Assembly: GCA_016935665.1 (NCBI GenBank)
Contig: JAFGQN010000055.1
Location: forward strand, 1-43,713
Direction of reading: 5' to 3'
Length of the DNA: 43,713 nt
From: Deltaproteobacteria bacterium
GTDB lineage: Bacteria > Myxococcota_A > Polyangia > JAAYKL01
The notes under the pieces are model-generated. The model did not search any database, was not told the DNA's origin, and saw only the letters and a program-made list of their open reading frames with translations. Numbering within the stretch: the first letter of the stretch is position 1; each line of letters begins with the position of its first letter. Shown in pieces: positions 1-43,713 of the stretch. The position numbers and the translations under genes are program-made.

Positions 1-84
1 GGAAACCACAGCGCCGGATACGGAAACCACAGCGCCGGATACGGAAACCACAGCGCCGGATACGGAAACCACAGCGCCGGATAC
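1..84 (+). repeat. Four tandem copies of a 21-bp repeat
   Basis: The unit ggaaaccacagcgccggata plus c is repeated at 1-21, 22-42, 43-63 and 64-84 with no differences, and the array continues off the left edge. It is in frame with the ASST-like gene and encodes ETTAPDT per copy. Identical units suggest recent expansion by slippage or unequal crossing-over. Length changes would keep the reading frame and alter only the linker. Confidence 0.95.
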
Positions 85-1702
85 GGAGTCGACCTCCGGG
101 ATGCCATCGGATGATACTTCGAGCCCTCAAGTGGTGGAGCTGACGGAGTTGACGGTAGTGCCCAATCCGTATCACCGGGCGCCACTGACCGCAATTGTTT
201 CAGCATTTCATGAAAATCTGTCCCCCGAAGATGTGACACAAATCCATATTACGATTGCCGGAAAAGACGGTGCATCTGATTTGTCTGCGGAGTTAACGCC
301 CTCATCGCCATCCTTTTTGGGCCATTTTGATATGTCCGATATAGTCGATACCGCGAATGTGGGGATTCCAGTGCTGGGGCTTTATCCCGACTACAACAAT
401 GTGGTCAATTTTCAGATTCAGACTGCCACGATGCAATTTAAAGGGACGGTGACCATCCCGGTTGCGCCAATTGCCGAGCTGGAAAATGAGGTCGTTACCA
501 TCTCGGTTGCAGACAGGGAAAAAATGGCGCCGGGATGGACGTTTTTAAATGGCCGCGTGTATGACCATGATGGCAATTGCCGCTGGTTGGGCCCCAACAT
601 TTTTCGGATTCGCAGCGACGGCAATATTATCGGACGGACCGATGACTATAACTGGCTGGGCAGGTTACTGGTCAAACGCACGTTGCCCAGTCATCTGTCT
701 TCCCACCATGACAATATTGAATTGCCCAATGGCAATGCAATAATTTGTACCACCAATGAAAACAACCGCATCGTGAACTACAATGGCGATGATATTCACA
801 GTCCACAGGATGGCGCGGTGGAGCTGGACAAAGCCACCGGGGAAGTTGTGAATGCCTGGGACATGCGCGCATTTCTGGATGTCAATCGCGCCACGTATAT
901 CCTGCAGCAGGGAGATTGGTTTCATTTAAACACGCTTTGTTACGATGATTTCGATGATTCGCTCATCATGTCGGGGCGTCACCAGGGCATTGTGGCGGTG
1001 ACCCGAGGCGGTATTCAGGGGAGTGAACCCAATGCGGGTAAAACATTAAAGTGGATTCTGGCGCCCCATATGGACTGGAACGAGTCTGGCTTTGACGGTC
1101 TGGGAGAGCGCAATCCGGCGGATTATCTGCTGACAGCGGTTGATGAAGATGGGGTGCCCTACGATGATGACGTGCAGAACAATCTGGCGCCGCCCTCTCC
1201 CAACGCAGACGATTTCTTTTGGCCGGCGGGACAGCATGGGCTGGAAATCACCTACCGCACGAATAAGATTATTCGGTTGATGACCTTTAACAATCAGGCG
1301 TCCTATATTTTTGACGGCTCGGGGACAATTGATAACGGTGCGTGGTTTGGCAGGGTGTCTGACCGAAGCAATGATCGCGATGAAACACCTTTTAGCCAAA
1401 TCATTGAATATGAGATTGATGAAGAGGCGATGACGGTGAAAAAAATATGGAGCTATGGTGAACATGATCCCGAGCTGTACGGGAGCTATCAGTCCACGGT
1501 TGAATATTTCCCGGTCAACGACAATCGGTTGCTGTATTCTACCGGCGTATCAATGGTGAATACCGCAAACAATCCGCGCAATCCCACCGCTGTGGAAGTC
1601 ACTGCGGATGGTACAGTGGTTTTTTATCTGGAAATTGAAAACACCAGCCTGCTGGCGTATCGTGCGGGCCGAATTGATATGTTCCACCCTGCCGTTGAGT
1701 AG
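2..1702 (+). CDS. Arylsulfotransferase (ASST)-like protein, 5' end outside the window
   Basis: The frame is open from base 2 and enters the window inside a heptapeptide repeat (ETTAPDT), so the ATG at 101 is probably not the start. The rest resembles the arylsulfotransferase (AssT) beta-propeller family, which moves sulfate between phenolic compounds in the periplasm or at the cell surface. Visible family-like motifs, numbered from the Met at 101, are a His pair in SHHDNIELPNGN (202-203), WFHLN (His275), SGRHQG (His294) and GQHG (His379). His residues carry the transferred sulfate in characterised members, but I cannot assign the catalytic one here. The Thr/Pro-rich repeat looks like a surface linker; any signal peptide lies upstream. 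It converges on the downstream sulfhydrylase gene. Substrate unknown. Confidence 0.72.
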   Translation, partial: ETTAPDTETTAPDTETTAPDTETTAPDTESTSGMPSDDTSSPQVVELTELTVVPNPYHRAPLTAIVSAFHENLSPEDVTQIHITIAGKDGASDLSAELTPSSPSFLGHFDMSDIVDTANVGIPVLGLYPDYNNVVNFQIQTATMQFKGTVTIPVAPIAELENEVVTISVADREKMAPGWTFLNGRVYDHDGNCRWLGPNIFRIRSDGNIIGRTDDYNWLGRLLVKRTLPSHLSSHHDNIELPNGNAIICTTNENNRIVNYNGDDIHSPQDGAVELDKATGEVVNAWDMRAFLDVNRATYILQQGDWFHLNTLCYDDFDDSLIMSGRHQGIVAVTRGGIQGSEPNAGKTLKWILAPHMDWNESGFDGLGERNPADYLLTAVDEDGVPYDDDVQNNLAPPSPNADDFFWPAGQHGLEITYRTNKIIRLMTFNNQASYIFDGSGTIDNGAWFGRVSDRSNDRDETPFSQIIEYEIDEEAMTVKKIWSYGEHDPELYGSYQSTVEYFPVNDNRLLYSTGVSMVNTANNPRNPTAVEVTADGTVVFYLEIENTSLLAYRAGRIDMFHPAVE

Positions 1703-1839
1703 TCCGAACCAATCAGGAAAAATACGAAGCAGTTTGATGCAACCATCTGTATTTGATGCATTGCCTTCAATAAACAGATGCCCATGATTCACACCGATTT
1801 TTCGGGGATTCTGATGACAGAGACGTTTTGGAACCGCGG

Positions 1840-3207
1840 TCAAATCAGTCCATGCTCGCTGGTGTCGTTAAGACGTATCACGCTGCTGATGACCATGGGA
1901 TCCGTTTCAGCTTCCTGTGACAGTTCGAGGGCCTGGTCCAAATCCCACAGAATGTCGTCAATGTCCTCAATGCCGACGCTGAGCCGTATCGTCTCGGGAT
2001 ATACGCCGGCTGATTTCTGTTGCAGAGGTGTCAGCTGGCTGTGAGTGGTGCTGGCGGGATGAATGGCAAGGCTTTTGGCGTCGCCTACATTTGCCAGATG
2101 ACTGAACAGTTTAAGATTGTTGATAAAACGCCTTCCAGCAGCCAAACCGCCATTGATGCCGAAACTGAGCACTGCACCCGCGCCTTTAGGGAAATATCGT
2201 CTGGCTATGTCGTGGTCGGGATGAGTGGGTAAAGATGGATGAGAGACCCAACTGACATCTGGATGATTGTCGAGAAACCAGGCAACTTTTTGAGTATTGG
2301 ACACGTGTCGCTCCATGCGCAGACTCAGGGTTTCGAGTCCCTGCAAAAAGAGCCACGAGTTCATGGGCGCCTGACATGCGCCAAGGTCTCTGAGTACCTG
2401 CACGCGCGCTTTTATTATATATGCCGCCGGCCCCAGACTGGTGTAAATCAACCCATGATAACTCTCATCGGGTTCAGTGAATTGAGGGAAACGCCCCGAC
2501 TCTTTCCAGTTGAAATTCCCGGCGTCAATAATCATTCCGCCAATGGCAGTGCCATGTCCTCCGATAAACTTGGTGGTTGAATACACCACAATGTTTGCCC
2601 CCCATTCAATGGGCCGACACAGCCATGCGGTCGCAAATGTGTTGTCAATCATCAGGGGAATACGATGCCTCTTCGCTATCTGGCTCACCGCTTCAAACGG
2701 AAAGACGTTGATACTCGGATTGCCAAGGGACTCGCCAAAAATCAGTTTTGTATTGTCCCGGATAGCGGCTTCAAAATTGGCGGGGTTCGATGGATTAACA
2801 ATGGTGACTTCAATACCGAGTTTTTTAAAAGCGAAGACAAACTGGTTGTAGGAACCGCCATAGAGTGTGGATGCACTGATGAAGTGGTCTCCGGCGTTGC
2901 AGATGGTCTGTATTGCCATCATCTGAGCGGCAAGACCGGAGCTGGCAGCAAGCGCTCCCACGCCTCCTTCAAGGTCTGCCATGCGTCGTTCAAACACGTC
3001 CGTGGTGGGGTTCATGATACGCGTGTAAATGTTGCCCGTTTCCTCAAGAGAAAATAGTCGGGCAGCGTGTTCGGTGCTGCGGAATACATACGATGTTGTC
3101 TGATGAATCGGCACCACCAGAGCACCTGTTTCCGCGTCAGGCGCCTGGCCTGCATGAAGTTGCCTCGTGGCAAAATGCAGTTGCCTGTTTGTTTTGGAAT
3201 TGTCCAT
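1840..3207 (-). CDS. metY: O-acetylhomoserine sulfhydrylase / Cys-Met metabolism PLP enzyme
   Basis: A 455-residue pyridoxal-phosphate enzyme of the Cys/Met metabolism family. The likely reaction joins sulfide (or methanethiol) to O-acetylhomoserine to give homocysteine (or methionine). The PLP-binding lysine is K213 in STTKFIGGHG. The N-terminal HAGQAPDAETGA and IYTRIMNPTTDVFERR segments and an insertion in the mid-region are typical of the MetY branch rather than MetB or MetC. I place the start at 3207 because AAGGAG lies nine bases upstream; the frame also runs open to 3291. It sits downstream of cysK on the same strand, separated by 298 bp of hairpin-rich sequence. A methionine gamma-lyase role cannot be fully excluded. 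Confidence 0.85.
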   Translation of the reverse strand: MDNSKTNRQLHFATRQLHAGQAPDAETGALVVPIHQTTSYVFRSTEHAARLFSLEETGNIYTRIMNPTTDVFERRMADLEGGVGALAASSGLAAQMMAIQTICNAGDHFISASTLYGGSYNQFVFAFKKLGIEVTIVNPSNPANFEAAIRDNTKLIFGESLGNPSINVFPFEAVSQIAKRHRIPLMIDNTFATAWLCRPIEWGANIVVYSTTKFIGGHGTAIGGMIIDAGNFNWKESGRFPQFTEPDESYHGLIYTSLGPAAYIIKARVQVLRDLGACQAPMNSWLFLQGLETLSLRMERHVSNTQKVAWFLDNHPDVSWVSHPSLPTHPDHDIARRYFPKGAGAVLSFGINGGLAAGRRFINNLKLFSHLANVGDAKSLAIHPASTTHSQLTPLQQKSAGVYPETIRLSVGIEDIDDILWDLDQALELSQEAETDPMVISSVIRLNDTSEHGLI

Positions 3208-3505
3208 TTTCTGGTTCTCCTTCCCTGGTAAAAAAAGGTCGTCCCGTTCCTGGGCGAAATGCGTTGGTGTAAGCAACGTCCGTCCCTGCAAAAAACTTAT
3301 AACTGACTCATCCTCTGATGAATTTTTAAACGATTTGCCATGTGCGTAAACGGCATCACACGTGAGTAAATGTGGCAGCTGGTATTATTGGTCACCGAAT
3401 GTGCCAACGGAATTGAAACCGTTTTTTGTCGCCGACGCCAACTTATCCGGACAATATCCTTTATTTTGATATTGCTTGTCTGTTTTTTAGTGACGGGTTT
3501 TTCAC
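3208..3505 (-). promoter_or_regulatory. Hairpin-rich leader between cysK and the sulfhydrylase gene
   Basis: No gene is seen here. Read on the minus strand towards the sulfhydrylase gene, the stretch holds four short inverted repeats: CAATATC/GATATTG (3452-3474), AACGG/CCGTT near 3406-3424, TCATC/GATGA near 3308-3321, and CGTTG/CAACG near 3262-3279. The consensus cores of the SAM-I, SAM-II and SAH riboswitches that I know were not found. It could be an attenuator or an unrecognised leader, or simply AT-rich spacer. Confidence 0.3.
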
Positions 3506-4399
3506 CTACAATAGTCCTGTGCTGAAATAGCGTTCAGCGCGGTCGGGGAGAATAGTGGCGATGACCCAGTCGGGATGTCTTTTGGCAATCTGGCGGGCGG
3601 CCCAGATGTTGGCGCCGGACGAGGTGCCACAGAGCAGTGAATTGGTGCTGGCCAGTTTCCGAGTGGTGTTCATGGCATCATCATCCGTCACTTCGATTAC
3701 CTCGTCAATGAGGCGCACATCCAGCAAATCGGGGATAAAGCCGTCTCCAATACCCTGGATGGCATGCAGCCCAGGTTCGTGCCCCAGCAGCGCGGAATTG
3801 TTGGCTGGCTCGGCCGCAACGATGCGTACGTCGGGATTTTTCCGCTTTAAAAAGCTGCCAATTCCCTGAATGGTGCCGCCACTGCCAATTCCGGAAACAA
3901 AAGCGTCAATTTTGTCACCGGTCTGTCGCCACAACTCGGGACCGGTATATTCATAGTGGGTCAGCCAGTTGTGGGGATTGGAAAATTGTTGAGGCATAAA
4001 TCCCCGTTCCCCCAGTTCGGCCATCAGTTGCTCGGCTTTCTTTACCGCGCCGTCGATATTCTCCGCATCGGGAGTGAGAATGAGGTTGCCCCCCAGTACC
4101 TTGATAATGTTTCGACGTTCCTGGCTCATGCCTTCAGGCATAACGATGTTCACTTTATACCCCTTGGCCACCCCGACCAGCGTAATGCCGATGCCGGTAT
4201 TGCCGGAAGTGGGTTCAACAATCTGCATGCCCGGTTTCAGCGTCCCGTTATGCTCGGCCGCTTCAATCATTGACAGTGCAATTCTGTCTTTAATACTGCC
4301 TCCCGGATTGAGAAACTCCGCCTTGGCCACAATATTGTCATTTCGCAATCTGATAAGGGGGGTATTACCGATTAAATCCAAAGGGTCACATGCTCTCAT
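3506..4399 (-). CDS. cysK: Cysteine synthase (O-acetylserine sulfhydrylase)
   Basis: A 297-residue fold-type II PLP enzyme that makes cysteine from O-acetylserine and sulfide in the cytoplasm. Family marks are IGNTPLIRL at the N-terminus, the PLP lysine in NPGGSIKDR, the substrate loop PTSGNTGIG, the phosphate-binding GIGSGGTIQGIG and the C-terminal GTSSGAN. The length is close to the usual ~300 residues. A CysM-type enzyme is possible since the two subfamilies are hard to separate by eye. Pairing with an O-acetylhomoserine sulfhydrylase on the same strand indicates a sulfur-assimilation locus. Upstream sequence has only a weak AAGAAAG ribosome-binding site. Confidence 0.9.
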   Translation of the reverse strand: MRACDPLDLIGNTPLIRLRNDNIVAKAEFLNPGGSIKDRIALSMIEAAEHNGTLKPGMQIVEPTSGNTGIGITLVGVAKGYKVNIVMPEGMSQERRNIIKVLGGNLILTPDAENIDGAVKKAEQLMAELGERGFMPQQFSNPHNWLTHYEYTGPELWRQTGDKIDAFVSGIGSGGTIQGIGSFLKRKNPDVRIVAAEPANNSALLGHEPGLHAIQGIGDGFIPDLLDVRLIDEVIEVTDDDAMNTTRKLASTNSLLCGTSSGANIWAARQIAKRHPDWVIATILPDRAERYFSTGLL

Positions 4400-4586
4400 C
4401 GTTCAGCTTTCTTCGGTCAGGCAAAGGGACAACGAATGACAGGTCATTGTGCGCTTTGCGTAAAATGTTGATAATCACCTTGTTTTGAAGGTAGTTCATT
4501 CTAGCCAATTTCTTTCAAAAGCAGAAACACTTTTAATGCTTTTAAAATAAATCAACAGCTGAAAATGGGCATTGTTCCGTGAAGAG

Positions 4587-4621
4587 TGAACCGGCCGCCC
4601 CAGGAGAGGACGGCCGGTTCA
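4587..4621. repeat. Strong GC-rich inverted repeat
   Basis: GAACCGGCCG (4588-4597) and CGGCCGGTTC (4611-4620) form a perfect 10-bp stem with a 13-base loop, extendable by a t-a pair. It lies between the divergent cysK and sigma genes. No T-run follows on either strand, so it is not a standard intrinsic terminator. It may be an operator, a barrier to transcription or a mobile-element trace. Confidence 0.7.
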
Positions 4622-4663
4622 TGGGTACGCGCTATACTCCGAGAGTCCCGCAAACAAGAATAT

Positions 4664-4751
4664 TGGCTCAAAAAAAAGAAAAATTTGTCGTCGTTGCACA
4701 AAACCCGGTACCGTTAATTAAATAATGCTGTAAATTTGCTTTTTTGAGCCA
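4664..4751. repeat. Wide inverted repeat upstream of the ECF sigma gene
   Basis: TGGCTCAAAAAA at 4664-4675 is the exact reverse complement of TTTTTTGAGCCA at 4740-4751. The 64-base space between holds AT-rich sequence, and the right arm ends 33 bases before the sigma start. A transcript through here could fold, or the arms could be paired binding sites. Role not known. The remaining part of the 385-bp intergenic stretch shows nothing else I can name. Confidence 0.5.
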
Positions 4752-4784
4752 TTTTGGGAGAGATGCAGGCTCATATCTGTTGGC

Positions 4785-5399
4785 ATGAAGAAACCAGGCG
4801 CAATTTATCAGTCAGAATCCGACCGCTCAATCCCCGCGATTGCGATGTTGGCGCAGTGGGACAACGAACAGCTGATAAATCGTGCCATCGATGGGGACCC
4901 GGTGGCAGAGAACGCCATTTACAGGCAGCATGCCCGATATCTTTTAAATCTGGCTACTCGACTGACACGAAGTACCAGTGAGGGCGATGATGTGGTTCAG
5001 GAAACATTTATTGTGGCATTTAGAAAACTCGACCGGTTGGAAAACCCCGAGGCATTGCGTTCGTGGTTGACTCGTATTCTGATTTCAAAGGTGCGAAAAA
5101 GTCTTCGTGTCAGACGGATGCGCGCTTTTTTTGGATTTAAGTCCATTGAAGATGATGCCACACTGCAAATGTGCGCTACTCACGATGCACGGCCGGATTT
5201 ACGCACCGAACTTCGGGAACTCGACAAAGTGTTGGATCGAACGCCCATTGAATGGCGAACCGTCTGGATGCTCCATCGAATTGAAGGCATGAGCATTCGG
5301 GAGACCGCCCTTGCCAGCGGACGATCTGTGGCCACCACCAAAAGATATGTTGCGGCAGTGGATAACGCCGTGGAAACGAACAGGAGACTTGCGCCATGA
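4785..5399 (+). CDS. ECF-type RNA polymerase sigma factor
   Basis: A 204-residue sigma-70 family protein with only regions 2 and 4, as in ECF sigmas. Region 2 spans about 40-111 and includes EGDDVVQETFIVAFRKL and the promoter-melting helix RSWLTRILISKVRKSLR. Region 4 spans about 140-195 with the helix-turn-helix MSIRETALASGRSVATTKRY. The stop overlaps the next start (ATGA, 5396-5399), so it is translationally coupled to the FecR-like gene, its likely regulator. The start is uncertain: no clear ribosome-binding site precedes 4785, and a later Met (4845) would still leave both regions. The first ~20 residues are not conserved-looking. Confidence 0.88.
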   Translation: MKKPGAIYQSESDRSIPAIAMLAQWDNEQLINRAIDGDPVAENAIYRQHARYLLNLATRLTRSTSEGDDVVQETFIVAFRKLDRLENPEALRSWLTRILISKVRKSLRVRRMRAFFGFKSIEDDATLQMCATHDARPDLRTELRELDKVLDRTPIEWRTVWMLHRIEGMSIRETALASGRSVATTKRYVAAVDNAVETNRRLAP

Positions 5400-6568
5400 C
5401 GGATGTAAAAAGGAACAATGTCACAGCAGAAGTGCTCCGCGACCTGGTGGACGAGCAACGCATTGTTTACAACTGGCAGCAGATTGAATTGAAGCGAACC
5501 CAAAAAAGCCGTCATCCGGCACGGACGGGACTGGCGATGGCTGCGGCGCTGGTTCTGGTGGGTATTGTTGCGTCAATTGGTTACATTGCGACCCGGACGC
5601 CTCAGAGTGCAGCGCATGGAACACCGCTTTCATTTGAAATATCGCAATCCACGCGGATGATCGCCGTACCTTCCAAAGCCACCTCCGAACGCCGTATCCC
5701 GCTGTCGGACGGCTCGATTATTTCACTGGCCCCCGGAACGTCACTGGAAGTGGTGGACAACACCCCCAACCTGTTTCGGACCACTTTGCACCAGGGATGG
5801 GTCAGGTACAACGTGGTTCCCGGGCACAAACGCACATGGGAAATCAATGCCGAACTGTGTCGCGTCGTGGTAATGGGAACCCAGTTTACAGTCAATCGAA
5901 CACCCTCGACAGTGGATGTAAAGGTCCATCGGGGCACGGTCCAGGTTTTGGGTGCAGTGGGAGATAAACAGCTGGCGACACTGACCCAGGGCCATTCATA
6001 CACCGTGCGCGCTCAAACGCCCAATACAGCTTTGCAACTAGCCGAATCGGACGCTGAAGCGCAAGACGTCCCCAAACTTAAAATGGCGCAACCGCCCAAA
6101 GAAAAAAATCATCCGCTTCGAACCGGTGCTGTTGCCCCCCGTTCAACAAGCGGTAAAGCGGCGTCGCGCCTGGCCGGAATGGGTGCAAGTGCCGATGTGA
6201 ACGTCCTGTTGCAGCAGGTGGACGATGCCCGGCAACACAGGCAGCCGCAAAAGGCCGCTAAATTGCTGCAGCGCATTTTAAATGAACATCCGTTGGATCC
6301 GGCGGTGGGTCTGGTGGCGCTGACACTGGGTAAAATTCGGTTGGATGCGCTGCATCAGCCGGCCAAAGCCGCACAGGCATTTCAACTGGCCGCCAATGCC
6401 AAGGGTCTGCCCTCGCCCCTTCGGGAACAGGCGCTGGCCAGAAGCGTTGAGGCCTATCATCGCGCAGGAAACATTGACGCTGCCAATAAAATGAGTGATA
6501 CATACAGTCACCTTTATCCGGACGGCGCATGGCGCTCGTGGATAGAACGGTGGACTGAAGCCAGGTGA
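5396..6568 (+). CDS. FecR-domain transmembrane regulator with helical repeat tail
   Basis: A 390-residue protein, probably the anti-sigma or sigma-regulator partner of the preceding ECF factor. It has a ~45-residue cytoplasmic N-terminus, one membrane helix (about 46-65) and a periplasmic FecR domain (about 99-192) marked by IPLSDGSIISLAPGTSLEV, LHQGWVRYNV and VMGTQFTVN. The C-terminal part (about 260-390) looks like tetratricopeptide-type helices (QKAAKLLQRILNEHP, PAKAAQAFQLAANAKG). It overlaps the sigma gene by four bases and the next gene by four bases, so the three form one unit. The sensed signal is unknown. FecR proteins can act positively or negatively and the sequence does not decide which. 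Confidence 0.82.
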   Translation: MTDVKRNNVTAEVLRDLVDEQRIVYNWQQIELKRTQKSRHPARTGLAMAAALVLVGIVASIGYIATRTPQSAAHGTPLSFEISQSTRMIAVPSKATSERRIPLSDGSIISLAPGTSLEVVDNTPNLFRTTLHQGWVRYNVVPGHKRTWEINAELCRVVVMGTQFTVNRTPSTVDVKVHRGTVQVLGAVGDKQLATLTQGHSYTVRAQTPNTALQLAESDAEAQDVPKLKMAQPPKEKNHPLRTGAVAPRSTSGKAASRLAGMGASADVNVLLQQVDDARQHRQPQKAAKLLQRILNEHPLDPAVGLVALTLGKIRLDALHQPAKAAQAFQLAANAKGLPSPLREQALARSVEAYHRAGNIDAANKMSDTYSHLYPDGAWRSWIERWTEAR

Positions 6569-7647
6569 CAATACACAACTGCCTAAAACGGGTCGCGCTG
6601 CTTGCAGCGCTGCTGTTGGGTGGGCCACTGTACGCAGCAACCCCCGAGTGCATCCGTGTGACGTTTTCGGGTGTCGACTCCCAGTTTGAAGACAATGTCT
6701 TTTTGCAACTGCAAACCGAGTTAAAAACCCCTATCCATAAATCCGACGGCCCGGAAACATGCTGGCGGCTACACGTCGAACTGGCGGACGCCACCAGCCA
6801 CATCACACTTAAAGGTGATAAAGCGTTTCATACCGCCATCCATCTGGACGATTTTGTCAGCCTGCTGTGGCCGCGCGCCATTGCCCTGTCCGTATCGGGA
6901 TTGTGGATACTGGCACACACGGAAAACCCGGCGACGCCATCCACCGACGCGAACCGGAACAGTGCGCCGGAATCTTTTGCAAATTCGGTAGACTCGCAGC
7001 CATCCCCCGAAGAAAAGCCATTGTCTCCGAACAGCCGTCGTGTTGCCCACAAAACGGGAAACGCCCAAATACCGTCGGCGCCGCCTACCGATTTCCGATT
7101 TCGATTTCATTTGCTTACCGGCCCCCGTTGGATACCTGGCCCGGGCACTGCGGTATTTGAACTGGCCCCAGGCGTGAGTATCGTCCGGCCGGGTCTGCAG
7201 TTGCAGGTGTCCCTCATGGGGGTATGGGGACGAAAAACACTCAATTCCGGAAAAATTTTCACCGCTGGATTTGGAGTGCGTACAACGGCATTCTGGCGCG
7301 TTTTTCAACGTCCCAGCATATTGTTGAATATCGGGCCATCCGTTGAGGTGTTGGGGGTGTGGGGCACAGGGGCCGGTGCCGACGATGTTCAATCTCACCG
7401 CGCTTTTTCGCCGGTTGTCAACATGCTGCTGCTTGCCGGCATGCAGTCGCCGCTTTCACCGCGCGTCCTGGCGCACGTGGCCGTAGGCTGCGGGTACAGC
7501 CTGGTTCATTTCAATATGCAACAGGATGACAAAACTGTTTCCGGCATCAGCGGCGGCCAATTGCTTCTCCTGCTTGGGCTGTCATTTGGGAAAAAGGCTA
7601 TTCCAAAAAATGGTATGACCCCCATAAATTGGAAAGAAGATTTCTAA
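6565..7647 (+). CDS. Secreted protein of the sigma-FecR operon, predicted beta-barrel
   Basis: A 360-residue protein not matched to a named family. It starts with GTG overlapping the FecR stop (GTGA, 6565-6568). A signal peptide ends near residue 24 (ALLAALLLGGPLYA). Residues 27-120 form a small mixed domain and 125-170 are Ser/Pro/Asn-rich and probably disordered. The rest alternates hydrophobic and polar residues with many Gly (FHLLTGPRWIPG, LQLQVSLMGVWG, LLLLLGLSFGKK), as in a small outer-membrane barrel. Such a third gene after sigma and FecR may be the target or sensor of the module. The barrel call is from residue pattern only. Confidence 0.6.
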   Translation: MTIHNCLKRVALLAALLLGGPLYAATPECIRVTFSGVDSQFEDNVFLQLQTELKTPIHKSDGPETCWRLHVELADATSHITLKGDKAFHTAIHLDDFVSLLWPRAIALSVSGLWILAHTENPATPSTDANRNSAPESFANSVDSQPSPEEKPLSPNSRRVAHKTGNAQIPSAPPTDFRFRFHLLTGPRWIPGPGTAVFELAPGVSIVRPGLQLQVSLMGVWGRKTLNSGKIFTAGFGVRTTAFWRVFQRPSILLNIGPSVEVLGVWGTGAGADDVQSHRAFSPVVNMLLLAGMQSPLSPRVLAHVAVGCGYSLVHFNMQQDDKTVSGISGGQLLLLLGLSFGKKAIPKNGMTPINWKEDF

Positions 7648-7887
7648 AATAGAGGAATTTGGACTGATGCTGCGAAAAGAAAGATTCTGGATAGGACGTA
7701 CCAGGCTCGTTTAGGAGATCAGTTCATGGGGAGGATATGAAAAAAATCTGAATGTGCGACATTCCCGTTGGAACATTGACTGTTTCCCGAAAACGTTCCA
7801 CGGTGTTTACATGAATCATGGAAGAGAAGAAATGAAACGCCATCAAACGAGACATAAAATCCACGAAGGAAAGCGGGCGACCCGCCA
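7648..7887. other. Intergenic stretch before the methyltransferase gene
   Basis: 240 bases with no convincing gene. A Shine-Dalgarno-like ggggaggat precedes an ATG at 7737, but that frame stops after four codons. No hairpin terminator for the preceding operon is evident. Confidence 0.5.
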
Positions 7888-9000
7888 ATGACAGAAAAAT
7901 TATCCATGGAACCACTTACTTATGAAGCATTGGCTGCGCTTGAAGACCCTCATTTTCACCAATTGTTTTCGGAATTCATTCAACTGCAGCGGTACGATTT
8001 GGCCCCATACGTTCACACTTTCAAAACACTTCATCCCGCTACCACGCCCCATCGGGATGTACTGACCGTTGGTGGAAAAAAAATCTCAGCCGAATCCCTT
8101 GTGTCGGCGTACCTGGATTTTATTGTCGACCATTTTCGGAAAATGTCATTTGACGAGTTGTGTGAAAGGTTCCAACAGAAATTTCACGAATCAATTCGAA
8201 ACGGCGGACCGGCAGAATGCAGTACCGCCAGAGCCTCCCTCGACGCGGCGTACGAACAAAATTTCATCTGGCCCCTGCTTCAATCCGTTGTGGTTCGAAA
8301 AAGTCCCGATGTCATATTGGACTACGGATGCGGTCAGAACCGCTTGTCCAGAGTGTTGCAACGGAATCTGCGGTTTCCAGGAAAGGCGGGGCCGTTCATT
8401 TTTGGAGCCGATTTACATGACGCCGAAAACACGTGGCAGGATGAATCCAATGGCATTTTTTACTTTGATCTGAAAAAACAATCGCTGGAAAACGCGATTT
8501 CGAAACCTGTCGATTTGATTGTGGTGAATTTCGTTTTACACCACATGAAAGCGTCGGATAGAAATGATGTTCTGCCGAAACTGACGGCGCTGCTTGCGCC
8601 CGGAGGGACCCTCGTTGTTACGGAAGCATCCGTTGAAACGGATAACGTGGATCGCACTCGCTTTGCACAAACCGTTGCATGTCACGACGTGTGGAATGGC
8701 GGCCAATGGAAAGAACGCTACGTTCAATGGTTTGAAAAATTTCTTGAAGCCAATGGCAGCTGGCAACATTATCTGCTGCGATTGGAAGATCTCTTCGGAC
8801 ATCGTTTTCTGTATCCGCAGGAAAGCTTTCGCCCCCCAATGCCGATGCCGTTTACTTTTATTCGCAGGGATTCGCTGACCGACCAACTCTCCCAATTGCA
8901 GATGCGCTTCATCGAAGGCGATTCGCAGGTGTACGGCCTTCCACCTGTTTTGAAATACGGTCCCCCCACATCGCTTTGGGTCTACCGCAAGGAAGATTAG
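7888..9000 (+). CDS. Class I SAM-dependent methyltransferase
   Basis: A 370-residue protein with a Rossmann methyltransferase domain. Motif I is ILDYGCGQNRLS (about 143-154), the acidic motif II is FGADLHD (172-178), motif IV is IVVNFVLHHM (211-220) and a LLAPGGTLVVTEAS strand follows (235-248). The first ~125 residues are helical and unrecognised; the last ~100 contain a PMPFTFIRRDS segment. Substrate unknown. The sequence does not look like a ribosomal RNA methyltransferase. It converges with the glycosyltransferase gene only 25 bp away. A second in-frame ATG lies at 7906, so the first six residues are uncertain. Confidence 0.75.
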   Translation: MTEKLSMEPLTYEALAALEDPHFHQLFSEFIQLQRYDLAPYVHTFKTLHPATTPHRDVLTVGGKKISAESLVSAYLDFIVDHFRKMSFDELCERFQQKFHESIRNGGPAECSTARASLDAAYEQNFIWPLLQSVVVRKSPDVILDYGCGQNRLSRVLQRNLRFPGKAGPFIFGADLHDAENTWQDESNGIFYFDLKKQSLENAISKPVDLIVVNFVLHHMKASDRNDVLPKLTALLAPGGTLVVTEASVETDNVDRTRFAQTVACHDVWNGGQWKERYVQWFEKFLEANGSWQHYLLRLEDLFGHRFLYPQESFRPPMPMPFTFIRRDSLTDQLSQLQMRFIEGDSQVYGLPPVLKYGPPTSLWVYRKED

Positions 9001-9025
9001 GCACATTTTCCAATTTACGGCTGTC

Positions 9026-10147
9026 CTACCGGCAGCGAAATCGGCGGTGCACCGCGCTGAGCGCCCGGTGACGCAGGAGTTCTCCCGCCATTTTAGCAAT
9101 ACGTCCAGGGCGGGCTTCGCGGCTTTGGCCCACTTCTCTTGGGAAAGGGACGGCGTCCACCACGACAAAAATAGCGCCGTGTTTTTTAAAGGACTCCAGC
9201 AGCTGAAAGCTGTACAGGAAAGTGTTGGAGGCGACGATGGCGGATACCGGTGCGGCGTTAAAGAGCTGTGTCGAAAAAAGGTATGCGCCGGCCACATCCA
9301 CGCGAAGGCCGCCCACGTGCCTTACCAGTTGACGAAAGATGGTGGACATCACCGCTCTGCGTTTGCCGGAGTGAGGGACGGGATACTGACTAAGGACCAC
9401 GGTGTTTGGCGCAATGTGTGGCAGGAACGCGACTAGAGAATGGGCTCTGACCTGGCGGTCGCCAGGGAGTGAAACCACATAGTCGCAGCGGGCTTCCCTG
9501 TACCCGTCCCGCATGGAGGCGCCCATGCCCATGTTTTTGGAGTGGCGAATGGTGCGGACGTTTTTGCCTGCGAGCCGACTGCACAATACTTCTGTACTGT
9601 CGCTGCTGCCGTCGTCAACGATAATGATTTCGTAAGCAGGCGCATACTGGCGGCAGAATCGATGCACGTCATTGACGGATTTTTCGAGCACATCGGCTTC
9701 GTTGTACGCGAGCAGCACCACCGATAGCGATGCGGAGATGGGGGGCGTCTGAATCAGCATGGCCGATTCACTCAGATTGGAAACCACATAATCGGCGCCG
9801 GCCTGTTCCAGCGGGTCGCTGTTGGCGCCGTTTGGGGCGCGCAGTGCGATGATGCACCATGGGAGTGAGGGGAGCTTTGTTTTCAGTCGATGAAAAAAGG
9901 CGATTTCAGATGGGGCTTTGCCTACAGCAAAGATTTTCGACCCGGAAACGGAGTGCGCCTCAATCTCCTGCTGGACACGCTTAAACGCAACCGCATCAGT
10001 GCCATGGCACGTTATCACGGGTAACGGGTGAACTGCGGATTTCCATTTGTTGAATCCGTCGTCGGGTAAAGCCGGCAATCGGGTTTGCCAGTTTTCCTGC
10101 CGCAGCGAATGCTCAAATGTCAGAATTAAAGGTTGCGGGTTATTCAT
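9026..10147 (-). CDS. Family 2 glycosyltransferase with N-terminal extension
   Basis: A 373-residue protein. Residues ~140-330 are a GT-A fold similar to polyprenyl-phosphate sugar synthases: SVVLLAYNEADVL, the nucleotide-binding IIIVDDGSSDST (175-186) and NMGMGASMRDGYREA. At the usual DxD metal site it has SLPGDRQ (226-232), a variant in which one acid is missing. The N-terminal ~135 residues look like a degenerate alpha/beta domain (SKIFAVGKAPSE) of unknown role. No membrane helices follow, so it is probably cytoplasmic or peripheral. It is the last gene of a minus-strand group, 60 bp after the toroid-domain gene. Substrate unknown. Confidence 0.75.
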   Translation of the reverse strand: MNNPQPLILTFEHSLRQENWQTRLPALPDDGFNKWKSAVHPLPVITCHGTDAVAFKRVQQEIEAHSVSGSKIFAVGKAPSEIAFFHRLKTKLPSLPWCIIALRAPNGANSDPLEQAGADYVVSNLSESAMLIQTPPISASLSVVLLAYNEADVLEKSVNDVHRFCRQYAPAYEIIIVDDGSSDSTEVLCSRLAGKNVRTIRHSKNMGMGASMRDGYREARCDYVVSLPGDRQVRAHSLVAFLPHIAPNTVVLSQYPVPHSGKRRAVMSTIFRQLVRHVGGLRVDVAGAYLFSTQLFNAAPVSAIVASNTFLYSFQLLESFKKHGAIFVVVDAVPFPREVGQSREARPGRIAKMAGELLRHRALSAVHRRFRCR

Positions 10148-10207
10148 AGATGAAATGTAGAAGATGAAGCGTGGGGGTGCAAGCCGGAGCGTGCTTAAAC
10201 GCCGGTC

Positions 10208-12649
10208 TCAGTAGGTGGGGGGAAGCGCCACGCTTTGAACATAGGCGTAGTCCTCCGGTGTGGCTGCATGGAGGATGCGGTACACGCTGCTCAAGGCGTG
10301 GTAGGTATAATCGATGCGCTGCTTGTTGTGATTTAAACAGTATTTGACACCCCCGGCGGCACGTTTGGGCGCAGGGTAGAAGTAGTCGTTATCGCCCTCT
10401 CGAATCTGCTGCTGTAAAATAAAGCGCGCGGCCAAAAGGGCGCCCCGGCGCAGTTTACCCACCACGTCTTCGCTGGCGCCGGCTTCTCTGGCCAGCACGT
10501 AGGAGGCAGCGGTGCCTTCGGTGTATACGAACGTATGCATGGCCGGCAGTTCGTCGAGTACCTTGAGATAGCCGCCCAGATAATCGGGATACATGGCGCG
10601 GGTCTCATCAAACTGATAAGAATTGATGATCCACAAAGAAACCAGGTTGGACGCCTCCAGATAGGCCGGGTTTTTATCGTACCGATACATTTCCTCCATG
10701 GACATGGCAATCCAGGGCTGAAACTGCACCAGTTCTTTGCGGCGTTCCTCGGCGTAGGTGCCATCGGGCTCCCGCTGGGTCATCTCCCGTTTGAACCAGT
10801 CCAGATTGGCCTTCATGGAAGCGTTAAATGACTCTTTGTAGCGCTCGTCGCCGGTTTCGCCAAAGAGTCGTGCCACCGCATACAGAATCTCCCCCGGATA
10901 GATGGAGTTGCGCTGACCGTAGTAGCCGTTTTTCTGGGCGACGTAATAGTGGTGGAAAGAACCATCCTCTTTTTGCATGTACAAAAGGAATTTAGACAGC
11001 CCCTCCAGATATTTTTCCTGTTCCGGCGTAAGCGTCCAGCCGGCGCGTTTGTACTGGGTGTACCCCAGAATGGTCACCGCCACGGCGCCCATTTTGTTGG
11101 ACCAGGCGGCGGGTTTGCGGGAGTCGTACATGTTTTCGTCGGCCTCGAGAATGGCCACGTCGTTGCCGGGCAATGGCTTGCCCTGCCACGTGTCGCTGCC
11201 AGTGTCGATTCGGCCGTCCTGCTCTCTGGGGGCGCCTCCCCAGCGAATGCGTTTTTCCATCCAGCGCAGACATGCGTCCGCCACTTCCTTGTGCTCGGGT
11301 TTGGGCACAAATTCGTTTACCATGGCCATTGAAAAGGCGCCCAGGGCATGTCGCACCTGATTGTATTCCCGGTTTTCAGTATTGCTGGTGGGGAAGTAAC
11401 GGTAAATCATCCGATCATCGGTGTAATGCCGTGAGTTTTCGTAGAACCAGTTGCCAAATCCTTCCAGTGACGACACCAGTGCCTCTTTGGTTACGCCGCC
11501 TGGGGGATACACGTTTTGATTGGCGCGATACAAATCCTGCACTTCGCCGCCCGGGGATTTCTCGCGCCAGTGAATGGATCGGAATCGCCAGATGGGTACA
11601 TCGGCCTTTAGCCAGTAGTCGCGGGGCATGCCCGCTTTTTCTACAACAATGCGTTCCATAAATGAGGCCACAGTGCGGTAATTGTTGGTCACCGCGTACC
11701 AGGTGGGCAACTCGTATTGGCGACCTTTGATTTCCATTTGAACGCCATAAATACCCGGCTCCAGAATACGCCACATGAAGATGCGATCTCTTTGGCCGGT
11801 GAATACGCCTTTATCAAAGAGTACTTCCAGCTCCAGACCAATGCGCTGCTCCAGCGCGGCCTCCACCGGACCGAATTTGCGGTCAAATTTTTTGCGGTTG
11901 TAATAGCGTTTAAAACGTCCCGCCACCTCTACAGCGGCTTTTTCGAGAGTGTCGGTCTGAACCGAATGGAAGGACAAATGTTTATCGTGATCCGGACGCA
12001 CTGTAAGCATCACGTGCCAATCGCCCTTTTGTTTAAGCAGGCTGGACACGTTATCCGGTCGTTTTACGGTGGATACACCGACTGCCGAACGAACAATGGC
12101 CATCAAATCACTTTTATCCTTTTGACTGAGATTGGGGGGACCCGCTGTCAATTTGTACACAAATAAATCCCGGGTCATATAGGTTGCACTGAGCCGTCCG
12201 GCGGGATTCGCCAGCGCGAGTCGATTTCGCACTGTGTTTTTGGGAATTGGATTCCGCACGGCAATTTTGGGAGAAACGAGAACGCTTTGAATCTGATGTT
12301 TTTCGAGCAACCGAACAAAAGCATCGACATCCGGGTTATCGAGTACTCTGGTCATGGCATCAAACGATACGGGCAACACAATTTGGGTGCCATCGGCTTT
12401 GGTTTTTTCCAGCTCGTTGCCAATCACCAGTGTCTTGCCCAGGTTCTGCAACGCTTCCTGCGGGCTTTTCACATCCGGAGGTTGAATATCTGATGCGGTT
12501 GTGCCGCCGCCGGAGGGGGAGGCCGACTTTTTGTTCTTTCCTCCCCCCTGCAATGCAATCAGTAGCAGAACCACCACAGCCACAAGCAATATGATCATGA
12601 CCGGGTTGACCCCTTTGCCCTTTTTCTCCGGTGCCTTTTGTTTACTCAT
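10208..12649 (-). CDS. Membrane-anchored protein, AMMECR1-like region plus alpha-toroid domain
   Basis: An 813-residue protein with one N-terminal membrane helix (about 16-33) after a Lys-rich start, so most of it should face the periplasm. A Gly/Ser/Pro linker follows. Residues ~205-362 resemble the AMMECR1 fold by eye (GIYGVQMEIKGRQYELP, then EKAGMPRDYW and PIWRFRSIHWRE). Residues ~385-805 are a run of helical hairpins with aromatic and Asp/Glu-rich turns (ADENMYDSRKPAAWSN, MQKEDGSFHHYYV, HTFVYTEGTAASYVLA), like a six-hairpin or terpenoid-cyclase-type toroid used by many sugar-active enzymes. No catalytic pair can be named. It overlaps the Nudix gene by ATGA and precedes the glycosyltransferase gene, which suggests a shared job, perhaps in cell-envelope glycans. 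Confidence 0.55.
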   Translation of the reverse strand: MSKQKAPEKKGKGVNPVMIILLVAVVVLLLIALQGGGKNKKSASPSGGGTTASDIQPPDVKSPQEALQNLGKTLVIGNELEKTKADGTQIVLPVSFDAMTRVLDNPDVDAFVRLLEKHQIQSVLVSPKIAVRNPIPKNTVRNRLALANPAGRLSATYMTRDLFVYKLTAGPPNLSQKDKSDLMAIVRSAVGVSTVKRPDNVSSLLKQKGDWHVMLTVRPDHDKHLSFHSVQTDTLEKAAVEVAGRFKRYYNRKKFDRKFGPVEAALEQRIGLELEVLFDKGVFTGQRDRIFMWRILEPGIYGVQMEIKGRQYELPTWYAVTNNYRTVASFMERIVVEKAGMPRDYWLKADVPIWRFRSIHWREKSPGGEVQDLYRANQNVYPPGGVTKEALVSSLEGFGNWFYENSRHYTDDRMIYRYFPTSNTENREYNQVRHALGAFSMAMVNEFVPKPEHKEVADACLRWMEKRIRWGGAPREQDGRIDTGSDTWQGKPLPGNDVAILEADENMYDSRKPAAWSNKMGAVAVTILGYTQYKRAGWTLTPEQEKYLEGLSKFLLYMQKEDGSFHHYYVAQKNGYYGQRNSIYPGEILYAVARLFGETGDERYKESFNASMKANLDWFKREMTQREPDGTYAEERRKELVQFQPWIAMSMEEMYRYDKNPAYLEASNLVSLWIINSYQFDETRAMYPDYLGGYLKVLDELPAMHTFVYTEGTAASYVLAREAGASEDVVGKLRRGALLAARFILQQQIREGDNDYFYPAPKRAAGGVKYCLNHNKQRIDYTYHALSSVYRILHAATPEDYAYVQSVALPPTY

Positions 12650-13335
12650 AAGTTTTCTCCATCGCGTTTTAATACTGATGCTATCCGCCGAATCCCCAGT
12701 TCGGTTTTCATATCGTCAATGGCGCCATCATCGCACAGGCAAAGCGCCCTTTCCAGTGCAACCCATTGAATCTCTGCATTTTCCTCCACTGGACTGCCGT
12801 CGCCCTCGGGCATTTGTCGCTCCAGAACATCCTGAACTTCAGCCACCGCAAACCACAGGCGTTCCGGAATTGTCCCAGGCGACACCAGAGGTGCGCCACT
12901 TAAGAGCCACATTTGCGATTCCATCAGATTGTATCCGGTTTCCTCCAGCACTTCGATTTGTGCCCGCTGAATGATACCTTCTTCGCCTATATCCTCTGGC
13001 TCAAGCAATCCGGCCGGCAATTCCCAGAGGACCGCAGAATCGTGAGTCTCCGCTATCGGCAGAACACTCTGTTTTCGAAGCAGCAGAGGCGGTCGGATGG
13101 CACTGCGAAGACACACATGCAGCCGTCCGTCAATGCGGGCGATAAGGACCACCGCCACGGCGTCCAACCACTTGCGCAGCACAGCGTCATAAGGGTACAC
13201 GGTGCTTAGGGTATTGTCGTCGTATGTGTTCTGCAGCTTTAATCGATGCAGGCTCAAATAGGGATTATCTTCGGCCTCGCCCAATTTTTCCTGGTGAATA
13301 AGGGCAACGTTTTTAATACGATGTGTTTTTTTCAA
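12646..13335 (-). CDS. Nudix hydrolase family protein
   Basis: A 229-residue protein starting with TTG; a GGAG lies about nine bases upstream. A Nudix fold is indicated by LWELPAGLLEPED (about 104-116) and the helix IEVLEETGY (127-135), which supply the two metal-binding Glu residues. The box departs from the standard pattern: the usual Arg before EV is Ile, and the spacing between the PAG turn and the helix is longer by several residues (GEEGIIQRAQ). Family members hydrolyse nucleoside diphosphates linked to another group, such as ADP-ribose or sugar nucleotides. The first gene of a three-gene minus-strand unit; it overlaps the next start by four bases. Confidence 0.72.
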   Translation of the reverse strand: MKKTHRIKNVALIHQEKLGEAEDNPYLSLHRLKLQNTYDDNTLSTVYPYDAVLRKWLDAVAVVLIARIDGRLHVCLRSAIRPPLLLRKQSVLPIAETHDSAVLWELPAGLLEPEDIGEEGIIQRAQIEVLEETGYNLMESQMWLLSGAPLVSPGTIPERLWFAVAEVQDVLERQMPEGDGSPVEENAEIQWVALERALCLCDDGAIDDMKTELGIRRIASVLKRDGENL

Positions 13336-13445
13336 AGCGGAATGCTCCTTTCAAGGACTGATTTATACATATTCCCAATGTCGGACAAAAAGATTTGCCG
13401 GAAAAAGCGGTAAACAAATCCCAGTCTTCCTGATAAAATGTCGGC

Positions 13446-14432
13446 ATGGATTTACTGTCCCTTTTTAAAACACTTTCGCCGGAGACGGTCGCACCCCTGT
13501 ATTTCATTCATGGTGAAGAAGACTTTCTGATTGGCCGGTTTTTAACCGAATTGCGCCACATCGTTGTGCAGGGTCCCATGGCGGACTTTAATTATTCCCG
13601 CATAAAGGCCAGGGAAACATCCGGCGCCGCGCTGGTCACCGATGCCAAATCGCTACCCATGATGGCCAAAATGCGTCTGACGATTGTCGAGGATGCGGAT
13701 AAATTTAAAAGTGTCGATTTGGCCGCTATTGGCGATTATATCGATTCGCCCGCACCGGAAACCTGTCTGGTGCTGGTGGCCAGAAAATTTGACCTGCGCA
13801 AGGGTCTGTTTGCCAAAGCCAACAAAAAAAAGCTGGTACATAAAGCGGAACTGCTCAAGGAAAAGGAGATTTCCACCTTTGTGCGACAGCAGGCCAAAGA
13901 AAAGAAAATTGCCATGGCTCCCGATGCCGTTGATGCCATCGCTGCCGCCATTGGACCGGATTGCGCAGCGCTGGACGATGCGGTGGAACGGTTGTCACTT
14001 TACAAAGCAGGAGCGGAAATCACGCTGGCCGATGTTGAAGCATCGGTGTCCTCCATTCGCCAGCATTCGGTCTTCGAACTGGTGGAGGCGCTGGGAAATC
14101 GCCAGCCCAGAGCAGTGCTAACGCTTCTTTTTGAGTTACTAAAAGATCGCGAAGAGCCGCTAATGATAAACAGTCTTCTTGCCCGGCACATGCGGCAATT
14201 GCTTAAAACCCGGATTTACACGTTTCAGCGCATGGATGCGGGTTCCATGGCATCGGCCCTTGGGGTACCGCCGTTTGTGGTGAAACGCCTGGTGTCCCAG
14301 GCCCGACAGTTTTCCGGAAGTCAGCTGGAAAATGCCATTGCGCGACTGGCCATGGTGGATATTCAGCTCAAATCCAGTCGCAGACCGGGGGGCCGCATTC
14401 TTGAAGAAGCACTAATGGATTTGTGTCTCTAA
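13446..14432 (+). CDS. holA: DNA polymerase III delta subunit
   Basis: A 328-residue clamp-loader subunit that opens the beta clamp during replication. The start has the family pattern with VAPLYFIHGEEDFLIGR at 15-31. It continues with the DAKSLPMMAKMRLTIVEDAD strand-turn region and ends with the helical SQLENAIARLAMVDIQLKSS collar segment common to HolA proteins. The length fits the family (~330-345). It diverges from the Nudix gene across 110 bp and converges on rpsT; holA next to rpsT is a common bacterial arrangement. A strong ribosome-binding site is not visible before the ATG. Confidence 0.85.
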   Translation: MDLLSLFKTLSPETVAPLYFIHGEEDFLIGRFLTELRHIVVQGPMADFNYSRIKARETSGAALVTDAKSLPMMAKMRLTIVEDADKFKSVDLAAIGDYIDSPAPETCLVLVARKFDLRKGLFAKANKKKLVHKAELLKEKEISTFVRQQAKEKKIAMAPDAVDAIAAAIGPDCAALDDAVERLSLYKAGAEITLADVEASVSSIRQHSVFELVEALGNRQPRAVLTLLFELLKDREEPLMINSLLARHMRQLLKTRIYTFQRMDAGSMASALGVPPFVVKRLVSQARQFSGSQLENAIARLAMVDIQLKSSRRPGGRILEEALMDLCL

Positions 14433-14498
14433 GGTTGGGAAATTAAATAGTAACAGATACGAAAAATTCAGCCGAAACGGCACCGCACCACACTGTTC

Positions 14499-14537
14499 CT
14501 GAAAATAAGGGACATGCACGCAGGGCATTATTTTCAG
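14499..14537. repeat. Inverted repeat between convergent holA and rpsT
   Basis: CTGAAAATAA (14499-14508) pairs perfectly with TTATTTTCAG (14528-14537) around a 19-base loop. It lies between two convergent genes and may act as a bidirectional transcription end, though the stem is AT-rich and no long T-run follows. Confidence 0.4.
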
Positions 14538-14572
14538 CCCCTGGCAGACACTGCCTCATGAAGATGGCAGGT

Positions 14573-14836
14573 TTAGCGCAGTTTGTTTACAGCAATTGTC
14601 AGTCTGGAAATGGTTCTGGAAGCGGTATGCTTTTTCATCACGCTTTTGGAAACGGATTTATCCAGATTCTTCACAGCCACTTTCAACAGTTCTTCCGCCT
14701 GGCTCAATTCACCTGCGGCGATAGCCGAGCGAAGCCTGATAATAGACTTGCGGGTCCATGACTTTAAAGTCATATTGCGAACTTTGCGTTTAATGGACTG
14801 ACGATTTCTTTTTTTTGCTTGAATGTGATTAGCCAA
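14573..14836 (-). CDS. rpsT: 30S ribosomal protein S20
   Basis: An 87-residue, strongly basic protein that binds the 5' domain of 16S rRNA during small-subunit assembly. The start MANHIQAKKRNRQSIKRK and the end KKHTASRTISRLTIAVNKL are typical of S20. The start codon is TTG, preceded by GGAGG five bases upstream. A UUG start is also used by E. coli rpsT, where it takes part in autoregulation by S20; the same control here is inference. It is a single-gene unit with its own predicted promoter. Confidence 0.95.
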   Translation of the reverse strand: MANHIQAKKRNRQSIKRKVRNMTLKSWTRKSIIRLRSAIAAGELSQAEELLKVAVKNLDKSVSKSVMKKHTASRTISRLTIAVNKLR

Positions 14837-14863
14837 TTTATCCTCCGTTACAAACAGAGAGGT

Positions 14864-14892
14864 CCTTTACGTATTCTGCACTGCAATGTCAA
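14864..14892 (-). promoter_or_regulatory. Predicted sigma-70-type promoter of rpsT
   Basis: On the minus strand a perfect TTGACA (14892-14887) is followed after 17 bases by TAAAGG (14869-14864). The spacing is ideal and the -10 is weak. The element sits about 30 bases before the TTG start and has the same TTGACA-N17-TAAA form as the predicted tig promoter. Confidence 0.5.
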
Positions 14893-14903
14893 GGAATTAA
14901 GAT

Positions 14904-14937
14904 GAAAAACCGGGATCTTTTTTGCGATCCCGCTTTC
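14904..14937 (-). terminator. Intrinsic terminator after the small secreted-protein gene
   Basis: Read on the minus strand, GCGGGATC and GATCCCG form a stable stem around GCAAAAAA, followed by GTTTTTC. It lies about 80 bases after the stop of the gene ending at 15014 and just upstream of the rpsT promoter, so it would insulate rpsT. Confidence 0.65.
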
Positions 14938-15013
14938 CCAAACACCCTGATATAGAAAACGAGATCTGTTTTTCAACGGCAGTTGAACAATTGTACAGTT
15001 GCCGGATCCTCGC

Positions 15014-15655
15014 CTATTGGGCATAAATGGTATATTCTTTTGTAAAGGTGTTGGTGGTGGATGCGTTACATTTGAAGGTGGCATTAATCGAGTCGATTTT
15101 AATCACTTTTTTTTCTTCATGACCCGAGCCAATCAGCAGCGACAGCTCGTCCTTTTTCGATTTGGACGTCCGCCCGGTGATGCCCAGTTCCTTGACCGCG
15201 GTGACATGAATGACGTTTTTGCCCTGTTTCAGCCAGCCGGTGATCTCTTCGACTGCGGTGGATTCATTGGCGCCAATTGTCACGCGCACATGGCCGTTAA
15301 TGCTGATGGTCAATTTGTATTGGACCAAGGGTGCGGGCCCCTGACTGGCCACATAAAAGCGTTTTGAGAGGTTGGACGGATTGCCGGTTCCCGACGCCGA
15401 GGTTTTTGCGCCAGTGTTTTCCGAAGAACCTTCTCCTCCGGTTTCCAGCACTTTAACTTCGTAGTGAGGCGCATCGATATAGACATCGCCGTTGGAATCG
15501 AGATGAACGGACTTTACCTTGTTGAACGTCTTGTTTTTGACATCGGTGATATCCACGCCGTTTAAAAAGATTTTTGCCGCAAAAGCGGAGGGGGTTATCA
15601 GCGAAATCGCAAGAAATATTGTGATGAAATTGGTGGAAAATTGTTTTTTTATCAT
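15014..15655 (-). CDS. Secreted protein of unknown function
   Basis: A 213-residue protein with a clear signal peptide (IFLAISLITPSAFA, cleavage near residue 26). The start at 15655 is chosen because GAGGAG lies ten bases upstream and the signal peptide follows at once; the frame also runs open to 15712. The first mature segment carries IFLNGVDITDVKNKTF. A Ser/Gly-rich spacer (TGGEGSSENTGAKTSASGTG) leads to a beta-rich C-terminal half with YKLTISINGHVRVTIGANES and a GKNVIHVTAVKE segment, like an all-beta adhesive or binding domain. I do not recognise the family. It lies 99 bases after the Crp-like gene on the same strand and ends before an intrinsic terminator. Confidence 0.6.
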   Translation of the reverse strand: MIKKQFSTNFITIFLAISLITPSAFAAKIFLNGVDITDVKNKTFNKVKSVHLDSNGDVYIDAPHYEVKVLETGGEGSSENTGAKTSASGTGNPSNLSKRFYVASQGPAPLVQYKLTISINGHVRVTIGANESTAVEEITGWLKQGKNVIHVTAVKELGITGRTSKSKKDELSLLIGSGHEEKKVIKIDSINATFKCNASTTNTFTKEYTIYAQ

Positions 15656-15754
15656 TGGTGGAGTTCTCCTCTGTAAATGACGCAGTTGAGTGATTTGACG
15701 AAACAACCACATAAACTATGTTGCTTCAAACGCAGAAAAGAGATCGTTCAGACG

Positions 15755-16414
15755 TTATTTTTTATTCAGTTCTTCTTTCATTCCCATCAGTTGGTACAGC
15801 TTTCGAAGTGCTTCCACATCGTAAAGCTCAAGTTGCTCATCCACTATGTCAAGGTATTTGTGTTCCTTGAGTTGCAAAATACCTCGTTTCACCGAATCCA
15901 CATCGAGACCGATTTTGGACGACAATTCGATGGGTGTGATGGCCAGGACTACCTGTGTTGCGCCAGGTGCTTCGTGCTGCGCGAGGCGGATGAGTGTGTT
16001 CACTATTTTGCTTTGACTGTCTCGCAACATCATGTTTTCAATGCGATCTTCGGCTGCCTGCAACCGTCGAACCAGTTGCCCGATCAGTTTCAGTCCAATC
16101 TCGGGCTGAGAGCGGAGCAACGCCTGAAAGTCAGCCACTTGAAATGCCAGAACGCGGCAACTTCCCAAAGAAACGGCGGACGCCGGTTGAAGCTGGCTGT
16201 CCAGCATGGCATGTTCGCCAAACATATCGCCTTTTTTCAGAACAACGATGTCCCGCTCGATGTGGCGCACGCGCTTGATTAAACGCACGCGACCCTCCAG
16301 AATCATGAATACTTCCTGGCAGGGGTCTTCTTCCTGAAAAATCATTTCCCCGCCGCTGTAGCTGCGACCAAATTTTTCAAACAGCTTTTCCGCGCTTTTT
16401 TTCTCGAACTCCAT
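15755..16414 (-). CDS. Crp/Fnr-type cyclic-nucleotide-domain regulator
   Basis: A 219-residue protein with an N-terminal cyclic-nucleotide-binding barrel (about 14-125; GEMIFQEEDPCQEVFMILEG, GDMFGEHAMLD) and a C-terminal winged helix-turn-helix (about 160-210; PIELSSKIGLDVDSVKRGI). The residues that contact cAMP phosphate in Crp (the RS pair) are replaced by LQPASAVS, so cAMP binding is doubtful. The HTH is less canonical than in Crp or Fnr. No Cys cluster for an Fe-S sensor is present. An AGGAG precedes the ATG. It may control the secreted-protein gene downstream, but no operator was identified. Confidence 0.78.
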   Translation of the reverse strand: MEFEKKSAEKLFEKFGRSYSGGEMIFQEEDPCQEVFMILEGRVRLIKRVRHIERDIVVLKKGDMFGEHAMLDSQLQPASAVSLGSCRVLAFQVADFQALLRSQPEIGLKLIGQLVRRLQAAEDRIENMMLRDSQSKIVNTLIRLAQHEAPGATQVVLAITPIELSSKIGLDVDSVKRGILQLKEHKYLDIVDEQLELYDVEALRKLYQLMGMKEELNKK

Positions 16415-16527
16415 AGGGCTCCTATCTTAGGCGGCCAGGTCGCATTTGACTAGAAAAATTAATCATGAAATGAAATTCCATTGTAATTTGCCTTCGCAAA
16501 GTACGCCAGGGGAGCTATGTTGCAAAA

Positions 16528-16824
16528 ATGAATTTTTCAGGACTTATTATTGCCATCTTTACATTTTTTGCCATTGGACTGGGGTTTGTTTGGGTTATCA
16601 GGCTGGAGTATCACGTGGGGGCACATGTGGCCAAATGGGTTGGCGTGGTCGGAGGACTAATTGTGATTTTGTCTGTTTTTCCAAATAGTTTCTGGATTTC
16701 TGCATTTGTTGGCATTGTTGGTGGCACAGTTCTCTGGGGGGCCACTGAATTGCCAGACCAGGAAAAACGGGTGGCTGCCGGACAATTTCCTAAAAAACCA
16801 AAAAAATCGGAGCGAGTCCAATGA
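16528..16824 (+). CDS. DUF4491-like small membrane protein, first copy
   Basis: A 98-residue protein with three predicted membrane helices (about 5-25, 35-55, 57-73) and a basic cytoplasmic tail. RLEYHVGAHVAKW and the ending DQEKRVAAGQFPKKPKK match the pattern I associate with DUF4491, a family of unknown function. Its stop overlaps the start of the second copy (ATGA, 16821-16824), so the two are co-translated. No function can be assigned. Confidence 0.65.
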   Translation: MNFSGLIIAIFTFFAIGLGFVWVIRLEYHVGAHVAKWVGVVGGLIVILSVFPNSFWISAFVGIVGGTVLWGATELPDQEKRVAAGQFPKKPKKSERVQ

Positions 16825-17135
16825 TGTTGCAATGGGCGGGACCCGTTTTTGCGCTGACCACCGTGGCCACCATCGCCGTGGGACACCATCTGGTGCGCAA
16901 GCTGAACTATCACTTTGGAACGCGGCCAGCCATTCCACTGTTTGTGTTGGGCGCAGGCATATTTGCCGGATCTTTTTTTTCAGACACAGATATGGTTAGC
17001 GGCGTGCTGGGCATCGTCGGCCTGACCACTATTGTCGATGGTGTTGAAATACTGAAACAGGAAAAACGCATCGCCAAAGGCCACGCGCCCATGAACCCCA
17101 ACCGCCCGGTCTCCCGAATATCTCCGGTGAAGTAG
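16821..17135 (+). CDS. DUF4491-like small membrane protein, second copy
   Basis: A 104-residue protein with the same plan as its upstream neighbour: hydrophobic helices, an aromatic turn RKLNYHFGTRPA corresponding to RLEYHVGAHVAK, and the tail KQEKRIAKGHAPMNPNRP corresponding to DQEKRVAAGQFPKKPKK. The two are divergent paralogues and may form a heterodimer in the membrane. They form a two-gene unit closed by a terminator-like hairpin. Confidence 0.62.
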   Translation: MMLQWAGPVFALTTVATIAVGHHLVRKLNYHFGTRPAIPLFVLGAGIFAGSFFSDTDMVSGVLGIVGLTTIVDGVEILKQEKRIAKGHAPMNPNRPVSRISPVK

Positions 17136-17148
17136 CAACTCCTATCTC

Positions 17149-17182
17149 GTCGAAACCCCTCCGGGCGACTGCTTTTTTTTCC
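17149..17182 (+). terminator. Probable intrinsic terminator after the DUF4491-like pair
   Basis: GTCG-aaa-CCC pairs with GGG-CGAC (17149-17169) and is followed by tgcTTTTTTTT (17173-17180). It lies just after the second small membrane protein. The stem is short with one bulge, but the T-run is strong. Confidence 0.6.
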
Positions 17183-17265
17183 ATCATGATCTTAACTGGT
17201 CGCGCCGGGCGGACGTTACCAGTAACACCTGTCTCGTCAATCTGAGGCAATGGAGGTGCTGCCCA

Positions 17266-18429
17266 ATGGCCAACTGTTTCGTATTTATCGGAGAGCCTGG
17301 CCCTGATGCCAAAGACAAACTGGGGATTCTCGAATCCAACGGGACCACTGCCAGACGCGTGGGGGACCCTGCGGATGTGAATGCGGTGGTGGATTTGTCC
17401 CCAATTGCGATTGTCATTCAGGGCGACCTGCCCATGCTGGGCGAGTACGTGGTGGCGCTGCGGGAACGTCGGGAACTCTCCCGGGTTCCGGTGATTGCGC
17501 GATTGTCCCGGTTTGAGCGGTCGGCGGTGGAGCATGCATTCCGCGGTGGTTGTGACGATATTATCGTGGATAGCAAGCTCAATCAGTTTCAGGCCATGGC
17601 CGCAGTGATCACCCAGCATGACGATTGGCAGTCCATGCGTGCGCCGGCGGGATTGGTGGTATTGGCGCATCAGGACCGCTACACGCGCATGCGAATTGGT
17701 CAGGTGCTCAGAAAAAATGGATTTGATTTGCATTTTGCCGCATCGACGGACGAGCTGGTGGAGGTGATTGATACTAAAAAGCCGCGCGCGGTGATTACCG
17801 CAGCGGATTTGCCACCCAGATCGCCGGTCAGTTATTCCAGCACCATGGACCATCAGGCGCCGTGGATAGTATTGGCAACCACGGAGCAAATGGCGCTTCT
17901 GGAAACAGCTGTGGAGGACCAGGAAGATATTAAATTCCTGGATAGCTCATCCGATGCGGAGTCTCTCACATTTGTGCTCAATGATTTTCTGGCTCCCAGG
18001 CAGAAGGCGGAGCGACGATCGCCCCGAATCCTGTATGGCACGACAGTGGCCTTCTGGCCCAAAGATGGCAGCGCTGCGGAGGAGTTTCTCGGGTTCACAT
18101 ACAACGTGAATATCGGCGGATTGTTCGTGCGGACGTTGACGCCGCCACCAATGCAATCGGTATTGTATCTTCGGTTTTCCCCGCCGTTTGGATTGGGTTC
18201 TGTGGTTATGACAGCGCAGGTGGTGTGGCGCAAAGCAATTGGAACATCTGGTGGAGCGGCCACACCGGAGGGTATGGGAGTGCAGTTTGTCGAGGCCATG
18301 CCGGCGGATCTGGCGGGGTTTGAAGGCGGATACAATGCACTGCGGGAAAACCAGGATAAACGCAAAGCCGCCTATACATCCAAAGCCCCGGAGGATCCCA
18401 CATACTGCAGTACAAGTGTTATTCCCTGA
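17266..18429 (+). CDS. PilZ-domain protein with two receiver-like domains
   Basis: A 387-residue cytoplasmic protein. Residues 1-120 and ~125-240 look like two degenerate receiver domains: alternating strand-helix pattern with PIAIVIQGDLP and LVVLAHQDRYTRMRIGQVLRK, but no clear phosphoacceptor Asp site. The C-terminal PilZ domain (about 248-355) has the RxxxR motif (R250-R254, RRSPR) and a second motif NVNIGG (280-285) where D/NxSxxG is expected, so Ser is replaced by Asn. PilZ domains bind cyclic di-GMP; the altered motif may weaken that. The tail is short and polar. GGAGG precedes the ATG. It is probably a single-gene unit; motility or surface control is a guess. Confidence 0.75.
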   Translation: MANCFVFIGEPGPDAKDKLGILESNGTTARRVGDPADVNAVVDLSPIAIVIQGDLPMLGEYVVALRERRELSRVPVIARLSRFERSAVEHAFRGGCDDIIVDSKLNQFQAMAAVITQHDDWQSMRAPAGLVVLAHQDRYTRMRIGQVLRKNGFDLHFAASTDELVEVIDTKKPRAVITAADLPPRSPVSYSSTMDHQAPWIVLATTEQMALLETAVEDQEDIKFLDSSSDAESLTFVLNDFLAPRQKAERRSPRILYGTTVAFWPKDGSAAEEFLGFTYNVNIGGLFVRTLTPPPMQSVLYLRFSPPFGLGSVVMTAQVVWRKAIGTSGGAATPEGMGVQFVEAMPADLAGFEGGYNALRENQDKRKAAYTSKAPEDPTYCSTSVIP

Positions 18430-18624
18430 TAAACAGCGGCATGTGAATCTTTTTTTTTGGGAAACAAAGTTGATTCATACCCGCAGGGAGCGTATATCGC
18501 GGGACGCATCCGGTGGTTACCTGACTTTAAAAGGAACCATGTGTTTCGATTATAGAAGTATTTGTCGGATCCTGGCCTAACCCATTCCGATATAGAATTA
18601 TTCAACATTAATTGCGATGTGCGC

Positions 18625-18653
18625 TTGACACCACCTCGCGACATGGATAAATC
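18625..18653 (+). promoter_or_regulatory. Predicted promoter of the tig-clpPX-lon cluster
   Basis: TTGACA (18625-18630) and TAAATC (18648-18653) are separated by 17 bases, 41 bases before the tig start. The -35 is perfect and the -10 partial. A typical heat-shock (RpoH) promoter was not seen. The rest of the 265-bp spacer shows no gene. Confidence 0.45.
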
Positions 18654-18694
18654 CGACTCTCTCATACTATCAGGGGGTCTTTAAGGAGGTAACC

Positions 18695-20149
18695 TTGTCT
18701 TCAACAGTGAAAAAAATAAGCCCGGTCGTTCAGGAATTGTCAATTACCATTCCTTCAGATGAAATTAAGAAATCCGCAGAACAGATGTTTGACAACATGC
18801 GCAAGCGCGCCAAGGTCAAGGGATTTAGACAGGGGAAAATGCCCTTGGCCATTGCCAGAAAAATGTTTGCGCCAAGCGTATATGCGGAGCTGACCAGCGA
18901 TTTGACCTATCGATTTTTCCTAGAGGCACTCAACGAGCACGAGCTTTCGCCAGTTGGCGAACCCAGATTTACGGATATTGCAGGGCTTATCAAAGAAGGG
19001 GAAGATTATTCCTTTACTGCAACTGTGGAAACAGCGCCTCGCCTGGAAACCATCAATACCGATGGCATCGTTTTGCAGAAAAAGAAAATCGTGGCCGACC
19101 CCAATGTGGTCAGCGATGAACTCATGAGAATGCAGAGCAGCCTGGCAACCACCAAAGATCTTGACGCGCCGCGCGCTGTTCAGCTCGGGGATCAGGTGAA
19201 TATGGAATTGCGCCGCAGACAGGAAGATGGGGAATGGGCCGAAAACGCGTTGCCGCAGGAGATGGTTCTGGAGGAAATGCAGAGTCCCAAAGAACTTTTA
19301 ACGAACCTGCCTGGAATGAATGTGGGCGATGAAAAAGAAATCGTGTTTGGCGAAGATAGAGATAATCCGATGACATTCCTGGTGAAGGTGATGGATGTGA
19401 AACAGCGCATCCTGCCAGAGCTCGATGATGATTTCGCCAAGGATTTGGGCGAGTTCGAGACTCTCGATGAATTGAAAGCAGATATTGAGAAAAAGTATAT
19501 CGCAAATGCTGAAAAACGAGAAAAAGATGTTTTGAAGCAGAAATTGCTTGAAGCACTGCGAGAAAAGAACGTCATGGAACTGCCGCCCACCATCCTGCAG
19601 AAGCAGACCGAAGCAATGCGGGGTCAATACGATCAGATTATTCAGCAGGTGGCGGATGCCAAAAAAGAGGCCAAAGGGGAAGATTCCGAGAAGACCGATG
19701 AAGGCGAGGCCGAAATCGACAACAGTTCCAAAAAAGCAGCAACAGAGATTGTGCATACGCATTTTCTGATTGAAGAAATTGCCCGCATTGGAGAGTTGAA
19801 AGTGACCCCCGAGGATGTGGAGGCGAAATATCAGGAAATGGCCGACGCCACAGGACTGCCTCTGGCGCGTTTAAAAGCGGAATATGCCAATCGCAAGTAT
19901 GCTTCCGAGTTGGAAACTCATATTTTGGAGGACAAGGTTTTTGATTTTATCGCGCCAAAGGTTACAATTGAGGAAGTCGACGCTATAACCGACGAGAATG
20001 CTGCGGCCGCTGATGACGAAGCCGAGTCCGCCGAGAAGAAAATCGCCGCAAAAAAAAAGGCGACAAAAAAGGCAACAACGAAAAAAATATCTACTAATAA
20101 GATAGCAGCTGCAACGAAAACGCCTGCAGTAGAAGATAACGACAAATAA
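18695..20149 (+). CDS. tig: Trigger factor chaperone
   Basis: A 484-residue ribosome-bound chaperone and prolyl isomerase that meets nascent chains at the exit tunnel. The ribosome-docking signature GFRQGKMP is at 43-50. The central FKBP-type domain (about 160-255) contains [11 protein letters not shown] and [15 protein letters not shown] but looks divergent, and the C-terminal helical arms follow. It starts with TTG after a strong AAGGAGG. Two oddities are a Glu/Lys-rich acidic insert in the arms near 335-355 ([18 protein letters not shown]) and a ~45-residue Lys/Ala/Thr tail. First gene of tig-clpP-clpX-lon, 26 bp before clpP. Confidence 0.95.
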
Positions 20150-20175
20150 CCCCATATCTTCTGAAAGGAACGTAT

Positions 20176-20832
20176 ATGAGCAATAGCAATTTCAGATCCG
20201 GCAGTGACTTAATGGCTTCCTACATTCCCTATCCCCAGATTGTGGAATATACCCACCGAGGCGAAAGAAGCTGGGATATTTTTTCAAGGCTACTGAAAGA
20301 TCGGATTATTTTCCTTGGAACTTCCATAACTGACGAGGTTGCCAATATAATTGTTGCTCAGTTGCTGTTTCTGTATTCCGATGATCCCGAAAAAGAGGTG
20401 ATGCTGTATATCAACTCACCGGGGGGATCTGTATCGGCCGGTTTGGCGATTTATGACACGATGCAGCACGTGGGTTGTCCTGTGGCAACGGTATGTCTGG
20501 GCCAGGCCGCATCCATGGCAGCGGTGCTGCTGAGTGCCGGTACTCCAGGCCGCCGATTTGCTCTGCCCAATTCAAGGGTATTGATTCATCAGCCTTTGGG
20601 AGGTGTGCAGGGACAGGCATCTGATATTGAGATTCATGCCAGAGAAATTTTGCGCATGAGAGAACGTCTGACAGACATTTTGGTATCCACCACGGGCCAG
20701 ACAGCGGAAAAGATTAGAGATGACTCGGACAGGGATTTTATCATGCCGGCGGAAGACGCAATGGAATACGGTGTGATTGACCAGGTTATGGCGCCAAATC
20801 CGGAGAAGATGAAGCGTCAAAAGAAGGATTGA
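20176..20832 (+). CDS. clpP: ATP-dependent Clp protease proteolytic subunit
   Basis: A 218-residue serine peptidase that forms the double-ring proteolytic chamber of ClpXP. The catalytic triad is visible as Ser113 (GQAASMAA), His138 (LIHQPLGG) and Asp187 (SDRDF). [18 protein letters not shown] is the oxyanion and substrate strand. The ~20 residues before YIPYPQIVE are probably a removable propeptide, as in E. coli ClpP. It follows tig and precedes clpX, so chaperone, protease chamber and unfoldase are made together. Confidence 0.96.
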
Positions 20833-20921
20833 GCGCCTTGCATGAACGCCGATGGCGCTTATACTAAGGCTAGAATAGGGTTTTGAACCGCTGGATTCAA
20901 ACACATGCAATGAGGTGAGTT

Positions 20922-22193
20922 TTGTCTCGCACCAGAGGAAATGACAGGCCAACTTTAAGCTGTTCTTTTTGCGGAAAAAGTCAAAAGGAAGTACGTAAGC
21001 TTATTGCCGGGCCAACAGTTTATATTTGCGACGAGTGCATAAGCCTGTGCAACGATATTATCGCCGAGGAACTCGATAATTCGGAGGAGCAGACGGATCC
21101 CAAAAATCTGCCCAAACCGTCGGAAATAAATGATGTTCTTAATGAGCATGTGATTGGTCAGGCAGAGGCCAAACGGGTGCTTTCGGTAGCGGTTTACAAT
21201 CACTACAAGCGGATTGAAGCCAAGAAGCGCAAGCGCAAATCCGATGGGGAAGTGGAGCTGCAGAAATCCAACATTCTGCTACTGGGTCCCACGGGGTGCG
21301 GTAAGACAGAACTTGCCAAGACCCTGGCTCGAATTCTGAATGTACCGTTTGCCATTGCGGACGCCACAGCATTGACCGAAGCGGGTTATGTTGGAGAGGA
21401 CGTTGAAAATATCATTGTGCAACTGCTGCAAAATGCGGATCACGATATTGAAAGAGCGCAGCGGGGCATTATTTATATCGATGAGGTCGATAAATTGTCC
21501 CGCAAGAGCGACAATCCCTCCATTACCCGCGACGTGTCCGGCGAAGGTGTGCAGCAGGCTCTGTTGAAACTCATCGAAGGGACAATTGCCAATGTACCGC
21601 CCAAAGGGGGACGAAAACATCCCCAGCAGGATTTTCTGCAGGTAGATACCACAGATATTCTTTTTATCTGTGGTGGTGCATTCCATGGGATTGAGAATAT
21701 TATTGAGCACCGACTGGGCCAGAAAACATTGGGTTTTGGCGCTGAGGTGAAAAATAAACAGGACAAGGAAGTAGGCGAACTGTTTGCAGAAATTCAGCCT
21801 GAGGATTTGCTGAAGTTTGGATTGATTCCAGAATTTGTTGGGCGATTGCCGGTAATCGCAACGTTGAGCGAATTGAACGAAGATGCGTTGGTTCAGATTT
21901 TGACCAAGCCGCAGAACGCGTTGGTGAAGCAATACGCGAAATTGCTGGAAATCGATGGCGTGAAACTCAAATTTACGGAAGAAGCCTTAGTAGCGGTCGC
22001 CCGTACAGCGATGGACCGTTCGGCTGGCGCACGTGGTTTGCGTTCGGTTCTTGAAAAAACCATGCTGGATATTATGTTTGAGCTTCCGTCGATGGATTCT
22101 CCCAAAGAAGTGGTTATCAGTGAAGACACTGTCACTAAAAAAGAACGTCCGCTCGTCGTGTTTGAGAAAGACAAAAAAGCGGAACTCGCCTGA
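20922..22193 (+). CDS. clpX: ClpX, ATPase subunit of ClpXP
   Basis: A 423-residue AAA+ unfoldase that delivers substrates to ClpP. The N-terminal zinc-binding domain has four Cys (C14, C17, C36, C39). Walker A is [15 protein letters not shown] with K128, followed by Walker [11 protein letters not shown] and the ring-pore and sensor regions ([28 protein letters not shown]). The IGF-like loop that docks ClpP is seen as LGFGAEV. The start is TTG with GAGGTGAG immediately upstream, an unusually tight spacing. It is separated from clpP by 89 bp and from lon by 80 bp. Confidence 0.96.
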
Positions 22194-22273
22194 GATTTCT
22201 CTTTGTGCCTCATTTGCAACAGCTGTAAAGTGGTGACTTAATATGTTCTCCAAAACAATGAAAAGGCTCTGAC

Positions 22274-24712
22274 ATGGATTCATACCCCAATCAAATATCA
22301 CCGTTGGTTCGCGGACCTTTGCTGCCATTGCGTGACATTATAGTTTTCCCTCACATGGTAGTTCCCCTTTTTGTGGGGCGTGAGAAATCCATTGCCGCAC
22401 TGGAAGTGGCGATGAAAAAGGACAAACGAATTCTTTTAGCAGCACAGCGGGATGCCAAAGTGAACAATCCTGGCGCCCGGGATATTTATCCGGTGGGGAC
22501 CATTGGAACTATTGTGCAGTTGCTCAAATTACCGGATGATACAGTGAAAGTGCTGGTGGAAGGCAAGCAACGGGCGCGTATTCTGGACTACCTGGATTCA
22601 GGCAGTCATTTTAATGTGGAGTACGAACTCATCAACGAAGAAGACGAAAAATCGGTGGAAACCGATGCGCTGATGCGGGAAGTCCAGAGCACGTTTGAGA
22701 GTTATGTAAAGCTGAACAAGCAGATTCCCCCGGAAATGCTGATGACGGTTCAGAATATTACCGACCCGGCGCGAATGGCCGATTCCATCGTGGTGCATCT
22801 GTCGAGTGTGAAGCTGGCGGAACGTCAGGAACTGCTGGAAGATTTTTCACCGGCCAGCCGACTGACAAAGCTGTACCAGATGATGCAGAACGAAATTGAG
22901 ATTCTGCAGGTTGAAAAGCGAATTCGCACCCGTGTAAAAAAACAGATGGAGCGCTCTCAAAAAGAGTACTATCTCAACGAACAAATGCACGCGATTCAGC
23001 GGGAACTGGGCGAAAAGGATGAATTTCGCAGTGAATTGATTGAGCTGGAAAAGCAAATCAAGTCAAAGCCCGGCATCTCCAAAGAAGCGTTGGAGAAAAG
23101 CCGCAAGGAATTGAAAAAATTGCAGATGATGTCGCCCATGAGTGCGGAAGCGACGGTCATTCGCAACTATGTGGATTGGATTAGTCTGCTACCCTGGGGC
23201 AAGAAGTCCAGAGAGAGTTACGATTTGTCCAATTCGGAAAAAATACTTGACGAAGATCACTATGGATTAACCAAAATAAAAGAACGCATCATTGAACATC
23301 TGGCAGTACAGGCGCTTTCCAAAAAGCTTAATGGTCCCATTCTCTGTTTTGTGGGGCCCCCTGGAACCGGAAAAACGTCTCTGGCAAAATCAGTGGCGCG
23401 CGCCACGGGCAGGGAGTTTGTGAGACTGAGCCTGGGAGGGGTTCGGGATGAGGCGGAAATCCGCGGTCATCGCAGAACCTATATTGGCGCTATGCCTGGA
23501 AAGATTGTGCAAAGCCTCAAGAAGTCCGGTACCGACAATCCCGTTTTCCTGCTGGACGAAATCGACAAGATGAGTTCCGATTTTCGGGGTGATCCCGCGT
23601 CCGCGTTGCTGGAAGTGCTGGATCCGGAGCAGAACCACACGTTCAACGACCATTATCTGGATTTGGATTATGATTTGAGTGATGTGATGTTCATTACCAC
23701 GGCCAATATGTTGTCGGGAATTCCCATTCCGCTTCAGGACCGTATGGAGATCATCGAACTGTCCAGCTACACCGAGTATGAAAAGTTGAGTATCGCCACA
23801 AAATATCTGGTGCCCAAACAGCAGGAGCGCTGTGGATTGAAGGAAATTGAACTGAAGGTGGATGAAGAAGCCATCAGTGCCATCATTCATCAATACACCA
23901 AAGAAGCCGGCGTGCGAAATCTGGAGCGTGAAATCGCGTCGGTGTGTCGCAAAATAGCCAGAGACGTGGTGAAGCACGATGTGAAAGAACAGGTGGTAGT
24001 GGAAGCGAAGGATATTGCCAAATACCTGGGTGTGCCCAAATTCAAAGTGAGTGAGAAAGAGGCCGAAGACAAGGTGGGTTTGGTCAATGGTTTGGCGGTG
24101 ACGTCCGTCGGTGGTGATTTATTGACAGTGGAGACCTCGGCGGTGAGCGGTAAAGGCAAGCTGATTCGCACTGGCCGAATGGGAGAGGTTATGCAGGAGG
24201 CGTCTGAAGCTGCATACACATATGTGAGGTCCCGAGCGGCCATGCTGGGGTTGAAAGAAGATTTTTACAAGGATTTGGATATTCATGTACATTTTCCCGA
24301 AGGCGCAGTCCCCAAAGACGGTCCATCGGCGGGCATTGCCACGGCCACATGCATTATTTCTGCGCTCACTCGTATTCCGGTACGATCCGATTTGGCCATG
24401 ACCGGGGAAATCACCCTCAGAGGCCGTGTTCTTCCCATTGGTGGCGTCAAGGAAAAGTTGCTTGCCGCCCACCGGGGGCATGTCAGTACTGTGATTTTGC
24501 CGTCCGAAAACCGCAAGGATTTACACGAGATTCCGAAAAAAGTATTGGCGGCTCTGGATATTGTTCTGGTGGATCACATGGATCAGGTGCTTCGGGTGGC
24601 GCTGGCGGACAACGAAGTGGTGGAGCGGTTCGACAATTCCGAGGCATTAATCTATCGCAATGGTCGTTTAATCACCCCCGACAAAAAGCAGGAAGGTCCC
24701 ACTGTTTCCTGA
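22274..24712 (+). CDS. lon: ATP-dependent Lon protease
   Basis: An 812-residue LonA protease that degrades misfolded and regulatory proteins in the cytoplasm. The N-terminal substrate domain begins [20 protein letters not shown]. The AAA+ module has Walker [16 protein letters not shown] (K367) and Walker [12 protein letters not shown]. The peptidase domain carries the Ser-Lys dyad, Ser685 in [11 protein letters not shown] and Lys728 in [13 protein letters not shown]. The length is typical (~780-820). It closes the tig-clpP-clpX-lon quality-control group and is followed after 32 bp by a secreted-protein gene. Confidence 0.96.
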
Positions 24713-24744
24713 TTTTCCCATCATTCATTAAACAGGAGTGACCG

Positions 24745-25806
24745 GTGCCCCATTGGCTGCGATATGTTTTGCCAGGATTGCTGGGAGTGATTTGCGGTGT
24801 TCCCACAGTTCAGGCCAGTTCTTTCAGTCAGGATGGTTCGGTAGTGACTCGGTTGCATCCCGCGGCCACGGTACATCAGGTGGGCGGGGTGGAGAGCACA
24901 CAGATTATCTCGCCCTGGAAGTGGCATACCAAAGCCGCACTGGATTTTGTTTTTGTGAGCAGTGACCAGAAGCGGGTGATGCAATCTGTTTTTGCCACGT
25001 CCCTTGGGTTTGGATTGCCGCTGGGACTGTCATTGCATTTGTCATTGCCGCTGGGATGGACCACCGATGCAAAAATAGGAAACGGTGAAACCGGGGGAGG
25101 CGTCGGGGACTTGCGAACGGGTTTACTGTATCAGATAAAGGCCGCGCCGCGAGGTGGTGTGGGTGCATTGTTGGGGATACTCGGTTACATTCCCACAGGG
25201 GACAGCACAAAGATGCTTGGTGATGGACATTTGGCGGTTGAGCCGTTTGTATCGGTCAGTCTCTCCTCATTTTCCACGTCGCTAACCCTGAATCTGGGAT
25301 ATCTGTTTCGCTGTGAACGGTATCTATCGCTGCAAAATGGGCGGCGTTTTGAGCAGGACGACGATTTGATTTGGCGCCTGGCGCTGCGCATTCCCAAAGA
25401 TGAGGATATTGCCTGGTCGCTCATTGTGAATGGCACAATTGGGGTCGCCACCCAGGATGGGGTATGGCCAAAGAAAAACAATCGGCCCGTCTGGTTTGGG
25501 GGAGCCATTGATTTTCCGGGCGCCGCCGACAGGCGTCTGGGACTGTTTGGATCTTTTTTGATTGGTGGTGCGGATAGAGGCGTACGTTTGGGAATTCAGT
25601 GGAGCGGCATCGCCAAAGACCGGGACGAAGATCGCGATGGGATTTTACTGCGCCATGACCAGTGTCCGCTGTTGCGCGAGGATGTGGATGGATTCAAAGA
25701 CGAGGACGGTTGCCCCGATTTGGACAACGACATGGATTCCTTCCCAGACAGCGAAGACGCCTGCCCACTGCAAAAAGGTGGCGAATTTTCCATGGACGGC
25801 TGCTGA
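24745..25806 (+). CDS. Secreted protein, predicted barrel plus C-terminal TSP3 calcium repeats
   Basis: A 353-residue protein that starts with GTG after AGGAG. A signal peptide ends near residue 24 (GVICGVPTVQA). Residues ~35-290 have barrel-like alternation (LGFGLPLGLSLHLSLPLGW, LTLNLGYLFRCERYLSL). The end (about 290-353) has TSP3-type repeats with Asp-rich calcium motifs and paired Cys (DEDRDGILLRHDQCP, EDVDGFKDEDGCPDLDNDMD, DSEDACPLQ). In many relatives this arrangement is followed by an OmpA peptidoglycan-binding domain; here the protein stops at the repeats. It lies 32 bp after lon. Function unknown. Confidence 0.62.
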   Translation: MPHWLRYVLPGLLGVICGVPTVQASSFSQDGSVVTRLHPAATVHQVGGVESTQIISPWKWHTKAALDFVFVSSDQKRVMQSVFATSLGFGLPLGLSLHLSLPLGWTTDAKIGNGETGGGVGDLRTGLLYQIKAAPRGGVGALLGILGYIPTGDSTKMLGDGHLAVEPFVSVSLSSFSTSLTLNLGYLFRCERYLSLQNGRRFEQDDDLIWRLALRIPKDEDIAWSLIVNGTIGVATQDGVWPKKNNRPVWFGGAIDFPGAADRRLGLFGSFLIGGADRGVRLGIQWSGIAKDRDEDRDGILLRHDQCPLLREDVDGFKDEDGCPDLDNDMDSFPDSEDACPLQKGGEFSMDGC

Positions 25807-26212
25807 TTCACAGCGAATCGAATTGATTCAACGAAAACAGAAATAAAACTGGTGGGCGATGCATTGGGGCGAGATGGTTCGTGTCGTTGTCCAAATGGCA
25901 GACAGCCAACTTCAGGTGAAACACCCAATTTTCAGGCGCAGGTGTTCTGTAACGTAAACAGTTTTTTCATATTGCCTTCGATGCGCCTCATATGGTCGTT
26001 TGGCTTCCTCATGAACACGGATCCTGGGGTATCTTTTTTCCTGCACTGTCTTAGACTCTGCTGTGATGTTTTTTTTAGACAGCGCAATTAGCTCTTATTG
26101 AATATCAGTTGCGGTTCCAGCGGGAACGTGGGCAAACAAAAAAAAGGAGCATTGATGCATTGGTGTGTGTTAAAGTAATTGGAAAAATGAAATTTTAAAA
26201 AAAGCAGGCGAT
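25807..26212. other. 406-bp intergenic stretch
   Basis: No gene seen. It holds two weak hairpins: GAATC/GATTC at 25815-25829 without a T-run, and CTGT/ACAG at 25947-25961 followed by six T, a weak terminator candidate for the upstream gene. A GTTCC/GGAAC stem lies near 26114-26127. The rest is AT-rich and probably carries the promoter of the next gene. Confidence 0.4.
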
Positions 26213-26533
26213 ATGGTAGACGACAATAAACTGGACAATTATTCCGAGCAGCAGGAACAACCCATTGTTTCCCAAAGTGAACTGGCGTTGGAGTTGCGCC
26301 CTCGACTTGAAAAGATTCTTGATGCAATGGTGGACGACGAGGTCATCGAATTTGAATCCGAAAAACGGGACCTGCTGTTGGCAGAGATGACCACAGCGGC
26401 TGAAAACGCACGCCACCCCAAAGCCATCCTGAAAGCCATTATGTATGCGTTGATTAAATCCGACAACGTGGAAGAGATTTATGGCAGCGATCCGGAGTTG
26501 CTCGTGTACATTGAAAAGGCCCTCTCTTTCTGA
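26213..26533 (+). CDS. Small acidic protein of unknown function
   Basis: A 106-residue, acidic, mostly helical protein without signal peptide or membrane helix. The first ~25 residues are polar and disordered (LDNYSEQQEQPIVSQSE). The remainder consists of amphipathic helices (LRPRLEKILDAMVDDEVIEF, HPKAILKAIMYALIKSDNVE). It resembles a small adaptor or interaction domain, but I do not recognise it. A short AGG lies before the ATG. It converges on the duplicated-domain gene. Confidence 0.55.
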   Translation: MVDDNKLDNYSEQQEQPIVSQSELALELRPRLEKILDAMVDDEVIEFESEKRDLLLAEMTTAAENARHPKAILKAIMYALIKSDNVEEIYGSDPELLVYIEKALSF

Positions 26534-26685
26534 TGTCTATCCAGGGTCTGGCCAAACGCTGGATACCAACGCCCCCTAACCTCTTACAACCTGGGGTTGG
26601 AATTATTCCGATTAATTGGGATGCACTGGATGGCGACACAGACTCTGTTATGGGGATTGTCAGTTGCGATTCCATCGACAGGTAT

Positions 26686-27486
26686 TTATTCATCCGAAAT
26701 GACACGCAGGCTGGCGCGGCGGGAAAGGGCTTCCCTTTCGCGGGCAGGATTGAGACTTTTTGGGGTGCCTGACACAATCTGCTTTGGAAAATAGAACGGG
26801 ACCGATGCGCTCCACCGCCAGCAATCTTTGGCGGGTTCAAATGGATGAAGCGCGGATTGGCGAAAAACAGTTTCTTGGACATTCTCGACTTTGAATGTGA
26901 ACAGTTGACCGTTAATCTGTCCATTGTTATCGGCAGTAATCCATATGCCGCTGTGGGAGGGATGGGCTCTCGTCCAGTGTCCGCACAGGAATCTGGACCA
27001 TTCCATTTCGACGCGCCCGGGGATTTCGTGCAGTGGCTCCGGAAGTATAGAGACGCTTGCGCTGTTTATCAGCGTCGAATCCGACAACGTTTTGTCCTGT
27101 TGAGATGCATTCGGCGCCACAGGGGACGGAATAGATGACATGAGGTGATTTTTTTTTGCGGACAAAGGCGTGCACTCAACGGCTTTCACGAACGGAAAGG
27201 TCAGGGACATGGGATTTGGAAATGGGACCCCCCAGTACCAGCCCTTCCATCGATTCTCCACTGGTATATACATGCGCTGGGGTTGAACCAGATGGGAATA
27301 CCCTCCTTTTTGGGTGATTTCCACCAGACCACAGATACGCCGCACGCGATTTATCACCAGGAACCATCCGGAACTGCCGGGCATCTCATTTTGCCAGTCG
27401 CCTGCCAGAAAACGTTCCCACCTGGACACCATTTCATTTTGAACCAACTCGCCGGCTTTATCGTAAAATTTTACGGTGATCGTCAT
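26686..27486 (-). CDS. Protein with two copies of an unrecognised domain
   Basis: A 266-residue soluble protein, with start at 27486 because GGAGG lies four bases upstream; the frame is open to 27723 but the added part reads like noise. Two related ~70-residue units are visible: 22-94 (RWERFLAGDW, GSSGWFLVINR, QPQRMYIPVENRWKGWYWGV) and 163-235 (EWSRFLCGHW, SHSGIWITADN, RQSALHPFEPAKDCWRWSAS). The shared pattern is W-x-RFL-G-W, SG-W/I, a Gly strand, and W-x-W before Pro. A linker rich in Ser/Asn/Pro joins them. No signal peptide. Function unknown. It diverges from the TonB-dependent receptor gene. Confidence 0.6.
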   Translation of the reverse strand: MTITVKFYDKAGELVQNEMVSRWERFLAGDWQNEMPGSSGWFLVINRVRRICGLVEITQKGGYSHLVQPQRMYIPVENRWKGWYWGVPFPNPMSLTFPFVKAVECTPLSAKKNHLMSSIPSPVAPNASQQDKTLSDSTLINSASVSILPEPLHEIPGRVEMEWSRFLCGHWTRAHPSHSGIWITADNNGQINGQLFTFKVENVQETVFRQSALHPFEPAKDCWRWSASVPFYFPKQIVSGTPKSLNPAREREALSRRASLRVISDE

Positions 27487-27796
27487 GAATCCTCCGTCTT
27501 CAACAGCATAACCACTACCGGATGTCGCCGCCGAAATTGTGTGATAAAGGGGGATGCAATTCGAGAATGTGCCATAAAAATCAACAATATGCGAGATACA
27601 GTAGGAGGGCTGGGTTGAGATGGGGGCCGACTCTTTTTTGAACATCGTGTTCTTGTGGCTGAAAAGAGGATGGAACAGTCTCTGAACACGATTTTTCTCA
27701 AAAAAAGTGACACATTTGGTCATGTCCTTTGTTTCAGCAGAAGACTATGCCGCCACCGGAGTATTGGTCGTCGATAACACAGGAGGAAATTATATA
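27487..27796. other. Divergent promoter region
   Basis: 310 bases between the divergently oriented duplicated-domain gene and the receptor gene. Both reading frames extend into it from their genes but show no coding character there, and strong ribosome-binding sites mark later starts on each side. No operator was recognised. Confidence 0.45.
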
Positions 27797-30496
27797 ATGA
27801 ATCGATTACTTCCAGGTCTATTACTTTTTAATGCGATTTGGCTGCATGCCATGGCAACTGCTGCAGCACAAAAGGTGCAGGATGAGTCACAGGCGACAGC
27901 GGATACAGTAAAGGACGCTGCCGACGCATCCTCTGCAGACGAGAATGCCATGGTTCCTCCGAAACTCATCACATATGTAGAAGCAGAGTATCCACCGGAG
28001 GCATTCGAAAAGGGCCTTCAGGCGGATGTGCTGGCCACGCTGGATATTGATGCGACAGGGAACGTGGTGGACGTGGAAATCAACGAGCCCGTCGGCAATG
28101 GATTTGATGAGGCAGCGAAAGCGGCCATGATGAAATTCAAATTTGAACCCGCCACTGTAAATGGCAAAGTGACCCCTTGCCTGCTTCAGTATCGGTATCG
28201 GTTTGTCTTGAAATATGAAACGCCGGCAGCCGCCGGCGAATCCGAAAACGACACGGATAGTGCTAAAACGTCCGGGGTGTCGGCCGTTGCGTTTCTGGGC
28301 GGCCGGGTAACCGACATGGACGAGAACGCTGTTGGAGACGCTTTGATTTACCTTTCGGGGCAGTTCAGTGATCCGGTGACTGGAGCAAAAACCACAGTGG
28401 ATAAAGAGGGCGTGACTGCTGAAGATGGCACGTTTCGCTTTACGGATTTGGCTTCGGGGATGTACGAAATCACAATTCAGGCGTCGGGCTATCAGATATA
28501 CTACGGCGGCGAGGAACTGATTCCGGGCGAAAGTAAGGACATCACTTATCGGTTGGTAAAGGAAACAACCGCGTATGAAGTTGTGGTCCGTGCCCGCCGT
28601 GAGCCGCGTTCGGTGACCCGCAGGGAAATCACCGCTTTGGAGATCACCAAACTTCCCGGTACTGACGGTGACGCGCTGCGGGCAGTGCAGAATATGCCGG
28701 GGACTGCCAGACCTTCGATGGGCGGCGGTGAAATTATCGTTCGCGGCAGTAAACATGCGGACAGTGGTTTCTATTACGACAACGTTGAAGCCCCATGGCT
28801 GTATCACTTTGGGGGGCTGACATCCGTGATCAATTCAGATTTGCTTGAAAACATCGATTTCTATCCAGGGAACTTTTCTGTGCGCTACGGAAGAGCCACA
28901 GGCGGCATCATTGACGTGCAGACCCGCGCGCCGAAATCGGACAGGTTTCACGGTTATATCGATGTGGACGTGTGGGATGCCAGTATTCTGCTTGAAGGTC
29001 CCGTGAGCAAAAACTGGTCGGTGGCGGTGTCCGGACGGCGCAGTTACATTGACGCCATTTTATCCAATATTGATTTTGGAGATGATTTCAAGATGAAGGC
29101 AGCGCCCAGATACTATGATTTTCAGCTGATTGCCGACTATCATCCCAATGACCGGAACAATCTGCGGCTGTTCTTTTTTGGCACAGATGACAAAATGATA
29201 TTCATATACGACAATGAGGAAAATCCCAATCGCGGCGGTGGCGATGATGTTCACCTGATGGCATACCAGGGGCAGCTGGAATGGAAGTATCAGTTCAGTG
29301 ACCGTATCTCAAACACACTTGATTTTGGCGTGGGCTACTGGGGGGGCAAAAACGCATATGGAAATTACGAAGAGAAATGGAATGTAGTACCGACGCTGCT
29401 TCGAGACGAACTGGGATTTAAAATATCAAAGGAACATGAGCTCTCCCTGGGGGTGGATATGAAGTTGGAATATGCCACCATCGATATGGCGGTTCCCGGC
29501 GACTACTACGTGGAGGGAAGCCCGGATTTCAACGATTCCGCACACGACAACAAGGTGTTCATTACTGGAAACCGCTTTGCCATTAAACCCGCTGTGTACA
29601 CGGAATACAAAAACACAATGATTCCCAGAACCACGTTGGTGCTCGGACTGCGGACGGACTATTTTGGGAATGTGGACAGATGGAGCGTGGATCCCCGATT
29701 TGCCGCCAGATACCAACTGTTTAAAAACACCACCGTAAAAACGGGAATAGGTCTGTTTCACCAGGCCCCCGACTACGCGGAAGGCGACAAAGACTATGGG
29801 AATCCAGACCTCGAGTTAACCCGTGCTTTGCATACCAGTCTTGGGATAGAGCAGAAACTGTCTGAAAATGTGGAACTGAGTGTGGAAGGATTTTACAAGA
29901 AACTGGACAATGTGGTTACCGCTTCCGACGATCCTCAAATACGCGATGGACAAATGGACATTGAGCGTTTCGACAATGAAGGCCGTGGTCATATCTGGGG
30001 AATGGAGGCAATGCTGAAACACAATCCCACAGACAGATTCTTTGGCTGGGTTTCATACACGCTCATGAAATCCATTCGGAAAGATGGCGCGAATGAACCA
30101 TGGCGGACATTTGATAAGGACCAGAGGCACGTGCTTAACGCGGTGGGCACCCTCAATCTGGGCAGAGGCTACAGTATTGGTTTGCGTTTCCGTTTGGTAT
30201 CGGGTGATCCTTATACACCGGTGACAGGTGGCATTTATGACGCGGATAGTGATAACTACACACCTGTGTACGGCAAAGTGAATTCGAAGCGCATGGCCAT
30301 GTTTCATCAGCTCGATGTTCGATTTGATAAAAAATGGCAATGGACACATTTAGCGCTCACAGCCTATCTCGATGTAAAGAATGTGTACAATCACCAAAAT
30401 CCCGAATTTCCGGTTTACAGCAGTGACTTTTCCGAAAAGGACTGGTTGACCGGCCTTCCCATTCTTCCCAGCGTGGGCGTAAAACTGGAGTACTGA
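27797..30496 (+). CDS. TonB-dependent receptor with its own N-terminal TonB-like domain
   Basis: An 899-residue outer-membrane receptor. The start at 27797 follows AGGAGG by ten bases and opens a signal peptide (LLPGLLLFNAIWLHAMATAAA). About 54-139 resemble a TonB C-terminal domain (PPKLITYVEAEYPPEAFEKG, then FDEAAKAAMMKFKFEPATVNG). About 167-255 are a carboxypeptidase-regulatory-like beta domain (GGRVTDMDENAVGDALIYL, ASGMYEITIQASGYQ). The plug (about 270-380) has ALRAVQNMPGTARPS, EIIVRGSKHADSGFY and GRATGGIIDVQTR; the barrel follows. It is coupled to the lipoprotein gene two bases downstream. The ligand is not known; nearby xylanolytic genes suggest oligosaccharides, as inference. Confidence 0.85.
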   Translation: MNRLLPGLLLFNAIWLHAMATAAAQKVQDESQATADTVKDAADASSADENAMVPPKLITYVEAEYPPEAFEKGLQADVLATLDIDATGNVVDVEINEPVGNGFDEAAKAAMMKFKFEPATVNGKVTPCLLQYRYRFVLKYETPAAAGESENDTDSAKTSGVSAVAFLGGRVTDMDENAVGDALIYLSGQFSDPVTGAKTTVDKEGVTAEDGTFRFTDLASGMYEITIQASGYQIYYGGEELIPGESKDITYRLVKETTAYEVVVRARREPRSVTRREITALEITKLPGTDGDALRAVQNMPGTARPSMGGGEIIVRGSKHADSGFYYDNVEAPWLYHFGGLTSVINSDLLENIDFYPGNFSVRYGRATGGIIDVQTRAPKSDRFHGYIDVDVWDASILLEGPVSKNWSVAVSGRRSYIDAILSNIDFGDDFKMKAAPRYYDFQLIADYHPNDRNNLRLFFFGTDDKMIFIYDNEENPNRGGGDDVHLMAYQGQLEWKYQFSDRISNTLDFGVGYWGGKNAYGNYEEKWNVVPTLLRDELGFKISKEHELSLGVDMKLEYATIDMAVPGDYYVEGSPDFNDSAHDNKVFITGNRFAIKPAVYTEYKNTMIPRTTLVLGLRTDYFGNVDRWSVDPRFAARYQLFKNTTVKTGIGLFHQAPDYAEGDKDYGNPDLELTRALHTSLGIEQKLSENVELSVEGFYKKLDNVVTASDDPQIRDGQMDIERFDNEGRGHIWGMEAMLKHNPTDRFFGWVSYTLMKSIRKDGANEPWRTFDKDQRHVLNAVGTLNLGRGYSIGLRFRLVSGDPYTPVTGGIYDADSDNYTPVYGKVNSKRMAMFHQLDVRFDKKWQWTHLALTAYLDVKNVYNHQNPEFPVYSSDFSEKDWLTGLPILPSVGVKLEY

Positions 30497-30498
30497 AG

Positions 30499-31533
30499 AT
30501 GAAGAATATCACAGTATATAAAAAAGAAGTCACCGGATTGAAACCAATGATTGCGACAACGATTGCCATACTGGCGCTTTGCACTGCCGGGTGTTTTGAT
30601 TTTGAGCCCAATCACATGGTGACCAAATTCAAAGTGCTTGCGGTTCAGGCGGAGCCACCGGAAATAGCCCCGGGAGAAGGATTTGATATGGAAGTGCTGT
30701 ATGCAGACCCGGGTGGTAGAAAACGCGAAATCACCTTTGCGTGGTTTTTATGCGTGAACCGCATGTCGCCGGCCGCACCTCTTAAACCACAGGACACATT
30801 GGCCGCATGCGAGCTGGTACAGACGCCTCAGGTACAACCCGTTTCCAATGATGGGCACATTTTCATCGCAGACCAGACACCGGAAGACATTATGTCTTTG
30901 TATCCACAGCAGCTGCTCAGTCAACCAGGGGGCGTACCGTTGGATGCGCAGATTGTCTATGTCACAGCTGTTGTGGTGGGATGTGCCGGCGGCCACTTCG
31001 ATTCCCCTGAAAAGTTGCAGACAACCATGTACTCGGTGAACAATCCCACCGACCTTTGTAATCAGGGCGATGGGTTCACCACTTACAAAGTGCTTCGGGT
31101 AACGCCTCCGGAAAATCCGAATCCCAATGAGAACCCAAAAATCGTCAATCTGGTGATTAAAAAGAGTGGCGATTCCATTTTTACTGCCACAGGTGTCCAG
31201 GAAACGGAACCGTTGGTGATTCCCTGCAAGTCTAAAGAAGACTGTGGCGCCAAACTGGATTTCGAAGTGACGCTGTCACCAGACAGTCTCCAAATGTATC
31301 ACGTAAAAGATGAAACCGGATTCAAGCCCATCGAAGAGGTGCTTTATGTGACCTGGTTCACCACTGGTGGAGATTTTGATGGAGACCGTTCTATTGCCGA
31401 CACGCCAACCGGCCCTTATGAGCGCACATGGGAAACAGGTGGTCCCGGCCGGTATCGATTTTGGGCTGTGGCCCATGATGTTCGCGGTGGTATCGCTTGG
31501 AAAAGTTTCGAGATTCAACTGGTCGTTGAGTAA
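30499..31533 (+). CDS. Lipoprotein partner of the TonB-dependent receptor
   Basis: A 344-residue predicted lipoprotein with lipobox ending CTAGC (Cys32) after the hydrophobic IATTIAILAL; an in-frame Met at residue 17 could be the real start. The mature part is beta-rich with two Cys pairs (CVNRMSP/CELVQ and CKSKEDCG) and begins FKVLAVQAEPPEIAPGEGF, like immunoglobulin-type domains. The end (GPGRYRFWAVAHDVRGG) also looks like a beta sandwich. It starts two bases after the receptor stop and should be co-translated. No SusD-type helical pattern is present. It may be a surface ligand-binding partner. Confidence 0.6.
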   Translation: MKNITVYKKEVTGLKPMIATTIAILALCTAGCFDFEPNHMVTKFKVLAVQAEPPEIAPGEGFDMEVLYADPGGRKREITFAWFLCVNRMSPAAPLKPQDTLAACELVQTPQVQPVSNDGHIFIADQTPEDIMSLYPQQLLSQPGGVPLDAQIVYVTAVVVGCAGGHFDSPEKLQTTMYSVNNPTDLCNQGDGFTTYKVLRVTPPENPNPNENPKIVNLVIKKSGDSIFTATGVQETEPLVIPCKSKEDCGAKLDFEVTLSPDSLQMYHVKDETGFKPIEEVLYVTWFTTGGDFDGDRSIADTPTGPYERTWETGGPGRYRFWAVAHDVRGGIAWKSFEIQLVVE

Positions 31534-31557
31534 AGCGGTCAGCTTTTTCAAAGAAAA

Positions 31558-31799
31558 ACCACTCCCATCCACAGTCCAGACAAACCTGTTGATCCCGCCA
31601 TCCCGCCCCCGTCATTTACCAGCAGAGAACAATATGTGAGCGCTTCGTCTCCAACCATCAATCACTTTTACGAAAAGCTGTTGGAGCTTAAAGGAGTGAT
31701 GAATACAGACGTCGCAAGACAGATTGCAGAGGAAAGACATCCGTTTATGGAGAAATTTCCTGGACAGTTTTTTTGGGGGAATGGAGCGAAAAATGCTGA
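31558..31799 (+). pseudogene. Remnant of an HD-domain phosphohydrolase gene (3' end only)
   Basis: After the lipoprotein stop the sequence encodes, without a start codon of its own, a stretch resembling the C-terminal tail of YedJ-like HD-domain phosphohydrolases: PVDPAIPPPSFTSREQY, then TINHFYEKLLELKGVMNTDV and RQIAEERHPFMEKF. The catalytic HD part is absent. Near 31770-31776 an apparent extra base in the run tttttttggggg breaks the frame; removing it gives QFFGEWSEKC and a stop at 31799, a normal-looking family ending. The open frame as read ends at 31848. Best explained as a decayed fragment. A very short expressed peptide from GTG at 31636 cannot be excluded. Confidence 0.6.
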
Positions 31800-32025
31800 T
31801 TCTTTTGTTCCTTGCGAAACAAACACCAACCACGGGCAGGCAAAATGAAAACGCGCTGACTGACAGGGGATGTTTTTAAGCCATAATTGTATCGAAACCA
31901 CAGCATCAGGTACTCTTTTTTCAGGCTTCGTGTGTTTATGTAAACAGCACACGGGATTATCATCATTCCAGCTTTGCTGATAAGTCGTGTTTGAGCACCG
32001 TTTGAGCATGGGGAGACAAAAAAAA
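31800..32025. other. Intergenic stretch before the Tat lipoprotein gene
   Basis: 226 bases with no gene evident. An open frame crosses the last part (from 31987) but the strong GGGGAG at 32010-32015 marks a start at 32026. Confidence 0.45.
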
Positions 32026-33174
32026 ATGAGTATCAGCAAGATCCGGATGACAACACAGTCCATGTCACGCAGGGGGTTTATCAGGAAGTCGGTTACAGTT
32101 GGCGGCATTACACTTTGCGCTGCGGCGTTGGGCGCTGGATGCAGCGTTCCCCGTTGGCGACATGCGGTGAGAGATATTCGTAGACCACCGGTGATTTCCA
32201 ATGAGAAGCGACAGCTGTTCACTGAACTCGTTCGGATGGGCACCCTCGCTTCCAATAGTCATAATGCCCAGGCATGGACGTTCGCGATAGACGAAGAAGG
32301 CATTTCAATTTTTCCGGATTTCAGCCGCAGCCTGCCTGTGGTTGATCCAACGTATCATCATCTATTCGTGAGCCTGGGCTGTGCGGCGGAAAACATTGTA
32401 CAGGCAGCGCCATCGCTGGGCTTTCAACCAATTGTAAACGTGAGCGACAGTTCTGGAACGAAGCATATCCGAATTGCTTTACAAAAGAACAAGGCCACCC
32501 ACGAAAACATGGCGCTAACCATTCCCAAACGCAGTTGCAGTCGTTCCACCTACGATGGCAACAGCGTTGGTCGCCTTGCATTGGCCAGACTGGCAGGGGC
32601 CGCTGATGACGATGTAAACATCGATCTTTTATTCCATCCCAAAGAGCTGACTGCCGTGAGCGAACTGGTGATCGCCGCCAATACCTGCCAGGTAAATAAT
32701 GCGGCATATCGCGAGGAACTCAAATCCTGGATTCGCTTCAACAAACGGCAGGCCTATTATACCCGTGACGGTATTTTTGCAGCGGCATCCGGTTCGCCGA
32801 CCGCTCCGCCCTGGATAGCACGACTGGTTTTTGACCGTGCGTATACCGCAAAAAATGAGAACGAAAAACTGCGCGCACAAATGGCGTCGACACCCTGTGT
32901 TGGCGTATTTACAGTAAAAGGAAATACGTGGAAAGATTGGATAAACGTGGGGCGTGTCTGTCAACGCCTTTCGTTGTATGCCACTGCGATGAATATCGCT
33001 CACGCGCATGTGAATCAACCCATTGAAGTGTCATCTGTGCGTCGGAGGCTGGCCAGTCTGCTGGGCCGCAGCGGTTCGTACCCCGACCTTGTGATGCGTA
33101 TCGGATATGGACCGTCCATGCCGCGTTCCCTGCGCCGCCCCGTACACGATGTCCTGCAGTCCCCCGTCACCTGA
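32026..33174 (+). CDS. Tat-exported nitroreductase-like (Acg-type) lipoprotein
   Basis: A 382-residue protein. The twin-arginine motif SRRGFIRK (Arg15-Arg16) is followed by a hydrophobic segment and a lipobox ALGAGC (Cys39), predicting a folded, cofactor-bearing lipoprotein exported by Tat. The body resembles the nitroreductase/Acg fold: RMGTLASNSHNAQAWTFAI near 75-93 (the SHNxQ flavin loop) and VGRVCQRLSLYATAMNIAHAH near 305-325. FMN binding is likely. GGGGAG lies ten bases upstream of the ATG. It may be a redox enzyme; substrate unknown. It lies between the receptor pair and the GH62 gene on the same strand but 166 bp apart from the latter. Confidence 0.7.
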   Translation: MSISKIRMTTQSMSRRGFIRKSVTVGGITLCAAALGAGCSVPRWRHAVRDIRRPPVISNEKRQLFTELVRMGTLASNSHNAQAWTFAIDEEGISIFPDFSRSLPVVDPTYHHLFVSLGCAAENIVQAAPSLGFQPIVNVSDSSGTKHIRIALQKNKATHENMALTIPKRSCSRSTYDGNSVGRLALARLAGAADDDVNIDLLFHPKELTAVSELVIAANTCQVNNAAYREELKSWIRFNKRQAYYTRDGIFAAASGSPTAPPWIARLVFDRAYTAKNENEKLRAQMASTPCVGVFTVKGNTWKDWINVGRVCQRLSLYATAMNIAHAHVNQPIEVSSVRRRLASLLGRSGSYPDLVMRIGYGPSMPRSLRRPVHDVLQSPVT

Positions 33175-33222
33175 CCTGCTAAACAGCAGTCGTTTTCAAA
33201 AAAAATATTTGATGGAAGTCAC

Positions 33223-33237
33223 CCGTTTCTCAAACGG
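33223..33237 (+). repeat. Small inverted repeat upstream of the GH62 gene
   Basis: CCGTTT and AAACGG form a 6-bp stem around ctc. No T-run follows, so it is a weak terminator or operator candidate for the gap between the Tat lipoprotein gene and the GH62 gene. Confidence 0.3.
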
Positions 33238-33340
33238 CGCCGACACTGACTCGCAGCGGACTTAAAAGAGGACGCGCCTGGTGTACCGGGATTCAGTTTT
33301 GAAAAACAAACACTTAAATAGAGCAAACAAGAGGGTAGCC

Positions 33341-34708
33341 ATGAAAAATAATTTGTTTTTGTTAATGCTGGTTTTGGGTTTCAGCGCATTGATGTTTGGA
33401 TGCGGCGACGAATCCGGTAGCGGTGGCTCGGATGCGGATTCCGATGGCGATACGGATGGCGACAGCGATGGGGATTCAGACTCCGACAGCGATACGGATG
33501 GGGATAGTGATACGGATGGGGACTCTGACACGGATGGAGATACTGATACGGACGGCGACACGGACACCGATGGCGATACCGATGGTGATTCGGATGGCGA
33601 GGCCTGTCCGAACGTTTGCGTTGCCCAGGGCGCGTGCAGAGATCTGAATGGGACACGTGTTGATGGATACACCTGTCCGGATGCCACTCCAGTTTGCTGC
33701 GATGCCCCAGGCACCACAGACGGCGATACGGATACAGATGGTGACACGGATGGCGACACGGATGGCGACAGCGATGGCGATACCGATACGGGAGAAGACA
33801 AGGTTTGTGAGCTGAAGGCGCCCCTGAAATGGACATCCACCGGAGCGATTATCTCCCCCAAAAACGCCGGGGATAAATCCATCAAAGACCCGACCATCAT
33901 TCGCTACGAAGATGAATATCACGTGTTTGCCACAGTGAATGATGGCAACTGGCAATCTGTATGGCTGACATTTGATGACTTCAGCCAGGCAAAAGATGCG
34001 GAGCAGGTTCCCATGGACAATTGGGCTACACGCGGCATGGTGGCGCCTCAGATTCTGTACTTTGAGCCTCAGAAGATGTGGTATCTCATTTCTCAGTGGC
34101 CTGCGAAATACGCTACCAATCCGGACATCAACAACCCCAATGGATGGTCCGCATCGAAACCACTTATGGCCGATGGGGAGCCCAAAAATACAATTGACGT
34201 TTGGGCCATTTGCGATGATGTCAACTGCTATCTGTTTTTCTCCAATGACTACGGCGATCTGTATCGGGTGAGCACTCCCATCGACAATTTCCCGAATTTC
34301 AAAGGCTCGGAAGCGAAAGTTATCATGCATGAGAACAATGCCGGGGACCTGTTTGAAGCCAGCAATGTGTATAAGATCAAAGGTCAGGACAAGTATCTGC
34401 TGATGGTGGAATGCTATGGCCCCAGGTATTTCAGGTCATGGACCGCAGACAGACTCGATGGCGAATGGACACCGTTGGCGGACACTAAGAACAATCCGTT
34501 TGCCGGTGCCGCCAACGTGGATTTCCCCGATGGAAAGTGGTCAGACGACATCAGTCACGGTGAGATGGTTCGCGCCGGTTACAATCAGAAAATGGAAATT
34601 GACTCCTGCAACATGCAGTTTCTCTATCAGGGCTACACACCACCATTCGATGGCGATTACGGCGCGATACCCTACAAGTTGGGACTCATCACGCGAGTGG
34701 TGGAATGA
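33341..34708 (+). CDS. Lipoprotein GH62 alpha-L-arabinofuranosidase with Asp-rich linkers
   Basis: A 455-residue enzyme predicted to cut arabinose side chains from arabinoxylan at the cell surface. Lipobox LMFGC (Cys21) is followed by an Asp-Ser/Gly/Thr linker (30-86), a six-Cys module (89-120; CPNVCVAQGACRDLN, then TCPDATPVCC), a second linker (127-151) and the GH62 domain (156-455). GH62 marks are LKWTSTGAIISPK, Asp183 (IKDPTI), Asp286 (IDVWAICDD), Glu339 (LFEASNVYK), NPFAGAANVDFP and DDISHGEMVRAGY. The three named acids match the base, pKa modulator and acid of characterised members. The start at 33341 follows GAGGG; upstream codons to 33281 look non-coding. It converges on the GH10 gene. 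GH62 outside fungi and actinobacteria is uncommon to my knowledge. Confidence 0.9.
   Translation: MKNNLFLLMLVLGFSALMFGCGDESGSGGSDADSDGDTDGDSDGDSDSDSDTDGDSDTDGDSDTDGDTDTDGDTDTDGDTDGDSDGEACPNVCVAQGACRDLNGTRVDGYTCPDATPVCCDAPGTTDGDTDTDGDTDGDTDGDSDGDTDTGEDKVCELKAPLKWTSTGAIISPKNAGDKSIKDPTIIRYEDEYHVFATVNDGNWQSVWLTFDDFSQAKDAEQVPMDNWATRGMVAPQILYFEPQKMWYLISQWPAKYATNPDINNPNGWSASKPLMADGEPKNTIDVWAICDDVNCYLFFSNDYGDLYRVSTPIDNFPNFKGSEAKVIMHENNAGDLFEASNVYKIKGQDKYLLMVECYGPRYFRSWTADRLDGEWTPLADTKNNPFAGAANVDFPDGKWSDDISHGEMVRAGYNQKMEIDSCNMQFLYQGYTPPFDGDYGAIPYKLGLITRVVE
33428..33598 (+). repeat. Asp-rich linker repeat, GH62 gene, first tract
   Basis: A run of 6-bp and 18-bp degenerate units of the type gatggcgatacggat that encodes [DSD/DGD/DTD] repeats with DxDxDG-like calcium motifs. 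Codon choice varies (gat/gac, tcg/agc), so it is old or selected at the protein level rather than freshly duplicated. Confidence 0.85.
33719..33793 (+). repeat. Asp-rich linker repeat, GH62 gene, second tract
   Basis: A shorter tract of the same type (DGDTDTDGDTDGDTDG) placed between the Cys-rich module and the catalytic domain. It duplicates the first linker in composition. Confidence 0.85.
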
Positions 34709-34757
34709 TTGCCATTTGCTTTACCTCCCCTGCTGATTCCGGCATTTAATCCCAGTT

Positions 34758-36065
34758 TTATTGATTGTAAGACTCGAGATATTCCATTAACCAAATCATG
34801 GCCGGGCGAAATTCGCCATCCCGTCTCACAAGGCCGCTGTCCGGCGCCATGCTCCAGGTCTGGCCGTAAATCCATCCCCAAAGCGTGATGCCTTTCACAT
34901 AATCCAGATTCATAAAGTAGGGGATGTACGTTTGGTAATATTCCAATTGCTCATCATCATCGGGCGTACTGATGTCCATTTCTGTGATATATACCGGCAG
35001 TCCTGTTTCACGATGCAGCCGCTCCAGCAGCGCGCTGGCCGTTTCGAATGTTACGGATTTGTGATCAAGGTCATGGGCCTGCACTCCAATGGCTTCGATG
35101 GGACCGCCACCTTTAAGAACAGTGTTAATCAGATCAATCTGATGACTGTTGTCTGCTTCCCATTCAATGTTGTTGTAGTCGTTTAAAATCAATACCGCAT
35201 TTGGGCATGCGTCTTTGGCCCATTTGAATGAGTTGATAATCCACATCCAGTCATCGCCTGTGCCGCCGCCAATATTGTTTGCAAACGTTAGGGTGGTGTG
35301 GGGCGGGGGTTCGTTGACCACATCGATGAGCCTGGTGTTGGGGAAGCGGTCGCAGAACAATGTCATCCACTCCCGGATTTCTTTTTCACCTACCGACGCC
35401 ATACTCGCTGGTGCGGCGCTGCCCCATATAAACGTATGCTCTTTAAAAAGGATGTTGTGATCTTCGGCATAGGCATAAATGGTATCCAGCGTGGCCCAAT
35501 TGTATGCGCCGCCGGCAACACTCAGTACAGAACCGAGCTTTCCAGCGTTCTCTGGAGTGACCTGTCCAAAGTAATCTGAAAAAACGAGTCCCTGATAGTC
35601 CAGATTGCCGCTGCCCCCGGTTGTTATATTGCCCAAAAACATGGCGGGGAAATGTGATGTTTCCATGTCACTTTCTGTCTCGGAATCGCTGTCCACATCG
35701 GAATCGCTGTCTGTCTCGGAATCGCTGTTTGCGTCGGAATCGCTATCCGCGTCAAAGTCGCCATCTGTATCGGAGTCGCCGTCTGAGTCCCCATCGCCAT
35801 CTGTATCGGAATCGCCATCGGAATCGCCGTCTGTATCGGAATCACTGTCTGCATCGGAACTGCCATCACCATCCGAGGCGCCATCGCCACGGGCATCTGA
35901 ACCGCTGTTCATGTGTGATTGTGTATCCCCATCGTCTATATCTCCATTGTTGAAATCATCCGTATCTGCTGGTTGACGCCTGTCGTTTGCTATCTCTGCT
36001 GTACCATGGCACCCCAATGCGAAATCGCCGCAAAACAACACCGCCCATAACAACATTGCACGCAT
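34758..36065 (-). CDS. Lipoprotein GH10 endo-beta-1,4-xylanase with Asp-rich linker
   Basis: A 435-residue enzyme predicted to cut the xylan main chain. A signal sequence with lipobox FALGC (Cys19) leads to a low-complexity segment with an Asp-Ser/Gly/Thr linker (about 60-136). The GH10 barrel follows (about 140-435). Family marks are [29 protein letters not shown], the acid/base Glu252 in [26 protein letters not shown], and the nucleophile Glu362 in VYITEMDIS, then [12 protein letters not shown]. It faces the GH62 gene tail to tail and lies 205 bp downstream of GH31 on the same strand. With GH62 and GH31 it makes a coherent surface set for arabinoxylan. Confidence 0.93.
35658..35885 (-). repeat. 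Asp-rich linker repeat, GH10 gene
   Basis: Degenerate 6-bp units encode alternating Asp with Ser, Gly, Thr or Ala (residues 61-136), again with DxDxDG-like motifs. The end nearest the catalytic domain changes to Glu and Thr ([11 protein letters not shown]). Confidence 0.85.
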
Positions 36066-36270
36066 GATTCTTCTCGCTTCCCCAACAGTCTGGGATATTA
36101 TCCGATATATATAGTCGGAAATTGGTTAACATTAAGTTCAATTACCGGATGGTTAGGCTCAGGAAAAACGAAGAAACAGTTGTTTTCGCCTATAAAAAAG
36201 AGCTCGACTCTGCCTCAGTCAGCTAGAAAAACTGAGTAATGACAGATTTGAGAGGAGGGACCAGGACGAT
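36066..36270. promoter_or_regulatory. Upstream region of the GH10 gene
   Basis: No gene. A near-palindrome CCGATATATATAGTCGG at 36102-36118 lies about 40 bases before the GH10 start and could be an operator or part of the core promoter. Nothing else stands out. Confidence 0.3.
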
Positions 36271-38943
36271 TTACTTTTCGCTGGATATCTTCACAGCAGT
36301 ATCCACATCTGTTTTGGAAATATACACCGTCAGCCGTTTTGCTCCCGAATCCCAAACGGCGCCGTTGCCGCTGTTGGGTGCGCCTGAACTTGTCGAAATC
36401 TCAGAACCATCCAGGTAGAGGGTGGGGGCTTCGGACAGACCGTGATACACAATCTGGTATGTACGGTTGGATGGGGCGCCTTCATAAGTACCCTTCGCAG
36501 CGCCGATTTCAACACCCAGATCATCCTGCGTGAAACGGATGTCGGTGCGTCGCGATTCGTCTTTGGTGCGGAATTTCTCGGTCACGCCATCGTCCTCATA
36601 CAGCGTGAATGACCCATCCGCACCCGTGTATATGTGTATAATCAGTTCATCGTTGGGAATAAAGAATGTGGATTTTGCATAAGGCGCCATGGGAATAACT
36701 CCGCCTTCTTTTACAAAAACCGGAATCTCGCCGGTAGCCGCGCGAATCTGCTCGGTGCGGTTGCCACTGAATTTGGTATCATCAAAGAAACTGTACCAGT
36801 TGCCTTCGGGCAGCCAAACGGAAACATTGTTGTTGCCATCGGAGAAATTGGGCGCTACCAGCATCTCGCTGCCCCACATATATTGCAAATCCTTTTCCCA
36901 TGCCGTGTCATTTTCCTGATCTTCGAGGAACATGGGGCGCGCCATGGGCATACCGGTGGCCTGCGCTATCCGCGCAAAGGAATAAATATACGGAATCATT
37001 TCATACCTGGTGGTAATGTATGTTTTGGCAGTCGCCTGACAGGTGGCATTGCGCTGCAGTGGCCATCGGGGGTGCCCGGGACCATGGGGTTTCCAAATGG
37101 GAGTGAAGCTGCCAAACGCCATATCCCACTGACGATAAAGATTGTCTTCGTTTACTGTTACGTTAAAGTGGCCGCCCGCGTCGTGGTTGTAGTAGGGGAA
37201 TCCACAAATCCCCGATGATTGCATGGCCTTCACCTGGTAGGTCATGTCGCTCCAGTTGCTATCCAAATCGCCGCTCCAGTGGGCGCCCCAGCGCTGTGCA
37301 CCGGCAGTAATGCCACGACTCCAGAAATAGGGGCGTTTGGCTTCGCCGATGGCTTCATCCCATCCTTCCTTCACACAGGATTTCTGCAGGTTCAGGTGGT
37401 AGTTGATGGATTCTTCCGCCCAGCTTTTGCCGCTGAACATTTTGGTGCTGTGCGCATGATCGGGGTAATCGAATTCATCCAGCCAGATGGCATCCCCGGG
37501 ATACCCTTTTGCGGGATTAAACGCATTGTCCCAGAACAAATCCCAAATCCATTCTCTGGTTGCCGGGTTTGTGAAGTCCGGACAGTCATTGGCCCCCGAA
37601 ATGGCGTAACTGTTGTTCCAACTTGGATTGAGTGGAATGCCGGGTCGGTTGAGGTCCAGCGTCACCGTTACACCGTTCTCATCACACCACTTTTTGTAAG
37701 CGGCGGGATCGGGGAAGCGGTCTTTGCGCCACTCAAACCACGAGTTTTTCTGTCCGGAGGTCGATTCGTTGGACGCGCGCCAGGCGTTGTCGTTTACCTG
37801 ATGATCAAAGGCAAACCCGGCGTTGCGGTGGTCTGTAATCATCTTTTTCCACCATTGCTCGCCGTTGTTGTTGGGGTCGGATTTGTCTGAGAGATGGAGT
37901 CCAAAAAGCGATTTTTGCGGCATTCTTGGCCGTCCGGTCAATTGGGTATAACGGTCAATTACCTGGGTGATTTTGGGGCCGGCAATAAAAAAGTAATCCA
38001 TCTGTCCGCCGAACCCTTCGCCATCGATGTTTAAGGAGTAATTATTGTTTTTGTTCAGACTGATGGTGTGCGTAAAGGTTGTGTTGAGAAAAACACCGTA
38101 ACCGCGTGAAGAAACGAAGAACGGCGCCACCAGCGCGCCTTCGCTGCCATGGGCCACTTTCAGGCTGGTGCCTGCCCTGTCCAGCTTGGGTACGCGCCCG
38201 TAAGCTTCGTGGCCCAGACCCGCGAAGTGTTCGCCGGAAACAGGCGTAAAATCAGCGTTAATGGTGTTGCCGCTCCAGCTGACCCCATCCTTTTCGGAGA
38301 GCATGGGTTCACCGCCATCGCGGGTTGAGAATGAAATGCGAATGGGATCCTTTTGCACCGTCACCGACACCCCATCAGGGGCCACGGTCGACAACGTCAC
38401 TGATGAGTCCGATTCCTCGATGTTCAAGCCGGCATCCCAGTCGTGTTTTGCCACCATTTCATATCGTTCATTGGGGTAAAATTCTTCCCCATCTTTTTTC
38501 ACCTGTACGCGCACCATGTAGTGTCCATAGGCAGTAATGCGAACAGTTTGTCCTGTTGTCCCGGTGATTTCGTAGCTCTTATCTTCCGGCTCCGGCGGGA
38601 GTTCCGTGTCCGTATCGCCGTCCGAATCGCCATCCCCGTCCCCATCTGAGTCCCCATCGGCATCGCTATCGCCGTCGCCATCGCTATCGCTATCGCCGTC
38701 GGCATCGCTATCGCCGTCGGCATCGCCGTCGCCATCGCTATCGCCGTCGCCATCGACGTCGGTATCGCCATCGCTGTCTGAATCGCTGTCACTGTCGGCG
38801 TCCGACGAATCAAAATCGCTCTCTGTATCGGTGCCCCCTGAGCTTTTGCCCGATGAACATGCCATCACCAGTCCCATAATGGCCAGCGGCACCCAATGCC
38901 AGTGACGTAAGTTTCGCGTTGGTTCAAAAATCTCTGGTGTCAT
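36271..38943 (-). CDS. Lipoprotein GH31 alpha-glycosidase with Asp-rich linker
   Basis: An 890-residue enzyme of family GH31. Lipobox GLVMAC (Cys29), Ser/Gly stretch, Asp-rich linker (about 38-113), a beta-sandwich N-domain, the catalytic barrel and C-terminal beta domains. The likely nucleophile is Asp489 in DAIWLDEFDYPDH and the acid/base Asp559 in GAHWSGDLDSNWSDM. Other marks are RPRMPQKSLFGLHLSDK and the late PVFVKEGGVIPMAPYA. GH31 holds alpha-glucosidases, alpha-xylosidases, alpha-galactosidases and others; alpha-xylosidase would suit xylan or xyloglucan side chains but the sequence does not settle it. AAGGA precedes the ATG. The gene leads the minus-strand pair GH31-GH10. Confidence 0.88.
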   Translation of the reverse strand: MTPEIFEPTRNLRHWHWVPLAIMGLVMACSSGKSSGGTDTESDFDSSDADSDSDSDSDGDTDVDGDGDSDGDGDADGDSDADGDSDSDGDGDSDADGDSDGDGDGDSDGDTDTELPPEPEDKSYEITGTTGQTVRITAYGHYMVRVQVKKDGEEFYPNERYEMVAKHDWDAGLNIEESDSSVTLSTVAPDGVSVTVQKDPIRISFSTRDGGEPMLSEKDGVSWSGNTINADFTPVSGEHFAGLGHEAYGRVPKLDRAGTSLKVAHGSEGALVAPFFVSSRGYGVFLNTTFTHTISLNKNNNYSLNIDGEGFGGQMDYFFIAGPKITQVIDRYTQLTGRPRMPQKSLFGLHLSDKSDPNNNGEQWWKKMITDHRNAGFAFDHQVNDNAWRASNESTSGQKNSWFEWRKDRFPDPAAYKKWCDENGVTVTLDLNRPGIPLNPSWNNSYAISGANDCPDFTNPATREWIWDLFWDNAFNPAKGYPGDAIWLDEFDYPDHAHSTKMFSGKSWAEESINYHLNLQKSCVKEGWDEAIGEAKRPYFWSRGITAGAQRWGAHWSGDLDSNWSDMTYQVKAMQSSGICGFPYYNHDAGGHFNVTVNEDNLYRQWDMAFGSFTPIWKPHGPGHPRWPLQRNATCQATAKTYITTRYEMIPYIYSFARIAQATGMPMARPMFLEDQENDTAWEKDLQYMWGSEMLVAPNFSDGNNNVSVWLPEGNWYSFFDDTKFSGNRTEQIRAATGEIPVFVKEGGVIPMAPYAKSTFFIPNDELIIHIYTGADGSFTLYEDDGVTEKFRTKDESRRTDIRFTQDDLGVEIGAAKGTYEGAPSNRTYQIVYHGLSEAPTLYLDGSEISTSSGAPNSGNGAVWDSGAKRLTVYISKTDVDTAVKISSEK
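38605..38832 (-). repeat. Asp-rich linker repeat, GH31 gene
   Basis: Degenerate 6-bp units (gatggcgatagcgatgccga type) encode 38-113 of the GH31 lipoprotein, with many Gly-Asp-Gly-Asp steps. It is the longest of the four tracts and closest to the Asp-Gly extreme. Confidence 0.85.
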
Positions 38944-39295
38944 TTTTTTTCCTTGTCCTTTGCGCGCATACCGTGTTGAAAATTGTTTTTCATTGATTTA
39001 GGGACACTGACCCCGGCCAACGTCCGATGGGGTTACTCCTGCAGGAATATTGCACTACCCCAAAGAAGCGGCATTCATCTTTGTGCGATAAATTGAAATG
39101 ACAGAAGCAATGATTCTCCTTAAAAAAATCTGCCGCTGCACCACATTAAATCGTTTGAAGCGAGTGACGCCGTTCAGTAAGTATCTCAGTTCATCAGAAC
39201 AGCTCGCTATCAGTTGCAAATTTTACATATAATGCAACATGTACCAATAATATGCAAAAAGGCGGACAGGGATAAAAAATATCGGTTATGCACGT
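38944..39295. promoter_or_regulatory. Upstream region of the GH31 gene
   Basis: 352 bases without a gene. The palindrome TCCTGCAGGA (39037-39046) is nested within GGGGT (39029-39033) and ACCCC (39057-39061), about 100 bases before the GH31 start. This could be a regulator site for the xylanolytic genes. It could also serve the broken gene on the other side. Confidence 0.3.
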
Positions 39296-40458
39296 TTGTT
39301 TATCCTGTCAAACGGAAAAGGTGCGTTCACGGGCATACCAGGTCGTGAGGCGACCAGGTCCATACAGGTGCCCGCCAACATTATTCCGACGGCTGCCGTT
39401 CGTTCCATACCGCCGGTGGATGATGCATTTTTAGTAAATGTGGCATCAACGCAAGGCGCCATGCTCGAACTGGAATATCGACAGGCGGGCCCAAAATGGG
39501 CGTCTGAAACAGACCAATGGGATACGCATTTGATATCATCCAACCCAGCTGTGAATATTGCAATACCTGCGCAGAAAGTAGACATTCATAAAGATTGGGA
39601 AGTTCGGGTGCACACCGCCACCAACGCCGGATTTCGTTCGCCGTGGTCCCCTGCAGTCAAGGTGGCTGCACGCGAAAAAGCCAAAGAAAATACCGACGCA
39701 TCCACTGACAAAAAGGACACACCCGGGCATGCAGTTTTGGCCACTGCCGTCAATAACGGCAGCGGAAAGTACAAAACCGGTGGCAGTTCGCCTGCGGTGG
39801 CGCTTTCCGAATTGTCAGATGACGACCTGTTACAGTTTCTCCCCAAAGCAGGCAGCTGCAGTTATGTAATCATCCACGGTCGAACGTCGCGCGGAGTGTG
39901 GACAATCCTGCATCGCGGTGGCATTTCGCCCATGCGGGTTGGCATGATTCTCACGGGACGACGCAACGCGTTTACGCACCACATTTTTTCGGCCAACGGA
40001 GAGCACGAAAGGTACCAGCGTCGTGCGTGCACTTTTGATATAGTCAATCAAACCGCAGCGGATAAAAAGTCTGATGGCGGAGCCTCCACATCTGACAACG
40101 GCGGAGTGTCATCGCCAGCGCAAGGGACCGAAAAGGGTTTAGGTGAAGCTGTCAATCACGGCACAGGGCTTCGCAAAAGCGGCGGTACCTTAATCTGGAC
40201 GCCCATTTCGGAGGTGAAGGACAACGACAAACTCCACTTCACATGAAAAAGCGGCAGATGTACGTATGTGGCCATTTATGGCCGGGACGCGCGGGGACGA
40301 TGGTCCATACTGTATCAGGGCGTCCTGAAGCCACTGGTGGTGGGCCAATACTCCTGGGTCAGCGCGCCCGATTCACCCATCTTGTATTCTCGGTCAATGG
40401 TATTCATGAGCTATACATCAGACTCGCCGCCAAAATGGAAGTAAAGAAAACTCCGTAG
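39296..40458 (+). pseudogene. Broken FN3-plus-repeat gene
   Basis: The first part (from a TTG at 39296) reads as an FN3-like domain (DWEVRVHTATNAGFRSPWSP) followed by a repeat unit of about 80 residues (copy 1 near 39773-40015: KTGGSSP, LLQFLPKAGSCSYVIIHGR, RGVWTILHRGG, AFTHHIFSANGEHERY). A second copy begins at 40175 (KSGGTL). It is broken twice: TGA at 40244-40246 where copy 1 has a sense codon, then a missing base near 40346-40348. Reading through gives KSGRCTYVAIYGR and RGRWSILYQG, then in the other frame RARFTHLVFSVNGIHELY, matching copy 1 step by step. The start is weak and no ribosome-binding site was seen. Recent inactivation, or two assembly errors, are the explanations. Confidence 0.68.
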
Positions 40459-40694
40459 CGCCTGATCCCGGATATCCAATAAGATCTCAAACAGCAGCAA
40501 CTTCGTAACTTTTCCCCAAAACCCATTTGGCGCTATCCTGGGCTGACCCTGGAAAATCAGCCATTGAATACGGGGCTTGCACCCAAAAATTCGCAACTCC
40601 AAAAAAATGTTCCCAGGGTTTTGCCCCTTGTGCGTGTAAAGATTGTCCAGGCTGGACAAGATAATCATCTCGAAGAAATTGAAAGGACTCCGCT
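40459..40694. other. Intergenic stretch before the caspase-like gene
   Basis: 236 bases with no gene seen. GAAAGGA lies just before the ATG of the next gene. No clear terminator or operator. Confidence 0.4.
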
Positions 40695-42482
40695 ATGAAA
40701 ATGACGCTCCCTCCTGCTTTTGTCTTTGCCGTCATGGTGGCAGTAGGATTTACACGCGCTGTTATCGCCAGCGAGATTGACTCCCAAAATGGGAATCAAC
40801 GCAGTGGCATCGCAGAACTTAACGAAAGTACATACTTTTTTGCTCTTCTCGTTGGATCAAATCTACCAGGTGACAATCAGGCGCCTCTACGATACGCCCA
40901 CCGGGATATGGCGCAAGTTCGCAACGTTCTCGTGGAAATCGGCAAGCATGCACCCGAACACATTCAGCAGCTCGCAGACCCTGGCAGCGATTCCCTTCAG
41001 GCGGCCCTCCTCAATGTAAAAAAACAAATGACCAGGTTGCCGGCATCCACACAAAGTCGATTTGTGTTTTATTATTCGGGTCACGCCAAATCCGATGCGC
41101 TGACGCTCGGGAACGAAGACATGCCCCTTGGCGTCCTGCGCCGCCTGTTGGAAGACATTCCCGCGTCTCAAAAAATCATCATTCTGGATGCCTGTCAATC
41201 GGGCAGCTTTTCCAGAATTAAAGGGGTGCAGCTGGCCGAAGATTTTTCCCACAATTCCCGCGCCAGTCTACAGACCCGGGGTACAGCGGTTTTGGCATCG
41301 TCCAGCGCCACTGAGCTGAGTCAGGAATCCGACTCCCTCGAAGGATCTGTTTTTACCCACAACCTGGTCAGCGGATTGCGTGGGGCTGCCGATTCCGATG
41401 CCAATGGTCGCGTGTCCCTGTTTGAAGCGTACGACTATGCCTATAACAATACTTTGGTGGCCACAGCCGATACACGGGTGGGCAAACAGCACGTCACGCT
41501 GGAGACCGACTTGAAAGGTACCGGCGAAACCACGCTGTCATGGCCCGAAGCGTCCAGCGCCAAACTGATTCTCCCCAAAGACGTGAAAGGAACCGTGGTT
41601 GTTTTCGAAGAGCGAACAAAAACCATTCACGCGGAAATACACAAAGCGGAAGGCAGCGATATTACCCTGGCTTTTGCCCCAGGCAAATACGGCGTCATGG
41701 TCACCGGAAGAAACCGTGCGCTTCACTGCAGCATTCAGCTCAAATCCAATACCGTCACCAAACTGAAAAAAGACAGCTGCCAAACCGCAAGGCTCAAATC
41801 CGGCGCTGCCAAACATGACAATACAAACACCCGAGGCAATCGAGAGTATTTCCGCTGGTCTCCGTTTGTGACAGCGCAGGTTGGCATGCAGTTTTTAAGA
41901 AGAGACAACTTCATTCGAACCCTGGAACATCTGGGATATCGCACTAGCGCCTTTAATACGAACCACAGAGGCGAGCTTGTTCCCTATTTTGAAGTGCTTG
42001 CCGGCTTGTCAGTCAATCGCTGTTTTTCTTTCGGTCTGCTTTATTCATCGCTGAACAGATTCACTTTTCGTGCTGATCACGGCTACAACAATTTTTCCCA
42101 AATCGTAGACAGACGGACATTTGAATGGTCGGGGTATCGTATCAATGCGCAGCTTCGTTTTCAGTATCCATTTCTTAAAGACCGTCTGATTCCCCATGTA
42201 TTTGTAGAGACCGGTCCAGGGGTGGTCAAACACCAATACAAAATGCAACAGATAAACAATGTCTCTTACTACGCGCATCCCATTACGATTGAGGGTGGAG
42301 AGCTCCGGCAAAAGGGCTGGGTCGTTGGCGGCGGCGTTGGTATTAATGTTCGCCTTTACAGGCAGCTGTGTGTAGCAGCTCAATGGAAATATCTGTTGGC
42401 GCCCATTTTAAGCAATATCTATTCCGAAAAGCAAAACGCCGGTGGATGGATTGCAACCGCAGGACTACGCATTGGTCTGTAG
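40695..42482 (+). CDS. Secreted caspase-like peptidase fused to a predicted outer-membrane barrel
   Basis: A 595-residue protein with a signal peptide (FAVMVAVGFTRAVIA). About 47-275 is a C14 caspase-like domain: FFALLVGSNLPGD, PLRYAHRDM, the catalytic His130 in FYYSGHAK and Cys167 in LDACQSGSF, then the strand RGTAVLASSSATELSQE. A middle segment (about 285-375) is beta-rich, like a PEGA-type domain. The last ~200 residues alternate as a barrel: FVTAQVGMQFLRR, FEVLAGLSVNRCFSFGLLYSS, RINAQLRFQYP, ending WIATAGLRIGL. Both catalytic residues are kept. Caspase folds prefer Arg/Lys or Asp sites; specificity is not clear. It precedes a lipoprotein gene and an ECF sigma gene. Confidence 0.8.
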   Translation: MKMTLPPAFVFAVMVAVGFTRAVIASEIDSQNGNQRSGIAELNESTYFFALLVGSNLPGDNQAPLRYAHRDMAQVRNVLVEIGKHAPEHIQQLADPGSDSLQAALLNVKKQMTRLPASTQSRFVFYYSGHAKSDALTLGNEDMPLGVLRRLLEDIPASQKIIILDACQSGSFSRIKGVQLAEDFSHNSRASLQTRGTAVLASSSATELSQESDSLEGSVFTHNLVSGLRGAADSDANGRVSLFEAYDYAYNNTLVATADTRVGKQHVTLETDLKGTGETTLSWPEASSAKLILPKDVKGTVVVFEERTKTIHAEIHKAEGSDITLAFAPGKYGVMVTGRNRALHCSIQLKSNTVTKLKKDSCQTARLKSGAAKHDNTNTRGNREYFRWSPFVTAQVGMQFLRRDNFIRTLEHLGYRTSAFNTNHRGELVPYFEVLAGLSVNRCFSFGLLYSSLNRFTFRADHGYNNFSQIVDRRTFEWSGYRINAQLRFQYPFLKDRLIPHVFVETGPGVVKHQYKMQQINNVSYYAHPITIEGGELRQKGWVVGGGVGINVRLYRQLCVAAQWKYLLAPILSNIYSEKQNAGGWIATAGLRIGL

Positions 42483-42513
42483 AATTACCAGCGCGGAACA
42501 TAGGAGACACATC

Positions 42514-43182
42514 ATGAATAATGAGCTTTTAACACATATGACTATCAGCAAACACTTTTACCAAAACGCTATTTTTGTTGGTTTAATTCTCTACGCGCTA
42601 TTCTTGCCGGGATGCAGCGACGACTTTAATTCCGATAATTCGAATGATACACCATGGTCCTATGGATATGACGAAGGCGAACCTACACGGGCTTTCATTA
42701 ACGAATGGATCATTAACGAAGGCAGTGCGCGTGTCATCGATTTATGGCATTCGGGAGACGAAGGCATTCAGTTGGGCGCTGACCGATGCATTTTGTCAAC
42801 AAAGGTCAGCGGGGAAATGCATCGAGTTGAAATAGTGGCGCGGCTGGATAAGGGGGTTACTCTCAGAGCAGTGTTGGAAGGGGTTGCATATCTTCCGGAA
42901 TCAAAAGTCTCTGCTGGGGTAATAGATGATTCAGGAGACTATGCTGAGTTATTTAATATACATATGAAGAATGGGTTGACCTATGCTGATTCGTTTTGCC
43001 GCTATGCTTGTTTTCTGGAAAACCCAAACAATTATCTACTATGGCAGGCAGACGTCCCCATTGTGTTTTCTGCAAAACAGGGCGCTTCCCAGATCTTTAC
43101 AGAAAAAACCATGGAATACTGGCTAAATATCGTTAAGGAAGGTGAAGGTCAGTCCGTCATTGAGCGGATTTATTACTGGTAA
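42514..43182 (+). CDS. Lipoprotein of unknown function
   Basis: A 222-residue predicted lipoprotein: hydrophobic segment, lipobox FLPGC (Cys34), then an Asp/Asn/Ser-rich start (SDDFNSDNSNDTPW). The mature part appears beta-rich (VIDLWHSGDEGIQLGAD, MHRVEIVARLDKGVTLRAV) with a Cys pair SFCRYACF. I do not recognise the family. Start at 42514 chosen because TAGGAG lies nine bases upstream; another ATG is at 42538. It lies 31 bp after the caspase gene and two bases before the sigma start, so the three are probably one unit. Confidence 0.6.
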   Translation: MNNELLTHMTISKHFYQNAIFVGLILYALFLPGCSDDFNSDNSNDTPWSYGYDEGEPTRAFINEWIINEGSARVIDLWHSGDEGIQLGADRCILSTKVSGEMHRVEIVARLDKGVTLRAVLEGVAYLPESKVSAGVIDDSGDYAELFNIHMKNGLTYADSFCRYACFLENPNNYLLWQADVPIVFSAKQGASQIFTEKTMEYWLNIVKEGEGQSVIERIYYW

Positions 43183-43183
43183 T

Positions 43184-43645
43184 ATGCTGATACTCACCAC
43201 CGTTACAGACTGTTCACCCCATTGGCAGCGCCAAATCAAGACTCAGTATGACCAGTTTGGTCCCGCTTTGAGACGGCGTTGCGAGCGTGTGCTCCAAAAC
43301 ACACAGGATGCGCAGGATATTGTGCAGGAGCTTTTTATGGATATTTGGAACAAAAAACGAGGCGACCTCGATTTTCCGTACCTGTATGCAGCGGCAACCA
43401 ATCGATGCATTACTCAGTTGAGAAAACAGCATCGTCAACGGAACCTGCTTCAGACACGTGATCTCCTTACTGTTCCACCAGCACTTTTGCCTGACGATTC
43501 TCTCTTTTCGAGGCAATGTCTTGCTGAGATTGCCGCACGGCTCGATAAAACCAGCGGCGCCATTTTTATTTATCATTATCTCGACGAAATGACGCAGGAG
43601 GAAATTGGCGAAGTGACCGGCCTAAGTCCAATGCCGATCACTTAA
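43184..43645 (+). CDS. ECF-type sigma factor with cut-off recognition helix
   Basis: A 153-residue sigma-70 family protein. Region 2 is seen in NTQDAQDIVQELFMDIWNKK and LDFPYLYAAATNRCITQLRK (about 39-81). Region 4 begins around 105 and reaches EMTQEEIGEVTGLSPMPIT, where TAA (43643-43645) ends it inside the DNA-contacting helix. In the next frame the bases after it read AAG CGC CTG, giving KRL, which is where family members have it. One extra base near acttaag would explain this. It may be inactive, or an assembly error. Start at 43184, two bases after the lipoprotein stop; the frame is open earlier. Confidence 0.7.
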   Translation: MLILTTVTDCSPHWQRQIKTQYDQFGPALRRRCERVLQNTQDAQDIVQELFMDIWNKKRGDLDFPYLYAAATNRCITQLRKQHRQRNLLQTRDLLTVPPALLPDDSLFSRQCLAEIAARLDKTSGAIFIYHYLDEMTQEEIGEVTGLSPMPIT

Positions 43646-43703
43646 GCGCCTGATTTTTTGAAGATACAGAAAAATTTTGTATTGCAATCCGAGGAGGAAA
43701 AAA

Positions 43704-43713
43704 ATGGATTGCA
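43704..43713 (+). CDS. Start of a further gene, cut by the window edge
   Basis: GAGGAGG (43691-43697) precedes ATG GAT TGC by six bases. Only three codons are in the window. By analogy with the first sigma module it could be a FecR-type partner, but no sequence supports that. Confidence 0.4.

Follow-up and report, generated by a model that had tools for sequence, protein, structure and literature searches.

Three neighbouring genes encode a GH62, a GH10 and a GH31 enzyme, each with an N-terminal Cys signal and an Asp-rich linker. Do they form a special arabinoxylan-degrading locus defined by this shared anchor, as the original prediction proposed? The window, that is, the whole stretch of DNA analysed, is a complete contig of 43,713 nucleotides (G000:C108) from a genome of 8.16 Mb in 249 contigs. 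Pfam matches confirmed that the three genes are immediate neighbours at 33341-38943 (PF03664, PF00331 and PF01055, respectively). Their features are listed by position.

33341..34708, + strand: GH62 alpha-L-arabinofuranosidase, putative lipoprotein, 455 aa (PF03664, 220 bits across the full profile, positions 1-272/272; solved relatives)
33389..33403, + strand: GH62 lipobox L-M-F-G-C, +2 Gly (sequence)
33428..33598, + strand: GH62 first Asp-rich linker, SDADSDGDTDG... (sequence)
33605..33700, + strand: six-Cys mini-module CPNVCVAQGACRDLNGTRVDGYTCPDATPVCC in the GH62 protein (E 5.5e-13 to a module profile built with own-genome copies, this one included, so that module E-values in this genome are partly by construction)
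33716..33787, + strand: GH62 second Asp-rich linker (computed coordinates)
33806..34612, + strand: GH62 catalytic domain, KDPT/DVWAICD/LFEASN kept (Pfam and alignments to solved relatives)
34758..36065, - strand: GH10 endo-xylanase, putative lipoprotein, 435 aa (PF00331, 149 bits; solved relatives)
34797..35585, - strand: GH10 catalytic domain (Pfam and alignments)
34974-34985, - strand: GH10 catalytic Glu in TEMD (sequence)
35304-35315, - strand: GH10 catalytic Glu in NEPP (sequence)
35685..35858, - strand: GH10 Asp-rich linker (computed coordinates)
36009..36023, - strand: GH10 atypical lipobox F-A-L-G-C, Asp at -5, +2 His (sequence)
36271..38943, - strand: GH31 alpha-glycosidase, putative lipoprotein, 890 aa (PF01055, 153 bits, with PF21365, DUF5110 and PF13802)
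36439..38547, - strand: GH31 N-terminal, TIM-barrel and C-terminal plus DUF5110 domains (Pfam)
38602..38805, - strand: GH31 Asp-rich linker (computed coordinates)
38857..38871, - strand: GH31 lipobox L-V-M-A-C, +2 Ser (sequence)

GH62 runs head-on into GH10, and only GH31 and GH10, separated by about 205 bases, share a strand. Because GH62 lies on the + strand, convergent with GH10 and GH31 on the - strand, a single operon for the three genes is ruled out. A promoter and terminator scan gave a signal near the chance level; co-regulation of the enzymes is presumed. Just upstream of GH62 (31987-33174) is a gene whose nitroreductase-like product bears a lipobox-like Cys as well as a twin-arginine-like motif.

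The claim that all three proteins combine an N-terminal Cys signal and an Asp-rich linker with conserved catalytic acids was borne out by the sequences and alignments. GH62 has nine solved relatives (best E 5e-76), and its KDPT, DVWAICD and LFEASN motifs align with theirs. The best solved relative of GH10 is the xylanase 4pn2 (E 1e-45). The PF00331 match in GH10 misses the first 30 profile positions, and alignment with solved relatives shows that both the acid-base in VVNEPP and the nucleophile in ITEMD are kept. In GH31 the acid-base motif WSGD is present, and the nucleophile motif is WLDEFD, the classical W-x-D followed by E-F-D in place of M-N-E. The nucleophile was read from the classical motif, as the HMMER alignment is one residue out of register there. 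The closest solved structures of GH31 are entries for the Cellvibrio japonicus transglucosidase Agd31B (E 5e-55), with the YicI-type and Xyl31A xylosidases behind (E about 1e-38); this ranking is not decisive for substrate.

The lipoboxes are uneven when judged by eye with a PROSITE-type rule. That of GH31 is canonical and that of GH62 acceptable, whereas the Asp at -5 in GH10 would break the rule.

The (D[S/G/T/A..])n linkers found in all three proteins extend far beyond the locus. A DNA pattern of eight D-x dipeptides gave 4,602 overlapping matches in the genome, against 6 when the pattern was reversed. The genes were then sampled from 66 contig starts (1.06 Mb in total, with 897 longest-ORF genes), and 40/897 encode the linker, or about 300 when extrapolated to the whole genome. 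A strict lipobox script was passed by 30/40 linker genes, and most of the others are lipoprotein-like by eye. Residue-shuffled proteomes contained 0 Asp linkers, indicating that the linkers are not due to chance. Local uniqueness of the anchor is ruled out by these genome-wide matches and sampled genes. Pfam matches of linker proteins to TrAA12 (PF22807) were rejected as low-complexity artefacts because they cover the Asp linker wherever coordinates were given. A protein at 2-1702 of the window carries a different repeated linker (TETTAPD), suggesting that the genome has further types of low-complexity stalk. A literature search on acidic linkers in CAZymes found no matching report.

The idea that the anchor marks out a special, compact locus is therefore not supported, since about 300 proteins of the genome are estimated to carry it. 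Enzymes of the three families are also spread over many contigs, with 13 full GH10 genes, at least six GH62 genes and four GH31 genes, the last each on a different contig. Linker and lipoprotein-like signal occur together in 9/13 full-length GH10 genes, the atypical one of the window counted. Larger clusters of stalked CAZymes exist elsewhere. Eight lipobox and Asp-linker CAZymes or esterases lie together on one contig (G000:C114:601-20000), namely GH27, GH30, GH127, GDSL, GH2, GH43-CBM6, CE6 and GDSL. A xylan-type cluster of four on another (G000:C158:3784-12221) has GH11, a CE1-like esterase, GH43 and GH43 with Asp linkers. The GH62/GH10/GH31 locus is one example of what is likely a display strategy used across the genome, and the observation that drew attention to it is real and beyond chance.

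Is the linker tied to polysaccharides, or is it a generic lipoprotein spacer of the family, with the locus a chance neighbourhood? The second reading carries some weight but is on balance doubtful. The linker pattern was searched in 13 other genomes of the family; it is very abundant (>1,000 matches) in 9, weaker in 2 and absent or nearly so in 2, and most other families of the class have little of it. Genome G003, from a related genus, has no close GH10 or GH62 and encodes 21 linker lipoproteins, none with a CAZyme domain. Linker alone therefore says nothing about polysaccharides.

The association with CAZymes within the own genome argues against a purely generic spacer. By Pfam, about 26/40 linker genes of the 1.06 Mb sample are carbohydrate-active or esterase genes. 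They include six GH43, two each of GH45, GH12, GH27, CE6-type and GDSL, and one each of GH2, GH3, GH11, GH30, GH88, GH127, pectate lyase, deacetylase, CE1-like and PETase-like. Strong CAZyme matches were found for 18/40 linker genes compared with 2/84 linker-less lipoproteins (p = 7e-9); the latter count covers the 25 families listed first, among which GH5 and GH6 were the sole CAZyme families of comparable strength. With the two cluster contigs left out, the comparison was 10/28 to 2/84 among the matches listed (p = 1e-5). No CAZyme family appeared among the 25 families listed first for 80 random genes. Since G003 carries the linker on lipoproteins without CAZyme domains, the linker probably serves the family's lipoproteins as a general stalk, one that is loaded with CAZymes in fibre-degrading members.

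The recurrence of GH62 beside GH10 also argues against a chance neighbourhood. GH10 and GH62 are in tandem at a second site in the own genome (C210/L056). In G005, a genome of the same family, a GH62-CBM6 gene overlaps a GH10-CBM6 gene (L142). GH62 and GH10 are fused elsewhere in G005 in one 642-aa ORF, whose 5' end is cut by the contig (L143:6286-8211), adjoining GH43-CBM6 and GH30-type CBM6 genes. Because neighbourhood and fusion recur, these gene arrangements support GH62 and GH10 as a predicted arabinoxylan-active pair. The proposal of an arabinoxylan locus thus stands for this pair, but the role of GH31 is unproven. A role of GH31 on arabinoxylan is possible, by analogy, because a xylan-specific GH31 alpha-xylosidase, BACOVA_03422, occurs in B. 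ovatus (PMC4491172). Genome G040, from another family, encodes a GH31 72% identical to that of the window, whose signal is of the cleavable type and which has neither lipobox nor linker, and the GH62 proteins of its family are without Asp linker. The catalytic domains move independently of the stalk.

Taken together, the trio probably belongs to a genome-wide repertoire of outer membrane lipoprotein CAZymes on acidic stalks, with a substrate-binding module. Each enzyme would be made with a lipoprotein signal and lipidated at its N-terminal Cys. The disordered, highly acidic (D-[S/G/T/A])n stalk would then keep the catalytic domain off the membrane. GH10 would cut the arabinoxylan backbone, GH62 would take off arabinofuranosyl branches, and GH31 might remove an alpha-linked sugar, either xylose or glucose. 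The six-Cys module, placed on the stalk before the enzyme both in GH62 and in numerous other xylan enzymes of the genus, would bind substrate in the manner of a CBM.

Where the enzymes reside was examined with the sorting signals of other bacteria. The +2 residues are Gly (GH62), His (GH10) and Ser (GH31), as had been reported. An outer membrane location had been argued from them under the E. coli rule; the location still fits, but a deltaproteobacterial lineage should not be judged by that rule. In Myxococcus xanthus, an inner membrane location is associated with +2 Lys, and the extracellular matrix with +7 Ala (PMC3222651). GH62, GH10 and GH31 carry neither mark. By this rule an outer membrane location would fit all three enzymes, and the rule does not decide between the inner and outer face. 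The genome encodes LolA and, as revealed by a match to the GspD N0 domain, a type II secretion secretin domain. We consider an outer membrane location likely, and exposure on the outer face is the reading that we infer. The predicted lipid anchor and Asp stalk shared across unrelated folds, supported by signal and linker anatomy, likely represent a display strategy.

The enzymes might instead be lipoproteins of the inner membrane, or of the periplasmic face of the outer membrane, and trim oligosaccharides after their import; GH31 would then be a periplasmic alpha-xylosidase. To our knowledge no lipoprotein surface-export signal is known for the host's group, and BACOVA_03422 of the B. ovatus PUL-XylL is described as periplasmic (PMC4491172). 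Nevertheless, this arrangement seems unlikely. Linkers of 60-90 residues with a putative binding module would be most useful if turned towards the bulk polymer, the design is common to many endo-xylanases, and the +2 Lys that marks inner membrane proteins in M. xanthus (PMC3222651) is absent.

We also considered whether the Asp-rich segment mainly binds calcium, like TSP3/dockerin-type DxDxDG loops, or signals export, like the lipoprotein export signal (LES) of Bacteroidota, rather than acting as a spacer. The linkers contain many DxDxDG strings, and the LES is acidic, with K-(D/E)2, Q-A-(D/E)2 or SDDDD at +2 to +6 after the Cys (PMC5080379). No LES motif is present at +2 to +6 of GH62 (CGDESG), GH10 (CHGTAE) or GH31 (CSSGKS). 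A Bacteroidota-type acidic export signal was also rejected for the linker lipoproteins in general, as they show no clear excess of acidic residues at +2 to +6 compared with other lipoproteins. LES works directly behind the Cys, whereas the linker begins a median of 16.5 residues past it in the strict lipobox set. Furthermore, EF/TSP3 repeats have hydrophobic positions that are missing from the linkers. A calcium or export role as the main function seems unlikely.

What stands out most is not the trio but the stalk with the six-Cys module. The module, overlooked in the first reading, comprises 32 aa between the two Asp linkers of the GH62 protein. Its overall Cys spacing is C-x3-C-x3/5-C-x11/12-C-x5/6-CC, with two main subtypes (3-5-12-6-0 and 3-3-11/12-5/6-0). 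With the same profile at E up to 0.01, 39 copies were found in the own genome, 34 in the congener G001 and few in other genera of the family. A search of 379 genomes of the phylum, with up to 20 candidates scored per genome, placed the module at E 0.001 in family members and in one genome of another family only. There it precedes a GH88-family enzyme in a lipoprotein whose linker is rich in Gly/Ser/Thr and not Asp (L247:478-2094). Where hosts could be recognised, most are hemicellulases or esterases (GH10, GH11, GH62, GH54-type, CE15, CE6, GH43 and GH27), in tallies that count Pfam families, many hosts being without a Pfam domain. The GH11 protein of the four-gene xylan-type cluster is one host.

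Pfam gave no match over the module and thus no known CBM family. The best PDB profile match was eurocin, a fungal defensin (E 6e-4). An AlphaFold model is compact (pLDDT 85) with no evident binding site, Foldseek found no structural relative of this model, and one copy searched against plasmid records had no match. In G005, CBM6 occupies the slot that the six-Cys module fills elsewhere, which favours substrate binding over docking. The module is probably a small, lineage-specific carbohydrate-binding module that may help the enzymes grip their substrate, with docking as the main alternative. Module-only lipoproteins with 2, 3 or 4 modules exist, among them L187:2838-3467 (four modules) and L055:11134-11985 (three), both without catalytic domain. 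Although such proteins, and the sharing of the module among many enzymes, could suggest a cellulosome-like docking or assembly module with tandem-module lipoproteins as scaffolds, this is quite improbable given that scaffold candidates and enzymes bear the same module, unlike cohesin and dockerin, that no dockerin or cohesin is among the Pfam matches listed for linker and module proteins, and that CBM6 replaces the module in G005. More speculatively than the binding role itself, we propose that the six-Cys module defines a new CBM family, carried by lipid-anchored acidic-stalk hemicellulases and by tandem-module capture lipoproteins, in a SusD-independent system of surface glycan capture.

Parts of this design have counterparts elsewhere. 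Staphylococcal Sdr/Clf proteins use D-S dipeptide repeats as a projecting stalk; those are Gram-positive adhesins with a covalent C-terminal wall anchor, whereas here the predicted anchor is an N-terminal lipid and the cargo is enzymes. Pullulanase PulA is a lipid-anchored polysaccharide hydrolase that reaches the surface by type II secretion. It resembles the present putative lipoproteins as a lipid-anchored hydrolase, and a T2SS secretin domain is encoded here, but PulA has Asp at +2. Cellulosomes differ in their dockerins and cohesins, absent here among the Pfam matches listed. Small disulphide-rich modules joined by a flexible linker to glycoside hydrolases are known from CBM1, CBM14, CBM18 and algal GH9 Cys-rich modules (PMC6032398). 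The six-Cys module is without a Pfam match, and its Cys spacing was not matched to any of these. DUF1735 is a proposed spacer between membrane and enzyme in Bacteroidota CAZymes and a named domain exclusive to that phylum (PMC11216935); here the spacer is a low-complexity acidic linker.

Gram-negative surface degradation of polysaccharides is known mainly from the Sus systems of Bacteroidota. In the B. ovatus PUL-XylL, surface GH10 and debranching enzymes are likewise combined, with GH31 alongside xylan enzymes (PMC4491172). The reported absence of a SusD-type protein is supported for the one SusD family searched, PF07980, which had no match in the genome and was positive in a Bacteroides control. 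There is also no SusC/D pair beside the genes, the enzymes are scattered over many contigs, and the anchor stalk differs. An uncultured deltaproteobacterial lineage thus appears to do the same job without SusD, using a simple, reusable leader of lipobox and acidic stalk that appears to precede dozens of enzyme folds unrelated to one another. Should the six-Cys module prove to bind xylan, it would count as a new, minimal type of binding module. With so many natural cargoes, export of surface lipoproteins in the host's group becomes testable.

Two other regions of the window were noted. A 929-aa protein at 27707-30493 has a TonB C-terminal domain followed by a carboxypeptidase-regulatory domain and a TonB-dependent receptor plug. 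A caspase-domain protein (PF00656) is encoded at 40695-42479, followed by a small ORF and a gene for a sigma-70-type factor (43142-43645).
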